Shown: piece after piece, positions 1-64,000 of the stretch | Position numbering within the stretch: the stretch's first letter is position 1 | How the letters are laid out: the number at the start of each line of letters is the position of its first letter | NCBI GenBank assembly: GCA_947650365.1 | Contig: OX393551.1 | Coordinates: 64,097,644-64,161,643, forward strand | DNA length: 64,000 bases | Direction: 5' to 3' | DNA from: Chamaelirium japonicum | Lineage: Eukaryota > Streptophyta > Magnoliopsida > Liliales > Melanthiaceae | Translations under genes and position numbers: made by a program | The notes under the pieces: model-generated | Databases searched by the model: none | What the model was told of the DNA's origin: nothing | What the model saw: only the letters and a program-made list of their open reading frames with translations

Positions 1-97
1 AGGCGTGATCATGTCACATCATAGTCATCTCGCAGATCCCATACGAAAAATTTGTTGATGTCAACCTGGGATCGAAAGTTAGAAGAATAGTGGCGAG

Positions 98-433
98 AGG
101 ATAATTACCAAGTCGGAAGTCGGGAAAAAATCGATTAGGGGAGAAGTCGGAAAAATCGAAAAGATAAGAAAAGAGTCGGGAAACAAGCGGTAGAATTTTA
201 GAATATATTTATATATAGATGTTACAATAGGTTTTTGGAGCAATACATTACAGGATTAAACGCAATTAATCAGAATTAAAACATGTAAATCGGATTAAAA
301 CGTGAAAATCGTGACTTTTTCATAAAATCGCGACTATTTTATAAAATCGGGAAAGAGTCGCGAAGAGAACGTTTACTAAATAAGTCGTGTTTTAATCAAG
401 ACTTATTCAAAAAATCGGAGTTTTTGGTAACAG
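98..433 (+). mobile_element. MITE-like dispersed repeat, copy A
   Basis: This roughly 335-bp AT-rich block is the reverse complement of 32469-32819 over its whole length. Shared landmarks include an AAATCGGxGTTTTTGGTAACAG end and a tract of repeated TCGGGAAA words near the other end. The edges read TTACCAA and TTGGTAA, a short imperfect terminal inverted repeat. No coding capacity is seen. Two diverged copies in opposite orientation 32 kb apart suggest a small non-autonomous DNA element. The superfamily is not determined. Confidence 0.6.
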
Positions 434-789
434 AGGTGAGAGCTACTGATAACGGTCACTAAGGCGTGATGATATGCTAGCTTGGAGGAAGATATCATGC
501 CCAAGTGAAATAGACGAAGCACCCGAGTCGGGGATGGAAAGTCTAGTCTGACAAAGTTGATAGTCGGGGCTAGCGTGCTGAAGTCGATACTCAGTAACAG
601 CTCGATTGGCAGGGAGTTCTCTACTGAAGGGGCTGGTAGAAGGTTCACCACAAGCAGTGGTCTTGGTTCCACTGTTGACGGAGGCTCCGTCGATAGTGGA
701 AGCTCATCGAGCTCTCCTCGAAAACCCCCACTGATGGAAGAGAGACTCCTATGAAAGTCGCACTTGAGGTGGAAGATTAAGTGGTTGAA

Positions 790-1000
790 CGGACTCCATT
801 GGTGGTACTGTGGCAATCAGAGGCTCCTTAGATAGGGATATTGGCAGTGGAAGATCAACTGACGGTGCAGGCTATACGGGTAACACTACTTGATCGGACT
901 CAACTAGTGGCACTGTGACAAGCAGAAGCTCCTTAGATAGGGATATTGGTAGTGGAAGATCGACTGCCGGTGCAGGCTCTACAGGTATCACAATTGGACG
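790..1000. repeat. Two imperfect 106-bp tandem units
   Basis: The unit beginning CGGACTC at 790 recurs at 896. Both contain the shared core GCTCCTTAGATAGGGATATT at an offset of about 105 bp. Short open frames here are Gly/Ser-rich on plus and Pro-rich on minus, but each repeat has stops in some frames. It may be a piece of a transposon-encoded Pro-rich protein or a plain minisatellite; no gene is called. Confidence 0.6.
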
Positions 1001-1242
1001 AGGAGCCACTGGTGGTGGAGGATCCACTGGAGGTGCACACACCATGAACCTTAATGCGTCCAATTATACCATTGTTGACATTTTTTTGTCGTTGAATTTA
1101 GAGCGCAAACTCAATTAACTCTTCTCAAGATGGATACAAGGTAGAAGAACATAGCGCTCCGACTTGATGAGGTTGAAAACATCACAATATAGTACGGTGC
1201 GGTATAGAGCATGAGAACCATAATCTTTACCATACGGTGGAT

Positions 1243-1662
1243 CAATGTTTTAAAAAGCGCTAAACACTAGTCGGGTGGTGGGAGGACTTCTAGCGCTTAG
1301 GCGGCTTAGGCAGCTCCTACGCGTTTTAACTTTTTTAAATTATTTTAATTATTATTTTGATATTATATATAATATATATGTTTTAAAATTACTATAGATT
1401 TAAGATTATCCCAACCATTATTTTAAAGAGCAGATATCATTTACATAACCATAAACTCAAGATTAACAAGAACAAAGCAAGCATGATATTATGAGATAAT
1501 ATCATAATAACCATGATTTTAGTATAATCCAATCCATAAATTCACGATTACCAACAATAGAATAGCATCTATACATGTTCTAGCACCTAACCCTGCTTGG
1601 ACCCGCCTTGGTGGTGCCTAGCCTCATCTAGAGGCCTAAGCAGCTTTATTTGGGAAAATAAA
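1243..1662 (-). mobile_element. Degenerate hAT miniature element (CTAGGCG family)
   Basis: It starts CAATGTTTTAAAAAGCGC, close to the CARNGTTCTAAAAAGCG terminus of the better copies at 2000-2394 and 57321-57852. It contains the same AT-rich middle (around AATATCAAAATAATAATTAAAAT) in the opposite orientation. The right end is decayed, so the border is approximate and no clean 8-bp duplication is visible. There is no coding sequence. Confidence 0.6.
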
Positions 1663-1883
1663 GGTGGCTATAGAACAAAAGTAAATTAAGAGTAGGAATC
1701 ATAGTATCGGTCATGATGATGGGTAGGGCTGGGACTTGGTCCGAACGAACCCGAGCAACCTTACAATTTTAAACTAGGATAATCACGGGCAACAATATTT
1801 GGGAATTTGAAAAGGTATGGGCAAAATGTTTTTGCCCGAATTCGAATTTGGGCAAACATGGTCATCTGTATGACCAACCCGAG

Positions 1884-2394
<511 letters not shown>

Positions 2395-2470
<76 letters not shown>

Positions 2471-2857
2471 GGCTGTTACAGTGAGTTGTGGGCTGCCGGG
2501 GGGGGGAAAGTGAGCTGCAGGTTTTTTGACCCCCAAGAAGTTATGGAATTTGATGAAATTTGGTAAGGTTGTTGCCTAGGATAAGATGATCGTCCTTACC
2601 AATTTTCATCAAATTCCAAAACTTCTAGGAATGTCAAATGGTCGAAGCAATTTATGCCGTCCGTAGTCACCGTTAAAATTGCTTCGACCATTTGACCCCC
2701 CTAGAAGTTTTAGAATTTGATGAAAATTGGTGAGGATGATCATCTTATCCTATGCAACAACCTCACCAAATTTCATCAAATTCCATAACTTCTTGGGGGG
2801 TCAAAAAACCCGCAGCTCACTTTCCCCCCCGGCAGCCCAGAGCTCACTGTAACAGCC

Positions 2858-2932
<75 letters not shown>
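2395..2932. mobile_element. Foldback element with (AT)n(GA)n ends
   Basis: A nearly perfect hairpin: arm 2448-2653, loop about 2654-2673, arm 2674-2880. Each arm starts with a GA/CT microsatellite followed by GGGCTGTTACAGTGAG and its complement, and ends at CAAATGGTCGAAGCAATTT. The arms are extended further by AT tracts (2395-2447, 2881-2932) that are themselves able to pair. No open frame of interest exists. If transcribed it would form a roughly 200-bp duplex, a plausible siRNA source. Confidence 0.8.
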
Positions 2933-2933
<1 letters not shown>

Positions 2934-3116
2934 CTGCCACGTGTCCTAAGAAAATGTTCAACCCTCTTTAACTTTTTTCTTTATATCTTTTCAGTGTTCA
3001 ACCCTCTTAAATGTCTATCCCATCTTACTTACTTTATGTCTTTTCAGCGGACACATGACGTAATATAAACCATATTTCACCATTCATTTGTGAATTCAAA
3101 TTCACCGAACCCTTTC

Positions 3117-3118
<2 letters not shown>

Positions 3119-3195
<77 letters not shown>
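3119..3195. repeat. (AT)n microsatellite
   Basis: About 38 AT repeats within the composite hAT element, followed by a short GA-rich stretch (3216-3234). Confidence 0.95.
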
Positions 3196-3200
<5 letters not shown>

Positions 3201-3584
3201 TGTTATTGTTTATAGATAGAGAGAGAAAGAGAGGAATGCATATGTTCTCTACAATTAGGTGAAACTTCTAATATCCTTTATTACACAGTCAACACCGAAA
3301 AAAAAATTGCACCAGCAAGAGGAAGCTCCAGATCGGATGTAGCAAGTTGTAAAGTTTAGATCGGACATATCTCTACTCTTTAGTGAATGGTCCGAACGAA
3401 CCCAAGCAACCCGAGGAACCCGATAAACTTCCATGGTCCAAACATGGGCAGACCCTATACGAGTTTCTCGGGCAACTTTGACAATTCGGGCAAAGACGAA
3501 GTAACTTAGTCCAAATATGGTTAGACCTCCAAACCTAATAAACCCAACCATGTCCACCCCTAATGATAGGGCATCGTGACGGGT

Positions 3585-4090
3585 GCTCTGATACCAAATT
3601 TGGTACAGAACGGCTACCCGCTCCCACAATATCGCATGATGGTCGTCTTGAGATGAGAGTCGAGAGATGGAGAGAAAGAAGAAGATAGAAGGGGGGCCTT
3701 GCGCCAAATCCGGACTCGCTCCGGCTTAACAAAATCACTTCGTGGAGCTTCGAATCACACGAATAAGAAGATTGCAACAAACTTTTTTTTTATTCATTAA
3801 TAACATGGTTACAATAAGAGAGAAATACCCCTTTAAATAGAAAATAAACAATAACCTTTCTAAAGGATAACAACTACCTATTTTAAATAAAAGCAAACCC
3901 TATTAAATCTTATCCCAAATAACTACTAAGAATCTATCCTAATTAATTAATCCGAAAAAATATTATTTAGGATCAAATTAATACTTATTTAAATATTAAT
4001 ATTATATTCCGAAAATATTAATATTGGAATAAAATATTTTTTAATCTGAAAAAATTTAAAAAACCTAAACCACTAGATGTTGTCGTATCA
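3585..4090 (-). mobile_element. Ty1/copia LTR with primer binding site (remnant)
   Basis: On the minus strand TGGTATCAGAGC (3596-3585), the standard initiator-Met tRNA primer site of plant copia elements, follows a segment that begins TGATAC (near 4090) and ends GTACCA (3601). This suggests a roughly 490-bp LTR with inverted TGRTAC termini. A polyadenylation-like AATAAA and a T-rich tract lie inside. The internal domain is missing or displaced: a hAT element ends only 23 bp beyond the primer site. The LTR lies downstream of the PLDRP1-like gene and may have disturbed its 3' end. Confidence 0.55.
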
Positions 4091-4546
4091 CCTATTCTAC
4101 ATCGTTAATCTTTGAACTATCCTAGTCAACAGGAATCTCTTGATTTTCTGAATGGTCGAGCTATTTAAAATTTTTATCTTGTGCAATACTACGTGCTTGC
4201 AAGTAGTTTTATTTTAAATTAAATATTATCCCATGCTTAAAATTCTGTATAATAGCTGGTGAATTAATTGAACTTTGTATTTTAATGTATGAGTTTGTTT
4301 GTTGAAGCTTGCATCATCTATTGAGGTCTGAACTAGTGTCCTACAACACATAGTATGCAAACACTTGTTTACATTGGTAAAAATAGCCAATCATGCCAAA
4401 ATAATGCATTTATAAGAATCGCATAAGATTCATTTGCAAGGCAGCATTGCACACCCAATTGGACTTATTGAGAATTTGGGATACGCTCAAAGACACTGAG
4501 GTAACTCAATTTCTAAGACTAAGTTGATTTAGAAAGAAAAGAAACA
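4091..4546. other. AT-rich gene-free stretch
   Basis: Between the LTR and the tandem exon units I see no convincing exon. It should hold the missing 3' exon of the minus-strand PLDRP1-like gene if that gene is intact, but no terminal exon with a good acceptor and a fitting frame was recognised. Near 4465 an AGTCCAATTGGGTGTG string vaguely resembles the exon end AGTCCAAATGGGTGAG and could be a decayed exon copy. Confidence 0.4.
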
Positions 4547-5523
4547 TAATCAAAATCATTAATAGCAATAAACAGCTTTTAAAAATGTCATTTTGCAAAA
4601 GATAACTTCACTCTTCAATTTAAATTATATATAAACCTAATAAGAACATCTACTCCTCTCCTTGGTAATTATAATATGTAAATCCTTAATTCCTAATTTG
4701 TACAACCAGTACTAGGGTAGGAATTTGGATAACAATATGAAGCCCAAAATACAAAAACATCCAAAAGGATAACATGATGAAAACCTCAAAAGCATCTTGA
4801 AAAATGATCGCAGAGTAAGAATAATCAAATCCCATACTCTTAATGTATACTTCCTAGCCAAATTGTGTTAAGGAGCAAATATAAGAGGCAAATAACATGC
4901 AGAATCATGGTTAGGACTCACCCATTTGGACTCGGAAGACAGCTCTTCGCCGTAGACTCCATAAAAATTTGGATTGCGAGACCATGATGACTCAAAAGGT
5001 TCAAGCGGTTCACCACTACTTGAAGAATGCTAATCAAAATCATTAATTAAAATACACAGGTTTAGAAACCCAAAAAAAAAGAAGAAGAAGAATTAACAGT
5101 TTTGCAAAAGGAAACTTAACTCTTCAACTGCAACTATAAATGAGCTTAATTAGAACATATTGTCTTATTCATAGGAATTATGACCTAGAAATGCTTAAAA
5201 TCCTAGTTCACACCACCAGGCGTAGGAGTGTAACTTGAACATTGAAGCCCAAAATGAGAAGTGGGGTAAAGCGATGACTATGTTGAAAGCATCATAATAA
5301 TGATTGCTTATTCAGAAGAGCCAAACACCCACCCTAGCATAAATTCCTGGCCAGATTGTGCTGATGCGCGTATATATGAGGCAAAGAACATGCGGAATTA
5401 TGGCTAGATACTCACCCATTTGGACTCTGGAGACGGCTCTTCATTGTAGACTCCATAGTGACTTGGATTCTGAGACCATGTCGGCTTAAAAGGCTCAAGG
5501 GGTTCATCATTAAATGAAGAATG
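4547..5523 (-). repeat. Tandem duplication of exon plus intron (2 units)
   Basis: Units 5030-5523 and 4547-5029 each carry a 108-bp exon starting CATTCTTCA and ending TCCAAATGG|GTGAGT, followed by a related intron of about 380 bp that ends near ATTAATGATTTTGATTA. The second unit ends ATTTTGATTATG where the first has ATTTTGATTAG|CATTC, so the acceptor for a third copy is lost. This is direct sequence evidence of exon amplification within the gene. Confidence 0.8.
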
Positions 5524-6800
5524 CTATACACAAAACAATATAAGGGTGGACATGAATCCCAGCACGGAAGCAGCATTTGTTTATTAAATAATCTATGCCA
5601 AATTATGACAACAAGCATATGCAGATAAAGTCCCACAAGATTCAGAGACAGGAGTGGGTACTCACCCAGTTGGTCTCAATCGAAGCATGTTCATGGTAGA
5701 TATTGTAGTGACTCGGTTCATGAGAAAACGCTGACTCATCTGTCTCGAGCTGAACACGCAATGGCTCCTCATAGTAATGCCTGTCATAGGCATAGTTTGG
5801 GGTTTCAAAGGAATGGATCTCATCATCAACTCTTTCACCATACGACGAGGAAAACTATATGCAAAAACCATATGACGAGGAAAAGAACAATAATTACATA
5901 TTAAATTACACAACATAATAGCAAAACACATAATTTGCAAGGTACCCAACTCACCCATTTTGGCAGGGGATCGACTTGCTCCTCGTAAACCTCACCATGG
6001 CTAGGCGGCTTCTGATACCATGATGGCTCGATTTGGTCTACTTCAACATGAAGGGAGCTCTCATAGTAATCCTTATCATCCCTTCTCTCACTCTGTGTTG
6101 ATGGCCACTACATCAACAAATGCTGGATAATTGAATATAATTGCAAGATAACCAAAGCACTGAATGGTATTAGGTAGCACAAGGGCAGCTAACTCACAGC
6201 TTCAGAGTGAATGGGATACACTTGCTCGCGGTGGGCGTCGAAGTAATCCGGCTTGTGAGACCTCGCTGGCTCGACGTGCACTACAAGGGGCTGATCGATT
6301 TGCCGTCTGTAAGCATAGATCGGAATTCCGTAGCTGTCGGTCCCGACCCTCCTTTCTCCATAGCCATGCGAATACCCAAACAGGTAATCTGCAGCTCGCC
6401 TCCACTGTTTCCAGTACCCGGGCTCCTCGGACCCGTCTCTCCAGCGAGACCTCTCCTCGTCCAAGAAAGGCCAGTACCCGAGCAGATCCGACGAGTAAGG
6501 TTCCGGTGTGGGGTTCTGGTAGTCATACCCCTGGCCGCCGCTATCGCAAGTAGGGCGACGGTCTGGCTCCGGGAACCCATCTCCGCCTCCGTGAGGAACC
6601 GGGATGGGTGTCAGTTCGTCGACGGGGTCCGGGAGGCGGGGCGTCGGAGGCGGGGTATCGGAGAGGGGGTAGCATGTGGCGGTGGAGGGGGGGAGGGGTT
6701 GACCGTAGGTGAGAGCGATGTCGTAGCCGCCCCCATAGGGGTGAGGATTGTATTCGGCGAAATCGCTGTCCTCATTGAAGCCGGAGTCGGGGTCGGCCAT
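4922..6800 (-). CDS. PLDRP1 / At5g39570-like repetitive protein (3' end not found)
   Basis: I assembled five exons on the minus strand: 6800-6198, 6107-5955, 5854-5666, 5523-5416 and 5029-4922. All introns begin GTGAGT and end in AG, and every junction is phase 0, giving 387 codons without a stop. The N-terminus (about residues 5-35) has the acidic opening, the YNPHPYGGGYDIALTYGQ block and LPPS, followed by CYPLSD. I recall this pattern from the At5g39570 / PLDRP1 family of phospholipase D-regulated, Gly/Tyr-rich soluble proteins. Later exons encode Tyr/Glu/Pro repeats of the form P-x-W-x-x-x-P-x-x-Y-G-V-Y-x-E-E ending in KW or NW. The chosen ATG (6800) sits in the strong context CCGCCATGG and gives the family N-terminus. 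An in-frame ATG at 6938 would add 46 residues with a hydrophobic stretch. The terminal exon, usually His/Lys-rich in this family, was not identified, so the gene may be truncated. Exons are well supported; function is by family resemblance only. Confidence 0.7.
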
Positions 6801-6938
6801 GGCGGAACCGACGGCGGCGCTAGCGGCGGCGGTGAGGAGGAGGACGATGACGGCGACTGCTTTGGGTGGAAGCCACCGTCGCCCGTGGCCGAGAGTGGTG
6901 GTTCTCGCACGCTTTTGTTGTGGAGATAGAGCTATCAT
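6801..6938 (-). other. In-frame 5' extension of the PLDRP1-like gene
   Basis: The reading frame of exon 1 stays open upstream to an ATG at 6938. The 46 extra residues have a basic start followed by a Val/Leu/Ala-rich hydrophobic run (AVAVIVLLLTAAASAAVG), like a signal peptide or anchor. It may be translated leader, or 5' UTR that happens to be open. The better start context at 6800 favours UTR. Confidence 0.4.
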
Positions 6939-7068
6939 CCACAGATGTCACCATTTCGATAGGGACTGATCGGTTTGGTAAAGGGCGGGTCACTCCGACT
7001 GAGGCAAAAAACAAAGAACTATGTGAAGGAAGAAGCAAGGAGTAACTTAAGGGAGTGATATAGTCCAT

Positions 7069-7446
7069 TAAAAAATTTTAAAAATTATGGACCCCACATG
7101 ATAAATCTTGGAGCACATTTGGATAACCATAGTTACCTAAATAATAATAATAATAAATAATTTCGAAGGATCCATCCTCCGGCCCTCCGACTTCCATCTC
7201 TATCATCATCCAATTACTCTAACATCTCCGCGACGTATCACCTGCAACGATCAATAAAGGAAGGGAAGAAAAAAAAAAAGGGTGACTTGGTGAGAGGCTC
7301 TTTTCAGAAGATGCTTTTAAGTTCCGGTCCCGATAATGTTTTGGTTTGACCTTAAACCCATCCCGAAAGGACACTTTCACATTAAAAACCTTGTGGACCT
7401 GTTCAACCTCTAACAAATGACTAAAATGACCCTCTCATTACTCCTC
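7069..7446. other. Gene-free upstream region
   Basis: This is presumed promoter and upstream sequence of the minus-strand gene. A weak TATA-like CTATATCAC (minus, about 7065-7057) lies upstream of the two candidate starts. Short AAT repeats (7142-7157) and an A-rich run at about 7268 are present. No coding sequence is seen. Confidence 0.3.
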
Positions 7447-7850
7447 TGTAGCAACCGAATTTATACTCTGCTAATCCGAATTGATACTCCAGAACTGCTA
7501 CAGTGATTATGGAGTATCAATTCGGTTGCAACTGCCAAATCACTGTAACTACTACAATGATTTCATTGTAGCAAGCGAATTGATCGATACTCGGTTGTCT
7601 CGAATTGTTATTTCATTCGAGTTGCTATAGTTAAATCATTGTAGCAACTTGATTTATACTATGATAATATGAATTTATACTCCATTTGAGTTGCTGCACT
7701 GAAATCATTATAGCAGTCGAATTTATACTCTGCTAACTTGAATTTATACTACATTCGAGCTGCTAAATTGAATTTACTATAGCAACCGAATTTATACTCC
7801 GAAATAAGTACTTCTATATTGAAATCGTTGTAGCAGCTACAATGTTTTTA
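7447..7850. repeat. Diverged ~70-bp tandem repeat array
   Basis: Units start TAGCAACCGAATTTATACTC or close variants at about 7451, 7571, 7643, 7711, 7781 and 7831. They contain GAATTTATACTCCATTYGAG and TGAAATCATTGTAGCA words. Some units are partly inverted (around 7510). It has no coding potential and looks like an old minisatellite or small satellite. Confidence 0.65.
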
Positions 7851-8686
7851 GTCTACTATTGGGATTTTACTGTACAACGCATGTTGAAGAAAAAAATGTA
7901 CAATTGTTTGTTCTCACTGTACAGCTGCTATAGAGGCAAAATGACTATTTATAAAAAGGGAGTGTGGTAGGAACTTAATGCTCTACGCAAAAGGTAGAAG
8001 GCTTTATTAAACTACAAGGTTAGTTAGAGGGGTCTTAGACAACTTACCAAAAAAAAATTACTTCGTCCCTTGGTCTTTCTCCACGTTTCTTCATCCCCAA
8101 TCTTCCTCCCCTACCAACAACTCCATATACCCTTGCTGGCAGCCAACAGTCACCAAAGGGCTTTGATGTGGATCTAATAAAAAATCTCTCTAAAGTCCAC
8201 ACTATACACAATTGTCCAATATTTTGTCATTCAATCTAAAAACATTCACCAAAGAACTCTACAACCAAAAGTGAGAAGAAAATTACATTTTACAACCCAT
8301 AGGACAATTATCCATAAGAAGAAGAAAAATAAAACATATTGTCCAATATATATTAGGTTTACCTCCATTGGTCTCGTTCAAAGGCTACGTGGTGGTCCAA
8401 ACACTAGGCTATTGTGAAATCACAAGCTAAGGTTTCAGTTGATGTCAACTGTCCGACTCCATTGACGCTTTTCTAGTGGGAGGACATATATCTAATCAGA
8501 TGATAGAGATTCCAATGGCCAAACGATGGAGCATGATAGGGGAGCCGATGGTGAAGTGAATGAAGATGAAGAGAGGCGGAGGAAGGAGGATATCAAAAAG
8601 AGAAAGTGGGGAAACCACCGATCCCTACGCATTTTCAAATATGGGTTCCAAGATACATGGGTGTCAAAAACCCACTTCAAAATTTA
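7851..8686. other. Gene-free stretch
   Basis: No gene, clear element border or strong repeat was recognised. The sequence is AT-rich with a C/T-rich patch at 8060-8120. Short open frames at its right end run into the poly-G tract and are not credible. Confidence 0.4.
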
Positions 8687-8790
8687 GGGGGGGGGGGGGG
8701 GGGGGGGGGGTCATTGATTTCATGGGTGCGAATAACCGACCCAGCTCTCTTTCTCCCTCTTTCTCTCTCTTCACCATGCACGTTGGGCCT

Positions 8791-8831
<41 letters not shown>
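8687..8831. repeat. Poly-G (24) followed by (CT)n
   Basis: There is an uninterrupted run of 24 G at 8687-8710 and a CT microsatellite at 8797-8831. The G run can form a quadruplex and is a likely place for sequencing error. A segment just after it (about 8853-8890, CTTTATCTTTGGTTTGTCTC) recurs at about 9747-9785. Confidence 0.9.
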
Positions 8832-8835
<4 letters not shown>

Positions 8836-8970
8836 ACAGTGCATCGACACTTGGAGCGATCTCAGTCCTTCTTTATCTTTGGTTTGTCTCCTCCTTTATA
8901 TCACAGTAGCAAATGTGCTCCTTTATTATAGTATGTACTAGTAATTCCAGTGCCTGTCGGCAGTCGGAAG

Positions 8971-9140
8971 GTTGCCTTCGGCAGCAACACTCCCCCGACT
9001 GCAGCACTAGGACAAGTCACCTTTGGCGACAAAAACTTCCCTGCCTGCGGCATTCGAACGGTCGCCTTTGACGACAAAACTCCCTTGCTTGTGGCACTCG
9101 AACGATCGCCTTCGGTGGCAAAACACCCCCCTCGCAGCGC
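8971..9140. repeat. 45-bp minisatellite, about 4 units
   Basis: Units begin GTTGCCTTCGGC (8971), GTCACCTTTGGC (9016), GTCGCCTTTGAC (9061) and TCGCCTTCGG (9106). The period of 45 keeps a reading frame open with a 15-residue repeat (VAFGSNTP-like), but there is no gene context, so I treat the frame as fortuitous. Confidence 0.75.
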
Positions 9141-9164
9141 TCAGTGTAGAGATGTCATGCGGAG

Positions 9165-9165
<1 letters not shown>

Positions 9166-9237
<72 letters not shown>

Positions 9238-9278
9238 TTCCTATGCAAAGGTTTTGTTCGGGGGGGGGGGGGGGGGGG
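9166..9278. repeat. (GA)n followed by poly-G (19)
   Basis: A GA tract at 9166-9231 is followed after about 28 bp by a run of 19 G (9260-9278). It mirrors the poly-G plus CT arrangement near 8.7 kb. Confidence 0.9.
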
Positions 9279-9300
9279 TAAAGGTGCCAAAAACTTAGCT

Positions 9301-9690
9301 GGGTTTGAATTGCACAAAATTTGGGCCGTTCGATCCACCAACGAAATCTGTTCGCAATAAATCACATGATATTCTTGAGGAGAAATCAGTTTTGAATTGC
9401 ACAAAATCTGCACCATTCGATGCACCCACGAAATCCATTTGCAATAAATCACCGGCCATTCTCCTCCTTCAAAATAATTAATGTCACAAAACCAATTGGA
9501 TTTGAAAACCACGAAATCCGTTTGCAATAAATGACCTGCCATTCCCCCTCCGAAACTATGAATGCCACAAAATCGACCGTGTTTAAATACCCACAAAAAC
9601 CGTTTGCAATAAATCACGTCATTTTTCCCCCTACGAAATAATGAATGACAAAAAACGAGTTGGGATTGCATCGCACTAAAGCGGATCGTA
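9301..9690. repeat. Imperfect tandem repeat, about 4 units of 85-100 bp
   Basis: The words CACGAAATCCGTTTGCAATAAATCAC, GGGATTTGAATTGCACAAAA and CCATTCYCCTCC recur in order four times. Units differ by many substitutions. Not coding. Confidence 0.6.
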
Positions 9691-10371
9691 TCATGCACCC
9701 CACCCCACCCCACCCAATCCGGGAAGTTCGACGAGGTGGCGTGGGACGATCTCGACCGTTCTTTATCTTTGGTTTGTCTCTACGTTTATCTTCAAGATGA
9801 AAACATACTTTCTTATTATATAGATAAATAAACTAGAAATGTACACGTGCAACACACATATACGAAAATAACGACGGAAGATAGCATCATAAATAGATCG
9901 TGGGGGTATTCTGTTCATTCAAAATATAGATATCCAAAGCCATAAATACCCTCAGTATGTCAAATGTTTAATATCATTTAGGATTTATGGAATACTTTTT
10001 AAAAAGTATTTTGGTTTCATTTCCTTAAGCCCAATTCTCTTTTCACAGCAGAGATAAATAAAAAACATATGGATAGACAAAATCCATATAATTGAATTTT
10101 TTAAAAAAAATTACACCGTTTCATCCGGATAATTCCTCCATCATCTGATTACCCCTATTTAACTACTTATAATCAAGTGAGTTTATGCATTTACCGATAA
10201 CAACACGGGCGAGCACACTTTGGCCACGATCCCTTGTTCCTTCCGTCGTTGCACAAAGGTCCTTCGTCTTCCCCACACCGGCTTAAATTTCTTTCAACTT
10301 CTTGACTCTCTGATCCGGTTTTGGACCGCAATGCCGCTGCAGATTCGGTGTTCGACAGGCCGGCGGCGGGT
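9691..10371. other. Upstream region and 5' UTR of the O-fucosyltransferase gene
   Basis: AT-rich up to about 10190, then GC-rich toward the start codon as expected for a 5' UTR. An upstream ATG at 10331 lies out of frame and its frame runs to 10534, overlapping the main start at 10372. If it is in the transcript it could act as an overlapping upstream ORF. Core promoter elements could not be placed with confidence. Confidence 0.4.
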
Positions 10372-13300
10372 ATGGTGGACGATGCGCGAGCGAGGAGGCC
10401 CCACCCCCCGCCGATCAGGGCCTCCGCCGCTGGCGCCGCCGTCGGCGGGGGCGGGGGCGGGGGCCGCAGGAGGAGGGCGGTGCGGACGTGGGTGCTCCGG
10501 GTGGGCGTCGTCATCCTGCTGTGGGTCGTCCTGATGCAGCTGACGTCGGTGACGGTGGTGTGGCAGCCCGGCCTGCTCCCCTCCTGCTTCGGCCGCCGCG
10601 GCCTTGGCCCCAACGCCACCAACAGCTTTCTCAGCTTCAACGAGAAGTCCCCACCCTCTCCGCCCGCTCTTCCCCCCCGCAGTAAGTTTTGCTTCTCTCT
10701 CTCTCGCTCTCTCTCTGTCTTTATCTTTCGGTCAACTTCTTGGAAGCTAAAACTGAATCTTTTCTGATCTTAATGAAAGAACAAGCAAGATTTTCCGCCC
10801 TTTATCAAGAAATTGTTCCACTGGTCTAGCAAGATTCTGTAATGGCTGCTATGGATGCTGGGGAACAAATTAGGGCTTCTGTTTGCTCCTCTGTTTTTCG
10901 TTGTGAGCCCCATGTTTGTAGTAGAGTTGGAACCACACATTTAGGGTGGCACTTTCTTAGTCCTTCTGCGAATTAATCATTGAGAATTGTTTTTCTTTTT
11001 TCGCTTGCAATCTTCTTGATGAAGTTGATGCCGTTTTGCTGTATTATGTATACAGTGTTCTTTATGGCTACTGTTAATTTTTTTCTAAATTTGGGGTTGG
11101 GTTTGTTCATTAGCCGTAAAAGTTAAGCGTCGGTTTGGGATATGCCTGTTTAGGGTAATTTTGTGTTTAACCTCCAAGTTTATCCCTGTTTTTAGTTACA
11201 CCCCGAAATGTTAAAAAAATTGACTTACACCCGCATTCCGTTTGCGATCCGTTTATGGGCGTTAGGCGAACTGAGCTGGCTTTGATGAGCTGAACTACTT
11301 TGGATATTGACCTTACTTGGGTAGCTGAATCAACGACTCGGATTACTTTCTCTAACCTTAAAAGGAGACCTCCAAATCAACGACTGTGATTACTTTCCTC
11401 CTCCTCATCCGAAGAAATCAAACCAAACCCTAGCCCTAATCTCCACGGCTGTTCCCTAACTTCAGAAGAAAAAGAAAAAAAAAGTAATCATTCGGCACAA
11501 ATCGAACATCCACCAGATGTAATCCTCTGGCGTATGCTTGGCCCGCTTGGGTGGCTGAATCTGATCCCATGAAGCTTAGCCCCGCTCTCCAACCACCCAT
11601 TTCCAAAAACCTTACTCTTTCCAAGAAACCCATCAACGGATCTATCATCAACGGCTCTCTTTGAGGGCCGAAAGCAACATATTTCGATCTCCCATTGCAT
11701 TTTGGGTTGCTGGAATAAGATGCATGAGTTCGAAAGTCAGAGCTCGCCTAAGAGTTCATGGATTTGGAATCGTTGCTGCTTATGATTTTGGAGTGATTGA
11801 TGTTGTTGCTCCTCTTCCTCGAGCCATACCTCTCCTCTCTCTCGTTCTTGGTAGTTTGACAAAGACCCATGGAGATTAGGGTTAGGGTTTGATTTGATTT
11901 CTTCTAATGAGGTTGGAGCGAAATTAATCCAAGCCCTTAAATTTCAGACGTCTCTTTTTAGATTAGAGAAAGTAATGGGGGTGTAAGGCAATTTTTTTAA
12001 TAGTTGGGGGCTTGATTCAACCACCCAAGCAAGAGCAATATCGGAAGTAGTCCAGTTCATCAAAGCCAGCTCTGCCCGCCTAACGCCCATTGATGGCTCG
12101 CAGACGGAATGGAGGTATAAGTCAAATTTTTAACATTTGGGGGTGTAACTTGAAAGCGGGTATAAACTTGGGGGTGAAACATAAAATTGCCCTATTGTTT
12201 AATTGCAATTATACATACAACGATTTACACATATTCTCTTTACCCTTTTTCTTCTTTTACCTTACTCGAGTAATCAGTAAAACCATGAAGACAAGGTTTG
12301 TCTTCTATTTCTGTATTACTGTGAAAAGCATCATACATATGTGTGTCCTTTTGGTAGAAACATGAGAGGAGATGGAGATCCACTCAAGGCAGAAGTAGGG
12401 TGCTAGCCCTAGGTGGAGGGGACGATAGTGGTTACTGCTTGGGCATAGTGGTATATAGCTTTTTTATCTTCAATAGTGGATATGATGTCGACGACAAGGT
12501 TAAGTGAAAATTTTCAAGTAGATTGGATAGCAAGTAGATTGGATGTGTAGTCATGTTCTAAAAAGCGGCCCAGGCAGCCGCCTAGGTAGCGCCTAGGCGC
12601 TAGGCGGCTCCCCACTGCCTCGCCTAGGTCCTAGGTGCTCCAGAAAAGCGGCCAAGCTCCCAGGCGGAGCTAGGTGGGGCAAGGCGGCCGCCTAGGCGGG
12701 CTCAGGCTGGTCAGGCGGGATCAGACTGGCCAGGCGGACCATGTTAGCTTTTGTTCTCGTTAATCACTCAATCTTGAATTATGGTCATATACTTGTTCTT
12801 TACAATAATGGTTTGGGATAATCCTGAACTTATAATAATTTTTAAACATATATATTATATAATATCAAAATAATAATTAAAATAAAGGCAAAACGCCTAG
12901 GCGCCGCCTAGACCGCCTAGGCGCTAGGCGGTCCCCACCGCCCGACTAGTGCCTAGCGCTTTTTAGAACCTTTTGGCATATTAAAATTTAATTAGGGTTT
13001 ATTGGGTTTAAATAAATGAAACCCATGAAAACTCATGAATCCCAATTAATTTTATGATAATCATGATGAATCATATCAAACTTGATGCGATTCATGTTTA
13101 TAATCTATTCTTCACGAAGATCTATTTAAGAAATTTGAAATTAAAAAAATAAAAAATAAAAATATACCTCAACTTTGAAGTTTGGAAGAAAACCCAAATC
13201 CGTGAAGAGGGGCTTCAAATCCACCAAGAAAAACAAATGGAAAGTTTGGCGATATATCGGCGATATTTAGACTTTTTTCCAAAACAGAAAATTTTAGTAT

Positions 13301-15443
13301 GTTTTGATGTCGGAGCCTGGCGATATAGCGATATATCGCTGATATTTTAAACCATGATATCAACCACCACTTGTCCCTCCCGCTAAATAAATCTTGTCCG
13401 CTCTTTGTCCAACCGTCCTCCCTTATTATATAGATGTTTTGGGGATGTTTTGATGAGAGCATCACCTGAATATGTTAGAGAAGTTATCATGGACCGAGTA
13501 TGTTGATGCATGATTAGGGAGGTAGGTGTCTTATTTTATTGTAAAGCTGTCCGTAGCTGTTGATTTGTAGGAGAAAAAGCTATCCCTAGGTCATGAAGGC
13601 CTATGATTGGAGATATATAAAATGTTTATGAATTTCTTGGCAGTCAATTATATCATGTCTTCCTCTCTTACTCTTTGCTCTATACTTTGTTCTTATCTAT
13701 TCTCCTTTCTTTGCTATAATATCGCTGCATTTTTAACTTCTGCTTTACAATTTTTTTTGCTTATTCTCTTTATTATAAGCTTGCCCTCTTAATTCCAATC
13801 TATATCGCAGATTTCTGTTCTTATTCTTATTTATATCTGCTGCAATTGCAAGAATTCTGCATATAAACCTGCTTAACAGACCTCTATCCTCAATTAAGTG
13901 GGCAGATTTCTGCTTAACAGAATTCTGAATATAAGTCTGCAATCTATTTCACAGATTTCTGTTCTTATTCTTATTTATATCTGCTGCAATTACAAGAATT
14001 CTGCATATAAACCTGCTTAACAGACCTCTATCCTCAATTAAGCACTAGTTTTGTACATCCAACTCATTGCCTGATCGCCCCCCTGCTTTCCAACCAATCC
14101 TCCTTAAAACCGATAGTAAGACTGTCACAAAGACTTCCTATTCGAGAACTGTTGTGTGCAGATTTTTTGTGATGCAATTGTGTGCTGATTTAAGAACAGT
14201 GATACCCTCTTTAAATATAAGCCTTTTTAGAAACCCTAGAATCCCCAAAAACTCTTCTGTTTTGCAAGACTAGACCCAAGGGTTGCATCATCTTGCTTGG
14301 GATTTTTTGCCCTCATGCTCTAATATCATGTTGCTTGGAAAGAAAAAATTTTAGGTTGAAAAGCCTGAAGGTATAGCATTAATCTTTTTATTAGGGAAAC
14401 TGCCCAATGTATACTTGTACATAAGGCGTGGTCTGCATAGCAGTAGTACAAAATAAGAGAAGATTATGTACAACCTAAATGTTGTTAGAGAACAAAAACT
14501 ATCAATACCAATCTTTATGAGGATTTTAGGGAATTCTTCACCTCATGCAACATGCACCCACCAGGTGCACATGGAAGCAACCCACTATGTTTCTGTGCAT
14601 TTCTTCTATTTCTGTTCGTTTTCGGTGGTTGTAAAAGGGTGGTGTCAGGGGTGGGGTGTGTGGAAGGGGGAGGTGGCATTCTTTAACTGCTATTATTTGG
14701 TTCACCATGCAATTGTTAGCCATAAAATAAGTGAATTGCAGTGAATAATAAGTATAATGCGAATCCCCATGCCTCGAGCTTTCTTGTTTAGAAAATCATC
14801 TTTTATGATATCAAAAATAAGTGCTGTAAATTTTATTCGATAAGGAGTTAGGTTGTGATATTTGAAAGTATAGTTCTAGTCCTTACAATAGTTATATCTT
14901 GAGTTTTAGTTGTTAAATTGGGTAGTTTCAACTGACAAAGTCCTAAGTTAGGCTGTGTTTGGCTTAGCTTTTTGCACATAGCTCCCACCGCTTTTAGCGG
15001 GAGCAGGCCGTTAGAACTTAGAAGCTGAGAGCCTGTTGTTTGGTCGGAGAACTGCTCCTGTTTCGGTGGACCTTATAAGCTGTTTTTGGTAGTGACGATG
15101 CTTAAAAAACTAGCAGCAGCGGTAGCTAGTCAGGGTCATAGGGGATTTCTTCATAAAAATGTACGAAAAGCCTTTCAAAAACCAGAAAATTACCCGAATT
15201 TTTCCCTATATCCAAATGGACCAGCTTTTTCATCGTTGAAGGCTATAGCTTTCCCTCCCACCGCTGTTACCCGCCTCCATTGGCATCCTAGAAGCTAAAC
15301 AAAGCGGGGCCTTTGTCAGATTGGGTTTTGAATTGGTTTTGGTTTTTATATCTAGGGCTTAATAATTTCAGACTATGTAGTTTAAATAATTAAATATATA
15401 CCTTTTAAAATGTTTTGAATAATTCCCCCCCCCCCCCCCCCCC

Positions 15444-15477
<34 letters not shown>

Positions 15478-18400
15478 GACACACACGCACTGTTGAACTT
15501 CTTTTTGGAGAAGCATGCCTTCCTGATTCTCTTCAAACAAGTTACATATCCATTTTATTTCTAATATTCTCTGAGCAATATGGAACTGAATGTCCTTAGA
15601 ACTTCTTTTATTTGCATTTGTTCAGCGTGGATTCTTAAGCCTCCATCTTTTCTTCCTTGCCTATTGCTTTTACTTCAATTAAATCATACTAGTGGCACAA
15701 GGTTACACAATAATTACACAAAAAGGGGCCTTCATTCTAATTCAGTTTAATCTTACTTCCATTAGTTGAGAATAGACTGACGATACGATCATGTGTCTGA
15801 AACATTCCTCTATTACCACTCACATTATAGCAAGGCCATGTTTTGAATTGTATGCTCTTAGGTTGGCAATTGTTGGAAATTATGTCCCCAAGTATATCCT
15901 ATTTTATAGCCTTGTGTCACATCTATCCTCACATAGTTATGGCAGGAATATTGTAGACTTGAAAAATTAGTGAGATCACCATTTTCACTAAAAGGTTTGT
16001 GCACTGTGGTCCATTCAAAAACCCCAGAACTTAAGTCTGTATACTATCCCAGTATGGTGTCAAACCACCACAGCAGGATCAATACATTGGAAAAACTGCT
16101 ATATCACAATACTCAAGTGTAAAAAAAATCAGAGGTACCATGATACCAGTCAAAAGTGTTATCACCCTAAAAGATTTGAATCTTTTCAAATGCTTAAGAA
16201 GTATTTTCAGTCAGTTCATATGTGGCTGGATGGGTTTTGATTTCTTACCTAGTTTGGATTTACATGGTTTTATAGATGATCTTTAGTGATTATTGGACGT
16301 AAAATGGTGTTGCCTGTATTAGAAGATTTTTAGCCTTTGGCAGAGGTTTCTTACTCTGTATTATGTAATTATTTGAAGGGAAAGGAATAACGGAATCTTT
16401 CACCACAAAGTCAAGCTGATGATTTCATCTGGCTGTCCACATGAGTCATATGCTTGGTCTCAACTAATGCTGTGCATCATTGTTTCAAAGACATCGATAA
16501 TGAGAACTGCTTCAAGCAATCATGATTAGTTGAATTCTTGGAGGAATTTTTATTTATGGAAACTCCTCATTAATTTTTTTGGGCATTGCTATGGGAAATT
16601 ATAAACCTTTCCTATTGTCCTTGCTCGATGGAAGTATTGCAAAGTCCATGGTTTTTCAAATCCGTAATGCTTAGCCAATACATCTTTACAGCTTGAATAA
16701 AAACTTAAATCTCCATGTGTTCTAGGTCAACCTGTCTTGTAAAATTCAACTTGTAAGTGACTTTGTTAATTCTAGGTAGGCAAAGGTTTAGCTGCCATGT
16801 GACCATAACCAGTAGTAACGGAATCAACAAGAACTTGGAGAATCCAGTTCATGGGCCAATGATGAACGTAAAAGCTTCTTGTTAAATTACCATATCACAT
16901 GAACCGGTATGATATGTTTTCTAGTTTTCTTTTATAGAAAGAAAGCAACTCTTCACAGTCAAATTTTGTGGAAAATGGTGTTCCCTATAAAAAAAACATG
17001 CGTTTGGATGATATAAATGCCATGTTGGGACTTCATGTTGACATTTACAATATTCTTCATAAATGTATTATTTGTGAGGTAAACTTTCTGTCAAAGTTTA
17101 TTTTTTGAGAGGCTAACTGTCTGACATGTTTGAGGGTTTGTCTGAATCCAATTTGAGCCACTAAACCTGTTCAGATTTTGGTTGATCCGAACTGAAATTT
17201 CCAGAACCCAAAATATCCATGCCCCATTTCAGATTTGGTTCGCCGGTTCGGATCCGGTTTGCCTGTTTTTGATCCGGTTCGATCGACAGGACTCAAATAA
17301 GGCCGAATCAGACTTGATTCAACCGAATCAAAGTCCAAATTAGGCCGAATTGGCCCCCCAATCGGTTGAATCAAACAAGAATTGGCTAAATCAGTCCTGA
17401 ATTTTGGGTTTTTAATTTATTTTTTTTAGCTGAAATGGACAAACCCAAACCAACCCAATTGATTTGTTTTTACCCGGTTCAAAGTTCAAACCCGAATCTG
17501 AACCCGAATTCTCAATCCTTTTTTTTTTTAGTGTTCTTTCTATGTAGTGGCTTATTTGAATTTTTTTTCTTTGATTTTTCTTATATGTCATCATTCGAGA
17601 CCAAAGTAATTTTTCATCCTTGATAGAGTATTATTTGAGTGAGTGATATTCGAAGGCTTGTGAAATTCTTATGGTAATAACTGTAATATGCAACTTTAAA
17701 ATATGCAATTATAAAAAGCGGCCAAACGAAAAACACTAGCTTATTGAAAATTATCTTAGCATGGTGTTGGCTTGTGATAAACCTTTATTTTATGTAATAT
17801 TTCCTATAAAGAATCTAATGGAGTGTATAAAACAATGCCAATGATCGTATTCTATACCCAATATATACAATAAGTAAGTTTAGTTACTCTATGTAGTATT
17901 CATGTATTATATATTATTTATATAAAATTATATATATTATTTGCCGTGTCCTAGACGTGTTGTGTCCTTCCTTTTTGAGAAAATGTTATGTCGTCGTGCC
18001 CGTGTCATGTCGTCGTACACTCGTTCCCGTGTCTGTGCTTCATAGGTATTAGGTCTAACTCGGTTGTATAGGCCAATATGACCCAAGTTGTATCAGTCTA
18101 AGTTGAGTAAGGACCTAGACAAATATCAATCCTTATATCGGGCATAGTCTGTAGAAAACCGATCCGAATCAGTGGATACGAAATTGTATTGACTGAGTTT
18201 TTGAACCATGATGATACCAAATTGGTGCAGCAGATGAAAGGCTTGGGTGGATTGGGTATTTGAATTTAACTTGGGGAAGAAATCTAACAATTTTAAAGTG
18301 CGATTGGAACTAAATTTGATATGAAAATTAAACCTTGAAAGTGGATTTGGACTTCCAAAAAGTAGTCTACTATCAAGAAGAATTGAAATCTAGAAGTGTT

Positions 18401-20952
18401 TTGCGAGATGTTGTGGATTTATGGGGCTAATATTTAAAAAAATATTTTCTAAAATTGATCTCTAGCAAAAATTTGTGCTTGGAAAAAGCTTATGAGTTTA
18501 TTGGTGGATCTTGGGTTATGGTTGATTAGATCTTGGAAATGGAACTAATATAGGAGCATAATTGAAAGTATAGATCTAGGATATATCGATACTTCGAAAC
18601 AGGTGCCGTACCCATATCTGATACGGCATGATACATATCCGATACGGTTAGGAAGTATCGGGATTTAAACAAACAAAAACAAAACAGATCCGATACACCG
18701 GGGATACGGGACCGATACACTGGAGATACAGTGTTGATACGTCGGGGATACGGGACCGATACGCTAGGATACGTATGGATGGCTATGTAGTCCAAAATCC
18801 GAAAACCCGACCCGAACCTGACTGAAACTTTGGATATAGGTCTAAATTCTATATGTAACCATTTACTTAATAATATTATTTATATGTTTTGTTTTTTGGA
18901 TGATGCATGTGACATTGAGTTTGTATTTTTGTAATGGATGAATGTGACACTAGCTTTGTATTTTTTTATTGTATTGGATGTAAATCATGTAATGAATGAT
19001 GAACATGGTTATATTTAATTTTCAAATTATTCACTATTCATATTCTAGCACAAAAAAAATATTATATTAAATTTCATATATATATATATAATTACAAATA
19101 TATCCCTGCCGTATCGCGTATCCTAGTTTTTTATACATCTACGTATCGCCGTATCCGTATCCCCGTATCTGTATTCCCGTATCCGTATCGGTGCTTCCTA
19201 GGTATAGACACATTAATTCAAAGAAAACAATAAATAAGAAATAAAAACAAAGTACTAGAAGTCTCACTATTTGCTGGCATTTGTGCATCATACCTTAATG
19301 TTTCCAATGCATCACATCATGGAATTGATCCATCACACTAAGGCTATCGTAGCAAAGGTTTGCTACCGATAAGGGCTGAACTCAAGAACTAATTGATGAA
19401 ATATATGGTAGTGGCCATAGGCTCTATAGCTCTATTTGTAGTACACGGAATACCAGTGACTTTATCTACTACTCCCATGCCAATGAGTAAGGTACGAAAT
19501 CTCGCAAAATATCTCGGTTTTCTCAGATCTCGGCACGAAATTCCTACTGCGATATCGAACGAAATGGAAATCACGATAATATCGCGATATTTCTCACGAT
19601 ATATTTGTCGGCACGAAATATCGCGATATTTCGTGGAAATTTCGAGATGTTTCGGAATTTTGGCACTGAAATATTGGGATTGACTGGTTATAAAAGGGGA
19701 CTGGGGGTTTCGTTCTCAGCAGCTTATTTACATATAATAACATTTAAGTAAATGTCGTCTCATTTACTTTAAGTTATTATATGTAAATAAGCAAATACCC
19801 CCCCATTTGATTTCAATAAAAATATCAAAAAAATCAACAACCAAGTGAATCAAAAAGTAGGTTTTCAGTTTTAGTAGGAGAAAACAGTTTTTTCGGTTTT
19901 TCATAAAATTTGTATGTTGAGAAAAGTGGTTAAATCAACTCATTTTTAGCTCAAAAAATTCCACAAGATGTAGAACTACAAGTACATCTAGAAAACCATG
20001 GTCCGTCAAAGAAAATTTTGAATATATAAAAACTTTTCTTTATAAAAACTCATTTTTCCAGACTTAGAAAAAAAACAGTGTTTTGAATTTTAGTATAATT
20101 TTTGCACGATTTCAAACTTGCAAAACTTTCTTGTTTTAAGTCCGTTTTCAAAATCGTTTGAAGCATTATTTTAACAATCAACTAATCTTTATTTTGGAAA
20201 TATTTTTATTTACAAAAAAGATTAAAAACCATTTTAAGAACATAGATCAAAACAGGACCAAACAAGACTGCACAAGACTCACAGACTCAAATGCAGAATA
20301 CATGCTTTGTGATGCTTTACACCCGTAGATAGGGTATAAATATTATCTGAGTGTTCCAAATTGTGTATATATACTTGGTTTATGACTATGTAGAGATTCA
20401 CTGAAAAATTCCATTAAAAAATCAATATTTCCACCATTTCTATAAAATCACAATATTTCCACACTGTCGAAATATTTCCACGAAATATTTCCATATCCAG
20501 AAGGGTCGAAATATTGATCGAAATGGAAATTTCGAACCTTGCCAATGAGTATTAGACTATTAGTACTCCCTTGCAGATAAGTATTACTTCTCCCTTGGTA
20601 TAAACTAATAAAAGTTAAGGGCCGGCCTCCTTGGATAGCTGTTTGGACGTCTCATGTTCTTCATTTAGCATGGCCGCCTTGCCGGCTGCCTTATCCCTTG
20701 GGCTTCCTCTCTCTCTTCTTAGTTCTTCCTCCTTTAATGCTTGCGATGCATCACATATTGAGAATCAGGAAGCTGATAATTAGCATAATTTAAACATTAA
20801 CTGCAATATTCTAAGATCTGAGGATCATCGTAATTTTGTTATTGTACTAGGGTACGAGTCACATGATTATTTATTCGTGGTAATTTTGTTTCATATGGAG
20901 GGCATAAAGCAGTTTGTCATCTTTGTCTTTTTCCTACAGCTCTAACATTGCC

Positions 20953-21035
<83 letters not shown>

Positions 21036-23429
21036 CATTTTCCTTTCAAGTGTTATTATTGATCGGCCTTCAAATACTGCAGTTGACCTTAACCATTTTT
21101 CTTGGTTACTTGGAAATGGTCATATAATTATCTTTTTAAACTACTTGCACCATCCTATGTAGGAATTTACAAAAGCAATGGTTATCTTCGGGTGTCTTGC
21201 AATGGAGGCTTGAATCAGATGCGAGCTGCGGTTTGTAAATTTGCCATGATTGATTATTTTGCCTTTTTTATATGGTCAACCTTCAACACAGGCTATCTGT
21301 GCTGTTGATGGCCAGATCATATGCCAATCCAGGTTGTGTTAGGTTGTTTGAGCCAATTCACAGATGGAGTAATCTTTGCAGATCTGTGATATGGTTGCCA
21401 TTGCCCGCTATCTGAATCTAACATTGGTAATTCCGGAACTCGACAAAAGATCCTTCTGGGCTGATCCTAGGTGTGCACTTGACTTCTAGCTTCCTGTTTG
21501 AAGGTGTATTCCTGTTTATGTAGTAACATTTTCTGATTCATGTCAGTACCTTTATGCAGTGATTTTGGGGATATATTCAATGTTAGACACTTCATTGATT
21601 CATTAAGCGATGAAGTGAAGATCATCAAAACAGTTCCACAGAAGTTCAATAGTAGAATTGGCAGGGTCCCACTATCTATGCCTCCAGTCAGCTGGTCGAG
21701 CGAGGCATACTACTTGAAACGTGTCAGTTGGAAGAAACAATATTTTCTCTGATATTAGGGTTTATCTAGTTCTTAAAGCTCATCCAAACCATTCATTCTT
21801 GGAAATTTTTTTCTTCGATTGCAGATCTTACCTCTTATACGAAAGCGCAAGATAATTCATTTTAACAAAACAGATGCTCGTCTTGCAAACAATGGCCTTC
21901 CTGTTGAGCTCCAAAAGCTACGTTGCCGTGTTAATTATGAGGCATTAAGGTTTACTCCACAGCTTGAGGCCGTAGGTGACAAGCTTATCTCGATACTTCG
22001 GAGGAGCGGCTCTTTTCTCGTGCTCCATCTGCGCTATGAGATGGACATGCTATCCTTTTCTGGGTGTACACATGGTTGCTATAGTGAAGAAATCGAGGAA
22101 CTCACGAGGATGAGGTTTTCTAACTAAATTACTCCTCGATTGCCTTTTTTCTCTCTATCCAAATACTAAGCATATGTGAACTTTTTAGATATGCGTTCCC
22201 TTGGTGGAAAGAGAAGGAGATCGTGTCCGAGAGTAAAAGATTGGCTGGCTTGTGTCCTCTTACACCTGAAGAGACAGCATTGGTGTTACAAGCGCTCGGC
22301 TTCCCGAGGGATACCCAGATTTACATTGCCTCTGGAGAAATCTACGGTGGTGAGAGAAGAATGGCTGCCCTACGGGCTGCATATCCTAAGATTGTAAGTT
22401 ACAATCTCTTGATCATCTCGATATGATTTCCTCAAATGCCACTCCGATCTCAGGTTCTCACCCTTTTAATTTCAGGTGAGGAAGGAGATGCTCCTAAGTG
22501 CTGATGAGCTGAAGCCTTTCCAGAACCACTCGACGCAGATGGCAGCACTGGACTACATGGTCTCTGTGGCGAGCGATGTTTTTATCCCCAGCAATGATGG
22601 AAATATGGCGAGAGTGGTAGAGGGACACCGCAGGTTAGTTTCTCTCCTCTCCATAAACTGAATAACGTCCTGCTCCATTTATTTGTTGGCCCTTGAATAT
22701 ATTCTCCGCTACACTAGGCTGTGTTATTTTCCTGGAATTGGAATTCCCCAGGAAAGGGCCCATTCCCATGTTCTGTCCATTACAGGGCTTGTATGTTTGC
22801 TTGTTTCTCGGGAAATGTAAGCCTACTTTTTGTGGGATTCCATTTCTCAACCGAAACCGATGATTTGTAAATCCCTCCGTACCTCCCCCATCCTCATGGT
22901 GAAAGCATGTACCCAGGTGTGGGAAGATGGTGAAAGCACCATCTGCATAGATGACACCTAGGTGGTTTTATGGCAAGAGCATGGTAATGGCCTTATTTCT
23001 TGAGAAATCCAAAGCCCAGAAAAAGAACACAGCCTTTCAGAAATATATTTGAACCAAGATGTTGGTCTTCATATTTCTTATATACTTTTCTGCCAAATAT
23101 TGGTGAATACCATTTAGGGGAATCCGAGGACCTCTATACGTGATTGACAGGGCCATCGTTTTGCTCGTATTAGGTACGCAGGATTCCGGAAAACCATCAG
23201 GTTGGACCGGAAAAAACTGGTGGAGCTCCTGGACCTGTACCAGTATGGAGAGCTGTCGTGGGATCAGTTCTCGATTGCTGTTCGGTCAGTGCACAAGGAT
23301 CGACTGGGTCAGCCGACGGTAAGGAAGGTCATTCCGGGACGGCCGAAGGAGGAGGACTACTTCTATTCCAATCCTCAAGAATGCCTCGGCACCCTGAGTG
23401 ATCATCTTCTCACCGAATCAAGAGTCTGA
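10372..23429 (+). CDS. Plant O-fucosyltransferase family protein (8 exons, 512 aa)
   Basis: The exons are 10372-10681, 21163-21230, 21382-21470, 21560-21722, 21825-22114, 22189-22393, 22476-22633 and 23174-23429. Every intron starts GT and ends AG, all phases match, and the total is 1,539 bp including TGA. Residues 1-38 are Pro/Gly/Arg-rich, and residues about 40-63 form one transmembrane signal anchor, as in Golgi type II enzymes. The luminal domain has the family landmarks [17 protein letters not shown] (exon 2), the [13 protein letters not shown] stretch across exons 3-4, MPPVSW, the GDP-fucose-binding [14 protein letters not shown] (exon 5), LCPLTPEE and GEIYGGERR (exon 6), ASDVFIP (exon 7) and [15 protein letters not shown] near the end (exon 8). 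The family is GT106 / DUF246-like plant O-FucT; substrate is unknown. The start was chosen at the first in-frame ATG; the open frame before it has only TTG. Intron 1 is about 10.5 kb and full of transposons. An N-glycosylation site NAT lies at about residue 81. Confidence 0.92.
11153..12192. mobile_element. MULE-like element with long inverted repeats (possible Pack-MULE)
   Basis: The left end starts GGGTAATTTTGTGTTTAAC and the right end is its complement. The inverted match extends about 110 bp, through the CCGTTTGCGA region. Flanks GCCTGTTTA and TATTGTTTA agree in 6 of 9 positions, a weak 9-bp duplication. The roughly 800-bp interior is non-repetitive, contains short open frames on both strands and looks like captured host DNA. 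No transposase domain is visible. The element lies in intron 1. Confidence 0.6.
12552..12973 (+). mobile_element. Non-autonomous hAT element (CTAGGCG family)
   Basis: It has the termini CATGTTCTAAAAAGCGG and CGCTTTTTAGAACC, CTAGGCG-rich ends and the same AT-rich middle as 2000-2394. No clear 8-bp duplication is found, so one edge may be altered. It lies in intron 1 in the sense orientation. Confidence 0.75.
13220..13365. repeat. CGATATATCG-rich repeat fragment
   Basis: GGCGATATATCGGCGATATTT and GGCGATATAGCGATATATCGC words lie either side of a short spacer, like the termini of the ATATCG-rich element at 19489-20540. No full borders are seen; probably a truncated relative. Confidence 0.4.
13797..14043. 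repeat. Recent tandem duplication, 144-bp period
   Basis: About 105 bp starting CAATCTATATCGCAGATTTC (13797) recur at about 13939 with only a few changes. Both copies end CTCTATCCTCAATTAAG. A shorter third echo (GCAGATTTCTGCTTAACAGAATTCTG) lies between them. Non-coding, within intron 1. Confidence 0.8.
14951..15311. mobile_element. MITE with GGCTGTGTTTGGC-type ends
   Basis: The left end GGCTGTGTTTGGCTTAGCTT matches the complement of the right end AAGCTAAACAAAGCGGGGCC in most positions. Flanks are TTA on the left and TTT on the right, close to a 3-bp PIF/Harbinger-type duplication. About 360 bp, non-coding, in intron 1. Confidence 0.55.
15312..17110. other. Intronic sequence without recognised features
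   Basis: Apart from the 23-C run with adjoining CT and CA microsatellites at 15425-15476, this part of intron 1 shows no exon, element border or repeat that I can support. Confidence 0.4.
15425..15476. repeat. Poly-C (23), (CT)n and (CA)n tract
   Basis: There are 23 consecutive C (15425-15447), then CT repeats and CA repeats. It lies in intron 1. Confidence 0.95.
17130..17520. repeat. Degenerate GGTTCGGATCCGGTT / CCCGAACCCGA repeat
   Basis: The left part is rich in GGTTCGGATCCGGTTTG-like words and the right part in CCCGAATCTGAACCCGAATT, echoing the ACCCGAACCC-rich termini of the hAT elements at 1724, 38320 and 59424. Borders are not resolved; probably a decayed member of the same group. Confidence 0.4.
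18576..19201. mobile_element. Non-autonomous hAT element (GATACGG family)
   Basis: Ends CTAGGATATATCGATACTTCG and CCGTATCGGTGCTTCCTAG form an imperfect inverted repeat. Flanks GTATAGAT (18568-18575) and GTATAGAC (19202-19209) are an 8-bp duplication with one mismatch. Subterminal regions are built from CCGATACG/CCGTATCC words; the middle is AT-rich. No coding sequence. It lies in intron 1. Confidence 0.8.
19489..20540. mobile_element. MULE-like element (ATTTCG/CGATATT family) with internal palindrome
   Basis: Ends AAGGTACGAAATCTCG and GAAATTTCGAACCTT are inverted repeats, flanked by a perfect GCCAATGAGT duplication (19479-19488 and 20541-20550; 11 bp if the shared A is counted). That length points to the Mutator superfamily. 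Near 19720-19790 a hairpin has arms built on GCTTATTTACATATAATAAC and its complement. No transposase is present. It lies in intron 1. Confidence 0.8.
20955..21032. repeat. (AT)n microsatellite
   Basis: About 39 AT units ending 130 bp upstream of the exon 2 acceptor of the O-fucosyltransferase gene. Confidence 0.95.
22716..23035. mobile_element. MITE in intron 7 (AGGCTGTGTT ends)
   Basis: The left end AGGCTGTGTTATTTTCCTGG pairs with the right end CCAGAAAAAGAACACAGCCT. Internal words such as GGTGAAAGCATGTACCCAGG and GGAATTGGAATTCC recur at 25400-25560 and 39900-40215. Its presence explains why intron 7 is 540 bp while the preceding introns are about 75-150 bp. No target duplication was recognised. 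Confidence 0.65.
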
Positions 23430-23859
23430 TCTCTGAAGCTGCTGACTCACTCATTCTGTTGCGCCCTGTATAGTTGACCAAGTATTTTCTTCCCCGCCGC
23501 TCATTGCACGAGTAACCATAATAGATAGAGACGCATGCGAACCTAGTAGGACGTAGGGGATGATGCTTTGGAGCTCACAAGAACCAGATCACGTCTTTTC
23601 CAATCTGCCGTATTCTTTCAACTGCAAATTTCTTTGATTGATTTGCCATTCTTTGGTAGCTCCCATAAATTTTCTTTTTCTTTCGATTTATGTACAAAGG
23701 GCTAATGATGAACTGCAAATTTTTTTTTTTAATGAAATCCTTTTGCTCGTATCAGGTACCTCAGTTTCCATCAACTATGTACATTACATGATTTTCAAAG
23801 GTAGCATTTGGCTGTGCGAGGCTCATTTAGTATGGCACTCAGCTGTGAACCCGTGCGTG

Positions 23860-23885
23860 CGGTGCACGGGGTAAAATAAAATAAA
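23860..23885. repeat. CCCGTGCG...GCACGGGG hairpin
   Basis: A short inverted repeat AACCCGTGCG / GTGCACGGGGT after the O-fucosyltransferase 3' region, followed by AAATA repeats. Such hairpins mark a common plant dispersed repeat (often Helitron-like), but no second border was identified. Confidence 0.3.
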
Positions 23886-24102
23886 ATGTATATATTTCAA
23901 ATGGAGTGGTGATGGTGATGTCAAGATGTCTTAGTTCTATTAAATGAAAAATTAACATGAAATTAAAGTCCCAAAGTTTAATAGTTATCAATGATGTACT
24001 CCAAACGAATTAATCCTACGTTACTAAATTTAGCATGGAGCACGAACCATAAACAATTTGATTTTATGAGTGTAAACATGATCAAGATTCAAAACCGACA
24101 TT

Positions 24103-24550
24103 CAGGTAGTTGGTTGTGATGTGTTCTGGTGTTTTTCAGTGGCCGAGGTTGAAACTCGTGGTCTATGGATGGGTGTCTGCTATGTGGTCAGTCATTGGTC
24201 ATCCTTTTCGTTGCTAGTAGAAGGTGACTTGAGTGTAGTTCTTCAACGGTTGGTCTTTACCAGTCTGATGGATCCTCTATTGGCAGACTGCCGATATCTT
24301 CTGACGAGATGCTATATTGTTGGAGTGTCTCACACTCTCCGCGAAGGAAACAGTGTGGCTAATTGGTTGGCAGATTGGGTTGTTCGCCAGGGCTGTGGTG
24401 AAGTGTGGGTACAGGAAGTTCCGACTCCCTTGCGTACTCTAATGCTCCGTGACGTAGGCCCATGTCAGTTTATGCGGAGGTAGGGGGAGTCTCTCTCTAT
24501 CTCCGACTTTGCCCTTGGTAGTGTACATTTGTTACCAAAAAAAAAAAAAA
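24103..24550 (+). mobile_element. 5'-truncated LINE, RNase H end with polyA
   Basis: The open frame 24121-24483 encodes the C-terminal RNase H-like domain typical of plant L1 elements (LLVEGDLSVVLQRL and SHTLREGNSVANWLADW). About 55 bp later a 14-A tail ends at 24550. The insertion is bracketed by GATTCAAAACCGACATT (24086-24102) and GATTCAAAATCCACATT (24551-24567), a 17-bp duplication with two mismatches. This fits target-primed reverse transcription with strong 5' truncation. Confidence 0.88.
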
Positions 24551-24637
24551 GATTCAAAATCCACATTGATTTCAAAATCAAACCCAGCTGAAGAATTTTT
24601 TGTTTATAGGAGCTATGGGGGTTCTATTCATGATGCC

Positions 24638-25060
24638 CTAGCCCAAAATTAGGATTACTACTACAATTATTCTAGGTATCCTATTCCTAGCTATGGGAGG
24701 GGAGATACAGTTAGAGATAGAGGAAGAAGAGAAAGAGAAAAGCTCCTGAAGAGTGAGCTTGGCCAAGGCATCAGCACGAGCATTGTGATCCCGTTTGACA
24801 TGGGAAAAACTACATGAGGTAAAACTCCGAGAGATAGGCCTGCAATCGGACACTATGTTATGTATCCGCCATGGTGGGAAAGATCCTCATCCGATCGGAG
24901 ATAAAACAAAATCTGGTTTCTCCCACGATTACAACAACAGAAGCACCGATCTCTAGGAGAGCTTCAAGATGAAGAAATGCATGAACCAAATAATACATTG
25001 AACTGCAGTGCGTCTCTAAATCAAAAGAAAGTTTCAAATCTAAATCGCCTAGCAGCATTA
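24638..25060 (-). pseudogene. RNase H-like retroelement fragment
   Basis: Minus-strand frames contain FSHVKRDHNARADALAKL, the typical end of the RNase H fold in plant retroelements (RVT_3 type), preceded by an acidic hydrophobic stretch (SVVVIVGETRF). Frames are broken by stops and no polyA tail or borders are seen. It is unrelated in orientation to the neighbouring LINE stub. Confidence 0.5.
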
Positions 25061-25299
25061 AATCGCAGAAAATTAAACAGAAACCATAAGGGATAATCTT
25101 ATGTCTCTCTATAAACTTAGATACAAGAACACAATATATATCGGATGCACGACGTTTTGGGAGACCTTCACCCTCAATGACTCCTTCTTCGCCAACACTT
25201 GCTCGGTTTCACACTGCATTATTAAGATGTAAGTAAGAATTCCAAGTCAGAAGATTTCACATCAAACTCTACCTTGCCTTGACATTGCCTGGCTTATCG

Positions 25300-25560
25300 G
25301 ATTTTGTCGCATTGGCCCCAATTTCGGATGGTGGGCAGTCTCCCTACCTGCCAAGTGAAGCCCTCGGTGGTTCGGTGTACAGCCCCACAGGAAACAGACC
25401 TACAGAACACTCCACCTCCCACCCACCCCCCAATGCCCATGGTGAAAGCCTGTACCTGTATATGAAACCAGATGGGGAAGGAAACAAAATGGGAATGGAC
25501 CCATTTCCGAGGGAATTCCAATTCCCAGGAAAAGAACACCACCTTATAGAGAAGAAAGAC
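25300..25560 (-). repeat. MITE-related block (GGAATTGGAATTCC type)
   Basis: On the minus strand GGTGTTCTTTTCCTGGGAATTGGAATTCCC matches the left part of the intron 7 MITE at 22716. The rest carries the same GGTGAAAGC-type core. The other border is not resolved. Confidence 0.45.
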
Positions 25561-26144
25561 TCAAGATTTACAAGAAGAACAGGTGTCTGAAATAATTTCC
25601 AACCAAGCACTGCTCTATACATAGAATTCTTTGTTACTCCAACCATGGTGGCAACTTTAGGAATAGATAAACATCAGGAGCTATTTAATATCATGCCGAA
25701 TGATTCGATTGAGTAGCTATAGATCATGGAATTGTTCGACCGATACTTTCGGACCCAATGCCTGCATCTGTTTTGGGCCTAATTGTTTGGATTAGGCACC
25801 AGTAAGCAAATAGACCAGTGTCTTACCCAATGAACAGTGTTTTGAACAGTGTCTGACCTGACTCAGAAAGAGGAGCTCACTCTTGCACCAAGAGAGGAAG
25901 CCATCTTTCAGAGGGCTCATCTGAATTGTAAGCCCATTAACTTAAAACCACTAGAAAGTTACAATACAAAATGCATTCCATCGTCAGAATAAGAAACTAT
26001 GGGCACCCCTACACCTCAGCTCGAGTTCCCCTTTTTTCACTATCTTGCCTCGAAGAAGACCTTCCGGGCGCTCGAGCCATCAAGGGACAGTCTCAGGCTG
26101 ACAGTTTCTATGGGGTGTAGGACACCGTTGCCGAGAGTACAAAC
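25561..26144. other. Gene-free stretch
   Basis: No element or exon was recognised. If the minus-strand exons at 26145-26376 are real, part of it is the 3' UTR. Confidence 0.3.
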
Positions 26145-26376
26145 TCAGGAAGCAGCTCGCTTAGGAGTCGTGTTATGAACAAGGGTGATAGTCGTAATGA
26201 TAGCACATACTTGCAACACAATGCCTGCCAATACAAAGAGGCTATTAAAAAAATTTCTGGCCTTTTAAAGTTCATGTAAAAATCCAAGTAGAAGGGAGTT
26301 GCATGTACTCACTCAGTAGAATAACCTCTATCAGCTCATAATTTGATAAGGCCGAGAAATTCTGCTGCTGGATGAC
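26145..26376 (-). CDS. Possible last two exons of an unidentified membrane protein
   Basis: On the minus strand, 26376-26313 (acceptor TTAG, donor A|GTGAGT) and 26224-26145 (acceptor GGCAG, stop TGA at 26145-26147) join in phase to give 47 residues. They start VIQQQNFSALSNYELIEVIL, then form a hydrophobic segment (LLSIVLQVCAIITTITLV) and a short polar tail ending KRAAS. This looks like a single C-terminal anchor. A further Ser/Arg-rich open segment lies just upstream at about 26510-26420, but I could not find a clean splice to it. The family is not recognised; it could be a fortuitous frame. Confidence 0.3.
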
Positions 26377-26895
26377 CTAATTAAAACAGAGCAGCATCAT
26401 AAGAATCAATTCATGGAAACAATTTCCGAGTGGGTCTGGCTTTGCTCCTGGAGGAATTAGTCCGAGGTCGAAGTGGGCCATTGCCCGAAAGGTTTCGGGA
26501 CACCTGCTGATCTTCAAAAAAAAATCACGAAAACAACGTGGTTTCATGTGCATCATGTGCCTTAAATGTTTAGATGAGAGGAAAATTTGAAAGTAACAAC
26601 CTTCGTGATTATCTAGAAGCATGCATAAAAAAAATGCCGTGCCACATTAAATGAAATGCTGAAAAAAAATAATTGCCAAGAACGAATCTTGAAAGATGTA
26701 AGAAGTGACAAAACTGTAAGGAGAATCAATGTCTTGGAAGGAAGGGAAGATTGAAATTTGAAAGTAGCATTTGCTAAAATTTGTTCTTAAATCTTAACAA
26801 GCCACAAGTTTGTCATTGGCGGTAGGGTGGTTCTTAGCAGTGGTACTCCTGAACCCTAGGAAGACTGACGGGGTTGGTTAACACCTATATTATTT

Positions 26896-27116
26896 GATAA
26901 ATTACACTTTGCCCCCTGAAGTTTTTTATGTTCCAAATCGGTCCCTATATTTTATATGTTAGCACAATACCCACTTTTGTCAACTACTAAATTTTCTCTT
27001 CTGGTAATTTCTATCTAATCAAAACTGAATTGATGGGGGCAAAACATATTTTATTAACTATAGGGGGGTTAAGTGATTTTGGGCTAAACTTTAGGGGGGT
27101 TAAGCGCAATTTACCC
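26896..27116. mobile_element. MITE with GATAAATTACACTTTGCCCCC ends
   Basis: The left end GATAAATTACACTTTGCCCC and the right end GGGGTTAAGCGCAATTTACCC are imperfect inverted repeats over about 25 bp. It is 221 bp and non-coding. No clear target duplication. End type resembles plant Mutator miniature elements. Confidence 0.55.
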
Positions 27117-27438
27117 ATGAGTTATTTGCTAAAGTAGGTGTCAAAACGAAAACGCATCGAGGGCCTTGAGGCCTATATGGGTAACAAGTAGAATTCTTCA
27201 GGATTCTTGTATATGAAGAATTTGACTTTAAATAGGGAAGAATAACCAGTAATCTACAGTGAATATCTCAACGAGCCCAGTAATTTTAGATTATTCGAAC
27301 ACATTTTAGCGATAGACTTTCAAAAACACAAGGAGCATCATTTTGAGATAAAGATGGCCTGAACTTGAGGTCCAAACAGGATGCATCAGTTGTTTGTGAG
27401 GCATGTTTCTTATATGGTTAACCATCAGTACGCGGCAC

Positions 27439-28004
27439 CATTGTTGTCAAGTCGTGCGCGCCTAGGCGCACCTAGGCACACTAGGCGCCTGGAAATAGCT
27501 AGGCCCCAGTGCGCCCAGGCGCACCTCACTAAGCGGCGGCCTAGGCGCGCCTAGGCTAGGCGCACGTCTAGTTTTAGACAATGATTTTTGTTTTTTTTTT
27601 TTTAAGTAAAACCCAACCCGTCTCCATCTTCTTTGTTCATTTTGTTGTTGTATACTTATTTATATTATGTGTTCATTGTGTTGCATGCATTTGATTAAAA
27701 TAGGCTCAATTTTATGTTAGCAAGTGTTTGTATTCTATTTATTCCTTTTGTTGTTTACTTGTTTAAATTATGTATGTGTCATTGTGTTGTATGCACTTGA
27801 CTATAATATGTTCAATTTCATGTTAGTAAGATGTTATATTGCTTCCTATTACATATATACCTACAAGTATAGACTATACATATATACCCGTGCCGGGAGA
27901 ATGCCTATGCACATAAGGTCACGTCTATACACATAAGGCCACGCCTAAGCACGCCTAGGCTCCCTCTGGGCGCCTAGCCTCGCCTTGACGCCTTGACAAC
28001 TATG
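27439..28004. mobile_element. Non-autonomous hAT element (GCGCCTAGGCGC family)
   Basis: Ends CATTGTTGTCAAGTCGTG and GCCTTGACAACTATG are inverted repeats. A perfect 8-bp duplication CGCGGCAC flanks it (27431-27438 and 28005-28012). Subterminal regions contain many GCGCCTAGGCGC words; the 566-bp element has an AT-rich centre. No coding capacity. It is different in its ends from the GTTCTAAAAAGCG family. Confidence 0.9.
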
Positions 28005-28403
28005 CGCGGCACTAATGTTAGTCCGTTAATTATTATTTATTTTGCAAGACACACATCAATATTAGATCTGTTTTACCGACTAATACAACTCAAGATATGC
28101 CTAAACATGTACTCGTCAAAATAATATAGATGTGAGGTGGGATCCCATAATTTGGATTTCAGACAAATAGCAATTACATGTGCAATGCATGCATGAGTTT
28201 CTAAGGGTAGGGGGGCACTGAGAAGGCATCGGGAATTTTGGGATCTCGTACGGAGCATGAATCAAGATAATACACCTTTTCTCATCCCCTCCCATCCTTC
28301 GTGATAAACATTATTGTTCCCATTGTATTACATGAGAAGAAATCTGAGCACAACCACCACTTACGGGCCAACATGCAAAGGAATTGTCATTATATAATAT
28401 AGA

Positions 28404-28576
28404 AATGCTATTCAGCTCGAAGGTTTTTCCGATTTCGCCGGCCCGATTGACATGGCAGCGTGCATCTGGTGGCTGAAACCCACTAGCGACGTTTAAGTCA
28501 TTTACACCACCAGTTGCACGCTGCCACATCAATCGGGCTGAGAGGAATTGGGAAAACCTTCGGGCTGAATAGCATT
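28404..28576. mobile_element. Foldback MITE
   Basis: Left AATGCTATTCAGCTCGAAGG and right CCTTCGGGCTGAATAGCATT open a hairpin that continues with CCCGATTGACATGGCAGCGTGCA and its counterpart almost to the centre. Direct repeats TATATAATATAG lie on both sides (28391-28402, 28581-28592). About 173 bp, non-coding. Confidence 0.8.
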
Positions 28577-28592
28577 GCTCTATATAATATAG

Positions 28593-29474
28593 ATTTGACA
28601 ACCCAAACCCGAGACCGACACTAATTCTTATAACAGTACACAAGCAAGACGGACTAATATTCTAGGCGGGGAAAATAAAAATAATGGGATATTAAAGAAA
28701 GAGGGAGAAGGTGAAGAAAAAGGAAGAACAGGAAAATGTTAATGGAAAAAAGTCGAAATACTAGATGAAGAGACAAATGAGTAAAATATGGATAAATTCA
28801 ATATATAACTAACAAACCATATGTAATTATAACATTTTTAATTATATTTTTGGTGGTGGGGGTAGAGGAAGGTTCTAAATGGCCCCATTACGTCCTTCTT
28901 ACAATGAAACGGACAAATATATCCACCTTAATCACTTCATTAAAGTAGTTTCAAAATGTCTGATGCCAACTAATCCAATAGACAAGCCTCCTCTTTTACA
29001 GTTAACCACCTGAATTTCCCTTCATGATCCGAACTTCTGGCAAGTAAACTAGGTTGGACATTGATTTACCTAGGTAATATCACTTTGTGTCATTTTCTTT
29101 TGTCCAATGCCTCGGGTAAATGGATTTCCAAGATTCCTTTTTTTCATAGTTTGGTGGCATATTGAGTCCCACCAAAATTGGTTGGACATTGATTGTCCAC
29201 CATGGGCTAGATATTATTTGCTCGAGCAATCTGTTCGATACACCGGATATCCTAACTTGCCCAACAGAAAAGAACATGAGACACTTAATTTTCTGAGACA
29301 ACATTGTCCTTACCCATAAATGTCTCGAACAAACAAATTTCCCATCCCATTAATGTCTCACCAGAAGAACGGACCTCATAGAAGATATTTTTCTATCTAT
29401 GCCCTTCTCTCTTAGAATATCAGGCCATCTGACATGAGCAGTCTAGAGCAGTCGTATTGACGGTCCCCAAAAAA
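28593..29474. other. Gene-free stretch
   Basis: AT-rich with no exon or element recognised. Short open frames at 29080-29320 on both strands overlap each other and have no family resemblance. Confidence 0.4.
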
Positions 29475-30589
29475 GGTACGTACCGATATCGATCATAGCA
29501 TCGGCATATGGCCTGTATCGATGTGAATTGACGTTTCTAGTAAAAAAAATATGAAAAATTATTCAAAAAATCCAGAATAATCTAAAGCCTTGATTTTTTT
29601 ATGTTTGTTTCCACTAGTAAAGAACATATATGTACCGATACTCGGTTATTAAAGCTGATGGTTTATTATACTGAACTGTACTTCAGTATTGTGTCATATA
29701 AGCAATGAAATGAAATGAATCGCAATTCATAACTCATAAATTCAAGCCATAAGTCATAAACACAAGTCAAGGATAGTGAAATGATTCATGAACCATAGTA
29801 CAAGTCATAAGTTCTTGAGTCATACTGCATAATAGTATAATACACATACAACTAAGCCAAAGCAAGTAAGCAAAAGCAACACACACAAATATAGTATAAA
29901 CATGGTTTCTCATCTTAATTTATGATCAATTTGAGTCAATTCAATCCAAATTAAAAAAACCCCCAAATTGGCATGAACCCAACATCTGAATTTAAGGGTT
30001 TTATAACTTGGATGCTATCAATATGTAGATTCTTGCTCTAAATATGTTAAAAATTTAAAATTGAACAAATTTGTTGAAGTTCAAATCAACTATCAAAATC
30101 CCTCAAATCCATATGAACCCATCCTCTGAATTTGAGAATTTTCTATTTTGGAGGCAAAGATCCTCCAAAGTGTATAGATCTAACCGTTGAAAGTGTTTAA
30201 AGGTTAGATGCTTAAACAACAAATTCAAAATGATTTACATGAAAAAACTTGGGAAAATCATACCTTTCTCCTCAAAATCAAGTTTTGAGAGCTTTTGGAG
30301 CAAATCAGGCTTCAATTTTGGTTTCGATCCGTCAAGATAGTGTGCAAAACGCCTTAGGAACTCTAGATTAGCTCTCCCCCAACTCCGACAAGCCAAGATG
30401 CTAAAAAAACCTTAAAAACTCAACCTACGAGCTAGGAAAGCGCTATAAACAACTGATCGGTGCATATCGGTTGGTACGTACCGATCGTATTGGTTTTACT
30501 GGCTAGTACATGAGATACCAACGGTACCATGCCAATATCGTATCGGTTTAGACCGGTACGCGGTATGTACCTACCGATATTTTGAACCT
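29475..30589. mobile_element. Inverted-repeat element (GGTACGTACCGATAT family)
   Basis: The left end AAGGTACGTACCGATATCG and the right end CCGATATTTTGAACCTT are imperfect inverted repeats. Subterminal DNA is rich in CGGTACG/TACCGATC words, and the middle is AT-rich and non-coding. The layout matches the element at 19489-20540. I could not see a convincing target duplication. Confidence 0.5.
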
Positions 30590-30940
30590 TGAGAGGCTCT
30601 CTACCTCTCCAATTTTCCTTTTAAAAGCCAATCAACTGAAATAATAATTTAAAGTTTTTGCGATCATCTCTTAGAATACCCCCTCCCCATTTAGTGCACG
30701 TAACTCAGCTCTGCACAAGACACAAACTCGAGTCTCGCTCGAATCTACTCTTTCTAGCCTACAACATTGTCCTTCTTGAGACACTTCGGAATACTTGCTT
30801 ATGCTACGTAATTGCAAAAGTAACCCTGGTAGACTGCTTGTCAACCACTAGACTATCCTGAACAATGCGTCTATACCTTGTTGTAGAGGGCCCGAGAACT
30901 CCACCTGCAATGGTATTCTTAATCAACAAGAATTGATTAC

Positions 30941-31155
30941 CGCACTTCTCCCCTTCGTTAGAACCATGATGCCACATGTCACCTTCATAACTCCACCTCT
31001 TGCTGAATAATCATAGCCCTTAGAGTCTAGAACACTGAGTGAGATCAAAGTCCTTCGAATTAGCATATCACCAGCATGTCTCTCAATAACACTGCTAATG
31101 ACGCTCCAAAGGTGGAATTTACAAAATGAAGAGTTGATGCTAGGCAGACAGCCAG
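30941..31155 (-). pseudogene. Possible exon of an unidentified gene
   Basis: On the minus strand an acceptor TTTGCAG is followed by 215 bp without stops and then GTAATC. The frame carries MLIRRTLISLSVLDSKGYDY followed by a Val/Gly-rich part. A second minus-strand segment at about 32226-32049 reads MEDPEHIVRSIVLDST, has a stop, then shows a similar xxGxxVxxKGxxxV pattern ending at an AG-like site. The two look distantly related, so this may be a decayed duplicated gene. The family is not recognised. Confidence 0.25.
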
Positions 31156-32468
31156 CTGCAAAAACGAGACCAAAAGAACATAATCATGATTTATGATTGA
31201 TGAAGAATGTTTTTATTATAAGCATAGTCACCAAGTTTAGGTTTAGCGATAATTTGGCTCTGGTAAAGCTTAAGAAAATGGATGAAAAAAAGGATATTAG
31301 TATATTAGAATAAAAATCGGGGAAAAGATGGGATTGGGAATTTAATGGGCTAGGATGAAATTTGAAAAATTGACAAAGTCAGAGAAAAGGAAAAATTTTA
31401 GGATTTAAAAACAAGAATAACATTAGTTATCTAATATATTAAAGTTTTCTTTCAAATTTTTGGCCTATATTCAAGCAGATAATATATTCCAAATTCATAG
31501 ATATATATAGTAATAATAGGCAACAAGCCATCAACAAAAACAACATCCACATCCCAATTAAGATTCATCAACAAGACTACACAAGTATCAATGTAACATC
31601 ATACCCAAATAAATATTACAAAACTCAATATGTTCAAATATCATTGATCAAAATACAAAAAATCTATGAATCCTAGTGAGAATTCATCAACTCATTAAGA
31701 TCATAAAATCCCAATTTTCATATCCTATGCCACTACATCCACTTCATTTACATCAGCTTGTGCTCGTTCGAAACATGGCCTGACGATTTTCACACTTGGT
31801 AAATGTCTATCATATGAATCGTGATTTATTAAGAAAGTCACAGTAAAAATGGCGATTTTGGTGACTTGAATAAATCACGGTAAAAATTGATAATTTTTTA
31901 TACTTATGTTACGTTCACAACAAAAATGCGGATTTTTCAATAAGTCGGCAGTTTTGGTGACGATGGTTAGAAGAACATAAAATAAACAAAGATTATCGCC
32001 AAGTGTAAGAAATAGAAATAAATTTGCTATAATATAGCTGCAAAGACACTTTGTAATGGATTACCAACAACTACCATAGTTCCTTTGCTGATGAATACAA
32101 AGGTTCCTGGCTTAGTCTTAATGGAATTTGGCTGCTCTTTTCAGATTCTGACCGTAGAGTCCAGAACTATACTTCTGACTATATGCTCAGGATCTTCCAT
32201 CAGCAAGTTGATTCTTCAGCTAATTTTTCAAATCAACATCTAGTTTAATGGTGGAACATCAAAATAGCCATGGAACTGCACAAATATATACCTCTAACAT
32301 TTGCATATGCGATTAATGAAGTTCTTCAATTAAGTCCAATAAATGAACATTGTTATACTTAACAGAACAGGCAAAACTACTCATAATTCTTCAATTAAGT
32401 CCACTTTTTGTACATGGGATTACTTAAAGATTTTTGAAAAAAGGCGAACAAAACAATGGTAGCAGTCT
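31156..32468. other. Mostly featureless; possible gene and repeat fragments
   Basis: Contains the possible exon remnant near 32049-32226 and, at 31780-31980, CGATTTTGGTGAC/AAATCACGG words that echo the MITE at 32469-32819. No complete gene is seen. Confidence 0.3.
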
Positions 32469-32819
32469 CTGTTACCAAAAACACCGATTTTTTAAATGAG
32501 TCGCGATTAAAATGCGACTTACTCAATAAACAATCACTACGCGATTCTTTACTTTTTTGAAAAAAACTCGTATTTTGGAAAAAAAATCATGATTTTCACG
32601 TTTAATCCCGACTTTTGTGTTTTAATCCCGCTTAATCGTGTCTTAATATCGTCATGTACTGCTCAAAATACCTGTTGGAACATCTTTATATAAATATATT
32701 TTAAAATTCTACCGTTTGTTTCCTGACTCTTTCTCGACTTTCCCAACTTTTTCCTAATTTTTCTGACCTCTCCCCTAGATGATTTTTCCCGACTTTTGAT
32801 TTGGCAACTATGGTAACAG
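32469..32819 (-). mobile_element. MITE-like dispersed repeat, copy B
   Basis: This 351-bp block is bounded by a perfect 9-bp inverted repeat CTGTTACCA / TGGTAACAG and matches copy A (98-433) in reverse orientation over its length. Its right end lies about 180 bp beyond the PPR stop codon, so it may be within or just past the PPR 3' UTR. No coding sequence. Confidence 0.7.
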
Positions 32820-32997
32820 ACTAACAGTACACATAAAAAACAACAGGAAAGAAAAAAAATCTATTAAGACAACAAAAGAAATAATGGCATACCTGTGAAT
32901 TGTTACAGGATGGAATTGTACAACATAAATAGGCACAAAACTCCAACTTGCTTTGGTGAAGCTTTTACCCTTTACAACAAGTTACTAAGGATCTGAA

Positions 32998-35900
32998 TCA
33001 ACATTTTTCTCTTGAATTCAGAAGCATTGCTTGGACTATATTATTAGCTTTCTTCAGCTCCCCTCTAGAACAGAGTGATGCAATGATGGGGTAGTAAGTG
33101 TCAAAGTCATAACATAGGGATTTCCCCATCAAATATCCATGATCTTCCAAGCCAATGTTTTCATTCTCCATCTTGCCCAATCTATGATTTCGATCAACCA
33201 TATCTTCAGTCTCACATTGCCATTTTAATCTTTCGTGCGTCTTTCTAGGAACTTCCACTGTCGTTTGAGAAATGCCTCCCTTTCCAGAATCTATCCTCCC
33301 AATATCTGTAACTAGACCCCCCGTGTCATGTAGCTTCTTGACCCGTCGAAGTCTATGGTTTCCGTTAGACCTCCACGACGAGAAATACATAAATCCTACT
33401 TCACCAAGAACATCAATGATTTCTTGAATTCTACCTTGCTCACATGCAAGAGCAAGAAGACTAACTAATGACTCAACACGAAGCTCGTTACCAGCTCTAT
33501 TTATTAGATTGATGACCTCTTCACACTGAATCATGTCCCTCAAAATGGTCCTTGCTTCTTCCATCCTTCCCTTAGTAATTAATCCTTTTATCAAATTCAT
33601 GAAACCCAAGAAATCTGGAGAAAATCCTCTCCTTCTGTACTCACCAAAGAATCCAAGAGCACCTTCTATGTCACCTTTTAGACAAAAGCCACTGATTACA
33701 GCACTGATTGTAAAGGCATCTGGTAGTAAACAACTACCCTCCAAATTCAAAAGAACCTTCAAGGCTTCTTCCATTAACCCAAAGCTGCAATATCCACTTA
33801 TCAATAAGTTGTAAACACGTGTGTTTGGATTGATTCCCTTAATAACCATCTGTTCAAATAACTTACTTGCATCTTGCAGAAATCCTTCTCTAGATACAGC
33901 ACCTATAAGAGTAGCATATGTAATGATTGTAGGAGAGACACTTTTGCGCTCCAAAGAATCAAACAGCCTAAATGCTTCAACTAGACAACCCTGCTGGCAC
34001 AAACCATTAATCACTGAATTATAGATAACAATGTTCGGGTAGATGCCCTTCTTTTCCATTCTTGCACAGAGATCTAGTGCCTTCTCGAGATTCCCTTCCT
34101 TGCAAAGCCCATCCACCACGATGGAGTATACAACTACATCTGCAGACACCCCATTTTCCTCGGCTTCCATAAGAAAAGTGTGTGCATCTTGGACTCTACC
34201 CTCCTTCTTAAGAGCATCAACCACCACAGTCAGAACTCCGACAGAAATATTTTCCTTGCCCATACCACTTAAAAATTGTATGGCATCTTCTACATTCTTC
34301 TGACAAAGGTAAAGTGACATTACATGGATCATCCTATATTCAAACATTCCATATACTTTAATGTAGTCACTCATCACCATTTGAATAAGTTCTTTATCTC
34401 CACTACGGATGAAACGTTCGAGGAGCACATAGAACGATTTACTCGTAACGGCCAGGTCTCTCCTTCTCAATACTACGTATATATCAAATGCAGCTCTGAA
34501 ACAACCGTTTGTGTATAAGAAATCAAGAGCATCATTGCATATAGCGGAGAGAAATTCAGGTTCTAATTTCTCTAACCTACAAATAAACTTCAAAACCCCC
34601 TCTCCATTGCCTTCTTTAAAATGGGCCTTGATCAACATTTTGTACGTAATAGAATTGGCAAATAGGTTTCTCTCGATAAGGTCCTGGAATACTTTGGTGG
34701 CCATTTCTACCATGTGCTCCTTACATAGTCCTCTTATAATACGGTCGTGGCAAGCAGCATCTAAGAGTGATGAAGTTCTTCTGTACTCATCGAACACAAC
34801 TAGCGCCTTGTCAACCATTCCTAGTTTACAATATCCATCAACCATTGTACAATAAGTAATGGAATTCGCAATGATACCCTTGTCAGGCATCTCCTTGAAA
34901 AGCACAGAAGCATCTTCAACCATACCGGCCATCAACATGGCCTTGATAAGTACATTACATGTAACAATGTCGAAACTAATGCTGGACGCCTCCAGTCTTC
35001 TCTTTGTTTCCATCACTCCTCCCACATCCATTTCCTTCATGTATCCATGTAACAATGTACTATACGTGAAATTGTCTCCACAATAACCCCTCGAGATCTC
35101 ATCCGCCTTGCATGTCTTCCCAGCTTTACACAATCCATTGATCACTGTATTGTATGTCACACATCCCACTTCGATCCCTTTCCTTTCCATTTCCTCAAGC
35201 AAACTGAACACCCCATCCAAATCCCCCTTCCTGCACAAGCCGTTAATCAAAACCGAATACATAAGCTCATCTACAATTATTCCCAATTTTTCCATTTTCC
35301 TAAAAACACAAAACGCCTCCTCGAATTTGCTTCTCGTGCAGAACCCCTGAACAAGCGCCGTATAAGTAACCAAATTAGGTTCAATGCCGCTGGTTTCCAT
35401 CTCATAAAAGAACCTAATCACTTTCTCTACATTCCCTTCCTTGCAGAACCCATCGATGAGGTTAGTATAGCTAACAACATCAGGCATTGCTCCATTTTCT
35501 ACCATCAGCCTATGCTTTCGAAGCCCCTCCATCAAGATCCCTTTCCTCAAATACCCACAAATCCAGCTACTGTACAGAACTGCATCCAAGACCATTCCTC
35601 CCTCCTCCATCCTCCGAACCAAATCGGAAGCCTCATCGATTCTACCCTCTCTACACAATGCATCTACAACAGCTGTAGAAGTCATCAAATTCGGCCGAAA
35701 ACCGCGGGCTTTCGAGACTCGATCATAAAACCCTAAACCATGCTCCGACCTCCCGATCTTGCAAAACCCAGAAATTATCGAACTGCAGACGAAATTATCA
35801 GATGGGTATCCGGTTTTCTCACTCGTCATGGCTTCCCACACCTCAATTGCTCTTTCCATCTTTCCCCGAGAGCTAAAAGAGAAGACCAGCGATCGGAAAG

Positions 35901-36336
35901 TGTTGGGGGAGGGAAGGATACCATGGCTCCTCACGCATTCGTGCAGTAGAGATAGCGCTGCTTCCGGGTCTTCTCCGGAGACGCAGACTCCGCGAATCAG
36001 GGAGTCCCAGAGGCCCTTTCTTGGAAGAAAGTCGTAACTTTTCGCGTGGGAGATGAATTCCTCTGCTTCTTTGAATCGACGGGCTTGGAGGAGGGCGTGA
36101 GCGACCAACGAATGGGTCCGGGAGTCGATCTCGATGGAGTTGTAAGAGATTTGGTAGAAGACTTGGAGGAGTAGCTGCGGTTTTTGAGCTCTGAGGAGGA
36201 AGGAGAGGAGGAGGTTTAGCGAATGGATGGAGGGGCTGAAGCCGTTTTTCAGGAGGCTCGGTAAAGTGAGGGTCTTGAAGGGGATTTGAGATCGGAAGTT
36301 GGTGGAGAATCTGGAGATATGAGGAGGAACGATCAT
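32998..36336 (-). CDS. P-class pentatricopeptide repeat protein (At5g57250-like), 1,112 aa
   Basis: A single uninterrupted frame, as usual for plant PPR genes. Roughly residues 30-900 consist of tandem 35-residue PPR motifs with the classic forms xxYNxxINGLCKxGxxxEA, VTYNTVINGLCKAGK and YNSVINGLCQQGCLVEAFRL. Motif spacing is P-type with no E or DYW extension. Residues about 930-1112 are a degenerate linker and a final helical repeat (SLCSRGELKKAN). I recall the same order and several identical stretches in Arabidopsis At5g57250, annotated as mitochondrial. The N-terminus (MIVPPHISRFSTNFRSQIPF) is basic and Ser/Thr-rich, which suits an organelle transit peptide. Its role would be binding and processing or stabilising an organellar transcript; the RNA target is unknown. 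The start at 36336 is the first ATG of the frame. The frame has no stop or frameshift, so it is probably functional. Confidence 0.93.
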   Translation of the reverse strand: MIVPPHISRFSTNFRSQIPFKTLTLPSLLKNGFSPSIHSLNLLLSFLLRAQKPQLLLQVFYQISYNSIEIDSRTHSLVAHALLQARRFKEAEEFISHAKSYDFLPRKGLWDSLIRGVCVSGEDPEAALSLLHECVRSHGILPSPNTFRSLVFSFSSRGKMERAIEVWEAMTSEKTGYPSDNFVCSSIISGFCKIGRSEHGLGFYDRVSKARGFRPNLMTSTAVVDALCREGRIDEASDLVRRMEEGGMVLDAVLYSSWICGYLRKGILMEGLRKHRLMVENGAMPDVVSYTNLIDGFCKEGNVEKVIRFFYEMETSGIEPNLVTYTALVQGFCTRSKFEEAFCVFRKMEKLGIIVDELMYSVLINGLCRKGDLDGVFSLLEEMERKGIEVGCVTYNTVINGLCKAGKTCKADEISRGYCGDNFTYSTLLHGYMKEMDVGGVMETKRRLEASSISFDIVTCNVLIKAMLMAGMVEDASVLFKEMPDKGIIANSITYCTMVDGYCKLGMVDKALVVFDEYRRTSSLLDAACHDRIIRGLCKEHMVEMATKVFQDLIERNLFANSITYKMLIKAHFKEGNGEGVLKFICRLEKLEPEFLSAICNDALDFLYTNGCFRAAFDIYVVLRRRDLAVTSKSFYVLLERFIRSGDKELIQMVMSDYIKVYGMFEYRMIHVMSLYLCQKNVEDAIQFLSGMGKENISVGVLTVVVDALKKEGRVQDAHTFLMEAEENGVSADVVVYSIVVDGLCKEGNLEKALDLCARMEKKGIYPNIVIYNSVINGLCQQGCLVEAFRLFDSLERKSVSPTIITYATLIGAVSREGFLQDASKLFEQMVIKGINPNTRVYNLLISGYCSFGLMEEALKVLLNLEGSCLLPDAFTISAVISGFCLKGDIEGALGFFGEYRRRGFSPDFLGFMNLIKGLITKGRMEEARTILRDMIQCEEVINLINRAGNELRVESLVSLLALACEQGRIQEIIDVLGEVGFMYFSSWRSNGNHRLRRVKKLHDTGGLVTDIGRIDSGKGGISQTTVEVPRKTHERLKWQCETEDMVDRNHRLGKMENENIGLEDHGYLMGKSLCYDFDTYYPIIASLCSRGELKKANNIVQAMLLNSREKC

Positions 36337-36597
36337 TAGAAAGAAGGGGCGGCGAGGGGAGGAGGTATGTTCCCGGCGGCGGCGGCGGCGATCTCCGCGA
36401 GTCTGGTCTTCAAGCGGCTGTCAACCCGTCTGTTTATCCTTCGTAGAGAGCAGTCGCACGGGGCGCAAGTGCTAAATGCACGCTCTTGGTAGTATGTTCT
36501 ACACACCCGTTTGAGAGTGAAAGGAATAAACTACGTGCAAATGTTTAAAATACGGTATATTTATCATTTTTAAATTGCAACAATACAGAATGTAATA

Positions 36598-36861
36598 GGG
36601 TTATTTAGACTTTGCCCCCCAAAATTTGTCTGGAATTAGACTTTACCCCCCGTAATTCATTAATTAGACTTTACCCCCCCAAAGCTAACTGTTCCGTCAG
36701 CTCTTCATCTAAGAGAAAGGTTGAGCTGACGGAAAAGAAATAAAGTTTTGAGAGGTGAGCTGACGGAACTGTCAGTTTCGGGGGGTAAAGTCTAATTAAT
36801 GAAAAGAATGGGGTATAGTCTAATTAAAGGCAAAATTTGGGAGGCAAAGTCAAAATAATCC
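36598..36861 (+). mobile_element. Mutator-type MITE, copy 1
   Basis: Ends GGGTTATTTAGACTTTGCCC and GGCAAAGTCAAAATAATCC, flanked by a perfect 9-bp duplication AATGTAATA (36589-36597 and 36862-36870). It contains GAGCTGACGGAAC words and runs of five to seven C or G. It is in the same orientation as copy 2 at 37923-38185. Non-coding. Confidence 0.9.
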
Positions 36862-36959
36862 AATGTAATATGATACTTGTTATTTCACAAGGTGAGCACA
36901 AGGAATATTTGCAATGCTTGTTATGAAAGCTACTAAAACAACCAGAATACGAGGATCAT

Positions 36960-37200
36960 GTTGGATCTACTTGGCGGCCGGAGACAGATGAGACCGGCTC
37001 GTAGAACTTCAAGTGGTTGTTTCAGGAGTTCTTTGGTGAGCAAGTCAGCCAGCTGATCAGACGAGGGAACAAAGAGAATTCGATGTCATCCGGAAATGAT
37101 GTGCTCGCGAATGAAGTGATAGTCCAATTCAATTTTCTTGGTTCTGGCTTGGAAGAAACCTGATGTGTTTGGTTTTTGCTCTGATACCAAGTCACTAATC
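36960..37200 (-). pseudogene. Ty1/copia fragment: primer site fused to RNase H end
   Basis: Reading the minus strand, TGGTATCAGAGC (37197-37186) is followed almost at once by the C-terminal part of copia RNase H (QARTKKIELDYHFIREHI, one stop, then SSDQLADLLTKELLKQPLEV). The primer site belongs at the 5' end and RNase H at the 3' end, so nearly the whole internal domain has been deleted. The DNA right of 37200 is presumably LTR, but its far border is not clear. Confidence 0.7.
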
Positions 37201-37922
37201 TCGTGCCCCCTCAAAACAGATTGTGTGGGAACGGGGCAATAGGTATATGAAGACATGAAACTCCCACCACTAGGCAATGTGGGACTATTTGCTCAACACC
37301 CGCCCGCACATAAAGCACATTTCAACGGGTGCCTACTCGCACGCAAAGAATAGGTGTTAGCAGTTGGAGACCCACTCGAGGGGAGATGTGATCTTACATG
37401 ATCTTCTTTCTCTCAGCTATTTCTCTCTTTTTCTTAATTTTCTTTACATCTATTAACCCCATAACCTGAAACCATCATCACCATCGACCAAAACCTTCAA
37501 GCTCTATTAAGAATGTTTTGCTAGCTAGTTTTTTGAAAATTTGTATCTTGTTTTATCTATAACTTCTCATACAGTGGTCTGATTGATCCCAAATTTAGAT
37601 CAGATCTTCCTAACATCTAATTCAACACCCCACCAAGTTTTATCCCCATCCGACTACTGAAACTCTACCAAACAGCCAAAGACTAGCTTGTTGCAAACAA
37701 AATCTGAAAATTCTTAAATGACGAATCCGGACTCATCCGTCCCATACCTAGATCAATTTGGAAAAAACCTAAAGAATTAAGGTCATCAATTCTATCATGA
37801 GCGTGTGATACTCCATGGACCCACTTGCCGACCGCATGTCTTGGTCAAGCGGAGGAGACTCAGCATCCCTTCTCTAGCACTACAAATCGGACTACCTTTT
37901 CGGTTTGTTGGTTTTTGTTTTA
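37201..37922. other. Putative LTR remnant and gene-free DNA
   Basis: The sequence next to the copia primer site (CAAGTCACTAATCTCGTGCCCCCTC) is likely LTR. No matching second LTR was found. The remainder up to the MITE at 37923 shows nothing that I can support. Confidence 0.35.
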
Positions 37923-38185
37923 GGGTTATTTTGACTTTACCCCCCAAACTTTGCCTTGAATTAGACTTTACCTCCCATATTTCATTAATTTGACTTTACC
38001 CCCCCCCCCCAAAAAAAAAAAAAAAAAAAACCATCGAAGAGAAAGGGTGAGCTGACGGAAAATAAATACAGTTTTGGGGGGTGAGCTGACGGAACAGTTA
38101 GTTTTGGAGGGTAAAGTCTAATTAATGAAATATGAGGGGTAAAGTTTATTTCAAGACAAAATTTGGGGCAAAGACAAAATAACCC
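37923..38185 (+). mobile_element. Mutator-type MITE, copy 2
   Basis: Ends GGGTTATTTTGACTTTACCC and GGCAAAGACAAAATAACCC with a perfect 9-bp duplication TTTGTTTTA (37914-37922 and 38186-38194). It is a clear sibling of 36598-36861 at 263 versus 264 bp. A long C run followed by an A run marks its centre. Confidence 0.92.
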
Positions 38186-38319
38186 TTTGTTTTAATAAGT
38201 AACTGTAATGGTTGTTTTTTGTTTTAGGCTGTGTTTTGTTCCTTAGAATTTGCAACTCCCAGGGACTGTGAACGTTCCCAAATTCTTTCTATTAGACCAC
38301 TAGGTGCCATGGGATTTAC

Positions 38320-39803
<1,484 letters not shown>

Positions 39804-39950
39804 GGATTTACAAACCTTCTCACACCTGTTATTATATACAATTACATGCTTTCATCATAAGAATTCATTTCTAAACTAACACATAGCAGTTATAGATGCC
39901 ACTGTACCTCTACCATCCTCATTGTGAAAGTATGCACAGGTTTACATGCA

Positions 39951-40215
39951 ATACCAGGTGTGGGAAGGTTTGTAATCCCCTGGCACCTGGTGGTCTAATA
40001 GAAAGAAAATGAGAATGAGCACATGTACACCAGGTGTGGGAAAGTTTGTAAGTACCATGGTGCATGGTGGTCTACTGGAAAGAACATTGAAATGGGCCAA
40101 ACTCTTGAGAGTGGCAAGTCACAAGAACCATGTGCCACTAGGTTTGTAAATCCCATGGTAATTGGTGATCAAATGGAAAGAATATGGAAATGAGACCAAT
40201 TCCTGGAAGTTGCAA
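39951..40215. repeat. Imperfect ~85-bp tandem repeat (MITE-related)
   Basis: ACCAGGTGTGGGAARGTTTGTAA and GGTGGTCTAMTRGAAAGAA words recur three times. The same words occur in the MITE at 22716-23035. The copia element at 40222 abuts this block. Confidence 0.55.
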
Positions 40216-40221
40216 GTCCTA

Positions 40222-40365
40222 TGTTAATGTTAAATTGTTAATGTATAGATGAGTCGGGTTCTATGTACAGTCGGGTCGTGTTCTATGTTGTGCATATATA
40301 TTGGGCTTAGTCCATCAATAAAGATTATTCAATTCTCTCCAAACCCTAGCCGTTATCTCCTAATA
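40222..40365 (+). repeat. 5' LTR of the copia element
   Basis: It begins TGTTAATGTTAAATTGTTAA and ends CATCTCCTAATA-like sequence just before the primer site. It contains the TATATATTGGGC promoter-like region and AATAAAG near its end. Confidence 0.85.
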
Positions 40366-40439
40366 TGGTATCAGAGCTCTAGGGTTTCTCCGCGGTGAAG
40401 GCAACGACGACGACACCTACTCCAGCATCGGCATCTCCT

Positions 40440-40760
40440 CTGACCTCCCTTCTCCATCCCGAACCCCATATGATCCCCTCCTCCGGCCTCCCCTCTCCTG
40501 AACCCCACACGATCCCCCCACCCAGACTCTCCTCTCCATCTTGAACCCCAACCCCCCTTCTCTACCCGATCACCACTCGGCCTCCCCTCTCCATCCCGAA
40601 CCCCACCCGGCCTCCCCTCTCCATCCCGACCCCACCCGGCTCCCCCCATCTCCATCCTGACCCCACCCGGCCTCCCCTCTCCATCCTGACCCCACCCGGC
40701 TCCTCCCCTCTCCACCCGACACCCCCTAGCCCTCTCTCATCCACCTGGCACCACTCGAAG
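40440..40760 (+). repeat. C/T-rich minisatellite in the copia leader
   Basis: About ten units of roughly 30 bp of the type CTCCCCTCTCCATCCCGACCCCACCCGG lie between the primer site and the Gag start. The opposite-strand Gly/Arg-rich frames here are not genes. Confidence 0.75.
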
Positions 40761-40839
40761 CCAACCCCCGGCCTTCTTCCCATCGATCCTCCGATCCCCA
40801 TCCCATTCCGGTCCCGGTTTACCTAATCATTCGTCTCCA

Positions 40840-41740
40840 TGGCGTCTTGTACCGTGCCTCCCGTCATCGTTACCTCCCTGCCACTGAAGGCGGTCCTCTT
40901 TTAGCTGGCGTCGGCCAACGACTGGCCTAATTGATCGCTCACCATCGAGGCTGCTCTCTCTACCCGTGATCTTTGGGGTCACATCACCTGTGAGGACCCA
41001 ACCCTCGTTGCCTCCTCTGACTCCTCCTCGATCACCAGTAGTGCTACTGCCAACGGTGCATCGTCTGTTGCTGCTACTGCCACGGCTACCCTTACATGGT
41101 GTCGCCATGACCAAGCCATCTGGGTCTATATCCTGGACTTCGTTGCTTGTTCACTCCTCGCACTCATTGACCGCCATCCCACAACACGCGTGATGTGGGA
41201 GTATCTCTGGGACTAGTTCCTCTCGCGTGGCGGTGCACACTGGTATCAGCTTATTTATGAGTCTCAGTCTACTTGTCACGGGGAGCATATGATTCAGGAC
41301 TTCTTCATTCTGATGAGTGCTTACTGGTATGAGCTAGACTCTTTGATTCCTAAGCGGTGTGCCTGCCTATGCTCCAGAAACTTCCAGCACTACCTTGACG
41401 AGAGCCACCTCCACCAGTTCTTGGCCATGCTTCGGTCGGACTTCGCTCTTATTGCTGCTCAGCTCCTATACCATGAGCCTCTCCCTCTTCTAGAGGATGC
41501 CCTGCTAGCCTTGGTCGATAAGGAGATTCATATTCAGACTCACAGTACTCGTCCTCCTCCATCTGCTCCAGGACTAGACAGCACCCTGGCCGTTAGCTTA
41601 TCTGATGGGCTTGTCTTCTGTCATTACTGCAAGGAGTTTGATCATATGAAGCATGAATGTCCCACAAGTCCTCCTTGCAACCCCCGCTGGTGGTTTGGAC
41701 GAGTGAGACTCACGCTGGGTTCCTACTTTCCATAACGACC
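40840..41740 (+). pseudogene. Copia gag, degenerate
   Basis: It starts with ATG at 40840 (MASCTVPPVIV) and is interrupted by stops, including TAG at 41214 in WD-stop-FLSR where Gln is expected. It ends with the zinc knuckle CHYCKEFDHMKHEC (C-x2-C-x4-H-x4-C) at about 41620-41665. Gag would form the element's particle. Confidence 0.8.
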
Positions 41741-41974
41741 GATGTGGTGGTCCAGGTGGACGGAGCCGTAGACGTGGTCAGTCTTCCTTCCACCACTATG
41801 GTGGCACTGTAGCAGTAACTACAGTGACTCCGGCATCACCCGCTGCTACCACTGCACCATCTCCACCTAAGCCGGAGCGTCTACAGCGACATAAGGAGCT
41901 CCTCCTTCGCTAACTCGTCTCTGCCGACTCCTCGACTGCTCATAGCCTGTCTGCCACCTCTGGTACTATTGCCC

Positions 41975-44900
41975 TATGAGTTTTCGATTCGAGTGCCACA
42001 TGTCACCTAACCTGTGACTCTACTGTGCTTATCGATTGTACTAATGCGTCCACCCACTTGGAGGTTCGCACTGTGCATGAGACTCTCGTATCCATTTCGT
42101 AGTGTGGATCCATTACCACTACCTCAAATATTTTTAGTCGCCTGACCCTACCCCATGTCTATCATGTCCCTGGTCTTAATATTAATCTAATTTCCATTAG
42201 TTCTATTTGCGACTCTGGACTGACTGTCACCTTTACCCCTTTTGTTTATATTGTGCATGATTCACAGATGAGTCAGAGGATTGGGCTAGGCCGTAGAGTA
42301 GGAGGACTGTACCAAATGGACCATCTCTATGTTTCCCCTCTTCCTGTTGTATCTACCATGTCTGTTACCTCTAATGTCGACTTGTGGCACAAAATGTTAG
42401 GTTATTTATCTATTGATGGACTCAAAAGTATTTTCTATTCTAGCGCTTTGGGTCATGTGTTCTCTTCCCTCTCTATCTGTACAAGTTATCGATTGGCAAA
42501 GCATCTAGCTCTTCCATTTTTTGCTAATACTTCCCGATCTGTCATCCTTTTTTGATTTAGTGCATTCTGACATTTAGAGTCATACGCCTGTTGCCTCTCT
42601 TTCTGGTTTTATGTATTATATATATTTTATCGATGACTATTCTTGGTGTACTTGGGTTTATCTTATGTGTTATCGGTCTGAGATTCTCCATATTTATCGA
42701 ATATTCATCACTATGATTCATACTCAATTTGGCTGGCGCATCAAGGCATTTCAGTCTGATTGTGCCAACGAGTATTTCTCCTCAGAGATGCGCAAGATTC
42801 TTTAATTTCAAGGCACTCTTCACCTCCGTCCCCACACCCATGAGTAGAACGGAGTTGCCAAATGCAAGAATTGTCATGTCCTTGAGACAGCACGAGCTTT
42901 GCTTCTCTCTGTCTTTGTTCCTTACTCCTATTAGGCTGAAGCTGTTATGACGGTTGTTCACCTCATCAGTATCACTCCATCCTCTGCTCTTTCTGGTACT
43001 ACTCTATACGAGTGTCTCTACTCCAGTCCACCTGGCTATTCTTATCTTCGCACATTTGGGTGTACGTGTTTCGTACTTCTATCTCCCCATGAACATAACA
43101 AACTTTCTACCAGGTCTGTCAAATATGTTCACTTGGGTCTTAGTCGGGAACACAAAGGGTATCAGTGCTATGATCTCTTAGCTCGCCAAATTCGTGTCTC
43201 CCGCTATGTTTTCTTTGTTGAGAATGTCTCGTTCTTCTCTCCTGAATCGTAAGGTCTTTCTCCACCTTTTCTATCTCAGTCTATGCTATCAGCAGTCCTT
43301 TCCATTCTGTTATTCTTATCGTCTCCCTCGTCTGACCTACCTTTCCTGTCTCCATCACCTTCTTCACCTCCATCGCCACCTTTCCCGCCCCCTCCACCAC
43401 CCCCGCCACCTCTAACCCCCCGCATGTTATGTGTGACTACACTCGTCGCTCCAAAGTCCCTCCCACTGAGACTGTCTCTACTGGTACTCCTCTACCAGCA
43501 GCTGCTCCTTCATCTTCGGTCGTGGATTCTGGTCCTGTTCGGTGCTACCCTGCGCGGGAACATCACTCTCCTGACAAATATGACTACTCTCCTAACAGGT
43601 TTGGCTATTCCGCTTTTACCTCTGCCTCTTTCGACATCTCTAGACACTATGCTTTTGATTACTATTCTTCATCCTACCAGGACTTTCCACTGCTCTCCAC
43701 ATCCATCGGGAGCCCCAATCGTACCGTGAGGCAGTTTTGCACCCAGAGTGGTGATAAGCCATGATAAGGGAGCTTGAGGTATTTTAGCGGACTCAGACAT
43801 GGGACTTGGTTCCTTATCCCTCTAGCATGGTGCCTGTCAACTGCAAATAGATCTTCATGGTTAAGAGTCGACCTGATAGTTCTATTGAACGACATAAGGC
43901 TCACTTTGTTTCTCGTGTCTTCTCCAAAAGTATGAGATTGACTATGAGGAGACGTTTATTTCAGTTGCTCGGATGACCACTTGTTCGCACCCTTTTAGCT
44001 GTGGGAACTAATCGAAGGTGGCCTCTTCATCAGATAGATGTAACTAATGCCTTTATCCATGATGACCTCTCAGAGGAGGTGTACAGGGCTCCTCTACCGG
44101 GCATCTTTGCTCCTTCCAGCCACGTCTGTCGTCTGTGTCGGGCTATCTGTGGGCTTAAGCAGGCCCCTCGTGTCTGGTTTAAGTGATTCTGCATTACAGT
44201 TCTGGCAGCTGGGTTTATAGAGTGATATTCTGACTATGCTCTGTTCACCTGCTCATCAAGTCAGAGTATTGCTATTTTGCTTCTGTATATGGATGATTTG
44301 ATCATCACCGGAAATGACAGTATCACCATAGCGTCCCTTCAGCGTCATCTTCAGGGTCAGTTCGAGATGAAGGATCTGGGCCCTTTTCGCTACTTTCTTG
44401 GCCTTGAGATTACCCGATCAGCTCGTGGATTATTTATCTCCTAGTAGAAGTATATCTCTGACATCTTTGTCGATGTTGCTCTCACTGACTCTCATACTGC
44501 TGACACACTAATGGAGCTCAACTTGAAGCTCCTATCTACAGATGGTAAGCCTCTCTAGGATGTCTCCTACTACTAGAGGTTGGTTGGGATGCTCGTTTAT
44601 CTCACCATGACTAGGTCAGATATTACCATGTTGTTGGCATTATCAGCCAGTTTGTTCAGACTTCTCGCTCTGTTCACTATATAGTGATTATTTGGATCAT
44701 CCGTTATCTACGGGGTACCATCATCTATTCGCTGATTTTTCCCTCCACCTCTTTGCTAGTACTGTGTGCTTACTTCGATGCAGTTTGAGAAGGAGATATG
44801 GCGACTCGTTGTTCTATTACCGGCTATTGTGTGTTCATTAGTGACTCCCTCATCTCTTGGCATAGTAAGAAACAAGAATTTGTCACTTGCTCCAGTACCA

Positions 44901-45185
44901 AAGCCGAAGATAGGACTATGGCTTCCACCATCGCAGAGATTATCTGGCTACATCACTTTCTTCTTGATTTGGGCGTTGTGATCTCCGAGCCTACTCTTTT
45001 CTTTTGTGAAAACCAGAGTGCTATTCAGATTGCTAGCAACTCGATCTTTTATGAGCGCACCAAACATATTGAGTTGACTGTCACTAAATTCGTCAGGATT
45101 TTCTCGCCTATACCATCTTCTTACAATTCATTCACTCTATGGAGCAGATTGATGACTTCATCACTCGCTTTCGGTATTTTATCAG
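41975..45185 (+). pseudogene. Copia pol, degenerate (protease, integrase, RT, RNase H)
   Basis: Protease is marked by VFDSSATCHLT near 41985 (the usual DSGA has become DSSA). Integrase is marked by DDYSWCTWVY near 42640 and the C-terminal LSREHKGYQCYD near 43145. RT carries IDVTNAFIHDDLSEEVY near 44040, GLKQAPRVW and the active-site LLYMDDLIITGND near 44285. RNase H has SWHSKKQEFVTCSSTKAE near 44860 and ERTKHIEL near 45055. In-frame stops and frameshifts separate these blocks. Confidence 0.88.
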
Positions 45186-45221
45186 CAAACTCTTGATTCA
45201 TGATCCACGTTTGAGGGGGAG

Positions 45222-45363
45222 TGTTAATGTTAATGTTAATGTATAGATGGGTCGGGTTCTATGTACAGTTGGGTCGAGTTCTATGTTGTACACATATATT
45301 GGGCTTAGTCCCTCAATGAAGATCATTCAATTCTCTCCAAACCTTAGCCATCATCTCCTAACA
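45222..45363 (+). repeat. 3' LTR of the copia element
   Basis: TGTTAATGTTAATGTTAATG to CATCTCCTAACA, following the purine tract. It differs from the 5' LTR by about a dozen changes over 143 bp. Confidence 0.88.
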
Positions 45364-46066
45364 TCTCAAAATAAAACACATTGATCTCTAGTGGATTCGT
45401 AATCAACTGCTGATAAGTGAACACCATCGTTTTAGTAAACCGATAGTATTTGTTTCAGGGGCAGAGTTAGGTTTTTCTTGTAGGGGACCAAGTTACTGGA
45501 CATCAAGATTATAAAGCGATTGCCAATATTATAAATCCTATAGTGCTAGGATTTTGTACCTTTTGTACGTGACAAACGACAAATTAGGAGAAAATATTTC
45601 AGACTCAGGTCTTAGACCAAGACCTCTCCCTCTACACCTAGAATCTTTGTCGGCGGTTGAATAAATCCCTATAGACCTAAAGCCTCGGGCTCAATTATCG
45701 CCCAAACTCCTTCACACTCGGTTATGAGGAAACCATATTGGATTAGGTGTTTAGTCGAGTAAGGAAAATGAAATATGACCGGACCTAAGCTCCACATGAC
45801 CAAATGTTTTAAAACCTAAATCGGTACTAAATTGAAAATGTACTTGGTCCAACGCAAAGTTTTAATTGGCGGTTAAATGAAGCCCGCTATAAGCAAACAC
45901 TAAATCAATTTATGTGTTCTTAATTTTAAAACATTGTTAGCATATTATATTTGTGCATTTAATATGTTCCACTGATTCAAGATTATATATAATATCTTAC
46001 ATTGTGGTAATTCTATTTTAGAAATATTGGAAACTTCTAAGGACACCCCTGCCAGGGATACTCTTT
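45364..46066. other. Gene-free stretch
   Basis: No feature that I can support lies between the copia 3' LTR and the 3' end of the LINE. Confidence 0.4.
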
Positions 46067-46138
46067 AAATATTTTTTTGGGTAGACAAAACTACACTAAA
46101 ACCAAAAAGAAAAACACAATATCACACCCTTTACCAAC

Positions 46139-47170
46139 TCAGCCAAGATCGTGGATAAAACGAGACCAGTAGGTCCTCACCCAATCCTGAAGCAGTATCT
46201 GTCGAAACTCCCCAAGAGAAGTGCCCCATCGTAAGTGGCTCTGAGCCATATGGCAGCCATAGTTAGCTAGAAAGTCAGTAGCTTGATTTGCCTCATGATA
46301 TATGTGACCGATCTGCCCAGAAGAAGTCTGGCTAAAAAGATACCGACATTCCTGTATAACTGGATCACCATAATCAGGATTTTGCAATGAATTTATAACG
46401 ACCTGAGAATCTCCCACAATCTAGACTAATTAAAGGGCAAAATAAGACGAATAACACTGAAGCCCAAATAGTAGGGCGAGCTTCTCCGCGACAAAGAAAA
46501 AAGTAGTATGAAGAGGCCCACAACCATCTAGTATGTAGTATCACAAACATAAAAACCATAGCCAGAACAAGATTAAAGGGGATGCACGAAACCATCAAAG
46601 TTAAGAGATATGACTCCAGTCAGTGGGGGTTTCCATTTGACACGAACAAAGGTAGTCCTTCGCAACCTCTGCTGAGTTCGACCGAGATTATTGTACTTCA
46701 TATAGGAGTAAAAGATACAACGACCCACATAATCAAAATGTTCTATGCAACCTTCAAAAACCAACGTATGTGTTTCGACTCTTCCAAATGGTCAATAAGG
46801 TAGTCAACATAAATCCAAGCAATCGACGATTTGTACTTGGGCTAAAAGGAGGGAAGGAATTAACATGCCGGATAAGTTCACCCAGGTTTGAAGGAACGGG
46901 GAAATTAATTTGAGCTTTGTTAAATACCCAATTCCAAACCGCCCAAGCATAGTTACATGTAAACAAAACATGGTTGATGTTCTCAATCTCGGAAGGGCAC
47001 CGTGAACAAGCAAGTGAAATGGGAAAACCAATACGATGTAGATATTATTTGGTGGGTAGTTTTTCGTAGAACAATTTTCACCCAAAGCATTGCACTGTAA
47101 GAGAAACATCTGCTGGAATGATATCGGAGGCGCAACGGAAGGTGGAGTTGATCCCGAGAATCATTTCGGT
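46139..47170 (-). pseudogene. LINE 3' part: zf-RVT and RNase H
   Basis: The zinc-finger-like CSRCPSEIENINHVLFTCNY lies at about 47020-46960, followed by LLTIWKSRNTYVGF and, after frameshifts, the RNase H end GHIYHEANQATDFLANYG at about 46300. These are C-terminal landmarks of plant L1 ORF2. Confidence 0.8.
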
Positions 47171-47174
47171 GTGC

Positions 47175-49485
47175 GGTGCATTTTAAAATTTTCATTCATA
47201 TTAATAATATGTGCAAATGGTAAAATGAATACGAATCGAACCCCTATAGTCATCTACCGAAATGATTAACATATTTTATATGTATGCATTATGATAGATC
47301 TAGGGGTTAGTAGGTTATACCTTCGTGCGGGATTTAACACCGCGAGGAATTTCTTCAATGTTGATGAAGATGAATTCGGATCTGCACGAACACACTTCAG
47401 TGCGAAGACTGTAACTTTTTGTCTCGACATCGGAATGGAGTGAAACTTGATTTGATGGAAAGAAGACTTCAACGCCAAGAATTTGTATCTAGTTTGAAGT
47501 CATTTGGACTTCTATAGATCCTACAGTGATCAAAACAGTGCAGATTTGTCCGTTAAATCTGGGTAGCAATCACGAGCGGGATCCTCGCGCAAGAGAGAAA
47601 TGGATCTCTTCGGATTCACCCGATCTCACATATCGTTCCGGATCCTTGCACTCTAATCTCTGAGTGCCTCAGAGTGCAAGCGATCTCCATCAATCTCACA
47701 CACACACTTGGAGAAGAAGATAAGGGAGAGAGAAGAGATGAACCCGAGAGAGAGAGAGAGATGGCAAAAATCCGAACCATAAGAGAAGGGGGTTTGGTTC
47801 TTCTTCGAAAATCTGAGAAGGATGCATCATTTTAAATCTGAAAAATTCATGCCCCTCACTCTCCCTTGCCATTTGAAAACTGTTCCTCTCTCTCTCCATC
47901 TCATTACTCTCAAATTCAATGCCCCTTTTTATTACTAGTTGCCATATTAAAATTATTACAATTAAGGAGATGATTCAAAATCTTTTAAATCTGAATTAAT
48001 CCCTTAATTATAAGTTTGATGGTCATGCAAGCTAGCCCTAGTGAGGATGGCGGCCATTAGGGCATACGGGACATTTTGAAATGACCAAAATGCCCCCATG
48101 CATCTAGTGGTCGTTCACCTCATGCGGGACTATGCATGACCCATCTATGTGCACGATAATACACCCTAACACTTATGGCACCTCATCGACATCAGCAACA
48201 AGTCAATACACCATAGGATGATGAATAGTATTTTTACTATTTACTGGGGTGCCCTTAGTAAAAAGTAGGGTGCCCCATAGTAAAAAATTACTAAACTCGC
48301 ATTTTGTGTTCTAGTGCAACACGCACACACAGAATGGACTCCTCATGGTATAATGGCAACATCGTATGTCTCTACACTACTCTGGGGTTGCCCCCTAGTG
48401 AACACACTTAGTCCTGTGCAACCACCATGCTCTAGTGCGATGCACTCACGGAACACAGGACGATTATGCATTATTTTTTCAACTCATAATATTCTGTGAG
48501 ACAAGGAGAAAGTAATGATCCGTAATGATCGTGGATAGGGTGGAACCTTCAGGGATTAGGATTCATGGCTTCCAACCAAACCCGATCGACACACTACCAT
48601 AGTGTCCTTGTTAATCCTCTGGGTCCCAGTTAACCTGCATGGCCATCCAAAGTGCGACACAGGCTGCACTCCAATTCTCCCAGACTTATTAAGCTCTCTC
48701 GCATACGCCTGCTCTCCACTTAGTATTGGTAATACGATGTCCCTCCACTTGGTGTCATGAGTCAACTCGAGCGGTGGAGAGCACCGTTAGACTCGAGTGA
48801 CTATATGACTAGGTTCCTTCCAGGTTGACTATCACATCGCACCTCCGATCGCTTTGGCCAAGCAACTGGATCCGGTTAACAGCTCAACTGCTAACTACCA
48901 GGCCTGGGTTTAGTGCGGTGTATGTCATACTAAGGAACGCACCTCTCAATAAGGATGTGGATGGCCTACAATAGTGGCGTGCCGATGCAACGCCAGCTCG
49001 GTAACCCAGTGCACCGTGGTATTGGGTCATGGTTAGATCCCTCACACGTTGGTGAACCAAAGTTACACACAACTGGTTAGTCCACCGATCACGGTTCCTC
49101 AGGGTTTAGGACAGATTACCCTAAGCAGAAACACGGCTATGTGCATCGGTGTCTGCTCACCGATCTGTGCACCGTGTTGGTTCCGTTCGGTCACAGACAC
49201 TGTGCTTGGTAATGACCATTATGGAAATTCTCATTCTCTGTCATTCTAACAGCTTATCCTGATAGGGCGACCAACCCAAATCAGAGCTGCGAACAATTTA
49301 GGCTCATATGACCGATCCACTGAGTCTCTCACTCAGATAGACTACTATATAGCCATGGCTCCTTAAGTTCTGTAAACAGAACATGTATAATAATACGTAC
49401 CTTTATACAATCCTAAATAAACTATCAAACATATACAGCCAAATCTAGGGTTTTACGAGCTGTAGACCACATCAAATCTAACAAC
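47175..49485. mobile_element. ~2.3-kb insertion in the LINE (LTR-like)
   Basis: The LINE frame leaves off near 49485 (RPWQTLWKVD) and resumes near 47170, so about 2.3 kb is foreign. The insert begins near TGTGCGGTGCA and ends near CTAACAACA on the plus strand, has no coding region and could be a solo LTR of a large-LTR element. The target duplication could not be confirmed and the borders are accurate only to about 15 bp. Confidence 0.5.
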
Positions 49486-50175
49486 ATCAACTTTCCAAAG
49501 TGTCTGCCAAGGCCTGCTAATCAGAGGTAGCTCACCCAATGCAACCAGAGTATAAGCTTCACGGATTATGACCATAGCTTTCTCAGTTGGGGCCCAAATC
49601 AATGGACACTCTAGTGTGTTGGATAAAATGAGAATTGAGATAATAATCATGCTCCAATATGAAGGGAAGATGTCTAGAATCAGCTCTCAATTCTAGCTTA
49701 CACCCGGCAGCATTAAGTCAGAATCAAGACTAACCCCTCGGTTAGTTTCATATTGAAAGTAATGGGAAGAAAAGCAAAAGGAATTGGGCTCGCCCAAGCA
49801 ACAATCCATAAGTCAAACAAAGCCATTTTCCAGACCAAGTGAACGGAGTGTGCATTAACATAAGGTAATCCAGGTCTCAACGACTGCCAAATCCATGAGC
49901 ATTGTTTACTAGAGTGCCAATCCCACAATTTGTTAGACAACTTGTATTTGTCAAAACAAAAACCCCGCCAAAAGCTATGCGGAGAGTTAAGCATATCCAA
50001 AAGCCGTTTGATCATAACAGCTAGCCAAATCCAATTGACGAACACCAAGCCCCCCGAGTGCTACCTGTTGACAGGTAGTAGCCTAATTAATCAGATGAAG
50101 ACCATTCATCGTGGAAGATTTAGCCCATAAAAACCAACGTTCTTTCTCAACAAGGGATGTGAGAGAAGTTGGTAG

Positions 50176-51328
50176 CTAATTGTCAGAAAAGAGAAACAGT
50201 GGAATAGCAGATAATGTGTATTTGATCAAGGTAATCATGGCAGGAAAAGACAAGGATCGAGCTTTCCATCCAGCTAATTTAGTGAGCACCTTTGAAACAA
50301 TTCCCATCAAATCCTTAGCAAATAGCCGCTTACCCGAGATTAGTATGTCGAGGTATTGAAGAGGTCTTGTACACTCCTTATTCCCATAATGAGAAGATAG
50401 CAGATGACGTTGGGAGTGAGACACATTTTTTTCCATATATCATTGATGACTTGGCGAAATTAATAGCTTGACCAGAAACATTCTCATATCTGAGGGAAAT
50501 ACAAAACATTGTTTCCATTTGCATCGAAGAGTCTTGAGAAAACACTAACATGTCATTGGCAAAGGATAACACCCCAAGAGGATTTGCATTCCTCTTGGCC
50601 TTAATCCCTACAAGGTGATCGCGTTCTTGAGCTCGAATAATATTGCAGTTAAGGACATCAGCTCCAAGAATAAACAAGCAAGGCAAAAGGGGGTCCCCTT
50701 GATGAATCCCTCTCTCCGAATTAAACCAAGGTGATGGAGTATCATTGAGTAAAATAGAGAACAAAGGAGAGCTAATGCAAACTTGAATCCAAGAATATCC
50801 ATTGAGTAGCAAAGCCATAACGACGGAGTACCCGATAGAGAAACTCCCAATTCATACGATCATAGGCATGAGCCATGTCTAATTTGAAAGCCAACATATA
50901 CTTGTTAAGGTGTCGATATTCCATGGAATGAAGAATATCTTGAGTGAGCATAATATTCTCAGGGATATTTCGCCCTTAATGAAAACAGATTGCTCCTTTG
51001 TGATTAGTTTGGGCATGACTAGCTGGAGCCGATTAACGAGGGTCTTTGCAACAATTTTAAAAAAGATCGTGCATAAGCTAATTAGACGATAATGTTCCGG
51101 TCTAGAAGCTTCAGCCATTTTAGGAAGTAAAACAAGAAACATAGTCTTCCATTGTGTAGGCATGTGATTGGTGAGAAGGAATTCCTTGACAGCATTAGTC
51201 ACGTCCCCTCCAATGATATGCCAATTGGTAATGTAAAAATCAGGTGTATATCCGTCCGGACCTAGCGCTTTATTATGGACCATAACAAAAAGAGTGGCTT
51301 TGATTTCAATGGAGGATACAGATGTCAT
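50176..51328 (-). pseudogene. LINE reverse transcriptase
   Basis: KALGPDGYTPDF, LLPKMAEASRPEHYRLISLC, RGIHQGDPLLPCLF and YLDILI...GWKARSLSFPA follow the L1 RT order. The catalytic FADD motif reads FANDMLVF (about 50555), so one essential Asp is Asn. Two frameshifts split the domain. Confidence 0.85.
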
Positions 51329-51912
51329 AACAAAATAATTTCCATACCTTCTCGATCAGTTGTGACCTCATGCTCCCCGTCACATAAAGAATAAATATGA
51401 TTATACTTTCGACGAAGGAAGGTGGATCGATGGAAAAACTTTGCATTCCTATCCCCTTCTTGCAACCATTGAACTCGGGATTTTTGCCTCTATTTGAGTT
51501 CAATTAAGCTTTGATAATTATGGTAGGACGCTAACAGCTGAAGAAGCTGATGATTCTCTTTCACAGGCAATCCAGTTATAGCTTCTTGCACTTGAAGTTG
51601 AGAAATATGGAAATAGATACCCGTTAGCCGATGTTCCAACCAACCAACAGTTTCTCAGTTCCATTTGGCAATTGTCGATTGAAGAAGGCACAAGGAAAAA
51701 TGAAGATGCCGAACTAGAGGGAAGCTACCCGAATTCTCCTCCCAAACAGAAGCTATAAATCGAGGCCAGTCGGGATGTCGTAACCAAAAATGCTCGAACC
51801 GAAAAGGTTGAGTCCCAAATTGTAAGGATGGAGATGAATCTATCAAAAGGGGGCAATGATCTGAAGTTACCCTTCCTAAGTGCTGAACCTGAGTTTCAGA
51901 GAAAGCATTTAA

Positions 51913-52455
51913 CTAGTGATTATTAGCAAATGCCCGATCGAGCCGTTCAAATATATGATGGTGACCACTTTGTTGGTTTCTCCAAGTAAACAACGTACCC
52001 GAGAAACCAAGATCAACCAAATTATAAGAAAAAATAAATTGACGGAACTCATCTACGGCCACATCAACAATGAAAGGTTTTCCACCCATCTTATCCTCAG
52101 GAGAGAGTAGCACATTAAAGTCACCCGCCAATAGAATGGGAAACGGTAATGAGTTGAGAGCAGCCAGTAACGACCTTAGTGACCTGCACTCAGAAAGGGA
52201 GGTAGCAGCATAAATGTCAACAAAGAGAAGTAATTGTTTCTGTTCATCAAGAATAATGCCAATAACTGCTTGGTGATTTGTAGAGATAAAAGCCATTGTA
52301 CAGTCCTCCATTCTCCATAAAACCAAGATACCACCTAAGCGACTGGAAGCTTCAATGCTGAAAAACGACCACTCGCGACAAGTGAGTTTCCACAAGACAT
52401 AACAGATCGATGAACCAGCTGAGTCCTTATCAAGAAACGACAATGGTTCATACAA
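51913..52455 (-). pseudogene. LINE endonuclease (EEP/APE type)
   Basis: The frame carries SSRLGGILVLWR, LLAGDFNVLLSPEDK and FTWRNQQSGHHHIFERLDRAFAN, typical of the C-terminal half of plant L1 endonucleases. The N-terminal half with the catalytic Glu is broken into other frames. Confidence 0.85.
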
Positions 52456-52955
52456 GCCTTCTTCTTAGCACCCCGACAATTTCAAATAAGGAACTTCATC
52501 ATATAACTATGAAAGTAAAAAAATCGAACAGAAACATCTCCTTCCTGCGTTTTTGACCTATAGAGCCACTAAGCTCTCCTTGAACATTTTCACCAGAACC
52601 TGTCTCGGCATTAGCCTCCGATCGAACAGGCATCTCCAATTGCAAAGCCTCCTTCTCCAGAACCACCTCGACTTAAATTTGTGAAGCAATAGCTTATGAG
52701 CTGCCAAATTGGATGTTGTCATAGGGTCAGAAGTTAATGGATTTCCGGACACTGAGCGGTGACCCCTCTTCCGTCTCCCCTTGGAGCTACGCCCGCCGGA
52801 CGACAGTTGACCAGCTTGATTACCATCATGATTGGGAGAAGAAGAGAAAAACATCTTTGGGATAGTTGGACTCGTATCTGACACCAGCCTAAGATCATTG
52901 TCATGTTGGAATAGTGGACCATCGTACACAACGACATTCCTAGTCTCCAAAGTGT

Positions 52956-53173
52956 GAGATATCCTCAATCTCAAAACCCAAGTATTGAGATGAGGTCCCA
53001 TCATACATGTAAGGATCATTTTCGTCCTCTACTTTACCGAGGTGGGGGCAGGTGAGTCTACGGTTAGGCTCTGATACCATATGAGATATCCTCAATCTCA
53101 AAACCCAGGTATTGAGATGAGGTCCCATCATACATATAAGGATCGTTTCCGCCCTCTACTTTACCGAGGTGGG
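52956..53173. repeat. Tandem duplication, 127-bp period
   Basis: GAGATATCCTCAATCTCAAAACCC through CTCTACTTTACCGAGGTGGG occurs at 52956-53046 and 53083-53173 with few differences. Between them lies GGCTCTGATACCA, the complement of a copia-type primer site, so the repeat may be retroelement-derived. Confidence 0.8.
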
Positions 53174-54057
53174 ACTAATCTTTCAACACAAAGCACCTTT
53201 ATATAGACACGTAGTAGCCGGAGTTTCGCTAGAAGATACCGGAGCCCAAATACAGTGGGTCGTTGGCTTCCCAATGTTATTACGTAGGATTTAGAGGAAA
53301 TGCCGGACCTGGAACCCCCAAGCCACTTAACGGCGGGCCATCATTCGGAAAGAACGATTCACTACGGTTTCGCCTACTAATCGGGGGCTTTGCAATTTCA
53401 GGAATTGTTCCCGGCTTAGAACCAGAAATCTGGCCCAAATTTGCTCCCCATTATTACCCATGCCTTGCTGTGGCCTTCCACTCCCCCGGTGTTGTCTCCG
53501 CCGTGGTGGAATCACCATCCACACAAGATCGGACGATAAGTCATTAGGAGATCGAATGTTCGATCAATACGAGAACAATACGAGAACTATACGAGAAGAA
53601 GAAGTATTGCCACCAACCTCCTCCGGTGGTTTCCGAAACCTGCAATTTACAGTCATATGTTCGATCAATACGAGCACAATATGAACAAAACAAGGGAAGA
53701 CTCTCGTACTGGAAAGCTTGTCAGAACGAAAACCCCGCAACATCCGCCCATAACCCCTGGCTTAAGGGTTTCGATGTATGAAGTTCTACACACACACGAG
53801 CAAACCGACCTTTGGATACATTACCGGTAACCATGTCGATACCAAGCATGGCGATCTTTTAAAATGTTTTAGTGTAATACTCTTTTAGAATGTATAAGCA
53901 CACATTTTTTTTTTCTTTTTCCCTTGAATATGTTTAAGCACTTTCTAGTTTCTAACAACATACAAAATATATATTATCGCTTCTAAAAAAATAATATATA
54001 TTATCCAACAATGATAAGAGAGACCCTTCTGAAGCACTTTTTTTCGAATTTCAGGAC
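53174..54057. other. Possible LINE 5' region and gene-free DNA
   Basis: Arg/Gly-rich minus frames at about 53520-53330 could be LINE ORF1 remnants, but no diagnostic motif was found. The rest shows no feature. Confidence 0.3.
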
Positions 54058-54066
54058 GGGCAAGTG

Positions 54067-54542
54067 GGGAAAATTTTCAGCACATCCTACGTACGCTACA
54101 AACTGCGGGGTCTAGTGGCGGACCCAGGATTTTTCCTCAGGGGGCATAAACATAAACATTAAAAAGTAATATAAAAATAAATACCATCTGCTTATCAAAA
54201 ATTCATAACAAAATGTAGCACTTACAATTGCAAAATTACTTCCTGGCCTACAAAAAAAACAATTACAAAATTAACATGCATTTTTGGATAACTGATAAAG
54301 TCTTCTTAAGGCAGCTGTCCTCTACGAGTTTTCATATTCTAAAAGCGTTGAATAATTTTCTCTATATTAATGTTATTGAAAATATCTCTCTCAATATATG
54401 TGATCAAAGAATCACTCATCCATTCAAGAGACATGGGGTAGCTGGTCCCAGCACATGGGGTAGTGGCCCCCAGCAACTAGAGCGTGCTGATAGGCTCTAG
54501 GCAACGGTTGTAGCGTACGCAAGATATGCTGAAAATTTTCCC
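54067..54542. mobile_element. Mutator-type MITE (GGGAAAATTTTCAGC ends)
   Basis: The ends GGGAAAATTTTCAGCACATC and GATATGCTGAAAATTTTCCC extend as inverted repeats through TACGTACGCTACAA. Flanks GGGCAAGTG (54058-54066) and AGGCAAGTG (54543-54551) are a 9-bp duplication with one mismatch. 476 bp, non-coding. Confidence 0.8.
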
Positions 54543-54551
54543 AGGCAAGTG

Positions 54552-55194
54552 GCCTCCCTTGTCCCTATATGGCTCTGCCCGTGATTTGCTTTCGCGATGT
54601 TATGTGAACATACTGTAGTACAACCCGATCCGCGAGAGACCCCGTTGTGGTGCGGGGATGTCAGCCAGCACTCAGTGCATCAGGATTCATGCCAATCGTC
54701 ATTAAGCGTTGGCTAGCGCCCCACTCCTACAGCGGGTTGTCTATATTCAAATAGCTTTTTTTTTTGTAATTAATTATAAGAAGTGGCTATAAAATGCAAG
54801 ATATCACAGTCATCATCGACAAAAAAGACAAACTACCAATGATCATGTACAAGTCTTGGATAGCACCAAAGTCCCATTTCCCTCCGAGTTGCATCCATGA
54901 CTTGCATTGATTGCGCTAGAAAAATTTAACCATAAATGTCATGGACCGCCATCCATCCTAGCCAAGTTGGCTAGGATATTGGCTGGGCCATTTGCTTTCT
55001 GGTAGAAGTGAGATCATCGCACCAAAGAAAAAGATGAGGCTATCCTTCGGCAATCGTCAATAACGAAGTCAAAAGGCTGAGTGACTCCAAATTATTGTAT
55101 GTTCAAATAGCATTACCCAATGATAATAACTCCTCACGATTCTTGCTATATATTCATGTTTTGGACGGGTTTCTCTTTTGTCGTCTCAGTGTAT

Positions 55195-55249
<55 letters not shown>

Positions 55250-55859
55250 CGCGCGCTCATGTTTGGTTGGCAATAACCCACAAGATGAGAACAATTTATC
55301 TATTTTTCGGACTGGGCGCCAAAATAGAACCCCATAGTTCCTACCAGAAAAAAAAACGACAACTTAGGTATACGTTCTTAACTATTTTGTAATATTAGCC
55401 GCAGGACATCATAATTTGCTATAGTAGCTAAGGTCCCTACAAGTATACATTCGTCTCCAGAAAGAGTATATATTCATCTTCAAAAAGAATATACATTAAA
55501 AGGACTTATATCAAACTTTCCAAAAAAAAAAAACAAAGAGCAAAAAAAAGATGGAACAGTTATTGCTCACCTTTGCCTTTCGGGCCTCCGGCTGCCTATG
55601 AATTGGACTCAACTCAACAAAGCCCAACATGTGTACATCAAGTCACTGTCAGGTGGGCTACCAGTCCACTAAATTTTCTTGAAACAGAGTCCACCGTTGG
55701 ATCAAATTCAATGGCCGGATGAAGCCAAAGGTTTCCTCAGACGGATCGATCACGAACTACACATCTAAACCGACAGCCAGACATTGAACAGCAGAAGAAG
55801 AGATTAGTGTGAGCATTCGTTGTTTTTTCTTGTTCTGATAAAAAAGTAGAGAACACCTC
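54552..55859. other. Gene-free stretch with (CT)n at 55199-55246
   Basis: It contains a 48-bp CT microsatellite at 55199-55246. Open frames across it are repeat artefacts. Nothing else is supported. Confidence 0.4.
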
Positions 55860-56575
55860 CACTTGTTAGGGTTTCAGCTTTCTTGGCCTCCCCGGCCGCC
55901 GCCGCTGGCTCCGGGGAGGCCAGGTGCTCGTGGACGGTGGCCTCCGGACCTCCTTCCCCCTGTAAATAGGTGTGTTCCCCCCCTCGGCCGGGTTTTGTGT
56001 TCGCCAGTTCAGAGTCGAGTGGCGGCCCCTCCTTCGATCGGGTCGCGTCTTCGTTGACGGATCAGGGGTTTCCGGCCGGTTTCATGGAGGAGAAGGTGGA
56101 TATGAACCCCGGCCGATGTATGCCGTGGTCTTTCCAGCCCCCTCCTTTGAGTGGTGGTGGATCCTTGCAGTTCGGGCTGGCAATGGTGGATCGGGACGCG
56201 GCGCGGCTCTGCATCGTCGCCGGCACCGAGGGAGACGGATCCAGCTGTGGATCTGGTTTTTGTGTTCGTTGGTTTTTGTAAGTCTCTGTTGGCTTTTATC
56301 TTTCCTTTTCTTAGTCTTAGTCTAGGGTTCCTATCGCCGCCGACGGTCGGTCGGGTAGTTGGTGTTGGTGGCTTTTGCCTCTTTCTATTGGATCTGCAGA
56401 TGGGCGGCGTGCTTCCCCCCCCGCTGGTGGTGTTGATGGTGGTGGTTTCTTGTTCAGCCTTTTGGCTGTTTGTAGTTGAGCCGGTATGTGGTGCCTCCTG
56501 CTTGCACCAGGCTGTGGTGCTTCCTGAGATCTGTTGTGATCTCCCCTTCTTCATACCAAAAAAAAAAGGGCAAAT
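55860..56575 (+). mobile_element. PolyA-tailed GC-rich retrocopy-like block
   Basis: A GC-rich island of about 700 bp starts at AGGGTTTCAGCTTTCTTGG and ends CTTCATACCAAAAAAAAAA, closely like the tail of the LINE stub at 24550 (TACCAAAAAA). No intact protein is encoded, but overlapping frames are long. It could be a LINE-mobilised transcript, a LINE 5' region with internal deletion, or a processed gene fragment. No target duplication was recognised. Confidence 0.4.
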
Positions 56576-56727
56576 AAATCATGTAAGTATACCTGGAAGT
56601 CCAAACATATATTTCTTGCGCGCCTGGTGACGAACACTAGCGGAACCTGATTGGCTTCTCGAAAAATATACGTGACGAACACAGACCAAAAGCACCGCCA
56701 TATTCCTTTGGCTTCATTTAATAGATA

Positions 56728-57173
56728 GTCGTTACGCACCATGGAAGCGGTGGGGCACATACGTAACTGGGAGCAACAAGATAAGTTACACATCCAGAGA
56801 AGTCAGAGGACTCCTTGATATCGCCCTCGATCCCTTGAGCTTAATGCTTTGATCTCCCTAGGTCTCTTTGCGCATGGCGTATCTGGGGATATCCTCCGCT
56901 TTTCTTGGTCGAGCCTTTTGAGTTCAGAACATCTCCTTCTAGATATGCCTAGCTCCTCTTATATAGTGGGGCTACCGGTTGCTTTGCTTGCACTCTAAAT
57001 AATAGAATCGTATCGCCGTAGGACTCCTCTACCTAATAGGATAGGAGATGGGGTCTCCCAAATCTATCCACTCATGTATGCCAAACTAATCAGGACCTTT
57101 GGTCGGTCCGACTGATCAGTTAGGTTTGATCTCCTATGCGCATGTAAGTTGGGTCGACCTTATGGACTGGACC
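56728..57173 (-). mobile_element. LTR (first copy) of a short LTR element
   Basis: From GTTACGCACCATGGAAGCGG to GGACTGGACCCAACA. It matches two pieces downstream: 57911-57998 (TGTTATGCGCCGCGGAAGTG) and 60480-60748. It is followed by TTCTCCCC, the complement of a purine tract, so the element is oriented minus. Confidence 0.65.
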
Positions 57174-57676
57174 CAACATTCTCCCCGTTAGACCATGAAG
57201 GAGGCCCACCAATACTGCTACCCTTCAATATGGACTGTTGTTGCGCCACTTTTATCAACGTCCCCTTGAACTAGACTTACCGAGCTTTGACTGGTCATCG
57301 TTAGCTTTCTCTGCTGCAACCAGTGTTCTAAAAAGCGGTCTAGGCGGCCGCCTAGGCGCTAGGCGGCCGCCCACCGCCTCGCCTAGGCCCTAGGCGCTCC
57401 AGAAAAGCGGCCAAGCTCCCAGGCGGAGCTAGGTGGCAGCCTAGGCGGTCTAGGCGGGCTGAGGCTGGCCAAGCGGACCAGGCGAGCCAGGCGGGCTGAG
57501 GCTGACCAGGCGGGCCAGGTGGGTTGAGGTTGGCCAGGCGGACCAGGCGGGCTGTGGCTGGCCAAGCGGACCATGTTTGCTTTTGTTCTTGTTAATCACT
57601 CAATCTTGAATTATGGTTATATACTTGTTCTTTAAAATAATGGTTTGGGATAATCTTAAACTTATATTAATTTTTA

Positions 57677-57716
<40 letters not shown>

Positions 57717-57910
57717 CTAATATCAAAATAATAATTAAAATAATTAAAAAAAAGGCAAAACGCTTAGGCGCCGCCTAGGCCCCGCCTAGACCGCCTAGGC
57801 GCTAGGCAGCCCCCCACCGCCCGACTAGCGCCTAGCGCTTTTTAGAACCTTGGCTGCAACTGTTCAACTGCTCTCCCATGGGTTTGGCTGGCCCATGCTT
57901 TGATACCAGT
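57174..57910 (-). mobile_element. Internal domain of the short LTR element, split by a hAT insertion
   Basis: It starts with the purine-tract complement TTCTCCCCGTTAG and ends GCTTTGATACCAGTG, the complement of a tRNA primer site (TGGTATCAAAGC). Without the hAT insertion (57321-57860) it is only about 200 bp and non-coding, so it is a TRIM-like or internally deleted element. Confidence 0.6.
57321..57852 (+). mobile_element. Non-autonomous hAT element (CTAGGCG family), best copy
   Basis: Ends CAGTGTTCTAAAAAGCGG and CGCTTTTTAGAACCTTG with a perfect 8-bp duplication GCTGCAAC (57313-57320 and 57853-57860). The 5' part has extra AGGCGGGCTGAGGCTGGCC tandem units and the centre an (AT)n expansion at 57679-57713. 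This copy and the one in the AT tract at 2000 define the family. Confidence 0.92.
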
Positions 57911-57998
57911 GTGTTATGCGCCGCGGAAGTGATAGAGCACATACGTAATCGGGAGCATCAAGCTAGCCAAGCCAAACATCCAGAGGAGACATGACACA
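57911..57998 (-). mobile_element. LTR (second copy), left part
   Basis: TGTTATGCGCCGCGGAAGTGATAGAGCACATACG matches the start of the LTR at 56728. The match stops near CATCCAGAG, and the remainder is found 2.5 kb further on at 60480-60748. Confidence 0.6.
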
Positions 57999-59415
57999 CA
58001 ATTATTAATTTCTTTTACATGGTGCACCCCAAAACCATGCAATGGCCAGGGCTCCACATCTCACACTATATGTTGTTTATTAAAGGACAAATTTTGTCTG
58101 TCGTTTATTTATGTAGTTTATTCCTCTAATTGGTGTAGTGACTTACCACCATAGTGCCCCATTGATGCTGTTTATCGTCCGTTGATGACCCAAACACCAT
58201 GTCATGTTGCAGGTGTGCATGCAGCTATGCCTGCCGCCACAACTCCACATCAACACCCTTTCTCTTCTGTCGACGATCCAAACACCATGTTGTCTGCAAG
58301 CTCCATTGATGCCCTTTTTCTTCTAGTTGAATAGAAGAAAGCAAATCATCCAGGGTTAAGACTTCTCGTTTATACTAAAGAGTGCCATGAAAATCATCCA
58401 AGAAAGAGGTAATCTCTCAATCATCCAAGAACGAGGTAATCTCTCAATCATTATGGGAGTTTGAAGCATTTAATCAAAATTTATATATGTTCTAACTGAT
58501 GATTTTAGGCTCATGCATGTGTGTGGGTAATCACTGACTTGTCTTCCTCCATATAAAATTTAATGTTTCCAATAAGAAATTCTCAAAACCAGCATCATCT
58601 TTACAATATTTACTCTCTAGACTAGTCCAAAGTTATCTAGATACTTGGATTTTGTAGTAAATATCATATAGGTCATTGATAGACAAGGTGATAAAATTTT
58701 TCCATGATAATTATAGTCATCATCAAGATATTTGACTAACTCATTATCTTTTTTGGAATCCGTGTCTAACGGATCCGTAGGTGGTGGAGGATCTTGAGAT
58801 AATACATACGCTCAACATCCTTTCATCTCTTGAAGTTCTATATTTTAAATTTGTCTGGCTTTCTAGTAGCCTCCTCGACATTGATTATCATCATTGTGAC
58901 AAATCCTTTCAAACAAAAGTTAAAAGGTAGAATCAATTATGCTTTAAACTGTGGTAAAAATATAACACAAAACACAATCGGTTGGAAAAACTTGTATACC
59001 AATCACAATATGAGTGGGTTCAAGACATGTCTACAGTACTGATTTTAAAGTGATAGATGTCGTCCTTGATGCACAGGCCTCGTTAGTATCTAGCTTTCAT
59101 GATACAATGAACCTCTTAGACATGTCTCAACGTGCACTCGTTGATAATAACATTCAATCCCAACTTAATGCTGATACCCAGGCTCTGAGAAATTAGAACA
59201 AAAAGAAAATAGTGGACAAGAATTGAGAAAGCATAATTCTTCTCAATTTAGAATTGAGGACTCGCTTGTTCTCTCTCAACATTCAACTTTGATTGTAGGT
59301 ATAAAAATTATCTTGAGCTTACTTGGTCATACCATTCCATTCACCGAACCAAGGCTAGGGATCATGCAAATACATTGTACAATTCCCCATCCAAATAAGG
59401 TAAGGGATAAACATA
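57999..59415. other. DNA separating the LTR halves, no recognised gene
   Basis: Part of a roughly 2.4-kb block that splits the second LTR. No element ends or protein motifs could be recognised. Confidence 0.35.
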
Positions 59416-59423
59416 TTGTCAAT

Positions 59424-59855
59424 TAGGGCTGACAATTTTGGACCCGACACGGCAGATCCAACATGAAGTTAGCGGGTCTGGGTCTGGGTTAAACGGGTTC
59501 GGTCATAAACGGGTCAACACGATAGACCCGTTTAATAAACGGGTCGGGTCCGGGTTAAGGGTATATATGGACACGGTAGACCCGGGAAGACCTGTTTAAA
59601 ATTCAACGGGTTGGGTCGGGTCTACCCGCAATCCGATACTGTAATATATAGTACCAGTGGGTCTATCGGGTCAGATCGGGTTGAGTCGGATTGGGTCGGA
59701 TCGGGTCAACTGAATAGACCCGTGTGGTAAACGGTTCTTATCAGGTCTACCCGTTGATTAGCCGGGTACAGGTTTAGGATCTAGACACGATTAGTTAAAC
59801 AGGTCAGATCCGGATCTAGGGATTTTGGACACTACCCGACCCGTTGACACCCCTA
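59424..59855. mobile_element. Non-autonomous hAT element (TAGGGCTGACA / GGGTC-rich)
   Basis: The left end TAGGGCTGACAATTTTGGACCC and the right end GACCCGTTGACACCCCTA are inverted repeats of the plant TAGGGGTGTCAA type. Flanks TTGTCAAT (59416-59423) and TTGCCAAT (59856-59863) are an 8-bp duplication with one mismatch. The interior is full of CGGGTC/GACCCG words. Non-coding. Confidence 0.85.
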
Positions 59856-60479
59856 TTGCCAATCCAATATAGAATTAAGAATACTAACAAATAGATGGAG
59901 GTTACCTAAAGAGCTGACTTGAGCCGGAAATGAATCCCGACTTGTTCCAGCTTGATTTTCAGGTCCATTGGCGAGTCATCACCAACACTGATGTTTCGTC
60001 GATTTTTGTTCAACCGCTCTGGCCCAATAACCGACGTAACTGTCAAGGCCCAATAGTTGTAACCGCCTAGTCCAAGCATTGTTCCGTGCAACTGCTCGGG
60101 CCCAACAACTGACAAAATTGTCAAGACGCAACCTCAACTCACATAGCCTAGACCTAAACAAATTGAACGGTCACGATATGATCCATTTAAAAATAAAAAC
60201 CCGACTCCAAGAAATGATGCACACGTGCAAAGTGCACCTACTTAGCGTCAATCGCGCCCTAAAAATCGATGACCACCGCGTGCGTGCGCAATATGGTATG
60301 ATACACAAAAGATATAAAGGACGAGAGTCTTTCTTCAGCAAAAAGAGAGAAAACAAATAAAGATTCTCCCAAAAGCAATAAGATGGAAAGCAAAGAAGGA
60401 CTTTGTCCTAAATTTAAAATTTAAACTTAAAATTTTAAATCCTTAAAAGTTTACAACCACCCCTATTACCTCCATGCTG

Positions 60480-60748
60480 GCCATTTCGAGTTCAGGACAT
60501 TTTCCTCCTGGGTATGCCCCCTCTTATATAGAGGGGTTATCAGTTGTTTTGCTTGCAATCCAAGCAACAGGAGTCGTATCGACATTGGGCTCCTCTGCAT
60601 AACGAGACAGGCCAGGGACGGGATCTCCCATTTCTATCCGATTCTGTGCGTCCGACCGATCAGGACCTTGGGTCAGTCAATCGATCGGGTCCAATCTCCT
60701 GTGCGCATGTAAGTTGGGCCGACGGCCTCATCGGCTGAATCCGACAAC
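60480..60748 (-). mobile_element. LTR (second copy), right part
   Basis: CTCTTATATAGAGGGGTTAT..., GTCGTATCGACATTGGGCTCC and GCGCATGTAAGTTGGGCCGA align in order with 56950-57173, ending CCGACAACA. Together with 57911-57998 it completes the second LTR. Confidence 0.65.
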
Positions 60749-61415
60749 AGTGAGAGTCAGTGTCCAATATAAACTTAGTAACCATAGTCTTGAGTACGAC
60801 CCAGTTTCAGATTCTATACCAGGTGCTCCATCTACGTTCCAGTTTGGTAAGTTAGGTTATCGTCTATTTTCGAACAGAAGGATTCAAAGTCAAATGCTCT
60901 CTCTCTCTCTCTCTCTCTCTCCAAAGAGTGTGCACGTGCGGAGAAAGTAGTGGACTTGTGCCTTTACGAAGAATAAAAAAAAAGTAAGTTGTAAAGAAAA
61001 GAAGAGAAATCAAAACCCTAGAGTCCTTGCCCCACGTGTGGCTTTGCTATGTACACGTACGGGTGAGCCGTTATTCCACTTTCCTATTTCAGAAACAAGT
61101 AGATAATATATAAAATGTATGGTACTCTTACTTTTTCTTCCATTTCTTTTTTTTCTTTTTTCTAAGAGAGCGGCTCCAAAGATGTTTTACTTCTCCACTT
61201 CACTGTTCATCGGATAAGCACCGCGTTCTCTTCCTTTCAATTGATAGCAACCTCCGATGAAAATCAAGGATTCTCTTTAACGAAATTTTCTTCGTGCTCG
61301 GTCACTGATGCATCTGAACCATCTAAATCTTACACCCAACCACGACTCATGCATGTCATCCATTCCCTTTTTACACACCATCAGATTGGTCCCTTTCTTC
61401 TTGTTCATATCTATA
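60749..61415. other. Gene-free stretch with (CT)n at 60897-60920
   Basis: A short CT microsatellite and A/T-rich DNA. No gene is supported. Confidence 0.4.
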
Positions 61416-62385
61416 TAATATGGCACGTCGGTTTTACGCTGACTAGACAAAAATGAACCAAAAGATGACTAGGACAAGTTCACTAGACAAAAAAAACTGA
61501 CTAGACAAAATATTCAAGCATCCTCCTTCCCCCTCACCTTATCAAAGGAAAGCTGCCATCACAACAAACGTTTCCTGCTTTATCGCAATTTCAAAAGGAA
61601 AGTGTCATAAAAGGAAAGCTCTTGATTTCAAAAGTTTCACCATATAATCCTGATTTCAAAAGGAAAACCTCATTTAGAGTAAAAAAAAAAAAAAACCTTA
61701 TCAGAGAAAAGATGTCATCGCAGTGATCCCGATTTTTTTTTTAAAAAAATTTCCTCCCACCACTATATCTTTCCCTCCCTCATGATCTCATTCTCCCAAG
61801 TCCCCAACCCGACACGAAATTAGCGGGTCTGGGTCAAATGGGTTCGGGTCGTAAATGGGTTGACACGATTAACCCGTTTAGTAAATGGGTCGGGTGCGGT
61901 TTTTGTCTCCAATCTGTTTAAAACCCGTTTAAAAATCAATGGGTTGGGTTTACCCAGCATCTGATTACAGTTTGCGATGAGTTCAACGGATGGCTGTGAT
62001 CAGGACACCCATGATGGTGAGTTGTAACGAAAAAAAAAAGGAATAAATATTTAAACGGGTCTTACCGAGTCTTAGTGGTTGTCGGTTCGTCGGGGTGGGC
62101 CGTTGTTACCACCAAAAGTTTTTTGTTGCCAAAGGTGATCAGGTGTGTTGTCGTCGAATACGACATTGTGGGTGGGGGTAGTGATGCCTGGCGGGTGCTT
62201 CGGCGGCTCGCTTTTTTGCCGACAATTGTGTTGCCGCCAAAGGTGGCCCGCTGCAGTGTCGACAGACATGGACATGCACTAGTATATAACATGGCACGAC
62301 GGTCTACAAGATGACTAGACAAAAATATAACAAAAAGCTGACAAGATAAAAAAAAAAAAACTGACTAGACAAAAAGAACCATATA
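61416..62385. repeat. Pair of ~95-bp direct repeats 870 bp apart
   Basis: ATGGCACGTCGGTTTTACGC...GACTAGACAAAAAT at 61420-61510 recurs as ATGGCACGACGGTCTACAAG...GACTAGACAAAAAT at 62290-62375. Between them at 61808-61965 is a truncated copy of the GGGTC-rich hAT family (compare 59424-59855). Confidence 0.5.
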
Positions 62386-62452
62386 GATCTAACCATTAAT
62401 TCAAAAATCAATGCTTGATCTCTATCCCCCCGTCAACAACTCCCTCCCCTTG

Positions 62453-62453
<1 letters not shown>

Positions 62454-62510
<57 letters not shown>

Positions 62511-62520
62511 ACACACACAC
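62454..62520. repeat. (CT)n and (CA)n microsatellite
   Basis: CT repeats to 62507 are followed by ACACACACACAC. Confidence 0.95.
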
Positions 62521-62579
62521 ATACTGCGATCAATTGCTTTCTTAATCTACCTACTCAAAAAATATGAAAAGAAATAAAA

Positions 62580-62820
62580 AGCAGAATGGGTTCATCATTA
62601 TCTTATATGTGGGGATATAATGACTATGAATTAATTACTAGCTCATACCTAAAAAATTAAATTCTCATCAAAACCATTTCATGATCAGATCCGTCCGTTT
62701 ATATGGCAAGAGCGCAGAATGGGTCCATTACCTAATATGTGGAAATATAATGATTGTGAATCTTATATTTAAAGAGAGTAGAATGAGTCCATCATTACCT
62801 TATATGTGGGGGAAAACAAG
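62580..62820. repeat. Three diverged ~60-bp repeats
   Basis: AGAATGGGTTCATCATTATCTTATATGTGGGGATATAATGA and variants occur at about 62584, 62716 and 62781. Non-coding. Confidence 0.5.
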
Positions 62821-63720
62821 GACCATGATGCATTTTATTTACACACTATCCGTGCCTACAACTATTATTATTTTTTTCTTTCAAATGCTTTGCGTCCCCA
62901 CGGACGGCTATGATCATTAAAGAAAGAAAACCATTACCGTAAAGAAAAATTTTAAAATTCTTGCGCATGCTCTCTTATTGTCGTAACTTCCTCTTCGCAT
63001 CAGATCGGTTGGAGTGCGACTTAATTTTGGGTTGCAATCGTTGTGCGGCTATGATGCCCTCCCGTCACAAAATCTATGCCAGAATTGAAGCGCTCTTGCG
63101 GAGAAGATAATCTTTGGATAAGCTCTTGCAGCCATTGTGCGGCTATGATGCGTACCAGTCCTACCGACTGTAAGAGATCTAAATTTTTCTATACCAATCG
63201 AGAATATCCCGTCAATCAACTCCAGAATTAAAGCACCTTGTTGTTCTTTCTTCCCCAATCCACAAAACCCAATTGCAAAAAAAACCCCACAAAACCCTAA
63301 ACCAAAACCACAAAAATAGGGACGGAGGGAGAGAAATAGAGAGACTGAGAGAGAGGTGCGGTGACCGACACGTCCTCGCGTAGAAGAGCAGCAACCGTGC
63401 AGCCACCGATGCTCTGCGGCGACTGAGGACCACCTCTGTTTTGCTCTCTCTTTCTCTCCTTTTTTTTTTTTTTACAGTTTTTTCTGTGTGCAGGGATGGC
63501 AAGATCGGGGCTGAGACGAGGAAGAGGGTGCCGGAGGAGATCAGGGGGAGGGGGAGCTCGAAGCCCCCTTCTCGTGCTGTTGCTCTTAGCCGCCAAAGGT
63601 GAAGGGGAGGAGGGGTTTAGCCGGTGGCTCCTGCCGCCGGAGGTGAAGCGGAGGAGGGGCTTTGGCCGGTGGCTCCTCTCTCTTGAAAGATTTGTAAAAA
63701 ACAGTAAAGAGAAGAAGAGA
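62821..63720. other. Gene-free stretch; possible 5' end of an unknown transcript
   Basis: GCAATCGTTGTGCGGCTATGATGC is repeated near 63033 and 63128. At 63496 an ATG opens a 76-codon Arg/Gly-rich frame that ends at the LTR border, so an LTR element may have inserted into a gene's first exon here. Support is weak. Confidence 0.3.
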
Positions 63721-64000
63721 TGTTGAAGAAACTTAATACGTTCAGATCATTTTTCATTGCATCTGACGTCCATCATTTATAACTCATTCGGTTACAATAG
63801 ATAGTGGGATCGGTTACAATAGATAGTGGGATGGTTACACATGCCAGCAGTTATCTTAACAGCAGTTATCCTAACATCCTGCGTTATCAAGTAGTTACAA
63901 CTACCTGATAACCTCCTGCGTTATCACCCCCCCTCAAACGAATGATCGGTATGGACCATGAGTTTGTCACGCAGTAGTCGAAAACGAGCAGTAGACAGAG
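63721..64000 (-). mobile_element. Copia-type LTR and edge of internal domain (runs off the window)
   Basis: On plus, TGTTGAAGAAACTTAATACG (63721) to CTCCTGCGTTATCA (63926) is a roughly 206-bp LTR with TG...CA ends. It is followed by CCCCCCCTCAAACG, the complement of a purine tract, so the element is minus-oriented and continues beyond 64000. GATAACGC and CAGTTAT words repeat within the LTR. Confidence 0.7.

Follow-up and report, generated by a model that had tools for sequence, protein, structure and literature searches.

Introduction

Several families of short plant transposons are associated with TA microsatellites, and the closest of them are summarised here from the available portions of the respective reports. 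In pineapple, Ac-mMITE-1 and Ac-mMITE-2 are TIR elements associated with (TA)n, with consensus ends that are mostly GA and TC; tracts of (GA)n occur predominantly at the 5' end and those of (TC)n at the 3' end, and it has been proposed that slippage after insertion produced them (PMC8449440). The two pineapple families have a common distal TIR and occur in non-nested clusters joined by TA tracts (PMC8449440). The SaTar elements of guayule, rice, sorghum and citrus are small TIR elements whose microsatellite flanks are often TA and which form modular, non-nested, TA-linked arrays of unrelated families, for which circular intermediates with filler have been suggested (PMC5907723). In Medicago truncatula, MuTAnT is a foldback of four similar segments, with TIRs that start in a G run, lying in (TA)n; its empty sites average nine TA units, fewer than the flanks of occupied sites (PMC4486113). 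Further literature was consulted for comparison (PMC8227079, PMC12550479).

Here we describe FB1 and FB2, two foldbacks from Chamaelirium japonicum found in one window, that is, the whole stretch of 64,000 nucleotides that was analysed (contig OX393551.1, 64,097,644-64,161,643). They resemble the pineapple families in sharing a terminal TIR and in their TA context, GA/TC ends and TA-joined arrays, a likeness drawn from description and not from consensus sequence (PMC8449440). They differ from them in size (389 bp for FB1 and 752 bp for FB2, against 510-570 and 210-270 bp for Ac-mMITE-1 and -2) and in genome, the assembly of this different species measuring 1.52 Gb against about 0.38 Gb for pineapple, as calculated from the percentages in PMC8449440; nor does the available text of that report place TA outside GA at one and the same end, as is the case in FB1 and FB2. 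SaTar elements are similar in being small TIR elements with microsatellite flanks and modular arrays, but the accessible part of PMC5907723 mentions diverse non-TA microsatellites and no inverted GA/CT pattern, and copies with 9-10-bp TSD are known there, unlike anything seen for FB1 and FB2. MuTAnT shares the foldback, the G-run TIR and the (TA)n tracts; it differs in its length of 292 bp and in that GA tracts go unmentioned in the portion of PMC4486113 available, and a putative autonomous mudrA-like element is known for it. Insertion into TA microsatellites, as is proposed for FB1 and FB2, is also described for Micron (rice) and TAFT (maize) in the papers cited above, a likeness by description and not by sequence.

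Results and Discussion

Structure of the two foldbacks

FB1 and its tracts, at 2395-2932, follow the plan (TA)26(GA)11-GGG-foldback-CCC-(TC)11(TA)26, and the same layout is repeated in FB2 at 38518-39465 with (TA)31(GA)35 on the left and (TC)13(TA)18 on the right (Table 1). An earlier note on this DNA, made from the letters alone, had described both foldbacks as ending in symmetric GA/CT tracts joined to AT tracts, with GGG directly after GA, and the coordinates of both elements bear this out. Aligned with its own reverse complement, FB1 shows 89% identity over 390 columns; the strand at 2448-2880 is predicted to form a single hairpin of -360.4 kcal/mol, while shuffled sequences averaged -119.9 and none of 100 did as well.

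Table 1. Coordinates in the window of FB1, FB2, their microsatellite tracts and the neighbouring hAT-like MITE
Feature	Position	Strand	Remarks
hAT-like MITE	2000..2394	+	Shares the AT tract with FB1, to which it is unrelated; ends without GA
FB1 left (AT)n/(TA)26 tract	2395..2447	.	Probable target microsatellite; common to the hAT-like MITE at 2000-2394
FB1 left-end (GA)11 tract	2448..2469	+	GGG starts at 2470
FB1, 389-bp foldback	2470..2858	+	GGGCTGTTACAGTGAG... / ...CTCACTGTAACAGCCC; arms with repeated modules
FB1 right-end (TC)11 tract	2859..2880	+	Inverted match of the left GA; CCC ends at 2858
FB1 right (TA)26 tract	2881..2932	.	
FB2 left (TA)31 tract	38518..38580	.	
FB2 left-end (GA)35 tract	38581..38650	+	GGG starts at 38651
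FB2, 752-bp foldback	38651..39402	+	GGGATGATACGTTGCG... / ...CGCAACGTATCATCCC; homology to FB1 over the outer ~45 bp
FB2 right-end (TC)13 tract	39403..39428	+	CCC ends at 39402
FB2 right (TA)18 tract	39429..39465	.	

The arms of FB1 and FB2 had been taken as wholly unrelated, and this does not stand. The first ~45 nt after GGG align with scores of 26 on the left and 27 on the right, against a best of 25 on each side among 5000 dinucleotide shuffles, the two tests being mutually dependent because the arms are near-copies of each other. The interiors differ and the terminal sequence is common; FB1 and FB2 as two independent families are thus ruled out by their common TIR ends.

Long AT tracts are difficult to assemble, and the structures might be assembly artefacts, or foldbacks and microsatellites might be neighbours by chance. 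The window holds 8 AT and 9 GA/CT tracts of at least 10 units each; 20,000 random placements of these tracts gave 0 or 1 adjacent AT-GA/CT pairs, against the 4 seen, which rules out chance, and the same arrangement is repeated at dozens of sites spread over many contigs. Together these results make proximity by chance or artefact next to impossible. Apart from FB1 and FB2, none of the inverted repeats listed for the window (BLAST E <=1e-3, arms of at least 30 nt, within 3 kb) had compound AT/GA ends within the 30 bases inspected; one partner, the hAT-like MITE, adjoins the AT tract but is without GA. A separate inverted-repeat family has related pieces 1-1.5 kb apart at 36595-36864 and 37922-38186 and is devoid of dinucleotide-microsatellite ends.

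No transposase was found among the 7 of 12 listed open reading frames that were scanned with Pfam; the scan gave matches to PPR repeats and a single weak one to an endonuclease. The PPR repeats are numerous in a frame of 1112 amino acids at 32998-36336 on the minus strand (Pfam PPR_2, E 3.4e-141). The weak match, to an endonuclease/exonuclease domain at 51913-52455 on the minus strand, lies below the curated cut-off and is possibly a LINE remnant.

Copies of FB1 and FB2 in the genome

The 1.52-Gb assembly of the plant from which the window comes was searched for both elements. The FB1 search returned 3107 first-look candidates (not verified copies), the best 40 of which were scored and were 94-100% identical; a search with the first 110 bp of FB2 returned 551 first-look candidates (likewise not verified copies), of which 40 were scored. 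For FB1, 39 scored copies with 600-bp flanks and the window copy make up a sample of 40 copies and 80 ends, none dropped, which represents the best-scoring of the 3107 candidates and is no random sample. A mild bias toward GA is possible since the FB1 query included 5 bases of the GA tract; the FB2 query was without GA. For the FB2 family, 41 ends were parsed from 30 loci, a few of these ends belonging to sister families or being spurious. FB1 and FB2 are hence described as short, non-autonomous TIR elements with many copies.

The idea that the microsatellite is tied to the end of the element was upheld in part. In the 40 best FB1 copies, with 80 ends in all, GGG is immediately preceded by the dinucleotide GA at 67 ends, TA at 9, AA at 3 and GG at 1. 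Under a strict parse a run of 5 or more TA units directly follows on the outer side of 68 of the 80 ends, so that (TA)n flanks most copies of this non-random sample as in the mMITE/SaTar/MiM group. In the FB2 family, the head is preceded by GA at 32 of the 41 parsed ends, by TA at 7 and by GG at 2, and a single GA after TA (TAGA) is found at 13 of the 41. GA on the 5' side and TC on the 3' side, often expanded, is the pattern of the pineapple Ac-mMITE, and the FB1 and FB2 ends conform to it. The part of the claim that did not hold concerns the GA tract as the element end itself: 0-1 purine units are present at 25 of the 80 FB1 ends, and a long GA tract is therefore not an obligatory terminus.

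The remaining FB1 ends carry 2-4 units (4 ends), 5-9 units (13) or at least 10 units (38), and the distribution is accordingly bimodal, with 25 ends at 0-1 unit, 4 at 2-4 units and 51 at 5 units or more. Purine-run lengths on the left and right of the same copy are uncorrelated (Spearman -0.25, p 0.13, 40 copies). Of the 40 copies, 19 have a purine tract of at least 2 units at both ends, 17 have one at a single end and 4 have none, whereas in pineapple the GA- or TC-associated copies mostly have TA on one side, according to the available part of PMC8449440.

These lengths bear on the possibility that the compound microsatellite forms part of the moving unit, for example if circles with filler were to enter TA tracts by homologous recombination and bring (GA)n along. 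Circular intermediates with filler have indeed been proposed for SaTar (PMC5907723, as far as available), TA tracts link different families end to end, and in the window copy of FB1 the tracts are equal on the two sides, 26/26 for TA and 11/11 for GA/TC. Against it, GA length at one end shows no correlation with that at the other across the 40 copies, a tract is present at one end only in 17 of them, and 25 of the 80 ends have 0-1 units, all of which slippage accounts for more simply; we find such a unit distinctly unlikely. Its wider form, in which both families would carry (TA)n(GA)n in the moving or recombining unit, so that jumps seed ready-made pairs of microsatellites and TA docking sites chain unrelated families, is likewise quite improbable. 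Homogenisation of the arms as the cause of the equal FB1 tracts was also rejected: equal purine runs of at least 2 units occur in 2 of the 40 copies, and coincidence is assumed.

Origin of the GA tracts

In both window elements, and in the genomic copies with tracts at both ends, the GA tracts are inverted between the two ends, with GA on the left and CT on the right. This geometry argues that the GA tract is not a duplicated target. If pre-existing compound (AT)n(GA)n microsatellites had been the insertion targets, GA would run in the same direction on both sides, and the unrelated hAT-like MITE located in the same AT tract is without GA. Compound microsatellites are common in plants, which speaks for such targets; they are nevertheless highly improbable, and a GA target as such is rejected on the inverted geometry.

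It is likely that FB1 and FB2 are members of two families of short, non-coding, foldback MITE-like elements in TA microsatellites whose terminal GA was expanded by slippage after insertion. The target would be a TA tract, which may lengthen after insertion, and the TIR would end in a G run plus one terminal GA (GAGGG...CCCTC). Once set against TA repeats, this inserted GA may grow by replication slippage, each end separately, and the outcome would be (TA)n(GA)m-element-(TC)k(TA)l. A slippage threshold would be expected to leave just such a gap as is seen between 0-1 and at least 5 GA units. Among the observations that go against this reading, the 9 of 80 FB1 ends with TA directly on GGG would need a terminal GA that was lost, and the equal tracts of the window copy of FB1 (26/26 and 11/11) are not predicted by independent slippage, although equal purine runs of at least 2 units occur in no more than 2 of the 40 copies.

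A first exact pattern, with C, G or T before GAGGG and a tail taken from the right arm of the window copy, had no match in the genome, probably because that arm differs from the family consensus. A further exact pattern yielded six genomic ends with C or G before GAGGG. Locus L080, which represents the same copy as L010, shows ...TTTCGAC|GAGGG, with a single GA beside non-TA sequence; L083 reads CCCTC|ATGAAAGG, with a single TC beside non-TA sequence; and the right end of L082 is without TC. L080 and L083 speak for a terminal GA of the element, L082 against it. Around these six ends no clear 9-10-bp TSD was seen by eye, and flanks elsewhere are mostly TA repeats. FB1 and FB2 are probably Mutator-type, a superfamily assignment that, like the choice between GAGGG and GGG as the terminus, stays short of proof since a clear 9-10-bp TSD was not seen.

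Other TIR families, many of them ending in a G run, are located in the same TA tracts as FB1 and FB2 and were used as controls. A rough clustering of TA edges, with 278 of 419 edges in clusters of at least 4, gave long GA at 61 of 103 FB1/FB2 ends against 15 of 175 others, compared by Fisher, with GA also in small clusters (3/5 and 3/15). As this clustering had put some interrupted TA tracts among the others, it was replaced by a count per family head. Ends were assigned by head from 84 sources with at most 2 substitutions and duplicates merged; those within 60 nt of a locus end were omitted, and of the 213 ends that were left, 14 were set aside for lack of (TA)5 within 120 nt. The loci had been picked via FB1 and FB2, and the other families thus represent a sample of FB1/FB2 neighbours.

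With the count limited to ends that have (TA)5 or more no further than 120 nt away, 56 of 88 ends in the FB1 family and 17 of 33 in the FB2 family carry purine runs of at least 5 units. The corresponding counts for the control heads are 1/23 for GGGGAGGGATACTC, 0/15 for GGGTCAGGATCGGA, 0/11 for GGGGCATGCTATAA, 4/12 for GGGGGATGCTTAGG, 0/11 for GGGGACGGGGAGCC and 0/6 for GGGTAGCGATCCAG. Long purine tracts are in this way found at 73 of 121 FB1/FB2 ends against 5 of 78 ends of the six other TIR families (Fisher p about 1e-15), which indicates that a TA tract beside a G run is not sufficient for GA growth. The 121 FB1/FB2 ends include 18 with a single TAGA, which none of the 78 others shows. Taken together, the family counts and the TAGA ends point to a terminal GA borne by the element as the probable seed, to be enlarged by slippage after insertion.

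GA could also arise independently of the element's own terminal bases, if the AG created at the TA|GGG junction were to undergo slippage. The AG would be a one-unit seed at the 9 of 80 FB1 ends that read TA|GGG, and in the GGGGGATGCTTAGG family TATA precedes the head at 8 of 12 ends (TATA|GGGGG) and the 4 others carry long purine tracts. A terminal GA may therefore not be needed, which keeps junction slippage in play, lends it more weight and lowers confidence in growth from an element-borne GA. It is at odds with the five other G-run families, where long purine tracts occur at 1 of 66 ends despite many TATA|GGG junctions, and with the single GA after TA, found at 18 of 121 ends against 0 of 78; growth from the junction alone is in our judgement rather unlikely. 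Whichever the seed, ends of the FB1/FB2 type do generate GA microsatellites, and the suggestion that such elements spread microsatellites was in that respect well founded.

TA tracts and element arrays

One TA tract can serve unrelated elements, as FB1 and the hAT-like MITE illustrate. This MITE is present in the window in four copies, one of them partial (2000-2394, 12553-12972, 57321-57852 and 1243-1485), with an end CAAGGTTCTAAAAAGCGC, and the copy at 57321-57852 has an 8-bp TSD, GCTGCAAC. Three copies contain an internal AT run of 4, 6 and 17 units, which indicates that short runs expand in place here. Next to FB1, between two long AT tracts, a 186-bp segment at 2933-3118 with no second copy in the window is possibly an array member.

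The outer flanks of the FB1 copies recur among themselves at 51 of 80 ends, in 7 clusters, the largest of which (22) is a loose single-linkage group, and long loci consist of TA-bounded runs of different TIR families. Modular, non-nested arrays joined by microsatellites, as in mMITE, SaTar and MiM elements, are therefore part of the picture, the non-nesting being read from the listing and not counted. G-run TIR families joined by TA like beads on a string were observed at loci L003, L005, L054, L056, L057, L062, L067 and L074, and cores such as GGGGAGGGATACTC, GGGTCAGGATCGGA and GGGGCATGCTATAA recur in TA-joined arrays.

Conclusion

FB1 and FB2 are real and genome-wide, and they are ordinary in kind: microsatellite-associated foldback MITE families and not the new class of element that the earlier note had proposed. 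The phenomenon is already in print for pineapple, where the available text of PMC8449440 describes (TA)n-associated MITEs with GA/TC ends and names slippage as the cause. The family-specific and bimodal growth of GA is a useful detail, and the families offer a natural series for the birth of microsatellites: the terminal seed is short, a single genome yields first-look candidates by the thousand, GA lengths leave a gap between 0-1 and at least 5 units, and the same TA tracts hold control families, of which most rarely grow GA. They also add one more plant genome to those with TA-linked element arrays.
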